Origin: Acidobacteriota bacterium
GTDB lineage: Bacteria > Acidobacteriota > Vicinamibacteria > Vicinamibacterales > UBA823
Length of the DNA: 48,464 bases
NCBI GenBank assembly: GCA_002730525.1
Contig: PCAK01000006.1
Span: 1 to 48,464, forward strand
Direction of reading: 5' to 3'
The position numbers and the translations under genes are program-made. The notes under the pieces were generated by a model that worked only from the letters and a program-made list of their open reading frames with translations, made no database searches and had not been told where the DNA came from. Below, one piece after another: positions 1-48,464 of this stretch (position 1 is its first letter; every line of letters starts with the position of its first letter).

Positions 1-83
1 AAGTGGCGGAACTGGCAGACGCACCAGCTTGAGGGGCTGGCGGTGGCAACATCGTAGGGGTTCGAATCCCCTCTTCCGCACCA
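1..83 (+). tRNA. tRNA-Leu(GAG), 5' end cut by the window edge
   Basis: The sequence folds as a class II tRNA. The anticodon loop CTTGAGG gives GAG (Leu). There is a long variable arm, a T arm with the TTCGAAT loop, the acceptor 3' strand CTTCCGC at 73-79, discriminator A80 and an encoded CCA at 81-83. Only the last three bases of the 5' acceptor strand (AAG) are present, so the first four bases (expected GCGG) lie outside the window. Confidence 0.97.
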
Positions 84-426
84 ACTCTTTCAAGTCGTTC
101 GATCTTCTGAATGTTTCGGCAGATTCGCCCGCGAGTTGCTAACAAACTGCTAACGAACTTTCCGCCGGCTGGCAGGCAGCTCCTGGAAGGATGGCTGGCG
201 GCCAGGCGACCTCACAGCTCGGCCGGCCGGCAGGTATACTAACCAGCCACAAGCAACAGAGAGTGATCCGCGCAGGAGCACTGTTCCCGGGGATGCTTCG
301 ACGATTCGGTCCGGCTGGCCAGCCTGGAAGACTGCTGCGGCCCGCGTGACTTGAACACGAGGAAGGTTCACCATTCGGTGGGTTGCGTGAACCATCTGCT
401 ACTTCTTGGGCACGCCGGAGACTTGA
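84..426. other. Intergenic region after tRNA-Leu
   Basis: No convincing gene was found in these 343 bases. Visible items are a short direct repeat around CTAAC at about 138-155, a TATACT hexamer at 235-240 that could be a -10 box but lacks a clear -35, and a 7-bp inverted repeat GGTTCAC/GTGAACC (365-371 and 387-393) just upstream of the next gene, which could be an operator or leader hairpin. No integrase gene or tRNA 3'-end duplication was seen. Confidence 0.5.
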
Positions 427-981
427 ATGGGTCTGTTTTCGTTATTCCGCAAGAAACCATCACCCAGCGAATTAGCTGAAGATCTCGGCCCCCTGCTGGT
501 CCAAGTCGCTGTGCATGAGTGCAAGAGCTTTCAGCAGGCATGGGATCGCGAGTTAGACAACAAAACCCAAGTGGCCCTTTTTGCCGAATTCATGATTCTT
601 CTCGTCGCCGTGGCAGACAGACTTGCGTTCGACAAGTTCGGCGATCCCGTGCGCTCGGAGATCCTGAATCCGGTTGTAGACACTGCGCGTACCTGCTTTG
701 CCAGACAGAAATCTTTCGGTCCTACCCCAGAGAAACGTGGCCTGTATTTCGATCGGCTCTTCGATAGGCGCTTCCAGATGTTCGCCTCGTGTTCGACCAT
801 TATGGGAGAAGGGTTGGACTCCGTGGTGTTCACGGGGGCTCAACACCTTGCTGAAACGTTTCTTGATGACCTCCCTGACTCAGAACTGCCTGATGCCGTT
901 GTCGAAACGGGCAAGGTGGTTACCAAGGCCGTCGTTGCTCTGATGACGGTGCCATCATTCAAGGCCCTCTCGGAGAAGTGA
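427..981 (+). CDS. Hypothetical protein, 184 aa
   Basis: I do not recognise the family. The product is a largely helical, soluble-looking protein with a basic amino terminus (MGLFSLFRKKPSPSE) and no signal peptide or membrane segment. The ATG at 427 follows a GGAG-like stretch (417-420). It is the only gene between tRNA-Leu and a 26-bp inverted repeat, and its base composition looks less GC-rich than the sulfation genes downstream, with several codons ending in A or T. That combination suggests later acquisition, but no integrase or phage gene accompanies it. The basic amino terminus could associate with membrane or nucleic acid; this is a guess. Confidence 0.72.
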   Translation: MGLFSLFRKKPSPSELAEDLGPLLVQVAVHECKSFQQAWDRELDNKTQVALFAEFMILLVAVADRLAFDKFGDPVRSEILNPVVDTARTCFARQKSFGPTPEKRGLYFDRLFDRRFQMFASCSTIMGEGLDSVVFTGAQHLAETFLDDLPDSELPDAVVETGKVVTKAVVALMTVPSFKALSEK

Positions 982-1114
982 CGACCATGCAGAAGAAATC
1001 GCATGGAGGGCGACGAGGCGTAGCGCACGGACGCGGCACCTTCCACCCCGCTACCCGAAAGCAATGGAACCTCGGCCTGAGTGGACGGTCCCCGTCCCGG
1101 GCGGCTACCCGTTG

Positions 1115-1210
1115 TGTTTGGCGTCAAATGAATGGGGACCAAGTGAGGCGGTGAAATAGGAGAGACTTGGCCACCAGGGGAGGAGGTCCCCATTCATTTG
1201 ACGCCAAACA
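1115..1210. repeat. Perfect 26-bp inverted repeat with 44-bp spacer
   Basis: Positions 1115-1140 are the exact reverse complement of 1185-1210. The spacer holds a second, 6-bp stem (CCAAGT at 1139-1144 with ACTTGG at 1165-1170). The structure ends six bases from the stop codon of the GT2 gene on the minus strand, so it could end that transcript, although no T-tract follows. The length and perfection are more like a small non-autonomous mobile repeat (MITE or REP-type) than an ordinary terminator. Confidence 0.85.
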
Positions 1211-1216
1211 GACAGC

Positions 1217-1897
1217 TCAGCAGGAGAAGAATCGCAGTCGAACGAGCGTCCAGACCGCTGACACTGCATCCATCCAGGAAATCTTCTTCCCTTCCGACCG
1301 CGTGCGCGCAGCATACGCGATAGGAACTTCAACAATGGGTGTGTCTCGCATCAGAATTTTCGCCGTCAGTTCTGGCTCGACGTTGAACCGGTCTGATTCG
1401 ATTCGAAGGTCGTTGGCCACGTCTCGCCGTATCAGCTTGTAGCAGGTTTCCATGTCGGTAAGTGCTGATCCGTAGAGCAGATTGGTTAGCTTGGTCAGCG
1501 TGCGATTACCCGCCCGGTGCCGAAGTGCCATCACCGGACGCGATCCCATGAATCGGGAGCCATAGACAACGGGGGCATTCTGCCGAACGGCCGCGTCGGT
1601 CAGTTTGATGTAGTCCTCGGGGTCGTACTCCAGGTCCGCGTCTTGGATGATGACGTAGTCGCCCGTCGCCTGGGCTAATCCTGTCCGAAGCGCAGCACCT
1701 TTGCCCCTGTTCTGATCGTGAAACAAGATGGTTCGGTTCGGTCCCTTCATTGACGCCAGAAGGTCGCGGGTGCCATCGGCAGAATAGTCGTCGACAATGA
1801 TCAGTTCTTTGTCGATATCGACGGCGTCCACCTTGGCAACCAGTTCCCGGACGGTCGCTGACTCGTTGAAGACAGGGATCAATACGGAAAGGCGCAT
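1217..1897 (-). CDS. Family 2 glycosyltransferase (polyprenyl-phosphate mannosyltransferase/DPM1-like)
   Basis: The 226-residue protein opens with the GT-A signature [14 protein letters not shown], followed by [13 protein letters not shown] and the metal/nucleotide-binding [12 protein letters not shown] conserved [11 protein letters not shown] region follows. This is the usual pattern of DPM1-type enzymes that move a sugar from a nucleotide sugar to a polyprenyl phosphate or glycan on the cytoplasmic face of the membrane. It has no carboxy-terminal membrane segments, unlike the DPM1 fusions. I chose ATG 1897; a TTG at 1903 is in frame and follows the stop of the sulfotransferase gene (1904) directly. 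The pair is probably one transcript. Together with the sulfotransferase and PAPS genes it suggests that a glycan or glycolipid is built and then sulfated. Confidence 0.88.
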
Positions 1898-1903
1898 CGG
1901 CAA

Positions 1904-2518
1904 TCAGTCTCGCCGGTTCCGATACAGCTGCTGGTCGACCACGGCCGCCATAGCGCTCGCGTCGAGGCTGCCGACGAACGTGGCGATTCTCTCGGCCTGG
2001 CCCGAGGCGTCGTCGAGGACGGCCTTGTAGTCGACGTCGAGAACGTCGAAGCAGGGTCGGCGATCGAGAAGGCGCTTCGTCTTCTCGACATCCTTTTTAT
2101 AGGACGCGATGAGCGCGGCGTCATCGTCGTCTTCTCCCTGCTCCTCGCCGCGCTTGTCGAGCATCTTGCTCTGCGATGCCATGACCTCCTGCAGGGCGCG
2201 GTGCATGAAGATGACCTTGTAGTGGTGCGCGTCGGGCAGGCTGGATAGGAGGAACGAGATGATCTTGATCGCCTTGCCCCGAGTGTCAGCGAGCCAGCGC
2301 TTGTCGGGGTCCTCGTGCAGGTGCATGACCGGTTCGTACTCGTAGTAACCCTTCGGATTGTCCGAGTCGGCGGTCCGCTTGCCGTCGGTGATGATCTCGA
2401 CACCGCCGGCCTCGAGCATCTTCATCACCATCGACGTCCCGGAGCGCGGCAGGCCGGAGACGACAACAATCGGTTTTCCGAAGCGGAACCTGCGATACAG
2501 CCCAGCGAAGAGCGACAT
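1904..2518 (-). CDS. Sulfotransferase family protein
   Basis: The 204-residue protein has the PAPS 5'-phosphosulfate-binding loop SGLPRSGTS at residues 21-29, typical of bacterial sulfotransferases (Sulfotransfer_1/3 clan). A helix and the YKVIFMHRALQEVMASQ region, which in the family holds the 3'-phosphate-binding Arg/Ser, follow at mid-protein. An acidic insert (GEEQGEDDDD) lies near residue 130. It would transfer sulfate from PAPS to a hydroxyl acceptor; the acceptor cannot be read from sequence. ATG 2518 fits the start of the conserved strand; the reading frame stays open further upstream, but that part overlaps cysQ. The genes for PAPS supply begin 29 bp away on the opposite strand, which supports this function. 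Confidence 0.87.
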   Translation of the reverse strand: MSLFAGLYRRFRFGKPIVVVSGLPRSGTSMVMKMLEAGGVEIITDGKRTADSDNPKGYYEYEPVMHLHEDPDKRWLADTRGKAIKIISFLLSSLPDAHHYKVIFMHRALQEVMASQSKMLDKRGEEQGEDDDDAALIASYKKDVEKTKRLLDRRPCFDVLDVDYKAVLDDASGQAERIATFVGSLDASAMAAVVDQQLYRNRRD

Positions 2519-2547
2519 ATCCGGAGATAATAGCTCAGAAGTTCGAA
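2519..2547. promoter_or_regulatory. 29-bp divergent promoter with overlapping -10 boxes
   Basis: The whole gap between the sulfotransferase gene and cysQ is 29 bp. GATAAT (2526-2531, plus strand) and TATTAT (2532-2527, minus strand) overlap almost fully, so one symmetric AT-rich core could serve both directions. The plus ATG lies 16 bases downstream and the minus ATG 8 bases downstream. Neither side has a good -35. Confidence 0.5.
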
Positions 2548-3324
2548 ATGTTGAGCGACATCTGCACCATCGCGCGCGACGCCGGCGCCGCGATCCTCCG
2601 CTACTACAAGTCGGGCGACCTCTCGGTCGATGAGAAGGTCGACGGCACGCCGGTGACCGCGGCCGATCGTGAAGCCGACGGCCAGATCCGGACGGCACTG
2701 GCGCAACTCGACGCGTCGATCCCGTGCATCTCGGAGGAAAGCGCGGTCCCGCCCTACGAGACGCGGCGCGACTGGCGGCGGTTCTGGCTGGTGGACCCCC
2801 TGGACGGCACGAAGGAGTTCGTCCGCGGCACGGACGAGTTCACGGTCAACATCGCCCTTATCGACGACGGGATCCCGGTCCTGGGCGTCGTCTACGTGCC
2901 GCCGCTCGACGTCATGTACTACGCCGAAGCCGGCCGTGGCACCTGGAAGCAGGCCGGCGGCGCGTCGCCGAAGCAGCTCTTCTCGACCTTCCCCGACCCA
3001 ACGGGAGAACTGGTCATTGCGGAGAGCCGCTCGCATCCGAGCCCCCACATGGAGGCGTTCCTGAAGGATTATCGGGTGAAGGCGCGGGTCGCGGCCGGCA
3101 GCTCGCTGAAGTTCTGTCTGCTGGCGGAAGGCTCGGCCGATATCTACCCGCGGCTCGGCCGAACGATGGAATGGGACGTGGCGGCTGGCGACTGCGTCTA
3201 CCGCCACTCGAAACGGGACGGCACGCACCCCGTCTCGCTGCGCTATAATACCCCTCTGCTAAGACATGACGGGTTCGTGATCGGACTGGAACCCGGCACG
3301 TTCGCGCTTCCCACGTCGACTTGA
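2548..3324 (+). CDS. cysQ: 3'(2'),5'-bisphosphate nucleotidase CysQ
   Basis: CysQ is an inositol-monophosphatase-fold, Mg-dependent enzyme that hydrolyses PAP, the by-product of sulfotransferases, to AMP and phosphate, relieving product inhibition. The 258-residue length is normal for the family. The metal-binding signature is complete: EE at residues 63-64 and LVDPLDGTKEF at 81-91, plus the late EWDVAAGDCV motif (W-D-x-A-A). It is the first gene of the plus-strand group and overlaps cysC by one base (TGATG at 3322-3326). No strong Shine-Dalgarno sequence precedes ATG 2548. Its place between a sulfotransferase and PAPS-forming genes fits PAP removal. Confidence 0.93.
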   Translation: MLSDICTIARDAGAAILRYYKSGDLSVDEKVDGTPVTAADREADGQIRTALAQLDASIPCISEESAVPPYETRRDWRRFWLVDPLDGTKEFVRGTDEFTVNIALIDDGIPVLGVVYVPPLDVMYYAEAGRGTWKQAGGASPKQLFSTFPDPTGELVIAESRSHPSPHMEAFLKDYRVKARVAAGSSLKFCLLAEGSADIYPRLGRTMEWDVAAGDCVYRHSKRDGTHPVSLRYNTPLLRHDGFVIGLEPGTFALPTST

Positions 3325-4067
3325 TGTTCGTCCAGACGCCGCCGTCGCGCTCCCGAGCCATCTCCTGGCGTGTTGTCGCGACCGTGAGTACCGCCGCGCT
3401 CGTCTACGTCCTGACCCGCGATGTCGGCCTGTCGGTCGCGGTCGGCGCGCTGGACGCAATCGTCAAGATCGTCCTCTGGCCGCTGCACGAGCGCGCCTGG
3501 TCAAAACGATCACTGTCGACCCCGGCAGCCGCACCCGGCCACACGCCGGCAGTCCTCTGGTTCACCGGTCTGTCGGGCTCGGGCAAGAGCACGATCGCGC
3601 AGCGGATTTACAGCGACCTCGAGCGCCGGGGCCACAAGGTGGAGTACCTCGACGGCGACAGGATCCGCGACATCTTTCCGACAACCGGCTTCTCGAAGGC
3701 CGAGCGCGACCTGCACGTGAAGCGGGTCGGCCATCTGGCGAGCACGCTCGAGCGGAACGGCGTGCTGGTCATCGCGGCGTTCATCTCGCCCTATGCCGAG
3801 ACGCGCGACTTCGTCCGCGGGCTGTGCGACCGGTTCGTCGAGATCTTCGTCTCGACGCCGCTCGCGGTCTGCGAGAAGCGCGACGTGAAGGGGCTCTACG
3901 CGAAGGCGCGCCGCGGCGAGATCACACAGTTCACCGGGATCGACGATCCCTACGAAGCGCCGACCCGTGCCGAGATCACGATCGACACGTCGCGCGTGTC
4001 GCTCGACGAGGCCACCGACCAGGTGACCGAGTATCTCGAACGGCACGCGCTGGGCGCGGCAGGTTGA
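3324..4067 (+). CDS. cysC: Membrane-anchored adenylylsulfate kinase (DUF2061-CysC fusion)
   Basis: The carboxy-terminal about 180 residues form an APS kinase, which phosphorylates APS to PAPS. It has an intact Walker [10 protein letters not shown], the YLDGDRIRD motif, and the [10 protein letters not shown] and [12 protein letters not shown] segments. The first about 60 residues ([19 protein letters not shown] and onward, to [12 protein letters not shown]) match the small DUF2061 membrane domain, with two short hydrophobic segments. The fusion should hold PAPS production at the inner membrane, plausibly close to a membrane-associated sulfotransferase. ATG 3324 overlaps the cysQ stop; a TTG at 3321 is also in frame. 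The stop at 4065 lay two bases before the cysD start before the repeat inserted. Confidence 0.92.
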
Positions 4068-4162
4068 GCATGGCAGGGCTGCTCCCCGCTCCGCTGGAAG
4101 CCCCCGCATTCTTCAGAGTTGTCGGAAGGGGCAAGCCCTGCCCTACGAAGGGTTGAGCATGG
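4062..4162. repeat. REP-like insert flanked by a 12-bp direct repeat
   Basis: GGTTGAGCATGG occurs at 4062-4073 and again at 4151-4162. Between the copies is about 77 bp whose ends pair perfectly over 9 bp (GGCAGGGCT at 4072-4080, AGCCCTGCC at 4134-4142), followed by CTAC, the reverse of a GTAG REP head. The first copy holds the cysC stop and an orphan ATG (4070); the second holds the working cysD ATG (4159). Removing one copy plus the insert restores a cysC-TGA-GC-ATG-cysD junction. Confidence 0.8.
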
Positions 4163-5040
4163 ACCACCTCGACCAGCTTGAAAGCCGCAGCATCCACATC
4201 TTCCGCGAGGCCTACAGCTGCATCGACAATCTGGCGATGCTCTGGTCGATCGGCAAGGACAGCACCGTCATGCTGTACCTGGCCCGGAAGGCGTTCTTCG
4301 GCCACGTGCCGATCCCGCTCGTGCACATCGACACGGCCTACAAGATCCCGGAGATGATCGAGTATCGGGATCGGCTGGCGCTCGAGTGGAATCTGACGAT
4401 GATCTACGGCCAGAACGAGGCCGCGCTGAAAGCGAAGCAGACCTACCCCGACGGCGCGTGCGATCGACTCACGTGTTGCGGTCTCCTGAAGACCCAGGCC
4501 CTCACCGACACGCTGAGCGGCGAAGGCGTCCGGTACCGCCTCAACCACGCGACCAAGGCCTACGAGCCCGATCCCAACACCGAGCCGTTCACCGGCGTCA
4601 TCGTCGGCATCCGCGCCGACGAAGAAGGGTCGCGCTCGAAAGAGCGGTACTTCTCACCGCGTGACACGCAGAACGTCTGGGACCTGGGCGACCAGCCGCC
4701 CGAGTTCTGGAACCAGTACAAGACCGACTTCAAGCCGGGCACGCACGTCCGGATCCACCCGATTCTCGACTGGCGCGAGGTCGACGTCTGGGCCTACATC
4801 GAACGCGAGAAGATCCCGACGGTCTCGCTCTACTACGACCAGGGCACCGGCAAGCGCTACCGCTCGCTCGGATGCGAACCCTGCACCTTTCCGGTCGAAT
4901 CGACGGCGAAGACGTCGGCCGAACTGGTGGCCGAACTGCAGACCGGCAAGTTCAAGGACATCGCCGAGCGGTCGGGCCGCGCCCAGGATGCCGAGGATCG
5001 CGGCACGCTCGAGGAACTGCGGCGCAAGGGCTACATGTGA
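4159..5040 (+). CDS. cysD: Sulfate adenylyltransferase subunit 2 (CysD)
   Basis: CysD is the catalytic ATP-pyrophosphatase subunit of ATP sulfurylase, which forms APS from ATP and sulfate with CysN. The 293-residue protein carries the PP-loop variant [19 protein letters not shown], the VHIDTAYK motif, the [12 protein letters not shown] cysteine segment, [14 protein letters not shown], and a carboxy-terminal [12 protein letters not shown], all typical. I chose ATG 4159, preceded by GAAGGG (4147-4152); TTG 4153 is an alternative. It overlaps cysN by one base. No cysH, cysI or cysJ is nearby, so this locus looks aimed at PAPS for sulfation rather than sulfite production. Confidence 0.95.
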
Positions 5041-6830
5041 TGGCACCCAAGGGCCGCGAGCGGCTGAGTCTCGTCGTCGCCGGACACGTCGACCACGGCA
5101 AGAGCACCATCGTCGGCCGGCTGCTGGTGGATACCAACTCGCTCCCCCAGGGCAAGCTCGAGATGATTCAGGCGTACTGCGAACGGAACGCCAAGCCGTT
5201 CGAGTATGCGTTCCTCCTCGACGCGCTCAAGGACGAGCAGTCGCAGGGGATCACCATCGACGCGGCGCGGATCTTCTTCAAGACCGCGAAGCGCGACTTC
5301 CTGATCATCGACGCGCCGGGCCATATCGAGTTCCTCCAGAACATGATCAGCGGAGCGTCGCACGCCTCCGCCGCTCTGCTCGTCATCGACGCCGCTGAAG
5401 GCGTGCGCGAGAACTCGCGGCGCCACGGGTACATGCTCGCGATGCTCGGCATCCGGCAGATCGCCGTACTGGTCAACAAGATGGACATGGTCGGCTACCG
5501 CCAGGAGGTGTTCGACCAGGTCGTCGAGGAGTACCGGCGCTTCCTGAAGGAGATCGACATCGAAGCGCGCGAGTTCCTGCCGGTCTCGGGCCTCCAGGGC
5601 GAGAACATCACCGTCGCCCCGGCCGCGATGCCGTGGTTCACGGGCCCGACGGTGCTGGACGTGCTCGACACGTTCGAGCCGGAGGGGACGCTGGCCGGGA
5701 TGCCGTTTCGGTTGCCGGTGCAGGACGTCTACAAGTTCACGAAGATGGACGACACCCGGCGCATCGTCGCCGGCACGGTCGATTCGGGATCGATCAAGGT
5801 CGGCGACGAGGTGGTCTTCTACCCGTCCGGCAAGTCGAGCACGGTAGAGACGATCGAGGAGTTCCCGACCACCACCATCGACGAGCCCTCCGCCGGCCAG
5901 TCGGCGGGCTTCACGCTGGCGCAGCAGATCTATGTCCGCCGCGGCGAGCTGGCCGCGCTCAGGTCGCAGCCGGCGCCGAAGGTGTCGACGCGCCTCCGGA
6001 CGAGCCTGTTCTGGCTCGGCCGGACGCCGCTGCAGCAGAACAAGGACTACGTGCTGAAGCTCGGCACGGCGCGGACCCGGGCACGTCTCACCGACATCAC
6101 GCGCATCCTCGACGCCTCGAGTCTCGACACGCGCGAGGGCGCCGGCCAGATCGAGCGCCACCAGGTGGCCGACTGCATCCTGACGCTCGACGCGCCGATC
6201 GCCTGCGACCTGGCAGACGAGAATATCCTCACCGGCCGGTTCGTGCTGCTCGACGACTTCGAGATCAGCGGCGGCGGCCTGGTCCGCGAGGCCATCGAGG
6301 ATCCCCAAGCGAAGGTGCGCGAGCAGGTGATGCGGCGCCACACGAAGTGGCAGCGCGGACGCGTGTCGGCGCAAGCCCGCGAAGAGCGCTACGGCCAGAA
6401 GGCAACGCTGCTGGTCATCACCGGATCGAACGACGCGCTCCGGAAGGAGGTCTCCCGCGACCTTGAGGCCGAGCTGTTCGAAGGCGGGCACCATGTATAC
6501 TTTCTGGGGATCGGCAGCGTGCTGTACGGCGTGGATGCTGACATCCGCGGCAGCCACGAAGACCACGCGGAGGATATCCGGCGCCTGGCCGAAGTCTCGA
6601 ACATCCTCCTCGACTCCGGACTGATCCTCATCGTAACGGCGTCCGAGTTGATGCAGCACGACCTCGACATCATCCTGACCGCCATGGATCGCGAACAGGT
6701 GAGCGCCGTCTGGATCGGCGACGAGGTGACTCCGCCCCTGTCGAGCGATCTGCACGCGACTGGCGACGACGCCGCGGACGTCCGCGCACAGGTGATGGCA
6801 CTGCTCAAGAATCGAGGTGCGCTCGAGTAG
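5040..6830 (+). CDS. cysN: Sulfate adenylyltransferase subunit 1 (CysN) with degenerate APS-kinase tail
   Basis: The first about 410 residues form the CysN GTPase, which couples GTP hydrolysis to APS synthesis by CysD: GHVDHGKST (G1), the G2 region SQGITIDAARIFF, DAPGH (G3) and NKMD (G4) are all present, followed by EF-Tu-like beta barrels. The last about 170 residues align without gaps to APS kinase but are degenerate: where CysC has GLSGSGKST this copy has GSNDALRKE, so the P-loop lysine and glycines are gone, and LDGD is replaced by LGIG. It is therefore a CysNC-type fusion whose kinase half should be inactive, while a working CysC lies two genes upstream. ATG 5040 overlaps the cysD stop (TGATG). 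Confidence 0.94.
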   Translation: MAPKGRERLSLVVAGHVDHGKSTIVGRLLVDTNSLPQGKLEMIQAYCERNAKPFEYAFLLDALKDEQSQGITIDAARIFFKTAKRDFLIIDAPGHIEFLQNMISGASHASAALLVIDAAEGVRENSRRHGYMLAMLGIRQIAVLVNKMDMVGYRQEVFDQVVEEYRRFLKEIDIEAREFLPVSGLQGENITVAPAAMPWFTGPTVLDVLDTFEPEGTLAGMPFRLPVQDVYKFTKMDDTRRIVAGTVDSGSIKVGDEVVFYPSGKSSTVETIEEFPTTTIDEPSAGQSAGFTLAQQIYVRRGELAALRSQPAPKVSTRLRTSLFWLGRTPLQQNKDYVLKLGTARTRARLTDITRILDASSLDTREGAGQIERHQVADCILTLDAPIACDLADENILTGRFVLLDDFEISGGGLVREAIEDPQAKVREQVMRRHTKWQRGRVSAQAREERYGQKATLLVITGSNDALRKEVSRDLEAELFEGGHHVYFLGIGSVLYGVDADIRGSHEDHAEDIRRLAEVSNILLDSGLILIVTASELMQHDLDIILTAMDREQVSAVWIGDEVTPPLSSDLHATGDDAADVRAQVMALLKNRGALE

Positions 6831-6867
6831 GCGCCCGTCGGCGACGCAAGACCCGGGAGAGATCGAC

Positions 6868-9039
<2,172 letters not shown>

Positions 9040-9083
9040 GAGCGTCGACGGGACCGAGACCGACCTTGAGATCAAGACTGGGC

Positions 9084-11072
9084 ATGCTGACGACACCGAA
9101 GAAGACCACGTTCGCTTCTGCCGCGCTGTGCATCCTCGTCATGGTCACGACCATGGGGCTGATGGCTGCGGGCTGCGGAGCCGGCGACGCGGCCGGGACC
9201 CGGGTGATCGTGCTCGGCTTCGACGGCATGGACTACGAGTTCACGCGTCAGATGATCGAGCGCGGCCGGATGCCGGCGTTCGCCAGACTGGCCGCCAGCG
9301 GCGGGTTCGACCTGCTCGAAACGACCGTCCCGCCCCAGAGTCCGGTGGCCTGGTCGACCTTCATGACCGGGCTCGACCCGGGCGGCCACGGCATCTTCGA
9401 CTTCATCCACCGCGATCCCGAGACGATGCTGCCCTATCTCTCGACGACCGAGACGGCCGAAGGCGGCACCAGCCTGACCGTGGGCAACTATCAATTTCCG
9501 CTGCTCGGCGGCAGCGTCGAGCTGCTCCGGGGCGGCGAGCCGTTCTGGAACGTCCTCGCCGACCGCGGGATCGAATCGACGATCATCCGGATGCCGGCCA
9601 ACTATCCGCCGTCGGGGAGCGCCACACGCGAGCTGAGCGGGATGGGCACGCCCGATCTGATCGGCACCTACGGGACGTTCTCGTTCTACACCTCCGACGT
9701 GCTCATCGCGAGCCGCGACATCCCGTCGGCCGAGGTGCACTTCGTGGAACCTGAGGACGGCGTCGTGCAGACGACGATCCTCGGGCCCGACAACCCGTTT
9801 CTCGTCGAGACCGAGAAGGTGACGAGCCAGTTCACCCTGTACCTCGACCCCGAGCGTGACGTCGCGAAGCTCGTCGCCGGCGACGAGGAGCGGGTCCTGG
9901 AAGTCGGCGAATGGACCGACTGGGTGCCGGTGGACTTCGAATTGCTGCCGCTGCAGAGCCTCCGCGGGATGGTCCGCCTCTACCTGCGCCAGATCGAGCC
10001 GAACCTGCAGCTCTACGTGACGCCGACGAACATCGACCCGATCGCTCCGGCCCTGCCCATCTCGACGCCCGATTCCTACGCGGCCGACCTTGCCGAGGCG
10101 ACGGGACGCTTCTACACGCAGGGGATGCCCGAGGAGACGCGCGGACTGCAGGAGGCGATCTTTTCGCGGGCCGAGTTCATGGAGCAGTCGCGGCTCGCCG
10201 GCGGCGACGTGCGGGCACAGTACCAGCTCGTGCTCGATCAGTTCGACGACGGACTGCTGTTCTACTACTTCGGCAACCTCGACCAGACGTCGCACATGCT
10301 GTTTCGGACGACCGATCCCGGGCACCCGGAGTACGACGCCGAGACCGACCCCGAGTATCTCGAGGCCGTCGAGGGGCTGTACCTGACGATGGACGAGATC
10401 GTGGCCGAGACCCTCGACGCAATCGACGCGAGCGGCCAGGAGACGACCCTCATCGTGATGTCGGACCACGGGTTCACGTCGTGGCGCCGCGCGTTTCACC
10501 TGAACGGCTGGCTGCGGGACAACGGTTACCTTCGCCCCCACAACGCCCGGATGGAGAACGACCCGGGGTTCCTCACGAACATCGACTGGGCGCAGACGCG
10601 CGCCTACGGCCTCGGCCTGAACGGGCTTTACGTCAACCTGCGGGGGCGCGAGCGGCAGGGCATCGTGGCGCCGGAAGCCCGGGACGCGCTGATGACCGAA
10701 ATCGCCGACAAGCTGCTCGCCGTCGTCGACCCGGCGACGGGCCAGCTGGCGATCACGAAGGTCTACCGACGGGAGGAGGTGTACGCGAGCGGCGGATACG
10801 ACCACCTCGCCCCGGACCTCGTCGTCGGGTACGCCAAGGGAACGCGGTGCTCGAGCGAATCCTCGACTGGCGCGGTGCCGCGGGGCGAAGTGATCATCGA
10901 CAACCTCGACCCGTGGAGCGGCGACCATTGCATGGATCACGAGGCGGTGCCGGGTATTCTCCTGACCAACAAGCCGCTCCAGCGCGCGGCCGCGTCGCTC
11001 GAGGATCTGGCCGGCGCGATTCTGGCCGAGTTCGGCGTCGACGAGTTCCCACGCCCATCGGAGGAAGACTGA
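9084..11072 (+). CDS. Alkaline-phosphatase-superfamily phosphodiesterase, lipoprotein paralogue
   Basis: The 662-residue protein is colinear with its upstream neighbour: VLGFDGMDY, QSPVAWSTFMTGLDPGGHG with the same serine nucleophile, NLDQTSHMLFR, MSDHGFTSWRRAFHLNGWL and GDHCMDHEAVPG. Unlike the first copy it begins with a lipoprotein-type signal whose modified residue would be Cys31 (LMAAGC), so it probably sits in the envelope as a lipoprotein. I chose ATG 9084; TTG 9066 is in frame. The stop overlaps the next small gene (TGATG at 11070-11074). Tandem duplication followed by a change of membrane anchor is the simplest history. Confidence 0.85.
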   Translation: MLTTPKKTTFASAALCILVMVTTMGLMAAGCGAGDAAGTRVIVLGFDGMDYEFTRQMIERGRMPAFARLAASGGFDLLETTVPPQSPVAWSTFMTGLDPGGHGIFDFIHRDPETMLPYLSTTETAEGGTSLTVGNYQFPLLGGSVELLRGGEPFWNVLADRGIESTIIRMPANYPPSGSATRELSGMGTPDLIGTYGTFSFYTSDVLIASRDIPSAEVHFVEPEDGVVQTTILGPDNPFLVETEKVTSQFTLYLDPERDVAKLVAGDEERVLEVGEWTDWVPVDFELLPLQSLRGMVRLYLRQIEPNLQLYVTPTNIDPIAPALPISTPDSYAADLAEATGRFYTQGMPEETRGLQEAIFSRAEFMEQSRLAGGDVRAQYQLVLDQFDDGLLFYYFGNLDQTSHMLFRTTDPGHPEYDAETDPEYLEAVEGLYLTMDEIVAETLDAIDASGQETTLIVMSDHGFTSWRRAFHLNGWLRDNGYLRPHNARMENDPGFLTNIDWAQTRAYGLGLNGLYVNLRGRERQGIVAPEARDALMTEIADKLLAVVDPATGQLAITKVYRREEVYASGGYDHLAPDLVVGYAKGTRCSSESSTGAVPRGEVIIDNLDPWSGDHCMDHEAVPGILLTNKPLQRAAASLEDLAGAILAEFGVDEFPRPSEED

Positions 11073-11266
11073 TGTTTGGACGCCATTCGATCAAACTGGA
11101 CAAGGACCTCCTGGACCGCATCAAGCGCTACGCCGACCTGGCGGGCTACTCGTCGGTCGATGAATTCGTCGCGCACGCGCTCGAGAAGGAACTCGCGCAG
11201 CTCGAGGATTCCGACTCCGAGGACGAAATCAAGAAGCGCCTGAAGGGCCTTGGCTACATTTCGTGA
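11072..11266 (+). CDS. Small ribbon-helix-helix-like protein
   Basis: The 64-residue product begins with a strand-like stretch HSIKLDKDLLDRI followed by two helices (KRYADLAGYSS, VDEFVAHALEKEL), which is the ribbon-helix-helix layout of CopG/MetJ-type DNA-binding proteins, then an acidic linker (LEDSDSEDE) and KKRLKGLGYIS. It is translationally coupled to the lipoprotein phosphodiesterase (one-base overlap) and followed closely by a membrane protein gene. No toxin gene is adjacent, so an antitoxin role is unsupported; local regulation or a structural role is possible. Confidence 0.78.
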   Translation: MFGRHSIKLDKDLLDRIKRYADLAGYSSVDEFVAHALEKELAQLEDSDSEDEIKKRLKGLGYIS

Positions 11267-11279
11267 CGCCATCCGTCCG

Positions 11280-12101
11280 ATGACACTCGTGAATGCCGTG
11301 CTGGGCGGCCTAGTCACCGGCCTGCTCTATCCGTTCCGCACCCTCCCTCCCATCGTCGGCCTGCTCGTCGTCTCGTTTCTCACGGCGATCGCGATGCTGG
11401 TGGTCTTCCGGGCGACCTCGAATCAGGACCGGATCGCCGCCGTCAAGCGCTCGATCCACGCCGGGCTGTTCGAGATCAGGCTGTTCAACGACGATCTGAG
11501 GCAGATCCTCCGGTCGCAGATCGACATTCTCCGGCACAACCTGACGTACCTGCGACTCTCGCTGGTCCCGATGGTCTGGATGATCGTGCCGCTGCTCCTG
11601 GTCATCGCGCAGCTGCAGTTCCACTACGGTTATCGCGGTCTCGAGCCCGAGCATGCCGTTCTGGTGAAGGTGCAATTCGACGCGGACGTCCCGGCACCTC
11701 GCAACATCTCACTCGAGGCTCCAGAGGGGATGCGGGTGGAGACGCAAGTGGCCTGGATCCCGACGCTGCGCGAGGCCGCGTGGCGGGTCGTGGCGGAAGC
11801 ACCCGGCGACTACGAACTGTCGGTCCACGTCGATGGACGGACCTTCACGAAGGCGGTGCGAACCTCGGACGCCGTCATCCCTCGCTCGCCCGTGAAGCTG
11901 GCACCGGGCTTCGTGAACCAACTGCTCTACCCCGCCGAGGCGCCGCTGCCCGCCGATTCCGGACTGGCGTCGATCGAATTGACCTATCCCGAACGTGAGA
12001 TCTCGCTGCTGGGCTGGGAGACGCACTGGCTCGTCGCGTTCTTCATCCTCTCGATCGTGATCGCGTTCGCGCTGCGGAACCGGTTCGGCGTCGTCCTCTG
12101 A
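11280..12101 (+). CDS. Membrane protein, three predicted helices
   Basis: The product (about 273 residues from ATG 11280; TTG 11250 would add ten) has a hydrophobic helix PPIVGLLVVSFLTAIAML, a charged helical stretch of about 50 residues (from NQDRIAAVKRSI to LRHNLTYLRL), a second helix VWMIVPLLLVIAQL, a beta-rich domain of about 110 residues, and a last helix near the carboxy terminus. The helix / cytosolic hairpin / helix start resembles the Oxa1-like DUF106/EMC3 layout, a resemblance by topology only. It follows the RHH-like gene directly and could serve insertion or anchoring of the neighbouring envelope enzymes; that is inference. Confidence 0.72.
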   Translation: MTLVNAVLGGLVTGLLYPFRTLPPIVGLLVVSFLTAIAMLVVFRATSNQDRIAAVKRSIHAGLFEIRLFNDDLRQILRSQIDILRHNLTYLRLSLVPMVWMIVPLLLVIAQLQFHYGYRGLEPEHAVLVKVQFDADVPAPRNISLEAPEGMRVETQVAWIPTLREAAWRVVAEAPGDYELSVHVDGRTFTKAVRTSDAVIPRSPVKLAPGFVNQLLYPAEAPLPADSGLASIELTYPEREISLLGWETHWLVAFFILSIVIAFALRNRFGVVL

Positions 12102-12242
12102 CACCACCTTCCAGTCGCGCCTGTCTTCAGCGCACTCGAACCGGGAAGTGGCGCGTCGAAGGGCCGCTCGAACCGCGCGGCCTAAGTTGACCTCGGTCAC
12201 GTCGCATGATTGAATGCACTCTGAGCCTCGAGCACCTCCCCG

Positions 12243-14528
12243 ATGCCCGCTCCCGCTGTTCTCCGTAGTCGGCTAGGTTCGTTTGCGCCGTGGGCGGCGC
12301 TCTCGCTCGCGTGCGTCCTCTGCGCCCTCATTACTGCCTGCGCAGACGACGACCGGCAGCGCCTCACGACGGCACAGGTGCAATCCTGGGCGTTCGTCAC
12401 GGACGAGATGATTCTGGACGTGCGACGATCGGGACCCGATGCGCCGGAACTCCAACCGCTGTGGGCCCAGGCCGACCGGGTCGTGCTCGGCCGGGGCTGG
12501 TCGCAGACCGACTCAGCGGACCTCTCGACCCTCGGCACTGAGACGGCGGTGCGGATAAGGCTCGACGAGCCGGGCGAGTGGGACCTCTACTTTTCTGCAA
12601 AGCCCTCGGAGGATCAGGAACTCGGCGGCGACCCGAGCCTCCGGTTCATGGTGAACGACCGGACGTCTGGTCGCATCGCCTTGAAGATGCCGTGGACCGA
12701 CTACCGGTTGCCCGTCGACCCGGAGACCCTGAGAACGGGATGGAACAACATCGTCCTCGCAGGAGTTGCGGAATCCAGTGCGGTGTGGCCCATCCGGATA
12801 CGCACCATCGGGCTGGTGCCGTCGGGCGCGGCCGATCCGGGCGAGCCGAGCGCCGTATTCGACGACGAGGCCGGAACGTTCAGGGCCAATCGATCCGGCA
12901 CACTCATCGTTCCGCTGCGGCCGACGGAGTTGGGAGCATCCATCGCATTCGGCGGGTCTGCCAGATCGGTTCCTTGGGCGGACCCGGCCACGGTCCGGGC
13001 GACACTCGTTCCGGCTGGGCGCGCTGGTGAGCCGGTCACTGTCGATGCACCCTCACGGAATCGGAGCGGCCTGGGCACGGTGCAATTCTCTACCGAGGCC
13101 CCCGTCGGCAGCCCAGGCCTCATCCCGGGATGCCTGACGATCGACATCGATCCGGCGCATCGATGGGGCGACGTCGAGATCGAGCGGCTCGACTGGACGC
13201 GCGATGCGGCGACGTTGGTTCCGGAGAACGCTGGCTTCTTGCCACCGTCCCCGCCCGACGACCTGCCAGACATCGTGGTGGTTCTGCTCGATGCCGCCCG
13301 CGCCGACCATTTCGGCGCGTACGGGTACGAGCGGGAGACGACGCCGCAGATCGACATGCTGGCCACCGAGAGCGCGGTCTTCAGCCAGGCGTTTGCGCCC
13401 GCACCGTATGCCCGGGCCTCGGTGGCGACGCTCATCACGGGGTTGTCGATCCAGGATCACGGGGTGATCGAGCGCGAGCACGTGCTGGACGACGAGGCGA
13501 CCACGCTGGCCGAGCATCTGCAGGGCATTGGGTATCGAACGCTCTGCTACTCCGCGAGCCCGCAGAACTCGGTCGCATCGGGTGCCGATCAAGGGTGCGA
13601 CGTCTTCCACCAAAACTGGGTGGACACCAGCCGGTCGGAGTGGATCGACCCGCATCACCTCTCAGCGCTCGCCAGTGAGGAATTGACGCGGGAATCCGAA
13701 CAGCCGCTGTTTCTGATGCTGCACTACGTTCCGCCTCACGAGCCATATGCTCCACGGGCCGAGTTCGATCTGTTCGGTGACCCTGGCTACACCGGCGGCT
13801 ACGACGGAACGCTCGATACCATCCGCGGCATCAGCGATGGCATGCTGAATCCGTCGGCGGCCGACCTTGCAAGAATCGTCTCGCTGTACGACGGCAACCT
13901 CCGAATGGCGGACGACGCCGTTGGCGACCTCCTCGACACGCTCCGACAGCGCCGACGGTGGGACGACACGATCGTCGTCATCCTCTCCGACCACGGTGAG
14001 GCCTTCGCGGAACATGGCCGCATGGGGCACAACAGCACCGTCTATGACGAAATGCTGCACGTGCCGCTCATCATCCGGCTTGGAGATTCTGTTCCCGACT
14101 ACGTCGACACCGAGGCGCTCGTCGGGCTCGCAGACGTGCTCCCAACCGTGTTGGGCCGAGTCGGAATTCAGATTCCTGACGCGCTGGTGGGTGCAGACCT
14201 GTTCGCGTCGAGCACCTTCGCCTTGCAGCGCTCGATGGTCGCCCGCACCCCCGGACGCCGCCCCTGGTTCGCGTACCGGACGCCCGCGTGGAAGTTGATC
14301 GCCAACGATCGCAAGCGTAGCTGGGAACTCTACGATCTCGAGGCCGATCCCGACGAAATGGAGAACCTCGCCTCCAAGCGCTCCGACACCGCGGTCTGTC
14401 TGGCCGCGCTGCTTCGAGTCGGGATGACCGAGTCGCGGATGCAGCTGGCCGTCGGTGACGTGGTCGACTTGAGTCCTGAAGACGAGAGCGCGCTGCGCTC
14501 GCTAGCGCTACCTCCGGTGACACCGTGA
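12243..14528 (+). CDS. Sulfatase-like lipoprotein lacking the usual nucleophile
   Basis: The 761-residue protein starts with a lipoprotein signal (LITAC, Cys33), has an about 300-residue beta-rich amino-terminal domain, then a sulfatase/alkaline-phosphatase-fold domain. IVVVLLDAARADHFGAYGY (about residue 340 on) and LSDHGEAFAEHGRMGHN (Asp583, His584) supply metal ligands. Where sulfatases have Cys or Ser in C-x-P-S-R and other members have Thr, this protein reads APYARASVATLITG, placing Ala390 at the nucleophile position. It may be inactive, bind a ligand, or use another mechanism. Its stop overlaps the next, broken paralogue (GTGA). Confidence 0.83.
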   Translation: MPAPAVLRSRLGSFAPWAALSLACVLCALITACADDDRQRLTTAQVQSWAFVTDEMILDVRRSGPDAPELQPLWAQADRVVLGRGWSQTDSADLSTLGTETAVRIRLDEPGEWDLYFSAKPSEDQELGGDPSLRFMVNDRTSGRIALKMPWTDYRLPVDPETLRTGWNNIVLAGVAESSAVWPIRIRTIGLVPSGAADPGEPSAVFDDEAGTFRANRSGTLIVPLRPTELGASIAFGGSARSVPWADPATVRATLVPAGRAGEPVTVDAPSRNRSGLGTVQFSTEAPVGSPGLIPGCLTIDIDPAHRWGDVEIERLDWTRDAATLVPENAGFLPPSPPDDLPDIVVVLLDAARADHFGAYGYERETTPQIDMLATESAVFSQAFAPAPYARASVATLITGLSIQDHGVIEREHVLDDEATTLAEHLQGIGYRTLCYSASPQNSVASGADQGCDVFHQNWVDTSRSEWIDPHHLSALASEELTRESEQPLFLMLHYVPPHEPYAPRAEFDLFGDPGYTGGYDGTLDTIRGISDGMLNPSAADLARIVSLYDGNLRMADDAVGDLLDTLRQRRRWDDTIVVILSDHGEAFAEHGRMGHNSTVYDEMLHVPLIIRLGDSVPDYVDTEALVGLADVLPTVLGRVGIQIPDALVGADLFASSTFALQRSMVARTPGRRPWFAYRTPAWKLIANDRKRSWELYDLEADPDEMENLASKRSDTAVCLAALLRVGMTESRMQLAVGDVVDLSPEDESALRSLALPPVTP

Positions 14529-15065
14529 CGGCGACGAGGACCCCGCTCGCGCCGGGTGTCTCGCTCGCCACCGTCGGTCTTCTCGGATTCGTCAGCTGCG
14601 TCGTCACCGCGCTGGCACTCTTCTGGAGCGGGTGCGGCTCGGGCGACCTGCAGCCGGTGCTCGACCTCGCTCAACGCGCGAGGCACAGCGCGTTTCATCG
14701 TGAGACACCGGGCTACGAGTTCTCCGGGAGTGCCGAGAACGCTGCCCTGGCGAGCCGCGGCTGGTCTGCGCCGGAAGTCAGGCCGACCGACCGCCTCTCG
14801 TTCGCCTGGGCCGTCAATCGAGAAGCGTCACTCGACTTTCTGCTGCTCGACCCGAACACAGCCTGGCTGCATTTTCGATGCTGGCACCGCCCCTGCCCTC
14901 CGGCGAAGACCAGCGCATCACTGTTCGTGCGAACCGGGTCACGCTGGGCGGGTTGACGCTCCTCCCGGGTGAGCGCACCTACTCGCTGCCGATCCCCCGA
15001 GACGCGATCGTCCTGGGAGAAAACACCGTCAGCTTCGAGTTTGCCGAGATCGGCGCTGCCCCTGA
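14525..15065 (+). pseudogene. Amino-terminal fragment of a sulfatase-like lipoprotein gene, frameshifted
   Basis: From GTG 14525, which overlaps the stop of the preceding sulfatase-like gene, one frame reads a lipoprotein signal (LFWSGC, Cys37) and a beta-rich segment up to TAWLHFRC near 14880. The similarity to the amino-terminal domain of the upstream gene then continues in another frame (from about 14878, LAPPLPSGEDQRITVRANR to ENTVSFEFAEIG near 15055). This is a frameshift near 14870-14900. The sequence stops at a palindrome at 15052-15080 before any catalytic domain. It looks like the left end of a decayed paralogue. Confidence 0.75.
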
Positions 15066-15080
15066 CCGGTCGGCAGCGCC
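15052..15080. repeat. Perfect 9-bp inverted repeat at the junction of two gene fragments
   Basis: GGCGCTGCC (15052-15060) and GGCAGCGCC (15072-15080) are exact reverse complements around an 11-base spacer that itself contains the palindrome GACCGGTC (15064-15071). It sits exactly where the plus-strand fragment and the minus-strand fragment meet. It could be a two-way terminator or the scar of an inversion. Confidence 0.8.
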
Positions 15081-15298
15081 TTCCAGCCGTTTCCGAGAAA
15101 CTCGATCGACTCCGGGCCGTGGATCGGCACGAGGTCGGTGCTCACGGTCCGGTCGACGATTGGCAGGTAGTCGGCAAGGAACACGGTGGGCGGTGCGGCC
15201 GGCGAGCCGCATCCCGCCAGGCCGATGAGGGCCCCGGCCACGACGACCCGTTCGCACCAGCGCCAGAGCTGTCCTGCACTCTGCGACATCAGCGACAT
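15081..15298 (-). pseudogene. Amino-terminal fragment of a second lipoprotein gene, opposite strand
   Basis: Starting at ATG 15298 (an earlier start at 15322 is possible) the minus strand reads a clear lipoprotein signal ending ALIGLAGC (Cys30), then VFLADYLPIVDRTV and GPESIEFLGNGW. Lipoproteins of the sulfatase-like type often begin with such an EFxGxGW stretch. Coding similarity ends at the palindrome at 15052-15080, leaving about 70 residues and no catalytic domain. The reading frame stays open a little further into unrelated sequence. I read it as a remnant; a short lipoprotein cannot be excluded. Confidence 0.6.
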
Positions 15299-15337
15299 TC
15301 TAGCGTAGCGCTTCCGGCTCACTGGCGAGACAATACA

Positions 15338-16204
15338 ATGAAGCGCGGCGCCGCGACGATGCGCCGCGATGCTGAAACGGGGCGCGTGTCCTCAACCGAA
15401 TCCCAATCGCCACTCGACGCCGACGCCGCTCCGCTCAGTCCGCCACTAAAATGGGCCGGCGGCAAGCGGTGGTTGACGCCTTCCCTCGCGCCGATCTGGG
15501 CGTCGCATCGGCACCGAAGGCTCGTTGAGCCGTTCTGCGGCGGCTTGGCGGTAGCACTCGGCCTCGACCCACGCCGCGCGCTGCTGGCCGACACGAATCC
15601 CCACCTCATCAACTTCTACGCCTGGCTGCAGCGCGGCCTCCGGATCACCCTGCCGATGCGGAACGACGAAGCGCTCTTCTATCGACACCGGACACGCTTC
15701 AACGCGCTGGCCCGCTCCGACCGCGCCGGCACGGCCGAGGCGGCGGCGCTCTTCTACTTCCTCAATCGCACCTGCTACAACGGGCTCTGCCGGTTCAACC
15801 GAGCCGGTGAGTTCAATGTGCCGTTCGGCCGCTACGTCCGCATCGGGTACACCAGAGACTTCACCGCCTATCGGGCCGCCCTGGCGCGATGGACGTTTTG
15901 CGCGAGCGACATCGACGCGGTCGGCTTCTCCCGCAACGACTTCATCTACGCGGACCCACCCTACGACGTGCAGTTCACGCAGTACTCGCGGGGCGGCTTC
16001 ACCTGGGACGACCAGGTGCGGACCGCCGAACGCCTGGCCAAGCACCCGGGCCCGGTCGTCCTGTCGAATCAGGCGACGCCCCGTATCCGCAAGCTGTACC
16101 GTCAACTCGGATTCACGCTGCGCTACCTGAACGCGCCACGAATGATCAGCTGCACCGGCCGACGCGTCCCCGCGCGCGAGGTGCTCGCGGCCAAGAATCT
16201 CTGA
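15338..16204 (+). CDS. Dam-family DNA adenine-N6 methyltransferase
   Basis: The 288-residue protein has the D12-class arrangement: LKWAGGKRWL at residues 38-46 (SAM-binding/Dam signature), VEPFCGGLAVAL, LFYFLNRTCYNGLCRFN, and the catalytic FIYADPPYD near residue 205. It should methylate adenine in a short recognition site; the site cannot be read from sequence. No restriction endonuclease is beside it, so it looks solitary, like Dam or an orphan methylase. I chose ATG 15338; ATG 15359 is an alternative because the amino-terminal 30 residues are low-complexity. It lies next to gene fragments and a palindrome, which hints at a recombination-prone spot. Confidence 0.9.
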   Translation: MKRGAATMRRDAETGRVSSTESQSPLDADAAPLSPPLKWAGGKRWLTPSLAPIWASHRHRRLVEPFCGGLAVALGLDPRRALLADTNPHLINFYAWLQRGLRITLPMRNDEALFYRHRTRFNALARSDRAGTAEAAALFYFLNRTCYNGLCRFNRAGEFNVPFGRYVRIGYTRDFTAYRAALARWTFCASDIDAVGFSRNDFIYADPPYDVQFTQYSRGGFTWDDQVRTAERLAKHPGPVVLSNQATPRIRKLYRQLGFTLRYLNAPRMISCTGRRVPAREVLAAKNL

Positions 16205-16297
16205 CGAGAGGCGACGTACGACGACGGCTCGTGGGACGGGTTCGCACGGACGCTCGGACGTCTTGCGCTGACACAACCTTCATGGCACCGTAGACAC

Positions 16298-18439
16298 GTG
16301 TCGGCAGGAGCCTGGCTCGCGCTCGCGCTCGTTGCACTCCTGCTGTTCCCTTCGGCGAACTACCATCTGTTCGACGGTCTTCCGCTCGCGAGCGCCGGCG
16401 AGTTCGCCGCGCTCGTCCTCGTTCTGCCTGTCTTCTTCTCACAGGGTCTCCGTCGCCTCTGGGCGCGAAACATCCGGCAGTTGGGACGACCGGCGGTGCC
16501 TGCCCTGCTCGCAGCCTCCTGCGTAGCGCTGATTCTCAAGCTCCTATTGATGACGTCCGGCGGCGCCGAGGGCTTCAAGGCGTGCTACCACTCGCTCGTC
16601 GAGCGCCTACCCGACAGCCCGTGCGAGAAGTCGTACGACAACCCGTGGCATCGTTTCACCGCGACGAGGATTGACGGCACGATCGACTTTGAACCCGGCA
16701 CCTGGAATCTGTCGTTCGTCAACTCCTTGAGATTCAACTACTACGGTCCCGGGACGATCCCTCGCGAACGACTGCCGTTCGGCTCGATGTGGCTGGGTGA
16801 AGTAAGTCACGCTGAACCACGCTGGCTACACTTCACGTACGCTGGCGAGGTCTCGGTCCATCTTGATGAAGAGACGATCGCACTTCCGCCGCACTACGAG
16901 GATGTGCGCCGGGAATCGCTGCTGATCCCAGCCGGGCGACATCCCCTGGTCGTGTCGTTCCGTTTCGATGGCGGACCCAGTTCCGGCTCGGGGCCTTACG
17001 CCACTCTACGTTTGTCCACGACCCCTCCTGGATCCGATACTGGCGAATCACTCGCGCACCCGGTGCCGCCACCCGTGCATTGGCAGCTCGTCGCCCGTGT
17101 TGTCGACGCGGTGTCGGTCGCACTCCTGGCGTCGCTCATCGTGGTCTACGCGTCACTCTTGACTCGGCGGTCGGCGCTGCTCCTCGCGATTGGCGGCATT
17201 GCGCCACTGGCCGGCTACCTACTTCCACCCCTGGCTCTCGCCAACCAGAGTCTGTACACGGCGTCGGCGCTTGTGTTGCTCATGCTCCATGTCGCGGCGC
17301 GGCGCCAGACTCCACGCAGACATGAACTCTTGACGATCTACTGGAGCCTGGCGCTCCTGCTCACCGCTGACACGCTCCGAGGGTACCCGAGCTTGGGCCA
17401 CGTGGTCCTCAGAGACGGCGGAAACGACTGGCTGATGTACGAATCATACGCCAGGTCGATTCTCGAGACATGGTCGCTGCAAGGCGGTCGCGATGTCTTC
17501 TACTTCCAGCCCATGTTCCGCTACGTGAGGTTCGGAGAACATCTGCTTCTCGGTGACGGAGATGCATTGATCGCCGTCACCGCCAGAATGTCCTTGAACT
17601 TCGCAGTCTTCTGGGCGTGCTGGAGCTTCCGCCAGCGGTCGAGGCCTGAGCTTGGCCCGAGACTCCTCGCGACCACGAGCGCCATTCTTCTGCTGCTTCT
17701 CCTGAACTCCGAAGCCGTCGTCGGCCTGATTCGAGCTGGAGCGTCGGAGTATCCAACGTGGATCTTGCTCCCTGTCGTCCTCACCTCGCTGTTCTGCCGA
17801 GCCGATGAAAGGCAGTGGCTGTTCGTCGGCGGATCGTCTGCTGGCCTGATGTTCACCCTTCGAAGCAACCAAGTCCTGGGCGTCGGCTGGTTGCTGACAA
17901 GTTTCCTCGTCTCGATGTTGCGCAAACGACGGACGCTTGCCGCCATTGCGCTGACGTCGGCATTGGGCGTGGCGCTGCTCCCGCTCGCGCACAATCTGTA
18001 CTATGGCGGCGAGGCCGTTCTTGCTACAACGAGCCGATCAATGCCGGAGAACCTCGTGCTATCGCCCAGCTCCCTATTGAGCGCCCGCGGAAATCCGGAA
18101 GCGATCCAAATGGTCAGGCAGCAGCTCGACGGCGTCCTGTACACCGGCGGTGCCAACGAACGCCAGGCGCTGGCAGGAGGAGGGCTCCGGAATGTGATCC
18201 GTGGCATCCAGGCACTCTGGATCGTCACGCTCATCGCGTCGTTTCGGCGCGGTTCTCGTGACTCGGCGGAGATGCGGCTACTGCTGCTCACGCCCGTCTT
18301 GTTTCTCGCGGTCCACCTCTTTTATCAAGTCATGGTCTTCTATCCACGCCACATCACAATCGGCTATCTGTCGATGGCGTTGACCGTGGCCTTCTTCTGG
18401 CTCAGCCGCGCGGCGCGACGTCCGAGAATACCCGCGTGA
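16298..18439 (+). CDS. Large multi-pass membrane protein, possibly GT-C glycosyltransferase-like
   Basis: The 713-residue product has about three amino-terminal helices (within residues 1-85), a soluble, beta-rich segment of about 165 residues (DGTIDFEPGTWNLSFVNSL and so on), and about ten further hydrophobic helices. The DGGNDWLMYESYARSILE segment after a loop resembles the acidic luminal motif region of GT39/PMT-like GT-C enzymes, but I cannot name a family. The embedded soluble domain near the amino terminus is unusual. GTG 16298 is the likely start. Codon use is less GC-biased than its neighbours. The radical SAM gene follows 73 bases later. Confidence 0.75.
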   Translation: MSAGAWLALALVALLLFPSANYHLFDGLPLASAGEFAALVLVLPVFFSQGLRRLWARNIRQLGRPAVPALLAASCVALILKLLLMTSGGAEGFKACYHSLVERLPDSPCEKSYDNPWHRFTATRIDGTIDFEPGTWNLSFVNSLRFNYYGPGTIPRERLPFGSMWLGEVSHAEPRWLHFTYAGEVSVHLDEETIALPPHYEDVRRESLLIPAGRHPLVVSFRFDGGPSSGSGPYATLRLSTTPPGSDTGESLAHPVPPPVHWQLVARVVDAVSVALLASLIVVYASLLTRRSALLLAIGGIAPLAGYLLPPLALANQSLYTASALVLLMLHVAARRQTPRRHELLTIYWSLALLLTADTLRGYPSLGHVVLRDGGNDWLMYESYARSILETWSLQGGRDVFYFQPMFRYVRFGEHLLLGDGDALIAVTARMSLNFAVFWACWSFRQRSRPELGPRLLATTSAILLLLLLNSEAVVGLIRAGASEYPTWILLPVVLTSLFCRADERQWLFVGGSSAGLMFTLRSNQVLGVGWLLTSFLVSMLRKRRTLAAIALTSALGVALLPLAHNLYYGGEAVLATTSRSMPENLVLSPSSLLSARGNPEAIQMVRQQLDGVLYTGGANERQALAGGGLRNVIRGIQALWIVTLIASFRRGSRDSAEMRLLLLTPVLFLAVHLFYQVMVFYPRHITIGYLSMALTVAFFWLSRAARRPRIPA

Positions 18440-18512
18440 AAGGGTGCTATACTCGGGCGTTCGCGCGTCAACCTTGCTTCCCGTGCGGTGACGCCTTGCT
18501 CGCGGGCGTTTC

Positions 18513-19595
18513 GTGTTCGGAGCGCCGAGGCCTTCCCCCTTGATTCGTACGGCCCTGAAGAATGCGCTCAGATCGCACCCGATCGGGCGCTGGACCTACA
18601 CCAAGGTCCGCGGTGGCTATCGCGACCTGCGCTACGCGCGGGTCGACGGCCGCGCGGTCCTGAACCGCTACGCGCGCGACATCCCGCGATCCGTGAAGAT
18701 CGAGCTGACGAACATCTGCAACGCCGATTGCATCTTCTGCGGGTATCAGTACGAGACGCGCGCCAAGGGCACCATGTCGCCAGAGTTGTTCGAACGCGTG
18801 CTCCAGGAGTATCGCGCGATGGGCGGCAACTCGATCTCGTTCACACCCGTGGTCGGTGAACCGCTCGTCGACCCGGCGTTCGTCGACCGAGTCGCCAGGG
18901 CACGGGAGGTCGGATTCGGGCAGGTCACGACCTACACCAACGGCGTCCTGCTCGAGAACCACGACCTGCCGAGGTTTCTGTCCCTCGGCATCGAGGCGCT
19001 GCACATCAGCATGGCGAGCTTCGACGAAACCGAGTACGAACGGATCTTCCGAATTAGGCACTACGACAAGCTGATGCGGGGCCTACGCGCACTGCTCGAG
19101 CTGAACGGCCGGCAGACGCGCCCGGTGCCCATCCGGCTGGAACTGCGCTCGGAGCTGCCGTTCGATCAGATCCTGCGACAGCCCGACTACGTCCAGCAGA
19201 TCGCGCCGCTCCTGGGAGACCATACGAAGCTGGCCTACCTGTTCGACTACGACAACTGGGGCGGCATGATCGAACAGTCCGATCTGCGCGGCGTGATGAA
19301 GCTGGCGCACATCCCCAAGCACAAGTCGAGCCCGTGCTTCCGGACCTACTCGTGCATGGTGATGTGGAACGGCGCCGTGCGGGCCTGCAGCTGCCGGTTC
19401 TCCTTCAAGGACAAGACCGACGGCTTGCTCATCGGAGATCTCACCGATGGGTCACTCGAAGAGATCTGGTACGGCGCGAACGTGACACAGCTCCGCGAGA
19501 GTTTCCTCGACGGTTCCATCCCGGAGGTCTGCAAGTCGTGCGCCTGGTACGTGCCCGGCGACCACGGGCGCGACCACCAGTACCTGTTCGCCTAA
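18513..19595 (+). CDS. Radical SAM/SPASM-domain protein
   Basis: The 360-residue protein has the radical SAM cluster motif at Cys69, Cys73 and Cys76 (TNICNADCIFCGY), then glycine-rich and TYTNGVLL segments typical of the TIM barrel. The carboxy-terminal part has cysteines in SPCFRTYSC, VRACSC and EVCKSCAWY, as in SPASM/twitch proteins that hold auxiliary Fe-S clusters. The substrate is unknown; SPASM proteins often modify peptides or sugars, and no small peptide gene is evident beside it. GTG 18513 is assumed; TTG 18540 is possible. A TATACT hexamer at 18448-18453 could be its -10, giving a leader of about 50 nt. Confidence 0.87.
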   Translation: MFGAPRPSPLIRTALKNALRSHPIGRWTYTKVRGGYRDLRYARVDGRAVLNRYARDIPRSVKIELTNICNADCIFCGYQYETRAKGTMSPELFERVLQEYRAMGGNSISFTPVVGEPLVDPAFVDRVARAREVGFGQVTTYTNGVLLENHDLPRFLSLGIEALHISMASFDETEYERIFRIRHYDKLMRGLRALLELNGRQTRPVPIRLELRSELPFDQILRQPDYVQQIAPLLGDHTKLAYLFDYDNWGGMIEQSDLRGVMKLAHIPKHKSSPCFRTYSCMVMWNGAVRACSCRFSFKDKTDGLLIGDLTDGSLEEIWYGANVTQLRESFLDGSIPEVCKSCAWYVPGDHGRDHQYLFA

Positions 19596-19603
19596 ACGGC
19601 CCG

Positions 19604-19609
19604 TATAAT
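19604..19609 (+). promoter_or_regulatory. Consensus -10 (TATAAT) for a leaderless start
   Basis: A perfect TATAAT lies six bases before the GTG at 19616, so transcription would begin at or within a base or two of the start codon. No -35 match is obvious 17 bases upstream (TACCTG) and there is no Shine-Dalgarno sequence. Confidence 0.6.
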
Positions 19610-19615
19610 GCGGGC

Positions 19616-20764
19616 GTGTCAGTCACGCTCGGCGTCGAAGCCCTCGCCGCATCGAACCGGTTGTCGGGCCAGCGGGTCGGCCTGGTCTGCAACCCCGCCT
19701 CGGTCGATCATCAGCTTCGCCATTCGGCCGACGTCCTGACCGACGCGGGCGCCACGCTCGCCGCGCTCTTCGGCCCACAGCACGGCTTCCGGTCCGACCG
19801 GCAGGACGACATGATCGAGACGCCGCACGGCCGCGACGCGACGCGCGAGGTGCCGGTCTATTCGCTGTACAGCGAGACCCGGATCCCGACCGCCGAGATG
19901 CTCGATGGCATCGACGTCATGGTCGTCGACCTGACCGACGTCGGAACCCGCGTATACACCTACATTTACACGATGGCCAACTGCATGCGGGCGTGCAAAG
20001 CGCACGGCGTCCCGGTCGTCGTCGCCGACCGGCCGAATCCGGTGGGTGGCGTCGACGTCGAGGGCCCGCCGCTCGACCCGGCCTGGACCTCGTTCGTCGG
20101 ACAGTTCCCGATCCCGCTCCGACACGGCCTGACGATCGGCGAACTGGCCGAGCTGTTCAACGTCGAGTTCGGGCTCGGCGCGGACCTGGACGTCGTGCCG
20201 ATGAGCGGATGGCATCGCACGCAGTATCTCGACGAGACCGACCTGCCGTGGGTGCTGCCCTCGCCCAATCTGCCGACGCTCGACAGCCTCGTCGTCTATC
20301 CGGGCATGGTGCTGCTCGAAGGCACGATGCTGTCCGAGGGACGTGGCACGACCCGCCCGTTCGAACTGTTCGGTGCGCCGTGGCTCGACGCCGAGCGATT
20401 GGCGGTCCGACTGAACGGGGCGGAACTCCCGGGCGTGCAGTTCCGGGCGGCCGGCTTCGAACCGACCTTCCAGAAGCACGTCGGTGAGGCGTGCGGCGGC
20501 TGCCAGATTCACGTCTTCGACCGCCAGCGGTACCGACCGGTCCGCACGGCGCTGGCAATCATCGACGCCTGCCGCGCGAGCGATCCGGCGCGGTTCGGCT
20601 GGAAACTGCCGCCGTACGAGTACGAACACGACCGGATGCCGATCGACCTGCTCTGGGGTTCGGACGCGCTGCGGACCCACGTCGACGCCGGGGGCACCGC
20701 GGTCGACCTGGCGGTGGACAGTACGGCCTACCTCGCGCTGCGCGAGAAGTACCTGAGGTATTGA
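19616..20764 (+). CDS. DUF1343 exo-beta-N-acetylmuramidase NamZ-like (GH171)
   Basis: The 382-residue protein matches DUF1343 along its length: LVCNPASVD, LFGPQHGFRSDRQD, VPVYSLYSE, VDLTDVGTRVYTYIYTM, VADRPNPVGG, LPSPNLPTLDSLVVYPGMVL and the late LRTHVDAG segment. The family includes NamZ, which removes MurNAc from the non-reducing end of peptidoglycan fragments for recycling. No signal peptide is visible, so a cytoplasmic location or a missed upstream start is possible; however, the TATAAT at 19604-19609 fits a leaderless GTG start at 19616. It follows the radical SAM gene by 20 bases with an apparent own promoter. Confidence 0.9.
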   Translation: MSVTLGVEALAASNRLSGQRVGLVCNPASVDHQLRHSADVLTDAGATLAALFGPQHGFRSDRQDDMIETPHGRDATREVPVYSLYSETRIPTAEMLDGIDVMVVDLTDVGTRVYTYIYTMANCMRACKAHGVPVVVADRPNPVGGVDVEGPPLDPAWTSFVGQFPIPLRHGLTIGELAELFNVEFGLGADLDVVPMSGWHRTQYLDETDLPWVLPSPNLPTLDSLVVYPGMVLLEGTMLSEGRGTTRPFELFGAPWLDAERLAVRLNGAELPGVQFRAAGFEPTFQKHVGEACGGCQIHVFDRQRYRPVRTALAIIDACRASDPARFGWKLPPYEYEHDRMPIDLLWGSDALRTHVDAGGTAVDLAVDSTAYLALREKYLRY

Positions 20765-20790
20765 GGGCGTCGCCCCTCCGGACTCGCCCA

Positions 20791-20845
20791 GGCAGCCCTG
20801 AAGGACTGCCCTACGCATCTTGTAGGGCAGGCTTTCAAGCCTGCC
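20791..20845. repeat. Pair of inverted REP-like hairpins with GTAG heads
   Basis: GGCAGCCCT-GA-AGGACTGCC (20791-20810, one mismatch) is followed by CTAC, a 7-base spacer, then GTAG (20822-20825) and the perfect hairpin GGCAGGCTT-TC-AAGCCTGCC (20826-20845). The two units are in opposite orientation with their GTAG heads facing each other, as in REP doublets (BIMEs). A GTAG tetranucleotide next to the hairpin is the known hallmark of REPs moved by RAYT transposases. It lies just downstream of the NamZ-like gene. Confidence 0.82.
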
Positions 20846-20880
20846 GGACCGAGCCGAAGGCGAAGGCCGATCACTCGCGC

Positions 20881-21674
20881 CTAGAGACAGTGCGCGGTCA
20901 GGTGAGCCCGCAGGTGCTCGAACGCATCGGCAGGGTCGTCAGCCCTGTGGATCGCCTTGAGATCTCGCTCGAGATCGCGCCCCAGTCGACCATCGGCTGG
21001 AAATTCAAGACCTCATCCCAGTACGACCGGCCGTAGAGCACGACCTCGGTCTTCGTGGAGATCCGACTTGTCTGGGCCAGCGTCAGAAACTCGAAGAATT
21101 CGTCGAGCGTCCCGAAGCCGCCGGGAAAGATGACGAGGGCTTTAGTGAGGTACGCGAACCAGAACTTGCGCATGAAGAAATAGTGGAAGCGGAAGTTGAG
21201 TTCGTCGGTGACGTAGCGGTTCGGCTTCTCCTCGAACGGCAGGCTGATGGTCAACCCGATCGTCTTGCCACCCGCTTCGTGCGCCACGCGGTTCGCGGCT
21301 TCCATGACGCCGGGCCCACCACCCGAGCAGACGACGAATCGGTGGCGCGGCTGGTCGAGCGCGACGCTCCACTCGGTCAGGAGCCGGGCGACCTCGCGCG
21401 CATCCTCGTAATAGCGAGACCACTGCACCGCCTACCGGCACCGTCGGAGCCGCTCGGCGCGCTTGGGTGACCGGGCCTGCTCCCGCTTCAAGGCCTGCGC
21501 GGCGCGGCGCTGGCTCTCCACGCGCGCCGAGCCGAATAACACGACGGTGTCCTCGATGTTCTGCGCGTCGAAACGTTCCAGCGGTTCGAGATACTCGGAC
21601 AGGATGCGGAGCGGCCGGGCCTCGTCGCTCGAGAGAAACTCCGGGATGAGATAGGCCGGGCGCGGGTCGGTCAT
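20881..21674 (-). pseudogene. LOG-family (TIGR00730) gene with an in-frame amber codon and a frameshift
   Basis: Beginning at ATG 21674 the frame reads RFDAQNIEDTVVLFGSARVES, then an in-frame TAG at 21432-21434. The same frame continues at once with AVQWSRYYEDAREVARLL, the nucleotide-binding CSGGGPGVMEAANR and the signature FPGGFGTLDEFFEF. Near 20960-20975 the expected ending continues only in another frame, reading DLKAIHRADDPADAFEHL to a stop at 20881. LOG proteins are phosphoribohydrolases that act on cytokinin-type nucleotides or related purine/pyrimidine monophosphates. Two separate lesions argue for a decaying gene rather than readthrough. A GTG at 21428 might still allow a shortened product. 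Confidence 0.85.
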
Positions 21675-21774
21675 GGGCTGCACTCTACCGCCGCGGCGAT
21701 CCGACCCGGTTGCGTGAGCGGCATGTGCAGCGATGGGCAGAAGTGCCCAATGGCGCCGAGGAGAGCCAGTGTTT

Positions 21775-21803
21775 TTGACTCGACTCACCCGAGCCAGTAC
21801 GAT
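21775..21803 (+). promoter_or_regulatory. Sigma-70-type promoter for the amidohydrolase gene
   Basis: TTGACT (21775-21780), a 17-bp spacer and TACGAT (21798-21803) lie about 56 bases before ATG 21860. Confidence 0.6.
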
Positions 21804-21859
21804 CGCGTCCTTGCGCTCCCGATAAAGGGAGATACCGGAGAGCGCCCGGTCGCGACCCC

Positions 21860-23443
21860 ATGAGGCTTCATCGATCCATCCCTCACCGTTCCGGCACCGG
21901 GCCACAGGGCGCACTGGCGTTTGCGTTTGCACTCGCGCTCGCGGCGGCGGTCGCGGTAGCGGTCGGCGCCGTGGCGCCGGCGCCAGCTCAGCGATCGACA
22001 CCCCTCCCGGTGCACGCGCAGGCCCCGGCGCGGCTGCTGATCACGAACGCGATGGTGATCTACGGCAACGGGCGCCCCCCGTTTGGCCCGGTCGACGTGG
22101 TTGTCGAGAACGGGCTCATCACGCGCGTCGGGGATGTGACGACCGGCAGCGGGCGGATTCCCGATGCGGTGATCGACGCGACGGGCAAGTACGTCATGCC
22201 CGGGATCGTCAACACCCACATGCACTGGCACGAGTGGCGCGTGCCGTCCATTCCACAACCGGTCCAGTACGAACGCAATCTGTACCTGGCGGCAGGCGTG
22301 ACCACCGTGCGCGAGGTCGGCGGGAACTTCCGGAAGTCGAAGCGGTGGCAGGCCGAAAGCGACGCCGGCACGATCGTATCGCCGCGGATTCTTGTCTACC
22401 CGCGACCGGATCTCGGACCGACCCGCTCCCCGGAGGCAATCCGGGCCGGCGTTCGCCAGGCAAAGCTCGACGGCGCTGACGGGCTGAAGATCGGTGGGCT
22501 CGACCGCGACCAGCTCGAGGCGCTGCTCGATGAGGCGCACCGCCAAGGGCTTCGAACGGCCGCCCACATCGGCGTCGAGGAAACCACGGCTGCCGACTAC
22601 GTCGAACTGGGCGTCGACTCGATCGAACACTTCTACGGCATCGGCGACGCGGCCATCGACGGCGTGCAAGATTTTCCGGCCGGAATGAACTACAGCGACG
22701 AAGCCCACCGGTTCGGCCGCGCGGGTGAACTGTTCGCCCAGGCCGACCCCAACGCCCTGGATACCGTCATTGCCTCGATGGTCGCGGGCGGCGTCACGTG
22801 GAGCCCGACGCTCTCGATCTACGAGGCGAGCCGAGACGTCGTGCGGGCACAGAATCTTCCCTGGTACCGCGACTACCTGCATCCATCGATGGAGGCGTTC
22901 TGGACACCCGACCCCGACCGCCACGGGTCGTACTTCGCCGGCTGGACCTCGTCGAACGAGGCCGCGTGGCGGCGCAACTACCGGATCTGGATGGACGCAC
23001 TCGAGCGGTTCGGACGGCTCGGTGGCCTCATCACGACCGGCGACGACGCCGGCTACATCTACTCGCTCTACGGATTCGGACTGATCCGCGAGATGGAGTT
23101 GCAGGAAGAGGCCGGCTTTCATCCGCTCGAGGTGGTGAAGCACGCAACCGTCAACGGCGCCGAATTGCTCGGGATGGCCGACCGGCTCGGCCGGATGCGC
23201 GTCGGGTACATAGCCGACCTGCTCGTCGTGAACGGCAATCCGCTCGAGAACCTCCGGATCCTGAACCCTTACGGCACGAGCATCAGCGTGGATGGCCGCA
23301 GCGTGCACGGCGGCGGCATCGAGTGGACGATCAAGGATGGCATCCCCTATCACGTGCCGACCCTGATGACCGAGGTTCGGCAGATGGTCGACGATGCGAG
23401 GGGTGCTGCGCACTCCGACACCTCGGCCGGCCGACCGGAGTAG
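21860..23443 (+). CDS. Secreted metal-dependent amidohydrolase
   Basis: The 527-residue protein has a long Ala/Val-rich signal sequence (about residues 17-44) and an amidohydrolase-superfamily barrel: MPGIVNTHMHWH (His120, His122), a lysine in GADGLKIGG that could be the carboxylated metal bridge, TAAHIG, SIEHFYGIG and the final metal aspartate in TTGDDAGY. The carboxy-terminal part (GYIADLLVVNGNPLENL) completes the composite beta-sandwich. It probably cleaves amide or cyclic bonds in the periplasm, in the imidazolonepropionase/prolidase-like branch; the substrate is not known. A promoter lies at 21775-21803. No clear Shine-Dalgarno sequence precedes ATG 21860. Confidence 0.87.
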   Translation: MRLHRSIPHRSGTGPQGALAFAFALALAAAVAVAVGAVAPAPAQRSTPLPVHAQAPARLLITNAMVIYGNGRPPFGPVDVVVENGLITRVGDVTTGSGRIPDAVIDATGKYVMPGIVNTHMHWHEWRVPSIPQPVQYERNLYLAAGVTTVREVGGNFRKSKRWQAESDAGTIVSPRILVYPRPDLGPTRSPEAIRAGVRQAKLDGADGLKIGGLDRDQLEALLDEAHRQGLRTAAHIGVEETTAADYVELGVDSIEHFYGIGDAAIDGVQDFPAGMNYSDEAHRFGRAGELFAQADPNALDTVIASMVAGGVTWSPTLSIYEASRDVVRAQNLPWYRDYLHPSMEAFWTPDPDRHGSYFAGWTSSNEAAWRRNYRIWMDALERFGRLGGLITTGDDAGYIYSLYGFGLIREMELQEEAGFHPLEVVKHATVNGAELLGMADRLGRMRVGYIADLLVVNGNPLENLRILNPYGTSISVDGRSVHGGGIEWTIKDGIPYHVPTLMTEVRQMVDDARGAAHSDTSAGRPE

Positions 23444-23460
23444 CGCTCGAGTCGAGGAAG

Positions 23461-24057
23461 ATGTCGACATCCGAAGAGTTTTCGACGACGCACGAGGAAT
23501 TGATCACCGCCGCGCCCGACCGGGTGCTCGCGGCGTTCTTCGATCCGGCCGCGTTGTCGACGTGGTGGCTCACGACGCGGTCGGTGACCGTGGCCCAGCC
23601 GCTCGGCGTATACGCCGTGGAATGGGAGCCGACGCCGTTTCGCGACGAGGTGCTCGGGCCGCTCGGCGGGGCGTTCCACGGCACGGTGATGGAGCATCGG
23701 CCGGAGCGTGAGTTCTTCGTCGCTGACGCCTACTGGCTACCCCCCGAGGGCCCGCCCCTCGGGCCGATGGCGCTCGAGGTGACCTGTCAGATCGAGGGCC
23801 CGGCGACGCGGGTCCAGGTGCGGCAGAGTGGCCACGGAACGGGCGACCGGTGGGAGCGCTACTATGGCGTCATCCGGCCAGGCTGGGTGACCTCGCTGCG
23901 CGCCCTCAAGAGCTACCTCGAGGCTGGCCCGGAACGGGTCGCGCCGGACACGCGCGCCACCGACAAGAAACCGATGGCCCGGATACCGGAGATCTCCACG
24001 CCGGCCCGCGCACCCGGCCACGCCCGCGCACCCGGCCGCGCTCGACGGCGCTCCTAG
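23461..24057 (+). CDS. SRPBCC/AHSA1-type protein
   Basis: The 198-residue protein has the START-like fold pattern of the AHSA1/polyketide-cyclase clan: ELITAAPDRVLAAFFDPAAL, STWWL, a run of beta strands, and a final helix with GWVTSLRALKSYLE. Such proteins form a deep hydrophobic pocket for small ligands; no specific role can be assigned. The last about 45 residues are a basic, Pro/Ala/Arg-rich tail with a short internal repeat (APGHARAPGRARR). It starts 17 bases after the amidohydrolase gene and may be cotranscribed with it. The stop is 3 bp from that of the convergent pyruvate kinase gene. Confidence 0.83.
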   Translation: MSTSEEFSTTHEELITAAPDRVLAAFFDPAALSTWWLTTRSVTVAQPLGVYAVEWEPTPFRDEVLGPLGGAFHGTVMEHRPEREFFVADAYWLPPEGPPLGPMALEVTCQIEGPATRVQVRQSGHGTGDRWERYYGVIRPGWVTSLRALKSYLEAGPERVAPDTRATDKKPMARIPEISTPARAPGHARAPGRARRRS

Positions 24058-24060
24058 CGC

Positions 24061-25497
24061 TCAGCCCTCCGAGCCCGAACCATGCGCGTCGCCGACGCGA
24101 CGCAGCGCGAGGAAGTTCGCGTCGACGTGCGAGAGCTGGGTGCTGACGCGCACGAAGACGACTGCCGCACCGGCCGCCAGGGCCCCAGAGGCCACGAGCC
24201 GACGCTCGACGGCGAGTCGATCGGCGTCGATGTTCTCCCCCGGAGTGACGACGATCGGCCGCACGCCCCAGTTCAGAGCCAGCGCGTTCGCCACGGCCTC
24301 GCTCGGCGCCGCGGCATACACGGTGGAGCCCGGCCGGAGCATCGACAGGAGCCTGGCGGTGCGCCCGCCGCGCGTCACGGCCACGATCGCCTCGGCGCCG
24401 CTTCGGGCGGCCAGGGTGACCGCGGCCTCGCACAAGGCGCGGTCGTACGCCCGACCCGAGATCCTCGGTGGCGCCGGCGCCGGCGAGCTGGACTCGGCCT
24501 CACGGAGAATCGTGTCGAGCGTCTCGACGCATCTGACCGGGTGATCGCCGATGGCCGTCTCACCCGCCAGCATGATGGCGTCGACGCTCTGATCGACGGC
24601 CGTCGCGACGTCTCCCACCTCTGCGCGCGTCGGCCGGAGTTCGCTGCGCATCGACTCGAGCACCTGCGTCGCCACGATGACCGGGACGCCGCGCGCGCGC
24701 GCTGCCCGAGTGATCGCCTTCTGGAGGCCGGGCACCTGTTCGAGGGGCAGTTCGAGGCCCAGGTCCCCCCTGGCTACCATCACGCCGTCGGAGGCGTCGA
24801 GAATCGCGTCGATCTCGTCGACGGCCTGCGGCCGCTCGATCTTCGCGATGAGGGAGAGGGCCGGCCGGCCGGCCTGTCGCGCCGCTTCACGGGCGCGCTG
24901 GAGGTCGGTCGCGGACTGGACGAAACTGACCGCCACCAGGTCGACGCCCAGTTCGAGGCCGAACGCCAGGTCCTCGACGTCGCGCGCGGTCAGTCCGGAG
25001 TCGGGCAGGGCGACGCCTGGCGCGGTGATCCCCTTGTGCTCGCCCAGTGTTCCGCCCGCGACCACCTGGGCCGTCACCTCGGTGCCGTCGGATCCGCGAA
25101 CCTCCAGTTCGATCCGGCCATCGTCGAGCAGCAGCCGATCGCCGGCACCCACCGAGGCGGCCAGGCCGGCGTAGACGACCGACAGGCGGTCGACGTCGCC
25201 CACGAAGTCGCCGGTGGCAATCCGGATCGTCTGGTCGCGCGCCAGCGTCACCGAACGTCCGTCGGCGAGCCGCCCCGTTCGGATCTTCGGGCCCGGCAGA
25301 TCCTGCATCACCGCCACGACGCGCCCGGCCCGCTGCGCCGCCGCGCGCACCGTTTCGACCGTTTCGGCGTGACCGTCTCGCGTGCCGTGCGAGAAGTTCA
25401 ACCTGACGACCTCCGTCCCGGCCTCGAGGAGTGCCTGCACGGTGTCGGGCTGGCGGCTGGCCGGGCCGAGCGTGGCAACGATCTTCGTCTGACGCAT
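24061..25497 (-). CDS. pyk: Pyruvate kinase
   Basis: The enzyme transfers phosphate from phosphoenolpyruvate to ADP in the last step of glycolysis. The 478 residues are a normal length. Diagnostic segments are TKIVATLGPAS, RLNFSHG, DLPGPKIRTGRL, the family signature with the catalytic lysine (LIAKIERPQAVDEID), DGVMVARGDLGLELP, ATQVLESM (usually ATQMLESM), and MLAGETAIG. The carboxy-terminal alpha/beta domain is present. ATG 25497 gives MRQTKIVATLGP, the conserved amino terminus. It is a single gene on the minus strand, convergent with the SRPBCC gene. Confidence 0.96.
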   Translation of the reverse strand: MRQTKIVATLGPASRQPDTVQALLEAGTEVVRLNFSHGTRDGHAETVETVRAAAQRAGRVVAVMQDLPGPKIRTGRLADGRSVTLARDQTIRIATGDFVGDVDRLSVVYAGLAASVGAGDRLLLDDGRIELEVRGSDGTEVTAQVVAGGTLGEHKGITAPGVALPDSGLTARDVEDLAFGLELGVDLVAVSFVQSATDLQRAREAARQAGRPALSLIAKIERPQAVDEIDAILDASDGVMVARGDLGLELPLEQVPGLQKAITRAARARGVPVIVATQVLESMRSELRPTRAEVGDVATAVDQSVDAIMLAGETAIGDHPVRCVETLDTILREAESSSPAPAPPRISGRAYDRALCEAAVTLAARSGAEAIVAVTRGGRTARLLSMLRPGSTVYAAAPSEAVANALALNWGVRPIVVTPGENIDADRLAVERRLVASGALAAGAAVVFVRVSTQLSHVDANFLALRRVGDAHGSGSEG

Positions 25498-25556
25498 GTC
25501 GGATCAGACTACCGTACGGCGCGCGCCGCCACGCCGTGCGGCGGCGAGTGCTCGGA

Positions 25557-25562
25557 TATACT
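25557..25562 (+). promoter_or_regulatory. -10 box (TATACT) for the small protein/amidase operon
   Basis: TATACT lies 37 bases before ATG 25600, with a strong Shine-Dalgarno GGAGGCGA (25580-25587) in between. No -35 match is evident. Confidence 0.45.
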
Positions 25563-25599
25563 CTTGCGCGGCCGAACCGGTCGGAGGCGAACGAGAACG

Positions 25600-25791
25600 A
25601 TGCGAATCGAGACGTGGTTGAGCGCGATGAAGGCTGACGCCGAGTCGCGAGGCCTGCCCGAGCTGGCACCGCTGCTCGAGGCGCTCGCCCGATCCACGGC
25701 CGCGCTGCGCCGAGCCGACTGGAACGACGCGGCGGATCGGCCGGTTGGAAATGTCCCGCGCGCCGGTCAGTCAGCGAGGGACGGGAGTTGA
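25600..25791 (+). CDS. Small protein coupled to an amidase (possible GatC/AtzG-like partner)
   Basis: The 63-residue product is predicted helical: MRIETWLSAMKADAESRG, LPELAPLLEALARSTAALRR, then a polar tail. It has a strong Shine-Dalgarno (GGAGGCGA) and its stop overlaps the TTG start of the GatA-like amidase (TTGA at 25788-25791), so the two are translationally coupled. Small helical partners of GatA-type amidases are known (GatC; AtzG for AtzE). The size, helical layout and coupling fit such a role, but I see no decisive sequence match. It could also be an unrelated orphan. Confidence 0.75.
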   Translation: MRIETWLSAMKADAESRGLPELAPLLEALARSTAALRRADWNDAADRPVGNVPRAGQSARDGS

Positions 25792-27185
25792 CCCGGGCGC
25801 TGCGCCTTCGCACCATCGCCGACGTCGCGCCCGACGTCGCCTCGGGCGCGGTCTCGGCGCGCGAGTTGACCGAGGCCTGCCTCGACCGGATCGCCGAACG
25901 CGACGGCGACCTCAACGCCTTCATCGCCGTCGACGCGGACGGCGCCCGGGCGGCCGCCCGAGCGGCCGACGACGAAATCGCGGCAGGGCATTGTCGTGGG
26001 CCGCTGCACGGGATCCCGATTTCGCTGAAGGACCTGATCGACGTCGCCGGTTCGCCCACGACCGCCGCGTCGAACGTGCGGCCGAGGACGCCGGTGGCAG
26101 CCGACGCGCCGGTCGTGGCGAAGCTGCGCGCGGCCGGCGCGATCGTGCTCGGCAAGTGCAACCTGCACGAGTTCGCGTTCGGCACCACGAGCGAGGATTC
26201 GGCGTTCGGCCCCGTCCACAATCCACACGATCTCTCCCGGTCGCCGGGCGGTTCGAGCGGCGGGTCGGCCGCGGCCGTCGCCGACGGCATGTCGTTCGGC
26301 TCGATCGGCACCGACACCGGCGGGTCGATCCGGATCCCGTCGGCCGCCTGCGGAACCATCGGCCTGAAACCCAGCTTCGGCGAATTGAGTTGCGAGGGGA
26401 TCGTGCCCTTGAGCCGCACGCTCGACCACGTGGGGCCGCTGGCGCGGAGCGTGGCCGACGCGGGGATGCTCTACGACGTGATGGCGGGTCGAACGCCCCG
26501 CCTGCCGGCGGAGATGCCCCTGCCCGACCGCTGTCGGCTGGGCGTGCCGCGGCCGTACTTCCTCGACCGCGTCGACCCGGAGGTGCGTCGGCGGTTCGAC
26601 GAGGCCCTGGCGCGGCTGGGCCAGGCCGGCGTGGAGGTGACGGAGGCCGAGATCCCGCATGCGGGTGACATCGCCGCGGTCTACCTGCCGATCGTCCTGG
26701 CCGAGGGCATGGCGTACCACGCGGCGACGCTCGACCGGCGGCCCGAGGACTACACCGCGGGCGTCCGACTCCGTCTGGAGATGGGACGCTACGTGCTGGC
26801 CGAGGACTACGTCCGTGCTCGACGAGGCCAGGAGGTCCTGCAACGCGAAGTCGCCGAGAGCCTGACGGCGTGCGACGCGCTCATCCTCCCTACCCTGGCG
26901 ATTCCGGCGCCGTCGCTCGGTGTCGACACCGTCGAGGTCGACGGGCACACCGACTCGGTCCGGAGCCTGACCCTCCGCCTGACGCAGGGCTTCAACCTGA
27001 GCGGCCATCCAGCCATCTCGCTGCCGTGTGGCCGGACGCCGGACGGCCTGCCGTGCGCCGTGCAACTCGTCGGCCGTCGCGATCGAACCGCCGACCTCCT
27101 GGATGTCGCGCGACGGGTCGAGGCGATCATCGACGACCATGGTGGCCATACCGGCAATGCCGCCAGCGACCGCGTTGCGACGTGA
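25788..27185 (+). CDS. GatA-like amidase (amidase signature family)
   Basis: The 465-residue enzyme has the Ser-cisSer-Lys triad of the amidase signature family: Lys81 in ISLKDLID, the glycine/serine loop SPGGSSGGSAAA (Ser156/157), and nucleophile Ser180 in GTDTGGSIRIPSA. These spacings match GatA. Because no gatB or gatC is nearby it is probably a stand-alone amidase acting on a small amide rather than the Gln/Asn-tRNA amidotransferase subunit, though the coupled 63-residue gene could be a partner. The TTG start at 25788 overlaps the preceding stop; the stop overlaps the next gene (GTGA at 27182). Confidence 0.9.
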   Translation: MTRALRLRTIADVAPDVASGAVSARELTEACLDRIAERDGDLNAFIAVDADGARAAARAADDEIAAGHCRGPLHGIPISLKDLIDVAGSPTTAASNVRPRTPVAADAPVVAKLRAAGAIVLGKCNLHEFAFGTTSEDSAFGPVHNPHDLSRSPGGSSGGSAAAVADGMSFGSIGTDTGGSIRIPSAACGTIGLKPSFGELSCEGIVPLSRTLDHVGPLARSVADAGMLYDVMAGRTPRLPAEMPLPDRCRLGVPRPYFLDRVDPEVRRRFDEALARLGQAGVEVTEAEIPHAGDIAAVYLPIVLAEGMAYHAATLDRRPEDYTAGVRLRLEMGRYVLAEDYVRARRGQEVLQREVAESLTACDALILPTLAIPAPSLGVDTVEVDGHTDSVRSLTLRLTQGFNLSGHPAISLPCGRTPDGLPCAVQLVGRRDRTADLLDVARRVEAIIDDHGGHTGNAASDRVAT

Positions 27186-28216
27186 TCACCCGACTGTTCC
27201 ACGCCTGGGAGCGACGGCTCGCCTCGGTCACCACCGACCGAGTCGTGCGCCCGTTCGAGTGGGGCATCGACTGGATTCCGAACGGGACCGACCGCGAAGC
27301 CGGCGACGCGTCCGCCGCACCCGACGCCCACCTGCAGCGCTGGGTCGACCGGGCGATGGCCGATTCCGATCACTACTTCGCCGTGTCGCCGGCGCCGGAC
27401 TACCAGCTGGACGGCGACTGGCTGACGTTCACCAGCCAACTCGTCACACCGCACGAGAGCAACAACACCGTCCACCTCAGGTACTTTCGGAGCCGGCGCG
27501 CCGGCGCGCCGGCCGAGCGAGCGGCCGTCATCGTCATGCCCCAGTGGAACGCCGACCCGTCGGGGCATGTCGGGCTCTGCCAGCTGCTGGGCCGCGCCGG
27601 ACTCGACGCGCTTCGACTGAGCCTGCCCTATCACGACGCGCGGATGCCCCCCGAGTTGCATCGGGCCGACTACATCGTCAGCGCCAACGTCGGCCGCACC
27701 CTGGAGGTCTGCCGGCAGGCCGTGCTCGACGTGCGGCGCGCCGTGAAATGGCTCGAGCAGGCGGGCTACCGGCGCATCGGCATCCTGGGCACCAGCCTCG
27801 GGTCGTGCCTTGCCCTCCTGGCCGCCGCGCACGAGCCGGCGATCAAGGCGCTGGCGCTCAACCACATCTCGCCGTTCTTCGCCGACGTCGTCTGGAGCGG
27901 GCTCTCGACCTCACACGTCCGCGCCGGCCTGGATGGGCAGATCACGCTCGAGCAGCTGCGACGTCTCTGGATGCCGATCAGCCCGTTCCCGCACCTCAGC
28001 CGGATCGACGGCCGCGCGATCCAGTTGGTCTACGCGCGCTACGACCTCAGCTTTCCCGTCGATCTGTCACGGGACCTGGTGGGCGAGTTCGCACGCCTGG
28101 GGATCCCGCACCGCGTGGCGGTGCTGCCCTGCGGTCACTACTCGACGGGCATCGCGCCATTCAGCTGGCTGGACGGGTGGGTGCTGACGCGATTCCTGAG
28201 AAGCGCCCTGGGCTAG
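27182..28216 (+). CDS. Alpha/beta hydrolase
   Basis: The 344-residue protein has an alpha/beta hydrolase core: VIVMPQWNADPSGH as the oxyanion strand region, the nucleophile elbow GTSLGS (Ser205), YARYDLSFP as the acid strand, and a late histidine in LPCGHYSTG. The amino-terminal about 90 residues are an extra domain (VRPFEWGIDWIPNG). A substrate cannot be named. GTG 27182 overlaps the amidase stop by four bases, so it belongs to the same operon and may act on the same compound class. Confidence 0.85.
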   Translation: MITRLFHAWERRLASVTTDRVVRPFEWGIDWIPNGTDREAGDASAAPDAHLQRWVDRAMADSDHYFAVSPAPDYQLDGDWLTFTSQLVTPHESNNTVHLRYFRSRRAGAPAERAAVIVMPQWNADPSGHVGLCQLLGRAGLDALRLSLPYHDARMPPELHRADYIVSANVGRTLEVCRQAVLDVRRAVKWLEQAGYRRIGILGTSLGSCLALLAAAHEPAIKALALNHISPFFADVVWSGLSTSHVRAGLDGQITLEQLRRLWMPISPFPHLSRIDGRAIQLVYARYDLSFPVDLSRDLVGEFARLGIPHRVAVLPCGHYSTGIAPFSWLDGWVLTRFLRSALG

Positions 28217-28225
28217 CCGGCGAAA

Positions 28226-28429
28226 CTACAGGTAGCGAAGCAGATCGCGTAGCGCCCGGTAGAGGACGTCGGCCAGTTCGCGGACGAGGGGTGAGATCTC
28301 GCCGTCGCTGACCGCGTCGGCGACGGTCACGGGGTCGGTCAAGACGAGCCACATCGTGGCGCCGGCCAGGGTGGCCGCGATCAGACCGACGAAACCGAAG
28401 ACACCGAGACCGAATCGTTCGAGATCCAT
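28226..28429 (-). CDS. Small single-pass membrane protein
   Basis: The 67-residue product has one clear hydrophobic helix (GLGVFGFVGLIAATLAGATM) after a short amino terminus, then an acidic, helical tail ending LYRALRDLLRYL. It is convergent with the alpha/beta hydrolase gene (10 bp apart) and upstream of no obvious operon. Length, a Met start and the hydrophobic segment support a real gene. The function is unknown. Confidence 0.65.
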   Translation of the reverse strand: MDLERFGLGVFGFVGLIAATLAGATMWLVLTDPVTVADAVSDGEISPLVRELADVLYRALRDLLRYL

Positions 28430-28514
28430 CAGGGCCCGCCTGCCGGCGGGAACGACTGCTCTACTCCGTTTTGGACGAACCGCCGGCCATCCTGGTTCGC
28501 CCGCGGTCGGTATG

Positions 28515-29897
28515 TCACGGCAGGGTCATCGGCGCGAGCGCGCCGAGGCCGAGGGCCGGCAGCCCATCGGCCATCGCGGTGAGGTCTCCGACGATGACGG
28601 CGGCGAGCCGTGCCGGGTCCAGATAGGCCTCGGCCACCCGGGCAACGTCCGCCGCCTCGACCGCCGCGACGCGCGGGCCGAACCGGCTGAAGTGGTCGTC
28701 CGGCAGACCGTGCAGCGCCAACTGCGCCAGCCCGCGGCCGATCTGCTCGGCGGTCTCGAACCCGCGCGGATAACCGCGAGTCAGCGCCGCCTTGGCGCGG
28801 GCGATCTCCTCGACCGCCAGCGGCCGGCCGTCGCGCACCCCGTGCAGCTCTCCGAGCACCTCGCGGATCGCGTCACAGGTCACGCGGGTGTGCACGCTCG
28901 TGGCGACCGAGAACGGGCCGGGCTGGCGGCGGAACTCGAACGACGACCGCGCGCCGTAGGTGTAGCCGTGGGTCTCCCGCAGGTTGAGGTTGATCCGGCT
29001 GGTGAACTGACCGCCCAGGGCCATGTTCATCACCAGCAGCGGGAAGTAGTCCGGCGTGCTGCGGGCGACGCCGACATGGCCGAGTCGTAGTTCCGACTGC
29101 GCCGCCCCGGGGCGATCGACGACGACGAGGCGAGCGGCCTCCGACCCGTTCGCCTCGGCGGACCCGCGGGCTGCGGCCGCCGGGCCTTCCTTGCCGGTCG
29201 AGGCGCCGCCGGTCCAGCCGCCGAAGGCGGCGGTGACCATCCGCTCCAGCGCCGCGTCGGTCCCGTCACCCACGACGACGAGTGTCGCGCCCGCCGGCCG
29301 ATAGGCACCGGCATGCGCCGCCACGATGTCGTCGCGCGCCAGATCGCGGATGCCCGGCCGTGTCCCCGACGGCACGTGCCCGTAGGGGCCGTCGCCATAC
29401 AGGAGCCGCGCGAACGCACGGTCGGCCACTGCGGCCGGCACGTCGCGCAGCTGGGCCAGGCGATCGAGGCGCAGCGCGCGAACTCGGTCGACGGCGTCGG
29501 CCTCGAACCTCGGCTCGCTGGCCAGCTGGGCCAGCAGCGCCAGGCCGGCCTCGGCGCGGCGACCGAGCGTGGTCATCCGCACCGTGCTCGCGTCCATCCC
29601 CACCTCGACGTCGAGTTGCGCGCCGAGTCGCCCCAGTTCCTGGTACAGCGCCAGGCTCGATCGCTCGCCGCAGCCCTCGTCGAGCAGCGCCGCCGTCAGC
29701 GACATCAGGCCGGGGTGACCGGCCGGGTCGGTCGCGGAGCCTCCGGGCAGGAGCAGCACGGCGCTGACGACCGGCATCTTCCGATGCTCGACGATCCGGA
29801 CGTCGAGACCGTTCAGCAAGGTCAGGTGGTGCACGGTGGGAAACGCGAAGGGTGGGTCGCTGTCGACGACGGGCAGCCGGGACCGATCGAGCGCCAT
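28515..29897 (-). CDS. M16 peptidase, non-catalytic subunit
   Basis: The 460-residue protein is colinear with M16 family members but lacks the HxxEH zinc motif; the equivalent region reads PGLMSLTAALLDEG. The carboxy-terminal segment LNLRETHGYTYGARS keeps the conserved Arg and Tyr that bind substrate from the partner chain. This is the typical non-catalytic half of a heterodimeric M16B protease. Its ATG (29897) overlaps the stop of the catalytic subunit by one base. Neither subunit has an obvious signal peptide, so the pair may be cytoplasmic, like M16B proteases of other bacteria. Confidence 0.9.
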   Translation of the reverse strand: MALDRSRLPVVDSDPPFAFPTVHHLTLLNGLDVRIVEHRKMPVVSAVLLLPGGSATDPAGHPGLMSLTAALLDEGCGERSSLALYQELGRLGAQLDVEVGMDASTVRMTTLGRRAEAGLALLAQLASEPRFEADAVDRVRALRLDRLAQLRDVPAAVADRAFARLLYGDGPYGHVPSGTRPGIRDLARDDIVAAHAGAYRPAGATLVVVGDGTDAALERMVTAAFGGWTGGASTGKEGPAAAARGSAEANGSEAARLVVVDRPGAAQSELRLGHVGVARSTPDYFPLLVMNMALGGQFTSRINLNLRETHGYTYGARSSFEFRRQPGPFSVATSVHTRVTCDAIREVLGELHGVRDGRPLAVEEIARAKAALTRGYPRGFETAEQIGRGLAQLALHGLPDDHFSRFGPRVAAVEAADVARVAEAYLDPARLAAVIVGDLTAMADGLPALGLGALAPMTLP

Positions 29898-31204
29898 CAC
29901 GAGACCTGCGCGGGCGCGGACCCCGGGAGGGCGAGCGACCCGCCGCCACTCGGCACGACACTCACGGCGACCCGTGGCGACTGGACGAGATGTCGCCGCA
30001 CGGCCTCGCCGAGTGCGGCGCGGCTCGCCGCGCGATATCGGGACAGGTCGGCCTCGAAATGACCGGGGTCGCCGGTGACGACGTTGTAGCCGTTCAGCTG
30101 ATCGGACTTGCCGCCGAACCCCCCGACGGTCTGCAGCCGGTAGACGAAGTAGGCTTCGACCTGGGCCACGCTCCGTTCGAGTTCGTCGTCGGACGGCCCG
30201 TCGCGGCCGATCCGTTCCAGCTCGTCCGAGATCACCGCGTCCAGTTCGGCCAGGGGATGGCCCGGCGCGGCGGTGGCGACGATCTGGAAGACGCCGGACA
30301 GCTCCCGCGATGACTGCATGACGGTGACGTCGGTGGCGAGGCGCCGCTCGTGGACGAGCGTCCGGTAGAGCCGCGACGCCTTGCCGTTCGACAGCGTCGT
30401 GGCGACCAGATCGAGCTCGGCGTCGCCCGCGCCGTAGAGCCGGGGCGAATGCCAGGCGAGATACAACCTGGGGAGTTCGACCCGGTCCTCGAGCAGCAGT
30501 CGGTGCTCTTCCGCAAGGGCGGGCGCCTCGGCTTCGACCACCGGCGGCGCGGGCGCGCCGGGCACCTCCTCGAAGTAGCGCTCGACCAGCTCCAGCGCCC
30601 GGGCGGCCTCGACGTCGCCCGCCACCGTCAGCGAGGCATTGCCGGGACGGTAGAACGTCTCGAAGAACGACCGGATCTCATCGAACTCGGCGGCCCGCAC
30701 GTCATCGGCGCTGCCGATCGTCGGCCAGTGATAGGGATGGTCGGCGGGATAGAGCGCGGCCATGGTCGCCATGCCGACCATGCCGTACGGCCGATTCTCG
30801 TAGTTCTGGCGCCACTCGTTCAGCACGACCTCGCGCTGGGTCTCGAACTTCTCGCGCGTCAGGGCCGGCAGCAGGTAGCCCATCCGATCCGATTCCATCC
30901 ACAGCGCCAGCTCGAGCGCACTGGTCGGCACGACCTCCCAGTAGTTGGTCCGGTCGGTACTCGTCGATCCGTTGAGCGCCGCCCCGGCCTGCTGCAGCGG
31001 TTGGAAGTACCCCTGGTCGTGGTGCTGCGATCCCTCGAACATCAGGTGCTCGAACAGATGCGCGAATCCGGTGCGCCCGGGCCGCTCGTTCTTGGACCCG
31101 ACGTGATACCAGACGTTGACCGCGACGATCGGACAGCCGTGATCTTCGTGGACGATGACGTCGAGGCCGTTGGCGAGAGTGTGCTTGGTGAACGGAACGT
31201 GCAT
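29897..31204 (-). CDS. M16 zinc peptidase, catalytic subunit
   Basis: The 435-residue protein begins with FTKHTLANGLDVIVHED and carries the inverted zinc motif HLFEH at residues 49-53 with the distal glutamate in REVVLNEW. The second half has the substrate-binding TTLSNGKASRLYRTL region. It should cleave short peptides inside a clamshell chamber formed with the non-catalytic partner encoded next. ATG 31204 is the first Met of the conserved domain. The next gene upstream (MFS) is divergent, 69 bases away. Confidence 0.93.
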   Translation of the reverse strand: MHVPFTKHTLANGLDVIVHEDHGCPIVAVNVWYHVGSKNERPGRTGFAHLFEHLMFEGSQHHDQGYFQPLQQAGAALNGSTSTDRTNYWEVVPTSALELALWMESDRMGYLLPALTREKFETQREVVLNEWRQNYENRPYGMVGMATMAALYPADHPYHWPTIGSADDVRAAEFDEIRSFFETFYRPGNASLTVAGDVEAARALELVERYFEEVPGAPAPPVVEAEAPALAEEHRLLLEDRVELPRLYLAWHSPRLYGAGDAELDLVATTLSNGKASRLYRTLVHERRLATDVTVMQSSRELSGVFQIVATAAPGHPLAELDAVISDELERIGRDGPSDDELERSVAQVEAYFVYRLQTVGGFGGKSDQLNGYNVVTGDPGHFEADLSRYRAASRAALGEAVRRHLVQSPRVAVSVVPSGGGSLALPGSAPAQVS

Positions 31205-31273
31205 GCCAGTCGGTGGGACCCGCGCTGGGCGCCCCTTGCATCCTACCGCCTCTGTCTGAAATCGTAAACGGCC

Positions 31274-32455
31274 ATGGCCTGGAGGATGCTGGGGCTCGTC
31301 GCCCTCGGGGAGCTGCTCGGCATGACGCTCTGGTTCTCGGCGACGGCCGTGACGCCGACCCTGGTGGCCGAGCTGTCGCTCGATGCGGGGCAGGCCGCTT
31401 GGCTCACGATGGCGGTCCAGGCCGGCTTCGTCTCCGGCACCCTGCTGAGCGCCCTGCTCAACCTGCCGGACGTGATGAACGCCCGGTGGCTCTTCGTCCT
31501 CGGCTGCTGCGCCGGCGCCGCTACCAACGCGACGGTGGCCTGGTCGACCGATCCGAACCTCGTCATCACCTGGCGCTTCGCGACTGGCCTGGCGCTGGCC
31601 GGCGTCTATCCGCCGGGCTTGAAGATCGCGGCGGGCTGGTTCGCCCACCGACGCGGCACTGCGCTGGGCATCCTCATCGGCGCGCTGACGATCGGTTCGT
31701 CAGTGCCCCACCTGCTCACCTGGCTGCCGACCGACCTGCCGTGGCGGCAGGTGGTCCGACTTTCCTCGCTCTTCGCCGTGGCCGGCGGCGTCCTGGTCGC
31801 GGTGGCCGTACGCGACGGCCCCCACGTGCCGCACAGTGCGCCGTTCGACCCCCGCGCGGCTCTCGCGGTGTTCGTGAATCGGGGCACGCGGCTGGCCACG
31901 CTCGGCTATCTCGGCCACATGTGGGAGCTGTACGCGATGTGGACCTGGATCGCCCCGTTCGCCGCGGCCAGCCAGCTCGCGCGCAACCCGACGGCGGCGA
32001 CGTCGGGCGCGCTCATCGCCTTCGTGGCGATCGCGGCCGGTGCGGCCGGCTGTACGGTGGCCGGCCTGCTGGCCGATCGGATCGGCCACGCGCGGATCGC
32101 CGGCTGGTCGATGGTCGCCAGCGGCGGATGCGCCGTCGCGACGGTCGTCGTCTTCGGCGCGCCACCCGCCGTGCTCTACGCCTTCGCGATTCTCTGGGGC
32201 GTCACGGTCGTCGCCGACTCGGCCCAGTTCTCGACCCTCGTGACCCACTACAGCCCCCCGGCCCACGTCGGCACCGCGCTCACGATGCAGACCTGCCTCG
32301 GGTTCCTCCTGACGATGTTGACGATCCGGCTGGTCCCGGCCGTCGCGACGTCGGTCGGTTGGCAGTGGGGCTTCCTGCTGCTCGCCCCGGGGCCGGCACT
32401 GGGTGTGGTCGCGATGCGGGCCCTCTGGCGAAGGCCTCCGGTCGCGTCGCGCTGA
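31274..32455 (+). CDS. MFS transporter
   Basis: The 393-residue protein has about twelve hydrophobic helices in two six-helix halves. The loop between helices 2 and 3 reads NLPDVMNARW; the motif after helix 4 is FAHRRGTALG; the second half has the matching LADRIGHARIAGW loop, an RhaT/DHA-type MFS signature (G-x-x-x-D-R-x-G). A cytosolic loop (RDGPHVPHSAPFD) joins the halves. The transport substrate cannot be inferred. It is divergent from the M16 pair and convergent with mrp, with 15 bases between stops. Confidence 0.92.
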   Translation: MAWRMLGLVALGELLGMTLWFSATAVTPTLVAELSLDAGQAAWLTMAVQAGFVSGTLLSALLNLPDVMNARWLFVLGCCAGAATNATVAWSTDPNLVITWRFATGLALAGVYPPGLKIAAGWFAHRRGTALGILIGALTIGSSVPHLLTWLPTDLPWRQVVRLSSLFAVAGGVLVAVAVRDGPHVPHSAPFDPRAALAVFVNRGTRLATLGYLGHMWELYAMWTWIAPFAAASQLARNPTAATSGALIAFVAIAAGAAGCTVAGLLADRIGHARIAGWSMVASGGCAVATVVVFGAPPAVLYAFAILWGVTVVADSAQFSTLVTHYSPPAHVGTALTMQTCLGFLLTMLTIRLVPAVATSVGWQWGFLLLAPGPALGVVAMRALWRRPPVASR

Positions 32456-32470
32456 CGCCGGCTGCCAGGG

Positions 32471-33553
32471 TCAGCCGACCGGCGCGCCGACCGCGGTCTC
32501 GTAGCTGGCGATCGACACCTGGGCGGCCAGCCGCGCCGCCGCGTCGATAAGCGCCCGGCCTGCCGGCGACTGCGGCTCACCCAGGACGATCGGCGTCCCC
32601 GAGTCTCCGCCGACGCGGATCGGCTCGTAGAGCGGAATGTCGCCCAGGTAGGGCACCTCCATCTGCGCCGCGAGCGACTCCCCGCCACCCTTGCCGAAGA
32701 TGTCGCTCTCGTGGCTGCAACTCGGACAGACGAAATGGCTCATGTTCTCCAGCAGACCCAGCACCGGGATGTTGAGCTTCTGGTACATCCGCACCGCCCG
32801 GCGCGTGTCGGCGAGTGAGACCGCCTGGGGCGTCGTGACGACCACGGCCCCCGCGACGGGCACGGTCTGGCTCAGGCTGAGCGCCACGTCACCGGTTCCG
32901 GGCGGCATGTCGATGACGAGATAGTCGAGCTCATCCCACTTGACCTCGCGGAAGAACTGCTGGATGACCCCATGCAGCATCGGGCCGCGCCAGATGACCG
33001 GCGCCTCGTCCTGCGTCAGGAAGCCGATCGACACGACGCGGATACCGTGCCGCTCCGCGGGGACGATCTTCCGATCGTCGGTCTTGAGCTGGCCCTGGAC
33101 CCCCAGCATGATCGGCACGTTCGGGCCGTAGATGTCGCCGTCGAGCAGCCCGACACGGCTGCCGTGCGCCGCCAGCGCGCACGCGAGATTCACCGACACG
33201 GTCGTCTTGCCCACGCCGCCCTTGCCGGCGCCGACCGCGATGACGTTCTTGATGCCCGGGATTGGTGCGCGCCCCTCGTCGGGGGCCGACGCCGACCGCA
33301 CGTTGGCGGTCATCTCCACGTGCACCTTCTCGACACCCGGCAGCTTGCGCAGCGCCGCCTCGGCCTCGTCGCGCATCTGATCCTTGACCGGACACGCGGG
33401 CGTGGTGAGCTCGATGACGACCGAGACCATCTCACCGTCGATACTCACCTGCTTCACGAACCCGAGGCTGACGATGTCGCGATGCAGGTCCGGGTCCTGA
33501 ACGACCTTGAGCGCTTCGAGGACCGTCGATTCGTCGATTCCAGCGTGAGGCAT
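32471..33553 (-). CDS. Mrp/ApbC iron-sulfur carrier ATPase
   Basis: The 360-residue protein has an amino-terminal DUF59/MIP18-like domain (VLEALKVVQDPDL, ELTTPACPVKD) and a Mrp/NBP35 P-loop ATPase domain with GKGGVGKTT at 110-118, GLLDGDIYGPNVP, VIDMPPGTGD and the cluster-binding CxxC in HFVCPSCSHE. Such proteins assemble and transfer 4Fe-4S clusters in the cytoplasm. The start is well supported: a TTGTCA(18)TAGGCT promoter (33589-33560) ends six bases before ATG 33553, implying a leaderless mRNA. Confidence 0.95.
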   Translation of the reverse strand: MPHAGIDESTVLEALKVVQDPDLHRDIVSLGFVKQVSIDGEMVSVVIELTTPACPVKDQMRDEAEAALRKLPGVEKVHVEMTANVRSASAPDEGRAPIPGIKNVIAVGAGKGGVGKTTVSVNLACALAAHGSRVGLLDGDIYGPNVPIMLGVQGQLKTDDRKIVPAERHGIRVVSIGFLTQDEAPVIWRGPMLHGVIQQFFREVKWDELDYLVIDMPPGTGDVALSLSQTVPVAGAVVVTTPQAVSLADTRRAVRMYQKLNIPVLGLLENMSHFVCPSCSHESDIFGKGGGESLAAQMEVPYLGDIPLYEPIRVGGDSGTPIVLGEPQSPAGRALIDAAARLAAQVSIASYETAVGAPVG

Positions 33554-33559
33554 CCTGGT

Positions 33560-33589
33560 AGCCTAGCGAGTTTGTCGTCGGGCTGACAA
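33560..33589 (-). promoter_or_regulatory. Promoter of the Mrp/ApbC gene, leaderless
   Basis: On the minus strand TTGTCA (33589-33584), an 18-bp spacer and TAGGCT (33565-33560) are followed after six bases by the ATG at 33553. Confidence 0.62.
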
Positions 33590-33614
33590 GGCGGCCGGCG
33601 GGTCGATTGCCGCG

Positions 33615-34208
33615 CTAGACAATCGTGACGCGAACGTCGACGGACGTCTCGGCCGCGTAGGGCGGGTTGATCGTGAAGCGGAAGCGCGCGCTGGGCCCGA
33701 CGCCGGCCGGGATCGACAGTCGCACCAGGTGATGCTGCGGCTCCGTGCCCGAGCCGGCGCACAGCGAGCAGGCGTCGTCCCAGATCTCGCCGCGCCCGCC
33801 GCAGATCAGGCAGGTGCAACGCACCGGAATCTCGAGCGCCACGTGCGCGCCGCGGCAGGCCTGGCGCCACGTCAGCCGCACCTTCGCGATGGATGGTGCC
33901 GCGGTCTCCACCAGGCCCTTCCCGATCTGGTCCACCATCTCGGAAACCGACGGGAAGTCGAGCGCGATGTCGTTGCGCCTGGACGCGGCCCGCGCCGCCG
34001 GCTCGGTCAGTCCGCCGGTCGACACGTGCACCGTCTCGAGCGCATCGCGCACTTCGTAGGTGCGCAGGACTTCACAGGCGCGGTCCATCATCCGACCTCG
34101 GCGCGCTACAACCGCACGACGCCGACTGGTCACTTCACGATGGACCCGTCGCAGATCGTCTGGCCGAGCACCACGCGGAACGCCGACCACCCATGAATAC
34201 TCGCGCAC
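33615..34208 (-). CDS. DnaJ-like protein: J-like domain without HPD, one zinc site
   Basis: The 197-residue product starts at GTG 34208 with EYSWVVGVPRGARPDDLRRV, close in pattern to the J-domain start (YxVLGVPRGAxxxEIRRAY), and DRACEVLRTYEVRDAL resembles J-domain helix IV (NxAYEVLxDPxxR). The stretch that should carry HPD is basic (REVTSRRRAVVARRGR) and has no HPD, so it should not stimulate DnaK normally. Residues after 125 hold two DnaJ zinc repeats, CLICGGRG and CSLCAGSG, enough for one zinc ion, then a strand segment like the DnaJ peptide-binding domain. ATG 34091 or 34088 would omit the J-like part; the promoter at 34217-34245 supports GTG 34208. Confidence 0.75.
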   Translation of the reverse strand: MREYSWVVGVPRGARPDDLRRVHREVTSRRRAVVARRGRMMDRACEVLRTYEVRDALETVHVSTGGLTEPAARAASRRNDIALDFPSVSEMVDQIGKGLVETAAPSIAKVRLTWRQACRGAHVALEIPVRCTCLICGGRGEIWDDACSLCAGSGTEPQHHLVRLSIPAGVGPSARFRFTINPPYAAETSVDVRVTIV

Positions 34209-34216
34209 TTCGGCTA

Positions 34217-34267
34217 ACGATAGGAGTGCGTCTCGACCTTGTCAAGGTAGTGGCGCGATGCTACTGT
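34217..34267. promoter_or_regulatory. Two divergent promoters sharing one -35 palindrome
   Basis: The palindrome CCTTGTCAAGG supplies TTGTCA (34239-34244) on the plus strand, with a 17-bp spacer to TACTGT (34262-34267), and TTGACA (34245-34240) on the minus strand, with a 17-bp spacer to TATCGT (34222-34217). The minus promoter ends eight bases before the DnaJ-like GTG; the plus promoter lies 49 bases before the zinc-ribbon ATG. Confidence 0.65.
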
Positions 34268-34316
34268 CGCCCCGGTCGGCACGAGATCGATCGCCGATGG
34301 CCACGCCCCATGATTC

Positions 34317-34487
34317 ATGATTAGAGAATGCCCGATGTGCGGCGAGAACCTTCGGATCGTCGAACGCGAGCGCGTCGACCACATCCCCGGCACAGGCCAG
34401 AGCACGCGGTAGCGCGTCCGCGAGTGGGTCTGTCGCGAGTGCGACTATTTCGAGGAAGTGGACGAGGACGTGGACGGGGAGAGGTGA
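34317..34487 (+). pseudogene. Zinc-ribbon protein gene interrupted by an in-frame TAG
   Basis: From ATG 34317 the frame reads MIRECPMCGENLRIVERE, then HIPGTGQSTR, an in-frame TAG (34410-34412), and straight on in the same frame RVREWVCRECDYFEE to a TGA at 34485-34487. CPMC and CREC on either side of the TAG are the two halves of one four-cysteine zinc site, so the unbroken protein would have been 56 residues. A single base change in CAG, AAG or TGG would create this amber codon. The function of the family is unknown. It has a recognisable promoter (34239-34267). Confidence 0.8.
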
Positions 34488-34524
34488 TCATCGGCGGGTG
34501 AAGCGCCCGCCGAACGACGCGCGC

Positions 34525-34746
34525 CTATCTCGAGCCGACGGTCAGGAGCATCTCGCGCCGGAGCGGCTCTTCGAAATCGGCCATGTTCAGTTCCTCTTCG
34601 CACTCGTCACAGAGTACTTCGAGCACCGCCGGCCGGCTTTCTTCCGAGACCTCGACTCGCGAGTCCTCCAGATGCACGACGTGCATCCGGAGCGTCTTGA
34701 CCAGGAAATTCTGCTCGTTCCCGCAGCTGGGACAACTCAGCGTCAT
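34525..34746 (-). CDS. Small zinc-ribbon protein
   Basis: The 73-residue product has CPSC near the amino terminus (residues 5-8) and CDEC near residue 47, a four-cysteine zinc ribbon, with a hydrophilic remainder. ATG 34746 is preceded by a strong Shine-Dalgarno stretch (GGAGAGGTGA). It may bind nucleic acid or be a structural accessory; nothing in the sequence decides. It is convergent with the broken zinc-ribbon gene, and the two could belong to the same functional theme. Confidence 0.78.
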   Translation of the reverse strand: MTLSCPSCGNEQNFLVKTLRMHVVHLEDSRVEVSEESRPAVLEVLCDECEEELNMADFEEPLRREMLLTVGSR

Positions 34747-34920
34747 TCACCTCTCCTCTGCACCCGTCTTGACCACCAGTAGATCCTTTCAAGTGTACGA
34801 AATGCCCTGGCGAGACGCAACGGCGATCTTTGCCGACCGCGACCTCGGGCCCGCTGGGCCGGGCACGATCGACTACAATTGGGCCAGACGCGAGGAGACA
34901 CGCCGGTCAGATCCAACACG

Positions 34921-35091
34921 ATGTCCACGGATTTCGATATTCGCAGCGAGGCGAAGGGTGGGCACTGGATCGCCTGGATCGTGCGCGCCGGCGAAGACTC
35001 GCCTGACGGTTCGGTCGTAATCGTCGGCCAGACGCAGGAAGAAGCCGAGTCCCACGCCCGTCAGTGGGCGGAGCAGCGGTCGGCGGGCTGA
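34921..35091 (+). CDS. Small hypothetical protein, 56 aa
   Basis: The product has an alternating strand pattern (DFDIRSEAKGGHWIAWIVR, SVVIVGQTQ) followed by a helix (EEAESHARQWAEQ), a compact beta-beta-alpha-like shape. ATG 34921 follows a TACAAT -10 candidate at 34874-34879. A GTG-started product at 41920-42135 has a similar size and layout (strands, then a QLTNWLALAH helix), so they may be distant relatives. Function unknown. Confidence 0.7.
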   Translation: MSTDFDIRSEAKGGHWIAWIVRAGEDSPDGSVVIVGQTQEEAESHARQWAEQRSAG

Positions 35092-35095
35092 TCGT

Positions 35096-35368
35096 TCACG
35101 CCGACATGGTGTCGGGAGGGTCGATCGAGGGGTTCCCGGGCTCACGATCGGCCGCTGGCGCGAGGTCGGCCGGTTCTCCCACGGTGAGGGTCCGGCCGAT
35201 CTGGTGGTCGGTCGCGCCGCACAGAGGCCCCTTGGCCTCGACGTTCACCAGCACCAGCCCCATGCCGCGGGCTTCATAGGCGACGGCGACACAGCCGCAC
35301 GGCAGACCTTCCATCGCCCGCCACTCGAACGGTTCACGCCCCTGCCCAGCCACGGCTTCGTATGCCAT
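35096..35368 (-). CDS. Small hypothetical protein, 90 aa
   Basis: The product MAYEAVAGQGREPFEWRAME continues with GLPCGCVAVAYEARGMG and GPLCGATDHQIGRTL. Three cysteines are present, but the spacing is not a classical zinc site. ATG 35368 has a good Shine-Dalgarno (GGAGAG). Its stop is five bases from that of the convergent 56-residue gene. No family is recognised. Confidence 0.65.
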   Translation of the reverse strand: MAYEAVAGQGREPFEWRAMEGLPCGCVAVAYEARGMGLVLVNVEAKGPLCGATDHQIGRTLTVGEPADLAPAADREPGNPSIDPPDTMSA

Positions 35369-35561
35369 CAGTGTCTCTCCGGTTTCTGGCCCCTGCCCCT
35401 TTGATTGCAAGTTCGGCGCCAACCCACGTCTACTAGGACGACCGCCGCAATCCGATGGTTCCCTAAGTAGTTTCGGTCGTTGGCCGGTTCGACTGCCCTC
35501 CTCCGGTGACGTTTGGCCCATCCGGCGACATCGATCACGTTCTTGCAACTGCCGCCCAAGC

Positions 35562-38366
35562 CTAGACCGGCCCGTCGGGCCAGGCTGTGAAGTCGTCGTC
35601 GTCGTCCGGCCCCCTCCGATCGGCCGGCTCTCCCGGGCGGTCCGCCGTGGCCGTGGACGGCAGCGCAGCCGGTGCACAGATCCGCACTCGATGCGGCCCA
35701 GCCGATTCCCCGTCAGGCGTCCAGTCGGCCGCTCGCGACGATTCCCCGATCGTGTCGATCCAGTCCACGAACGAGGCGGGCAACACCTCGGCGAGGCTGC
35801 CACGCGCCGGGGCGACGTGACCCTCACGCCGCACGACCCCGAGGTACAGGACGTCGCGAGCACGTGTGAGCGCCACGTAGAGCAAGCGCTTGGTCTCCTC
35901 CGCCTCGCGCGCGCGCTCCTCAGCGCTGACATCGTGCGGCGCGCTGCCGACCGTCACCAGCGGCGAGCCATCTCCCCGATCGGCGATGACCTGGATCGCG
36001 GGCGACGAACCTCCGACGCCGCGCGTCAGCCCGACCACGAAGGCGACCGGGAACTCGAGTCCCTTCGCCGCATGAATGGTCATCAGGTGCACGGCGCCGG
36101 CGGCATCGATCACCGCGTTCGACTCGTCGCCCGACGACAAGCGACCGACGTGGTCCGCGATCCGCGACAGCGTCACGTACCCGCGGTTCTGGATTCGCCG
36201 CAGCAGGCCGCGCATCTTCTTGAGGTTCTCTCGCGCCTGACTCGACCTGGGCCCGCGCGTCTCGAAGACGTAGGCCGAATCGTCGAGTACGCGGTCGACG
36301 AGTTCAGCCGGCGGGACCCGGTCGACGAGAGCGAGCCAGCGAGTCATCCCCGCCCGGAGCAGCTCGAGACGCTCACCGTCCGCCGCCGAGAGTTCGCCGG
36401 CCTCGTCCGGCGCGTCGGCACCCGCGATCGCCTCCGCCAGCTTCGGGGCCAGCGCCCGCAGCGCCGGGTCGGACAGCCGGACCAGACGGGAGCGCAACAG
36501 CGCCGCCGCCCAGAAGTCCGACGCGGGATCGGCCAGGAACCGGATGAGCGCGCGCAGGTCCTGCACCTCGTCGGCATCGAAGAACCCGAGCCCCTTGTAC
36601 ACGTAGGTGGGCAGCCCCCGGGCCGCGAGCGCCCGCTCGTACTCCCGATGGCTAATCCGGGACCGGAACAGAATGGCGACATCGTCGGGCCGGAGCGTGC
36701 GGCGGACACCCGAGGCGGGATCGCGCACGGTCGCGCTGGTCATCAGCCGGCCGATCTCCGACGCGATCGCGACCGCGCACGCGGCTTCGTCCTCGCCCAA
36801 GGCGAGACCCAGCGGGGCCTCCGTCGGCTCTTCCTCGGGATCGGCCGGCAGCGGAAACCGGTCGGACCCGTCGTAGCGAAACGCGTCGGACCTTCCGGCT
36901 CGCTTGTCGATCGAGCCGCAGAGATCGTTGACGAATCGCAGCAGCGCCGGAACCGCGCGGAAGCTTCGGCTGATCGCTTCTCGCACCGGCACCTCCGGCC
37001 GCAGTCGTGCGATGTAGTCGCCCGCCTCCCCGAACAGTGCGACGTCGGCGTCGCGAAAGCGATAGATCGACTGCTTCCGATCGCCGACGACGAAGATCGA
37101 CGGCGGCAGCGGCGCATCCTGGAGGATGCCGACGCCCTCGCCCCACGACTGCACGAGCAGCGACACCAGCTCCCACTGCGCGCGGCTCGTGTCCTGGAAC
37201 TCATCAACCAGCACGTGGTGGTAGCGCGACTCCAGGCGATAGCGGCTCCGCGCGAACTCGTCCATCCGACGGAGCAGTCCGAGTGCACGCGTCTGGATCT
37301 CGGCAAAGTCGACCACTGCATGGGTGCTGAGCGTCCGCTGGTAGGCACGTTCGGCGACGCGATGCGCGCGGCGCACACCGCGCGCGAGGATCACCCCGAT
37401 GTCGCGACGGAACCGGGTCATGAGGTCGACGAAGCCCGGCCCGAGCTGGCGCACGACGCCGAGATGCCGTCGGCGGGCCGCCACCGAGGGATAGTCGGCG
37501 GCCGCGAAGGGGAGACGCTGGCGCGGCGTGCCCGCCTGCGTCAGCAGATGCTGTCCGATCCGATCGAGGAGGCTCCGCACCCTTGCAGCATCCGCCCCGT
37601 CCAACTCCAGCGTCACCAGACGCGACAGGTCCGCCGCCAGCATCCGGAATCGCGGGTGACCGGTCGGCCCGTCGGCGACGAATGCCTCCGCGCCGCCTGC
37701 CACACCCTGAAAGAGATCGCGCACACGGTCCAGGGCGCCTGCCGTCACGCGCGCGGGCGTCAGATCGGTCGGGTCGCGCCGGAAGAACCGGCGCAGGGCC
37801 TCGGCCGCCACCAGCCGGCGCTGGAGCAACTGCTCGAGGCCTCGCCTGAGGTTCGAGGCGCTCACGAGCGTCAGCAGCAGCCGCACGCTCTCATCACGCT
37901 CGGCCAGCGCCCCGAGCGTTCGCTCCGTCCGGTCGAGCGCCTGGGCCATCAGCCGGGGCGCCTCGGTCTCATCGGCCACGCCGAACCCTGGGTCGAGGTC
38001 GGCCTCGAGGGGAAACTCCCTGAGCAGTGAGAGGCAGAACGCGTCGATCGTGGTGATCGCGACGTCGCCGAGCCGGTCCCGCAAACCTCGCCAGAGTCGA
38101 CGCGCGTCGTCAGACTGCCCGGCCGCCCGGCGGAGCGTGCCGAGGATCCGCTCGCGCATCTCCATGGCGGCCTTCCGCGTGAAGGTGATCGCCAGGATGT
38201 TGGCCGGATCGACGCCGGCCCGCAGCAGATTGAGATAGCGCTCGACGAGCACGGTCGTCTTGCCGGTGCCGGCAGAGGCCTCGAGGACGATGTTGCGCGA
38301 CGGGTCGACGGCCAGGCGCCTCGCCTTCGACAACGGGCGCCCGGGGTGGCCGGCATCAGTCGTCAC
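35562..38366 (-). CDS. AddA-like UvrD/Rep helicase without nuclease domain
   Basis: The 934-residue protein is a superfamily 1A helicase: Walker A EASAGTGKTT (residues 29-38), TRKAAMEMRERI (motif Ia), TIDAFCLSLLREFP, HVLVDEFQDTS (motif II), VVGDRKQSIYRFRDADV (motif III), HAAKGLEFP and LLYVALTRARD (motifs V-VI). Typical AddA is 1100-1250 residues and ends with a RecB-type nuclease; here only about 110 residues follow motif VI, and they are low-complexity and acidic with no PD-(D/E)xK motif. GTG 38366 overlaps the AddB-like gene by 11 bases. With that partner it would unwind broken DNA ends for recombination. Confidence 0.92.
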   Translation of the reverse strand: MTTDAGHPGRPLSKARRLAVDPSRNIVLEASAGTGKTTVLVERYLNLLRAGVDPANILAITFTRKAAMEMRERILGTLRRAAGQSDDARRLWRGLRDRLGDVAITTIDAFCLSLLREFPLEADLDPGFGVADETEAPRLMAQALDRTERTLGALAERDESVRLLLTLVSASNLRRGLEQLLQRRLVAAEALRRFFRRDPTDLTPARVTAGALDRVRDLFQGVAGGAEAFVADGPTGHPRFRMLAADLSRLVTLELDGADAARVRSLLDRIGQHLLTQAGTPRQRLPFAAADYPSVAARRRHLGVVRQLGPGFVDLMTRFRRDIGVILARGVRRAHRVAERAYQRTLSTHAVVDFAEIQTRALGLLRRMDEFARSRYRLESRYHHVLVDEFQDTSRAQWELVSLLVQSWGEGVGILQDAPLPPSIFVVGDRKQSIYRFRDADVALFGEAGDYIARLRPEVPVREAISRSFRAVPALLRFVNDLCGSIDKRAGRSDAFRYDGSDRFPLPADPEEEPTEAPLGLALGEDEAACAVAIASEIGRLMTSATVRDPASGVRRTLRPDDVAILFRSRISHREYERALAARGLPTYVYKGLGFFDADEVQDLRALIRFLADPASDFWAAALLRSRLVRLSDPALRALAPKLAEAIAGADAPDEAGELSAADGERLELLRAGMTRWLALVDRVPPAELVDRVLDDSAYVFETRGPRSSQARENLKKMRGLLRRIQNRGYVTLSRIADHVGRLSSGDESNAVIDAAGAVHLMTIHAAKGLEFPVAFVVGLTRGVGGSSPAIQVIADRGDGSPLVTVGSAPHDVSAEERAREAEETKRLLYVALTRARDVLYLGVVRREGHVAPARGSLAEVLPASFVDWIDTIGESSRAADWTPDGESAGPHRVRICAPAALPSTATADRPGEPADRRGPDDDDDFTAWPDGPV

Positions 38367-41139
38367 GCCCCGCCCCCTTCCGGCAGACCGCCGCATAGCC
38401 ACACGAGGCGCAGAGCCGCTCCTCGACCGGCCGCGGCGGCAGTTCACCGCGCTCGATCCCGTCGACGGCCTCGACGAACCGCGCCTGGCCGTCGGCCAGA
38501 ATCGGCGCGGGATCGACGCCGGGCCCGACGACCGGCACGAGCGGCCGCGTCGCGCCAAAGGCCACGTAGCCGGATTCTCCCGGCCGCCACGTCCGATCGC
38601 GGTACCCCGAGAGCGCCTGCGACGCGCAGACGGCGTAGATCGGCAGCTGCAACGCCCGACCGGGTCGCGGTGCCCGGCCGAGTTTGTAGTCGACGACGCG
38701 CAGCGATCCGTCGGCGAGGAGATCGACCCGATCCGCGATGCCGCGCACGTCGATCGAACGCGCCGCGCCGGAGGCCTCGCGAATCTCGAACGCGCCGTCG
38801 AGCTTCCGTTCGACCTGCATCTCGACGACCTCGCCCGATCGCTCGGCCTCGAGCCGTACGAACCGCTCCACGAGCCCCATCCCCGCGGCCGAACCCAGCA
38901 GGCGGCCGCGCGCAAGCTGCCGATTGACCGGCGACAGATTGACCATTGCCTCGTCGACGACCCGCTCGGCGAGCGCCAGCGCGTCCTCCAGGTCGTCGGC
39001 CGTGAAGCCTCGGTGGCCCCGCGCCTGCCACGCATCGACGAGCGCCCGGAGGACCTCGTGCAACAGTTCGCCTTGCGCCCGTCGCGTCAGGGTCGGCTCT
39101 TCATCGGCGGTCTCGTCGATCTTGAGCACCGCGGCGCAGAAGTACTTGAACGGGCAGTCGAGATAGCGGTCGACGCGGCTCACGGCGTACCCGACCGGAG
39201 CGAGGCGACCTACGTGGCCCGGCGGACTGGCCGGCCCGGGCAGCCCTGCCCGGGCCCCGCGCCGGCGCATCGCCAGCCAGCGCGCCGCACCGCCCTCGAC
39301 CGCGGATGGCACGATGGGGCCGTCGGCCAGCATCTCGGCGACACTCGCCCGCCGCACCGGCTGCGCCGGCTCGGGACTCGTCGTCAGACCCAAGTCGGCG
39401 ACATCCTCGAGCAGGCTCGTCGGTGCCGTGAGCGCATCGTGTTCCAGTTGGAAGGTCGACAGGCGGGTCCGTCCGGTGGGCAGGCGCACCAGGTCGGCGA
39501 ACTCGGCGCGCGCGGTGCGCATGACGTCGGCATCGACCGTCCATCCCAGCTGCACGAGCAATCCAGACGGATAGAAGACGCTGCGGCGCGCGCGCGTCGG
39601 CCACTCGGTGTCGACCAGCCCGACGACATGCAGCTCGTCGAACCGCCCATACCGGGCGGCGGCGGCATCCACCAGGCGAACTCCGCCGCGCCGCGATTCG
39701 CCCGCGAACACCTCGGCTTCAATCCGACGGCGCAGGCTCGCCCGCAGCTCACCGGGCGGCACGCGGGCAACGGGGAACGCCTCGGTCGCCCGCCGCAGGT
39801 CGTCAACCGCCCGAACGACAGCGGTGCGCGCGCGGGTTTCTCGGTCGCCGTCCGGCGTCGCGAGTTCCGGGGCCTGCGACGCGTGTCGCTCGAGGAACGT
39901 CAGCAGGACCGCCCACTGCTCCGCGAGCGTGGGCACGGTCTCGAGCGGCGCCAACGCCTCGACGAAATCGGAGGCCTCGAGACGGAGGTGGGGCGAGCGG
40001 AGCACGGTGGCCAGATCCGCGCGGCCGAATCCGGAGAGCACCGTCTCGAGCACCAGGTCGACGAACGCGGCGTAGGGTTCGGCGGCCAGCGGCAACCCGT
40101 GGTGCGTCTCGAAGGTCACGGCGGCGGCGCCGAAGATCCGTTCGGCGAGGTACAGGTAGGGCAACGGGCGTTGAAAAACGACGCCGACGGCGCCTTTGGC
40201 CGGTTCACGCCGGCGGGTCTTCACGCGCCGGGCCACCGCCGACACTTCCTCTTCCCGGTCGCGACTGATGAAGTAGCAATGTGGGAGGTCTCCGGCCGAA
40301 GGCACCTCGAGGGTGGGCTGCCGACTCGACGTGACGTCCACCCGCTCCTCCTCGATGCCGGGCAGCAACGCGTGGACGCGTTCGAGAAAACCCGATGCCA
40401 GCCAGCCCTCGGTCGCCACGACGTCGAGCTGTTCCAGCTCTGACATTCGAGCGAGCAGATCGAAATCGGCCAGCCAGAGTCCGTCCGTGGAAATGCCCTG
40501 GTCGGCAACGGTCACGACGACGTGGCGCATCGGGAGGCGGACCGGCTCGGCGAGGAGCCGTCGGCGCAGTCGATGCTCGTCAAGCCGGTCGGTCGCCTCG
40601 ATGCGCCCCTCGAAACGGGTGAAGCTCTCGACCAGGAAGCGGGTCTGCGCGAGCATCCGCGCTGCACCGCGGTCGATGGCGGCCGTGGACTCGAGCTCGC
40701 CGACCACCAGCCGTTCGAAGTCGTTCACCGAACGCTGCTGGCGCCGGAGCGCGTCGTAGAAGGCGAGCATCTCGGCAATGAGGCCCGGCCGGACGGCGAA
40801 CGGCGCCGACACGCCGGCGGCGTCGGCCTCGCGCGCGGCATCACCGAGCAGTACTTCGCGTTCGGCGTTGGAAAGCCGCGACGGGGCCGCCGGGAGACGT
40901 GCGTGCAGCCGCGCGTACCAGGCGGTGCGGGTCAGCAGGCGGGCGGTCGGCGCGCCGTCCGTCAGCTCGGTGATCGTGCGACCCAGCTCGACGGCGGCGG
41001 CCTCCGACGGCACCAGGACCGCCCGGTCGTCGGGGGAAGACGCCCCCGCTGGGGCGGCGGACAGTGAATGGACGATGGCGAGTTGAAACGATTGAAGGTC
41101 GGGGGCTCTGAGGAGACGCGTTCGCCGAGGAGTGATCAC
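38356..41139 (-). CDS. AddB-like PD-(D/E)xK nuclease with Fe-S cysteines
   Basis: The 927-residue protein has a degenerate helicase-like amino-terminal part and a RecB/Cas4-type nuclease carboxy terminus: YLDCPFKYFC (Cys662), a GELLHEVL histidine (His694), DRVDLL, and VVDYKLG (Asp817, Lys819). Cys910, Cys913 and Cys919 (CASCGYAAVC) with Cys662 match the Fe-S cluster pattern of AddB. It would supply the nuclease activity of an AddAB-type complex that processes double-strand breaks. GTG 41139 overlaps the upstream stop; the open frame extends further upstream but without AddB-like sequence. Confidence 0.9.
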   Translation of the reverse strand: MITPRRTRLLRAPDLQSFQLAIVHSLSAAPAGASSPDDRAVLVPSEAAAVELGRTITELTDGAPTARLLTRTAWYARLHARLPAAPSRLSNAEREVLLGDAAREADAAGVSAPFAVRPGLIAEMLAFYDALRRQQRSVNDFERLVVGELESTAAIDRGAARMLAQTRFLVESFTRFEGRIEATDRLDEHRLRRRLLAEPVRLPMRHVVVTVADQGISTDGLWLADFDLLARMSELEQLDVVATEGWLASGFLERVHALLPGIEEERVDVTSSRQPTLEVPSAGDLPHCYFISRDREEEVSAVARRVKTRRREPAKGAVGVVFQRPLPYLYLAERIFGAAAVTFETHHGLPLAAEPYAAFVDLVLETVLSGFGRADLATVLRSPHLRLEASDFVEALAPLETVPTLAEQWAVLLTFLERHASQAPELATPDGDRETRARTAVVRAVDDLRRATEAFPVARVPPGELRASLRRRIEAEVFAGESRRGGVRLVDAAAARYGRFDELHVVGLVDTEWPTRARRSVFYPSGLLVQLGWTVDADVMRTARAEFADLVRLPTGRTRLSTFQLEHDALTAPTSLLEDVADLGLTTSPEPAQPVRRASVAEMLADGPIVPSAVEGGAARWLAMRRRGARAGLPGPASPPGHVGRLAPVGYAVSRVDRYLDCPFKYFCAAVLKIDETADEEPTLTRRAQGELLHEVLRALVDAWQARGHRGFTADDLEDALALAERVVDEAMVNLSPVNRQLARGRLLGSAAGMGLVERFVRLEAERSGEVVEMQVERKLDGAFEIREASGAARSIDVRGIADRVDLLADGSLRVVDYKLGRAPRPGRALQLPIYAVCASQALSGYRDRTWRPGESGYVAFGATRPLVPVVGPGVDPAPILADGQARFVEAVDGIERGELPPRPVEERLCASCGYAAVCRKGAGRDD

Positions 41140-41603
41140 CTCGATTCCGGCGTGCGGAGCTGGCGCTCCAGATCGGTCTGCGCCTGCGCGAACAGCATGA
41201 GGGCCCCGGAGGCCGCGGCCGAGGCGTCCCAGGCGGTGTCCATGTTCCCGGATTGCACAGCATCCTGACGGAACGTGACCGACGTCCGGGCTAGCTGCAC
41301 CGCGCGCGCCAAATCGGCGTAGCGCTCCGTTAGCATCCAGTTGACGGTCGTCGACGGGATGCTGACGAGCTGCAGGCCGGGATCCGCGATCCCGGCACCA
41401 AGCGGCATCGAGAAGACCACTTGATCGCCGACGCGCGAGTACTCGCCGTAGCTGACGATGGTGGACCCGTCTGAGAGGAAGATCCGATAGAGAACCGCCT
41501 CGAGCGTCTCGGCGCCGGCGTCGACATGGAGCCCCAGCAGCAGCCCACACAGGGCGAACGCTCCCCATGTCGACCGCCACCGAACGCGAGACACTGTTCG
41601 CAT
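41136..41603 (-). CDS. Secreted hypothetical protein, 155 aa
   Basis: From ATG 41603 the protein has a signal peptide (WGAFALCGLLLGLHVDAGAE, cleavage near residue 31) followed by LEAVLYRIFLSDGSTIVSYGEY and FSMPLG, a strand-rich start, and a helical end. I have seen this opening in longer secreted acidobacterial-type proteins, so this copy may be a shortened version. It stops by overlapping the AddB start (GTGA). A good promoter (TTGACC, 17 bp, TAGTCT) lies just upstream, and it probably leads the transcript that includes addB and addA. Confidence 0.72.
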   Translation of the reverse strand: MRTVSRVRWRSTWGAFALCGLLLGLHVDAGAETLEAVLYRIFLSDGSTIVSYGEYSRVGDQVVFSMPLGAGIADPGLQLVSIPSTTVNWMLTERYADLARAVQLARTSVTFRQDAVQSGNMDTAWDASAAASGALMLFAQAQTDLERQLRTPESR

Positions 41604-41616
41604 GAAGACTGGCCCC

Positions 41617-41645
41617 AGACTAGTGCGGCCGTCTCGACCGGTCAA
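41617..41645 (-). promoter_or_regulatory. Sigma-70-type promoter for the 41603-35562 operon
   Basis: On the minus strand TTGACC (41645-41640), a 17-bp spacer and TAGTCT (41622-41617) precede ATG 41603 by 13 bases after the -10. Confidence 0.65.
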
Positions 41646-41919
41646 GCCGCCGAACGGCGCGGTATGGCGCCGTGGAAACGTCCGCACGACGTCGCCGCGG
41701 CGACCGTCGTGTCGGCGCTGTTGAAAAGATGTGGAAGATCAGTGCATGCCCTGTGAACGAGCTGCTGATCAGATTTCTTTTCTTGCGCGTGCCTCAACCC
41801 GGCGATTCGGTTCAGTCGACCGTCGACTCCTTCGACGTTTCTTCCGCTTGACGACGACCCGTGAATCAATAGAATCGCATTCTCATATCCCTTCATGACA
41901 TCGGCATCCTGACTTCACC
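41646..41919. other. Intergenic region, no gene recognised
   Basis: The stretch from 41604 to 41919 has no convincing coding frame. It holds the minus-strand promoter at 41617-41645 and is otherwise less GC-rich than the surroundings, especially around 41755-41890. A GATCAG/CTGATC inverted repeat near 41736-41771 and a TAGAAT hexamer near 41870 are the only other visible signals. Confidence 0.5.
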
Positions 41920-42135
41920 GTGATCGTTCATCGCTTCGAAGAAATCATCAACGGCCGGGAGTACACGATCGAAGTATCTCCCGTCGACGACGCCACATGG
42001 CGCGCTCGACTGGCACGGATGCCGGGCGGCGCGTCGGCCTTGATGCCGTTCTACGGCGACACCCCAGGCGCCGCGGCCCAACAACTGACAAACTGGCTCG
42101 CCCTTGCCCATCGCGGCTCGGCGAAGTCAGTATAG
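41920..42135 (+). CDS. Small hypothetical protein, 71 aa
   Basis: The GTG-started product reads MIVHRFEEIINGREYTIEV, then ATWRARLARMPGGAS, then a helix QLTNWLALAHR. It is a compact strand-strand-helix design similar to the 56-residue product at 34921-35091. There is no Shine-Dalgarno sequence before GTG 41920. The asparaginase gene follows 52 bases downstream. No function can be named. Confidence 0.65.
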   Translation: MIVHRFEEIINGREYTIEVSPVDDATWRARLARMPGGASALMPFYGDTPGAAAQQLTNWLALAHRGSAKSV

Positions 42136-42187
42136 GGACGGTTCCCGGCTCCCCGCGGCGCTTGACGGGACCAGAACAGGAGCGCAG

Positions 42188-43273
42188 ATGGTGCGTCTGG
42201 CCTCGGTAGCTCTACTGATCCTCCTCACGGCCCTTCCGGTGACCGGCCAGGCTGGCCCACCTGGGGCCCAGGCCGATGATCCGCCGCGTGTACATTTCGT
42301 GGGCACGGGCGGCACGATCTCCAATCGGACGGGCGGGCGGCTCACCGTCAACGAGCTGGTCGAGCTCGTGCCGGACCTGGGTGACTTCGCCCGGGTGGAG
42401 TCGGAGCAATTCGCCAACGTGTCCAGCTCCCGCATGACTCTCGACCAATGGCTGCAACTGTCCCATCGCGTGAACGAGATCTTCGCCCAGGACCCTGATC
42501 TGGCCGGCGTCGTCGTCACGAGCGGCACCGACACGCTCGAGGAAACCGCCTACTTTCTCCACCTGACCGTCCGCAGCGAGCGCCCGGTCGTCGTCGTTGG
42601 CGCGATGCGGAACGCGAGCACGCTCGGCTACGAGGGCGCTGCAAATCTGCGCCAGGCGTTCCGGGTGGCAGCGGCCCCTCAGTCGCGGGGCAAGGGCGTC
42701 CTCGTCGTCCTCAACGACGAGATCAATTCGGCCCGCGAGGTGACCAAGACCGACGCCCGTCGTCTGCACACCTTCCAGTCGCGGGGGTACGGCGTCCTGG
42801 GTATCGTCGACCGCGACGGTCCGGTCTACTACCGCAGTCTGCTCCGCCGCCACACGCATCGGAGCGAGTTCGACCTGGCCGGCGTGACCGCCCTGCCCCG
42901 GGTGGACATCGTCATGGTGTACCAGGGGGCGTCGGGTGATCTGATCGAAGCGGCCGCGGACGCCGGCGCGCGCGCCATCGTCATCGCCTCGGCCGGCGCA
43001 GGCGCGATGAGCCCCGAGCAGTCGCCCGCGCAGACCTACGCCCAGGAACGCGGTGTGTTCGTCGTGGTGAGCACGCGCACGGGAAGTGGACGGATCACCC
43101 CAACCTTCGTACCATCTCCCGACGAGGAGTTGACCGACGCGCAGCGGTTGCGGATCGGCTACCGGGTCGCCGCGCAGGATCTGACACCGCTCAAGGCGCG
43201 GATCCTGATGATGCTGGCGCTCACCGAGACCGACGACGTCTCGGAAATCCGGCGGATGTTCGCGGAGTACTAG
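42188..43273 (+). CDS. Secreted type II L-asparaginase
   Basis: The enzyme hydrolyses L-asparagine to aspartate and ammonia. The 361-residue protein has a signal peptide (VALLILLTALPVTGQAG, cleavage near residue 22), then the first catalytic threonine in VGTGGTISN (Thr43), the second site VVVTSGTDTLEETAYFL, an AMR segment (VVVGAMRNAS) and the catalytic lysine region INSAREVTKTDARRLHTF. ATG 42188 follows AGGAGCG, an acceptable Shine-Dalgarno. It is exported to the periplasm. A NorC/NorB-like group starts 57 bases later, with no clear functional link. Confidence 0.93.
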   Translation: MVRLASVALLILLTALPVTGQAGPPGAQADDPPRVHFVGTGGTISNRTGGRLTVNELVELVPDLGDFARVESEQFANVSSSRMTLDQWLQLSHRVNEIFAQDPDLAGVVVTSGTDTLEETAYFLHLTVRSERPVVVVGAMRNASTLGYEGAANLRQAFRVAAAPQSRGKGVLVVLNDEINSAREVTKTDARRLHTFQSRGYGVLGIVDRDGPVYYRSLLRRHTHRSEFDLAGVTALPRVDIVMVYQGASGDLIEAAADAGARAIVIASAGAGAMSPEQSPAQTYAQERGVFVVVSTRTGSGRITPTFVPSPDEELTDAQRLRIGYRVAAQDLTPLKARILMMLALTETDDVSEIRRMFAEY

Positions 43274-43330
43274 CACGCACCGACACGAGGTGGACGGGAC
43301 GGTCGGGCCCACGGTCCAGGGGGCACCCAG

Positions 43331-44101
43331 GTGAGCCGAGCCGCCACGCTCGGCCTGTTGGTCGCCACCTACGTCGTGGTCTCGGTCGTGGCCTACACCG
43401 ACTTCCCGCGGCGAACATCCGTACAACCTCTGACCGAGATCGAGCACGAGGGCCTTCTCGTCTGGCGCCGGCACAACTGCCAGGCGTGCCATCAGATCTT
43501 CGGGTACGGCGGCTTCCTCGGGCCCGATCTGACGAACCGCGTCGGTAATGAGACCGCGACTGACGCGCTGCGCCCCATGCTCACGCGGGGATCGGGTCGG
43601 ATGCCCGCCCTGGATCTGCCGATCTCCGAACAGGACGCCGTCCTTGCCTACCTGCGGAGGCTCAACAGGTCTGGACGATCGCAGCCCGTCCCGCTCGGCG
43701 CCGGGCAGACTGCGGACCCGGTGGACCACTTCCAACAGATCACGACGGCCTGGATCCGAGAGGACGGCCGCGATGTGGCCCCGGCGGTCCGTCGGGGCAG
43801 CGAAGTGTGGGGTCTCCAGCGGTGCGGCACCTGCCATCTTCCGTTCGATGTGGGTCCGGTGCTGTCGCCAGATCTGTCCGGAGCGGCCGTGGATACGTCG
43901 GTGGCCCGACTCCACGATCTGCTGGACCGCGGGAAAGGCCGGATGCCCTCGTTTCGCCTGACGCGAGAGGAGACCGTCGATCTGAGTGCCTACCTGGCGT
44001 GGGTCTCCACCCACCGAGCCGACCTGGTGATGCTCAACGATCGGATGCTGGACCGCGAGCCGTTTTCGTGGACGGAGGTGCCATGGTTCGAGTACCGGTG
44101 A
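43331..44101 (+). CDS. Membrane-anchored dihaem cytochrome c, NorC-like
   Basis: The 256-residue protein has one amino-terminal hydrophobic anchor (residues 5-22) and two c-haem sites: CQACH (Cys50-His54) and CGTCH (Cys165-His169), each followed by a likely Met ligand in GRMPA (Met91) and GRMPS (Met205). The first domain (GLLVWRRHNCQACHQIFGYGG, LGPDLTNR) is close in pattern to NorC, the electron-entry subunit of nitric oxide reductase; the second domain is extra, since NorC has one haem. GTG 43331 is the start. It overlaps the NorB-like gene by 19 bases. Confidence 0.9.
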   Translation: MSRAATLGLLVATYVVVSVVAYTDFPRRTSVQPLTEIEHEGLLVWRRHNCQACHQIFGYGGFLGPDLTNRVGNETATDALRPMLTRGSGRMPALDLPISEQDAVLAYLRRLNRSGRSQPVPLGAGQTADPVDHFQQITTAWIREDGRDVAPAVRRGSEVWGLQRCGTCHLPFDVGPVLSPDLSGAAVDTSVARLHDLLDRGKGRMPSFRLTREETVDLSAYLAWVSTHRADLVMLNDRMLDREPFSWTEVPWFEYR

Positions 44102-45471
44102 GCGAGGCCACCACCGCGTCTCGGGCGTTCGTCTGGATGGCCCTGCTGGCCCTCGGAGCCTGCGCCGTCACGATAGTCAGCGGAACGCTCGCGGCGCTGA
44201 CCTACACCGATTCAGAGCTGGTGCTGCGATCGGCCCAGCTCACCCTGCAGCAGCTCCGACCGGTGCACGAGACGTTCGCATTCGCCTGGGTGTTCCTGGG
44301 CGGCGTCGCGATCGTCTACTTCTATCTGCACCACACGTTCGGCCCCCCGTCAGCAGCGATGCGACGACGCACCGTCTGGCAGATCGTGCTCTGGACGGTC
44401 GCCGGCCTGGGCATCCTGGTGACGCTCCTCTCGGGGCGGTTCACCGGGCGGGAGTACCTCGGCTACCACCCCGCCTTTTCCGTCCTCATCCTGGCGGGAT
44501 GGCTCCTGTTTGCGTGGAACTTCTTCGAGCAGAGCGGGATCTCGCTCTCGAACCGCCCCGCCTACATCTACATGTGGTCGATCGCCATTCCGCTCTTCGT
44601 CATCACCTACCTCGAGGGGCACCTGTATCTGTTCGACGTCGTGAGTGGGCGGCCGGTACGCGACATCGCGATTCAGTGGAAGGCCAACGGCACGCTCGTC
44701 GGGTCGTTCAACCTGCTCGCCTACGGATCGCTGATGTGGGTCTCCGGGCGCATCCGCGGGGACGACGGCTACGCCCATTCTCGGACGGCGTTCGCGCTCC
44801 TGTTCGTCGGCGTGCTGAACACGTTCACGAACTACGGGCACCACACCTACCACCTGCCTCAGACGGCCTGGATCCACTGGATCAGCTTCGTCATCAGCAT
44901 GCTCGAGGTAATCATCCTCGCCAAGGTGTTCCTGGACGTGCTGGCCCTGCTGTGGACGGCTTCGGATCCCCAGGCCCACCGTGTCTCGCAGTGGTTCATT
45001 CGCTCCGCGACGATGTGGACGTTCGTGATGACCGCGGTCGCGATAGCCCTGGCGGTCCCGCCCCTGAATACGCTGATCCACGGCACCCACGTGGTCGTGG
45101 CGCATTCGATGGGAAGCATGCTCGGCATCGACTCGATGATCCTGTGGGCGGCGCTCGCCTACGGCCTCGAGGCCGTCCTGGGCTCGCAACATCCGGTGGT
45201 GTGCGGGCGTCGCGTCCGCCTCGCGGCACCGCTCCTCAGCCTCTTCCTCTTCGTCTTCTTGCTCTCTTACCTCGCCCGCGGTGCTGCGGCGGGGTGGGCG
45301 CGCTATGTCGGCCCCTCTGCTCCGGACTTCTCGTGGCTGATCGCGGTATTTCCCGGCGTCATGGCGCTGTCCGGCATCGGGCTGGCCGTGACGGTCCTAT
45401 GGATCGTGGCCCAGTGGATGGTCGCGCTTTGGTCGGCGATGAGGCCGACACACAAGGAAGGTTGCAGGTGA
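44083..45471 (+). CDS. NorB-like haem-copper oxidase superfamily subunit with altered ligand positions
   Basis: The 462-residue protein has about twelve helices. PVHETFAFAWVFLGG (His62) matches the low-spin haem ligand helix of NorB; YGHHTYHLPQTAWIHWIS (His253, His254) matches the two-histidine metal site and SMLEVI its follow-up; HGTHVVVAHSMGSMLG (His341) matches the HGTx..AHGHM helix. Two differences stand out: the second His of AHGH, the partner low-spin haem ligand, is Met343, and the first active-site His of the VHLWVEG helix is replaced (VITYLEGH), leaving Ile174 there, Glu178 kept and His180 nearby. ATG 44083 has GGAGGTG. Activity may be NO reduction, oxygen reduction or something else. 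Confidence 0.88.
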   Translation: MVRVPVSEATTASRAFVWMALLALGACAVTIVSGTLAALTYTDSELVLRSAQLTLQQLRPVHETFAFAWVFLGGVAIVYFYLHHTFGPPSAAMRRRTVWQIVLWTVAGLGILVTLLSGRFTGREYLGYHPAFSVLILAGWLLFAWNFFEQSGISLSNRPAYIYMWSIAIPLFVITYLEGHLYLFDVVSGRPVRDIAIQWKANGTLVGSFNLLAYGSLMWVSGRIRGDDGYAHSRTAFALLFVGVLNTFTNYGHHTYHLPQTAWIHWISFVISMLEVIILAKVFLDVLALLWTASDPQAHRVSQWFIRSATMWTFVMTAVAIALAVPPLNTLIHGTHVVVAHSMGSMLGIDSMILWAALAYGLEAVLGSQHPVVCGRRVRLAAPLLSLFLFVFLLSYLARGAAAGWARYVGPSAPDFSWLIAVFPGVMALSGIGLAVTVLWIVAQWMVALWSAMRPTHKEGCR

Positions 45472-46427
45472 TGATGAAGCTGACGCAGCTCGGAATCGTT
45501 GGGGCGCTCGTGGGGGTTCTGCTCCTGTCCATGCCAGGCTGTGGAGACCCGCCGGAACCCGCGATCGAAGAACCGACTGGATCGATGACGACCGCCGCCG
45601 CCCTGACCGACGCCGTTGCCGCAAACCCACTCCCCGACTTTTCCGAGTGGTGGCCGATCGGTGACGAGTTTGCCACGCTCATGTCAGACGCGATCGTCTC
45701 GGAGTGGACGGCGTTGGCCGGCAATGCTGGCGGGTTCGAGACGGTCAGCGATCACGCGACGGAGTATCTCGACATCGTCTATCAGCGTGATGCCCCAACG
45801 TCGCTCGTCCAGGACTTCGCCGCCAAGGCGTTCTCGACGCCGCTCGAGTCGGGTGAATTCGACGCGCTGTCGTACGCCTTCTATCGCTCGGCGTTCGACC
45901 TGATCGAAGCCAACCTGGACGCCTACGAGGAGCCGCTCGAGGCCGAGCGGCGAAACTTCACGCGCCGCGTCGGGCAGCGTGCGTTCGCGACGCTCGAAGA
46001 TCGGCTCGGCCTGGAGCTGCCGGCAGGTCTCGACGACCAGGTAAGTTTTGAGATACTGAGGGCCGCGATCGATTCCATCACGACCTTCCTGAAGCAGGAT
46101 GGGTACTTCCGGGACCACGGCGCCTTCGTCTTCGACGTCGATGTCGAACACCAGGGGCAACGGCTAGGCCAGCCCGACGCGGAGTTCGTCGACCGCCTTC
46201 AGACGGCCGGCGTTGCCCACGCACTCTTCGAGATGGGCTATCCGGTCATCCTGCCGTCAGCCGTGTACCTGTTCGCCACGGTCGGGGAAGCGCAGCATCA
46301 TTCCTCGCGGACTGTCGAGGAGCTCTTCGCTCGAGTCGGCTACGTCGCCAGCGAGACGCACGACTTCGATCCGAGCGGCTACCCGCCGGACATGGTCGTG
46401 GAACTGTGGGAGGTCAGGAGGCGCTGA
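45471..46427 (+). CDS. Lipoprotein coupled to the NorCB-like pair
   Basis: The 318-residue protein starts at ATG 45471, overlapping the NorB-like stop by one base. It has a lipoprotein signal (LLLSMPGC, Cys24) and a helical, acidic body (SEWWPIGDEF, FRSAFDL-like helices, TFLKQDGYFRDHGAF). There is no CxxCH or recognisable metal motif, though several histidines cluster near GEAQHHSS. I do not recognise the family. Tight coupling suggests it is an assembly or accessory subunit on the periplasmic side. Confidence 0.8.
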   Translation: MMKLTQLGIVGALVGVLLLSMPGCGDPPEPAIEEPTGSMTTAAALTDAVAANPLPDFSEWWPIGDEFATLMSDAIVSEWTALAGNAGGFETVSDHATEYLDIVYQRDAPTSLVQDFAAKAFSTPLESGEFDALSYAFYRSAFDLIEANLDAYEEPLEAERRNFTRRVGQRAFATLEDRLGLELPAGLDDQVSFEILRAAIDSITTFLKQDGYFRDHGAFVFDVDVEHQGQRLGQPDAEFVDRLQTAGVAHALFEMGYPVILPSAVYLFATVGEAQHHSSRTVEELFARVGYVASETHDFDPSGYPPDMVVELWEVRRR

Positions 46428-46475
46428 CGGCCGTGGCGCCCGCCTTCGCCGCTACGCGGCTCCGGCGAGGCTACA

Positions 46476-46492
46476 TTCACTCGGAGAGTGAA
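46476..46492. terminator. 7-bp perfect hairpin between the lipoprotein gene and tRNA-Ala
   Basis: TTCACTC (46476-46482), GGA, GAGTGAA (46486-46492). It lies after the plus-strand lipoprotein gene and four bases beyond the 3' end of the minus-strand tRNA-Ala. No T-run follows on either side, so it may be a weak two-way terminator or a processing stem. Confidence 0.45.
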
Positions 46493-46495
46493 GGT

Positions 46496-46571
46496 TGGTG
46501 GACCAGACGGGGTTCGAACCCGTGACCTCGTGAATGCCATTCACGCGCGCTCCCAGCTGCGCCACTGGCCC
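46496..46571 (-). tRNA. tRNA-Ala(GGC)
   Basis: The minus strand folds into a 76-base cloverleaf: acceptor GGGCCAG/CTGGTCC with the alanine identity pair G3-U70, anticodon stem CGTGA/TCACG with loop ATGGCAT (anticodon GGC), T loop TTCGAAC and encoded CCA at 46498-46496. Confidence 0.97.
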
Positions 46572-46623
46572 ATTCGAACGTTGCGCCGCAGCTCTCCATC
46601 TTAGCCGAGCGGCCTGCCGCCGA

Positions 46624-47244
46624 TCAACGGACCCGGTCCGCGAACGGCCACGGCCCGATCAGTCGTGCGTAGTCCTCGGGCGTGTCGATGTCGGTGAACG
46701 CGCCGGGATCGTCGATCGCCACGTTGACGATCGACGCCTCGTGGGCGCGGATGACCGCCTTTGTCCCCACGGTCTCGTCGGCGCCGCGCAGGTCATCGAA
46801 CATCGCTCGACCGAAGGCGACCGGATGCCCGTGGGTGTCGCCTGAGGCGGGCCGGACGATCGGCCCCTCGCCCGCCCGGAAGACCTCGAGGACCCGTCGC
46901 ACCGTCTCCGGACTCACCAGCGGCGCATCGACCAGCGTGACCAGCATCCCGGTCACGCCGGGCCGGTCGACGGCGCCGAGCGCCGCGTGCAGCGACGACA
47001 GCTGGCCCCGCTCGGGATGTGGATTCACGACCAGGCGCGGCGGGCGCGAGCAGTGTTCGAGCGCCGGCGCGACGTCGCCTGAGAGCGCCGAGACCACGAC
47101 CACGACATCGTCGACGCCGCCGCTCCAGAACGCCTCTACGAGCTGTGAGAGAAACGTCTGGCCCGTCGCGCCGATCGGCAGGAGGGCCTTCGATCGTCCC
47201 ATCCGAGAGGAGGCGCCGGCCGCCAGAACGACACCGGGGATCAT
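46624..47244 (-). CDS. MobA/MocA-like nucleotidyltransferase
   Basis: The 206-residue protein has the nucleotide-binding signature GVVLAAGASSRMGRSKALLPI at its start, a VTLVDAPLVSPETV segment with the metal aspartate, and a GHPVAFGRAMFDDL region. This is the NTP_transf_3 pattern of MobA/MocA-type enzymes, which add GMP or CMP to molybdopterin; related members act on sugar phosphates. No molybdoenzyme genes are present here, so the exact role stays open. ATG 47244 has GGAGGCG upstream; GTG 47268 is in frame. Confidence 0.87.
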   Translation of the reverse strand: MIPGVVLAAGASSRMGRSKALLPIGATGQTFLSQLVEAFWSGGVDDVVVVVSALSGDVAPALEHCSRPPRLVVNPHPERGQLSSLHAALGAVDRPGVTGMLVTLVDAPLVSPETVRRVLEVFRAGEGPIVRPASGDTHGHPVAFGRAMFDDLRGADETVGTKAVIRAHEASIVNVAIDDPGAFTDIDTPEDYARLIGPWPFADRVR

Positions 47245-47338
47245 CCGAGCCGCCTCCGTGCCAACCACCGCGGATAGAACCGACCCATCGGGCCAGTCTA
47301 GCAGCCCCTCAGGGCCGCTCCGGTCGCCGGCGCCGTGC

Positions 47339-47344
47339 TAGAAT
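47339..47344 (+). promoter_or_regulatory. -10 box (TAGAAT) for a leaderless zinc-ribbon gene
   Basis: TAGAAT lies six bases before ATG 47351, the same spacing as at the NamZ-like gene. No -35 match is clear and there is no Shine-Dalgarno sequence. Confidence 0.5.
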
Positions 47345-47350
47345 TCCGCC

Positions 47351-47536
47351 ATGGCCTTCGATGTCCAGATCCGTTGCCAGCGGTGCGGCGACCAGATGGA
47401 ACTGAGCGACCCGACCCGCGACGGGGAGTGGAAACCGCAGCAGTTCTGGACCTGTCGGCGATGCGGCCGCCACTTCTGGACGACCTACCCGAAGCCGAAG
47501 CCGCCGGCACCGAAACCGGCTCCAACGTCAAGCTAG
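47351..47536 (+). CDS. Small zinc-ribbon protein
   Basis: The 61-residue product has CQRCG at residues 9-13 and CRRCGRHFWTTY at about 35-46, a four-cysteine zinc ribbon, followed by a Pro/Lys-rich tail (YPKPKPPAPKPAPTSS). It is the third such small ribbon in the window. The start at ATG 47351 is supported by the leaderless promoter six bases upstream. It may act in RNA or protein contacts; no function is known. Confidence 0.8.
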   Translation: MAFDVQIRCQRCGDQMELSDPTRDGEWKPQQFWTCRRCGRHFWTTYPKPKPPAPKPAPTSS

Positions 47537-47931
47537 ACAACAACTTAGCCTTACCGGGCGGCACTGATCGCCGGCGCGAGCCGTGGGATCGCTTGGGCGA
47601 GGCGCGCCGACCCGGCAATTGCCGGTAAAGCACGGTGTAGGCTTGACTTCCTTCTTGGGATCCACCTACACTTGGCGCGCTTTACGCTGGCGTTGGTGTC
47701 GGATAGGGTCTGTTTTTCTGCGGGCTCCAACGGCTACGTGTTGGCGTGGACCGGCCTCCGTAGTGTTCGGGGAGGCCGGAATCGGGGCCGTGTTCCGGCC
47801 GCGGGAAGAACGTCGGTGTCGCGTTCCAGCCTCTTTGCGGGCCGCGTACATCGCGGCTGCCTCCCACGACAAGCGGTCTCGTCATCTCTGGGGATGGGTC
47901 CCGGGGGTTCGTCGATCGGAGGACTAAAGGT
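47537..47931 (+). promoter_or_regulatory. Promoter and long leader of the cold-shock-domain gene
   Basis: No gene was found in these 395 bases. A 14-bp palindrome CCGGCAATTGCCGG lies at 47612-47625. TTGACT (47643-47648), an 18-bp spacer and TACACT (47667-47672) form a good promoter, giving a leader of about 250 nt before ATG 47932. GGAGG (47919-47923) is the Shine-Dalgarno sequence. Long structured leaders that control translation are known for cold-shock mRNAs. Confidence 0.6.
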
Positions 47932-48141
47932 ATGCCAAGCGGTACGATTGCACGGCTCCTCATCGATAAGGGGTTCGGGTTCATCCGCGATGAGGGCGGG
48001 ATCGAGCACTTCTTCCACCGCAGCTCGGTGCGGGGTGGGGTGGTGTTCGAGCTACTCCGTGAGGGTCAGCACGTCGAGTTCACCGTGGAGGAGTCCGCCA
48101 AGGGCCCGCGCGCCGGCGAAGTGCAGCTCATCGAAAAGTAG
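47932..48141 (+). CDS. Cold-shock-domain protein
   Basis: The 69-residue product is a single CSD OB-fold: MPSGTIARLLIDKGFGFIRDEG carries RNP1 (KGFGFI), EHFFHRSSV carries RNP2 (the usual FxHxS), and VEFTVEESAKGPRA completes the barrel. It binds single-stranded RNA or DNA. It is shorter and more divergent than CspA (the KWFN start is IARLL). A strong Shine-Dalgarno sequence and a long leader precede it. tRNA-Sec follows 119 bases later. Confidence 0.93.
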   Translation: MPSGTIARLLIDKGFGFIRDEGGIEHFFHRSSVRGGVVFELLREGQHVEFTVEESAKGPRAGEVQLIEK

Positions 48142-48260
48142 CAACCCACGCGACCGTCGCGCACCCCGCGCGGCGGTCTCCACGCTTCGCTCCTCCCACC
48201 CAGTGCGTTTCGAGTGTGGTTGCTGGCTGAGTGTGCCGCCTCGGCCCGCCGAAGTGCCAT

Positions 48261-48356
48261 GGAAGCGAACGGGGCCCGGTGGCCCTCCCGGTCTTCAAAA
48301 TCGGTCGCTCCCCGCTCTGCGGGGGGGCTGGGTTCGACTCCCAGGCGCTTCCGCCA
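48261..48356 (+). tRNA. selC: tRNA-Sec(UCA)
   Basis: A 96-base tRNA with the long acceptor/T-arm geometry of selC: acceptor GGAAGCG pairs with CGCTTCC, the anticodon stem CCGGT/ATCGG encloses loop CTTCAAA (anticodon UCA, reading UGA), and there is a long GC-rich variable arm. The T arm is CTGGG/CCCAG with loop TTCGACT, discriminator G, CCA encoded (48354-48356). It implies the genome makes selenoproteins; selA, selB and selD are not in the window. Confidence 0.97.
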
Positions 48357-48361
48357 TAACT

Positions 48362-48464
48362 TGTTCTGACCTTGCCCCCTTAAACCGGTCCAAATCTAGA
48401 GAGAGGATTTTGGGCCGAGAGGGGGCAGGAGATGCCGAAGAAACGCTGCACGCCGGAGCAAATC
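48362..48464 (+). mobile_element. Left end of an IS3-family element, cut by the window edge
   Basis: The sequence after tRNA-Sec (from about 48362, CTGACCTTGCCCCC being near the end) leads into the start of an IS3-type OrfA. TGCCCCCT (48373-48380) pairs with AGGGGGCA (48420-48427), a hairpin ending just before GGAG-ATG. The exact left terminus and target duplication cannot be fixed without the right end. Confidence 0.72.
48432..48464 (+). CDS. IS3-family transposase OrfA, first 11 codons
   Basis: ATG 48432 begins MPKKRCTPEQI, the usual opening of IS3-family OrfA helix-turn-helix proteins (MPKxxxTPEQI). GGAG lies directly upstream. The gene runs off the window. OrfA and OrfB together, normally via a frameshift, make the transposase. 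Confidence 0.8.
   Translation, partial: MPKKRCTPEQI

What the first reader, a model, noticed from the sequence alone, without database searches (positions are those of the whole stretch)
43331..46427. NorC/NorB-like/lipoprotein operon with altered haem ligands
The catalytic subunit resembles NorB in several helices but has Met343 where the second low-spin haem histidine should be, and lacks the first active-site histidine (Ile174; His180 two residues after Glu178). Its electron donor has two c haems, and a coupled unknown lipoprotein is third. This could be an undescribed branch of the haem-copper oxidase superfamily with His/Met haem coordination and a changed metal site.
Basis: partly seen in the sequence, partly recalled or inferred. 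Interest (0 to 1): 0.75.

Follow-up and report, generated by a model that had tools for sequence, protein, structure and literature searches.

The report
Divergent NOR-like haem enzyme, altered ligands
Two related Acidobacteriota carry a respiratory haem enzyme, related to nitric oxide reductases and oxygen reductases, that has lost two of the six histidines which hold the metals in those enzymes; it pairs with a NorC-type cytochrome and is the only nitric-oxide-reductase-like enzyme found in a genome that also encodes nitrous oxide reductase, but what it does is untested.

Summary
The operon is real: a diheme NorC-type cytochrome (43331-44101), a haem-copper oxidoreductase (HCO) subunit I (44098-45471) and a lipoprotein-like protein (45471-46427), with overlapping genes. 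The catalytic subunit keeps H57, H248/H249 and H336. M338 replaces the second low-spin-haem histidine. I169/E173/H175 lie at the end of helix V. The helix VI to HH spacing (51 in every NOR tested, 50 in every C-type) puts N197 or G198 at the histidine position, and both catalytic NOR glutamates are lost. One NOR-only glutamate remains (E270 = Glu280). The protein sits on a very long branch between C-type oxidases and cNOR+qNOR, and placement with cNOR is rejected (AU p 0.001). Its donor is NorC by sequence; diheme NorC is ordinary. Only one other species, of the same genus, has it (88% identical, dN/dS 0.30); there a permease gene separates the lipoprotein gene. The genome has clade I NosZ and no recognised NOR or NirK. 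Best reading: a NOR-related enzyme, possibly reducing NO to N2O, with an incomplete metal site. Activity is unproven, and relatives outside Acidobacteriota could hardly be searched.

The parts
43331..44101 (+). Membrane-anchored diheme cytochrome c, NorC-type (P0003, 256 aa): N-terminal TM helix, two NorC-like haem domains (CQACH 50-54, CGTCH 165-169)
   Evidence: Only PDB sequence matches are NorC chains 3o0r_C (4.3e-9) and 4xyd_B (4.3e-7); hhalign to the NorC set 98.8% / 8.2e-17; Pfam Cytochrome_CBB3
44098..45471 (+). HCO subunit I (P0001, 457 aa, GTG start; an ATG at 44083 is also possible). Candidate ligands kept: H57, H248, H249, H336. Replaced: helix VI His by N197 or G198; low-spin His by M338. 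NOR helix VIII Glu kept as E270
   Evidence: Pfam COX1 64 bits; alignments; spacing tables; trees; ortholog in UBA2161
45471..46427 (+). Secreted, probable lipoprotein of unknown family (P0002, 318 aa, lipobox-like MPGC at 21-24)
   Evidence: No Pfam or NCBIfam match; no significant PDB match; in the order, found only in the two genus members
44602..44625 (+).
   Evidence: hhalign to C-type; 79 residues from HH instead of 50-51
44674..44712 (+). Helix VI motif Q193-N205 (QWKANGTLVGSFN), where C-type has WFYGHN and NOR has WWVVHLWVEG
45103..45111 (+). Helix X motif H336-S337-M338 in place of H-x-H

Best explanation
A divergent HCO of the side of the superfamily that holds C-type oxygen reductases and cNOR/qNOR, working with a diheme NorC-type cytochrome. 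Proposed mechanism: electrons enter through the two c haems of the NorC-like subunit and pass to a low-spin haem b held by H57 and probably M338. From there they pass to a high-spin haem b held by H336. That haem faces a second-metal site built from H248 and H249 only, perhaps with N197 and E270. The most likely substrate is NO, reduced to N2O at modest rate for detoxification or respiration, with the N2O passed to the cell's own NosZ. Shown by sequence: gene order, NorC identity of the donor, HCO fold family, loss of two of six histidines and of both helix-VI glutamates, retention of the NOR helix-VIII glutamate, purifying selection, presence of a nos cluster and absence of another recognised NOR. 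Inferred: haem binding, His/Met ligation, the metal bound, NO as substrate, direction of electron flow.
For: Donor is NorC by sequence. NOR hallmarks in the catalytic subunit: 'SxLE' helix VIII with E270 at HH+22, as in every NOR and no C-type tested, equal to NmqNOR His541+22 = Glu563 (PMC7201271), in the position of PaNOR Glu280 by the same motif; and 'HGT' before helix X. Tree: the pair joins between C-type and cNOR+qNOR. The only HCOs found in the genome are an aa3-type oxidase and this one. The genome has TAT-type NosZ (TIGR04244, 807 bits over cut-off 625) with NosR, NosD, NosF and NosY. dN/dS is 0.20 for the cytochrome, 0.30 for the HCO subunit, 0.25 for the lipoprotein.
Against: The helix VI histidine and both helix VI glutamates (NmqNOR Glu494 and Glu498) are missing; change of Glu498 costs over 90% of activity in qNOR (PMC7201271). 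NorQ, which with NorD inserts FeB in cNOR (PMC9976466 abstract), is absent. No nitrite reductase was recognised, so no internal NO source is known. P0001 has no PDB sequence match, no usable model was obtained, and the branch is extremely long, so its placement is fragile.
Confidence: 0.4

Rival explanations
1. Non-catalytic descendant: a membrane haem protein of HCO origin used for electron transfer (diheme c to haem b) or for NO/O2 sensing with the lipoprotein, without turnover.
For: Two of six histidines, both helix VI Glu and the C-type helix VII Tyr (T242/N241 here) are gone. No NorQ. Very long branch (3.6-3.7 changes per site).
Against: HH248/249, H336, H57 and E270 are all kept in both species. 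An electron-transfer role would not obviously need the HH pair.
Confidence: 0.3
2. NO dismutase-like or other unusual NO/O2 chemistry: Asn in place of an active-site histidine recalls putative NODs, where one coordinating His is Asn and a nearby Glu is Gln.
For: N197 lies at the helix VI His position by NOR spacing. NOD substitution described in PMC3413370.
Against: Not a qNOR relative. A cytochrome c donor is present, whereas NODs are said to take no external electrons. By C-type register the residue is G198. The low-spin ligand is also changed, which is not described for NOD. Which histidine changes in NOD was not checked here.
Confidence: 0.07
3. Ordinary decay: a former NOR or C-type oxidase drifting to loss of function.
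For: dN/dS of 0.30 is the highest of four local genes. Sister species lost the linkage to the lipoprotein gene.
Against: All three genes are intact in two species, with dN about a third or less of dS; every proposed ligand is identical.
Confidence: 0.13
4. One reading: first active-site His lost at I174, with E178 kept and H180 as substitute ligand.
For: 'LEGH' superficially resembles 'HLWVEG'.
Against: 79 residues to HH instead of 50-51; hhalign places it at the end of helix V.
Confidence: 0.03

Closest known systems
cNOR (NorB with NorC), e.g. PDB 3o0r, 4xyd
   Same: NorC-type haem c subunit directly upstream; helix VIII SxLE glutamate; HGT motif; HH pair; proximal His
   Different: about 20-23% identity; His207-, Glu211- and Glu215-equivalents and the second low-spin His lost; no NorQ in the genome; outside the clade (AU p 0.0014)
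C-type (cbb3) oxygen reductase subunit I
   Same: Best HMM-HMM match (98%, 2.4e-13); 'LRPxH' helix II; 'LVG' helix VI pattern
   Different: Helix VI His to G198; helix VII Tyr absent; H-x-M; NorC-type partner rather than CcoO/CcoP
qNOR
   Same: Helix VIII Glu, HGT, HH
   Different: No fused N-terminal cytochrome-like domain; helix VI His/Glu/Glu missing; two-subunit organisation
NO dismutase (Methylomirabilis-type NOD)
   Same: A coordinating histidine apparently replaced by Asn and the catalytic Glu lost
   Different: NOD is a qNOR relative without an external electron donor; this has NorC and also H-x-M
bNOR, sNOR, eNOR, gNOR, nNOR
   Same: HCO superfamily members with altered active-site residues
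   Different: Literature places them with B-family oxidases (PMC11388526), and sNOR, gNOR, eNOR with cupredoxin second subunits (PMC8756737); not aligned here

Membership tests
Haem-copper oxidoreductase superfamily | COX1 fold family | tested here: met
   Pfam PF00115 64 bits over the 34.8 cut-off
Haem-copper oxidoreductase superfamily | Six conserved histidines (two low-spin haem, one high-spin haem, three second metal) | tested here: not met
   Four of six by alignment: H57, H248, H249, H336; helix VI His is N197/G198, low-spin His is M338
cNOR | NorC-type haem c subunit encoded with NorB | tested here: met
cNOR | Helix VI His and Glu at FeB, plus the second helix VI Glu | tested here: not met
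   -51 N, -47 V, -43 N against H, E, E in all NORs
cNOR | Helix VIII Glu (PaNOR Glu280) | tested here: met
   E270 at HH+22
cNOR | Falls within the cNOR clade | tested here: not met
   Grouping with cNOR rejected, AU p 0.0014; long-branch caveat
cNOR | NorQ (FeB insertion) in the genome | tested here: not met
   PF08406: no match in either genome
qNOR | Fused N-terminal cytochrome-like domain | tested here: not met
   457 aa, begins at helix I; PF22085 not matched
C-type oxygen reductase | Helix VII Tyr and helix VI His | tested here: not met
   T242/N241 at the Tyr position; G198 at the His position
C-type oxygen reductase | Groups with C-type clade | tested here: not met
   The 11 C-type rows form their own group (100/98); joining with the cbb3-like subset disfavoured, p 0.035
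NO reductase (activity) | Reduces NO to N2O | not testable with these tools
   needs enzyme assay
sNOR/eNOR/gNOR/nNOR/bNOR | Clade membership with B-family-related NORs | not tested
   reference sequences not retrievable here; NorC partner argues against

The most novel reading that the evidence does not exclude
A third lineage on the C-type/NOR side of the HCO superfamily, keeping a mixture of C-type (helix VI) and NOR (helices VIII and X) features, with a His/Met low-spin haem b and a two-histidine (plus Asn/Glu) second-metal site that still turns over NO.
Probability: 0.22. Interest if true: 0.8.

Novelty: new variant of a known kind. Interest (0 to 1): 0.55.

Why it matters
The histidine sextet is treated as the signature of the superfamily and is used to filter genomic NOR calls. 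A conserved, selected member with two of six replaced, including the low-spin haem ligand, would show that the scaffold tolerates other ligands and would affect N2O budgets inferred from genomes: this NosZ-bearing genome would be scored as having no NOR. If it is a C-type/NOR intermediate, it bears on how NO and O2 reduction diverged.

Tried and rejected
AlphaFold on the HCO subunit (two sequences, pLDDT 41) and on the lipoprotein (pLDDT 40): unusable, so no fold search was run. Genome-contig scan: returned only UBA2161, because it used two exact 7-residue patterns. Viral-contig scans for more homologues: one ordinary NorB locus (L057). NirS candidate from PF02239: a beta-propeller protein with one CXXCH, matched over 120 of 368 positions only, not NirS. 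FNR-like palindrome TTGAT-N4-ATCAA with up to one mismatch: none in the window. Literature searches for a natural HCO with a Met low-spin ligand found none, in an open-licence library only. Murali et al. 2024 (PNAS) could not be read.

Full report
WHAT IS THERE. The window is contig 6 of an Acidobacteriota genome (3.31 Mb, 45 contigs); its nearest relative with a name is Acidobacteria bacterium UBA2161. Three overlapping genes run on the + strand: a 256-aa cytochrome with two CXXCH motifs, a 457-aa membrane protein and a 318-aa secreted protein with a lipobox-like MPGC.

THE CYTOCHROME IS NorC. Its only PDB sequence matches are NorC of Pseudomonas aeruginosa cNOR (3o0r_C, 4.3e-9) and a NorC-like protein (4xyd_B). 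hhalign to nine NorC proteins gives 98.8%, and the second haem domain also matches NorC (33% to R. etli NorC over 99 residues). Diheme NorC is not remarkable: five Acidobacteriota cNOR loci and Eleftheria also have it.

THE CATALYTIC SUBUNIT. Pfam COX1 matches at 64 bits, no NCBIfam model matches, and no PDB sequence matches even at E 1-10. Against three profile sets, the best HMM-HMM match is C-type oxidase (98.0%, 2.4e-13), then cNOR (95.9%, 5.3e-9), then qNOR (60%, 8.6e-5). H57 (LRPVH), H248-H249 and H336 align with conserved histidines; M338 aligns with the second low-spin histidine.

THE HELIX VI REGISTER. In 15 NORs the spacing from that histidine to the helix VII HH is always 51; in six C-type proteins it is 50; tryptophan stands at -4 in all. 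In NmqNOR it is His490 to His541 (PMC7201271). From H248, those spacings give N197 and G198; I169 would be 79. hhalign places 'ITYLEGHLYLF' at the end of helix V and 'IQWKANGTLVGSF' on 'ANWFYGHNILGLW'. So the histidine is absent, replaced by N197 (NOR spacing) or G198 (C-type spacing, W at -4), and the helix VI glutamates are V201/G202 and N205/L206. In contrast, E270 stands at HH+22, where every NOR tested has Glu and every C-type Leu; by motif it corresponds to PaNOR Glu280, which is critical for activity (PMC3431322).

PLACEMENT. ML trees (LG+C20) put the two orthologs alone on a branch of 3.6-3.7 changes per site, between C-type oxidases and cNOR+qNOR. Holding them with cNOR is rejected (AU p 0.0014), with the cbb3-like subset p 0.035. 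Long branches make this provisional. Relatives in other phyla were out of reach, so how isolated the lineage is remains open.

DISTRIBUTION AND SELECTION. Ortholog searches found only one other genome, of the same genus, in 297 and 396 sampled genomes of the phylum (overlapping samples) and 162 of the order. Identity is 88%. dN/dS is 0.30 (HCO), 0.20 (cytochrome), 0.25 (lipoprotein) and 0.16 (upstream asparaginase), so the genes are under purifying selection. In UBA2161 about 2.6 kb with an opposite-strand permease gene separates HCO and lipoprotein genes; the lipoprotein is otherwise known only from these two species.

PHYSIOLOGY. The only other HCO in the genome is an aa3-type oxidase. Both genomes have NosZ. 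In the window's genome it is TAT-type NosZ (807 bits, cut-off 625) with NosR, NosD and ABC genes placed as NosF and NosY. NirK is below cut-off, the cd1 hit is not NirS and NorQ is absent. So this operon is the only NOR candidate in an N2O reducer, which is circumstantial support for NO chemistry.

INTERPRETATION. The retained HH pair, proximal histidine and helix VIII Glu, the NorC partner and purifying selection argue for a working redox complex with NO as the likeliest substrate. Loss of the third metal ligand and both helix VI glutamates argues against normal NOR catalysis. His/Met ligation of the low-spin haem is a prediction, not a result. None of the five other NOR families could be aligned here; published descriptions tie them to B-family oxidases (PMC11388526), and sNOR, gNOR and eNOR to cupredoxin subunits (PMC8756737), unlike this operon. 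In putative NODs one coordinating histidine is Asn and a glutamate Gln (PMC3413370); the parallel is suggestive only.

VERDICT. A real, conserved, strongly divergent HCO variant. The Met finding stands, the active-site reading is corrected, the lipoprotein and diheme claims are weaker than stated, and the function is open.

Noticed in passing
L065 6898-15215 (G000:C43 about 70.9-79.2 kb): nos cluster: diheme cytochrome c, TAT-type (clade I) NosZ, an ORF matching NosR then NosD in one frame (possible fusion), NosF/NosY-like ABC genes, in a genome without recognised NirK, NirS or NOR.
   Followed up: partly
L009 about 1085-3694 (G245:C36): In UBA2161 an opposite-strand FtsX-like permease gene lies between the HCO and lipoprotein genes, although the flanks remain syntenic with the window.
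   Followed up: partly
window 48261-48356: ARAGORN calls a selenocysteine tRNA (tca anticodon) near the window end; whether the genome has selenoproteins was not examined.
   Followed up: no
window 46496-46571: tRNA-Ala(ggc) on the minus strand directly downstream of the operon; a MocA/MobA-like nucleotidyltransferase follows at 46624-47268.
   Followed up: no
L066 1503-3008 (G000:C42 about 48.0-49.5 kb): Beta-propeller protein with one C-terminal CXXCH that partly matches Cytochrom_D1; could be misannotated as NirS.
   Followed up: partly
L005, L053, L054: A group of C-type-like oxidases in other Acidobacteriota with 'SKTDWI.GHAH' instead of the usual 'HFT.WVVGHAH' in helix X.
   Followed up: no
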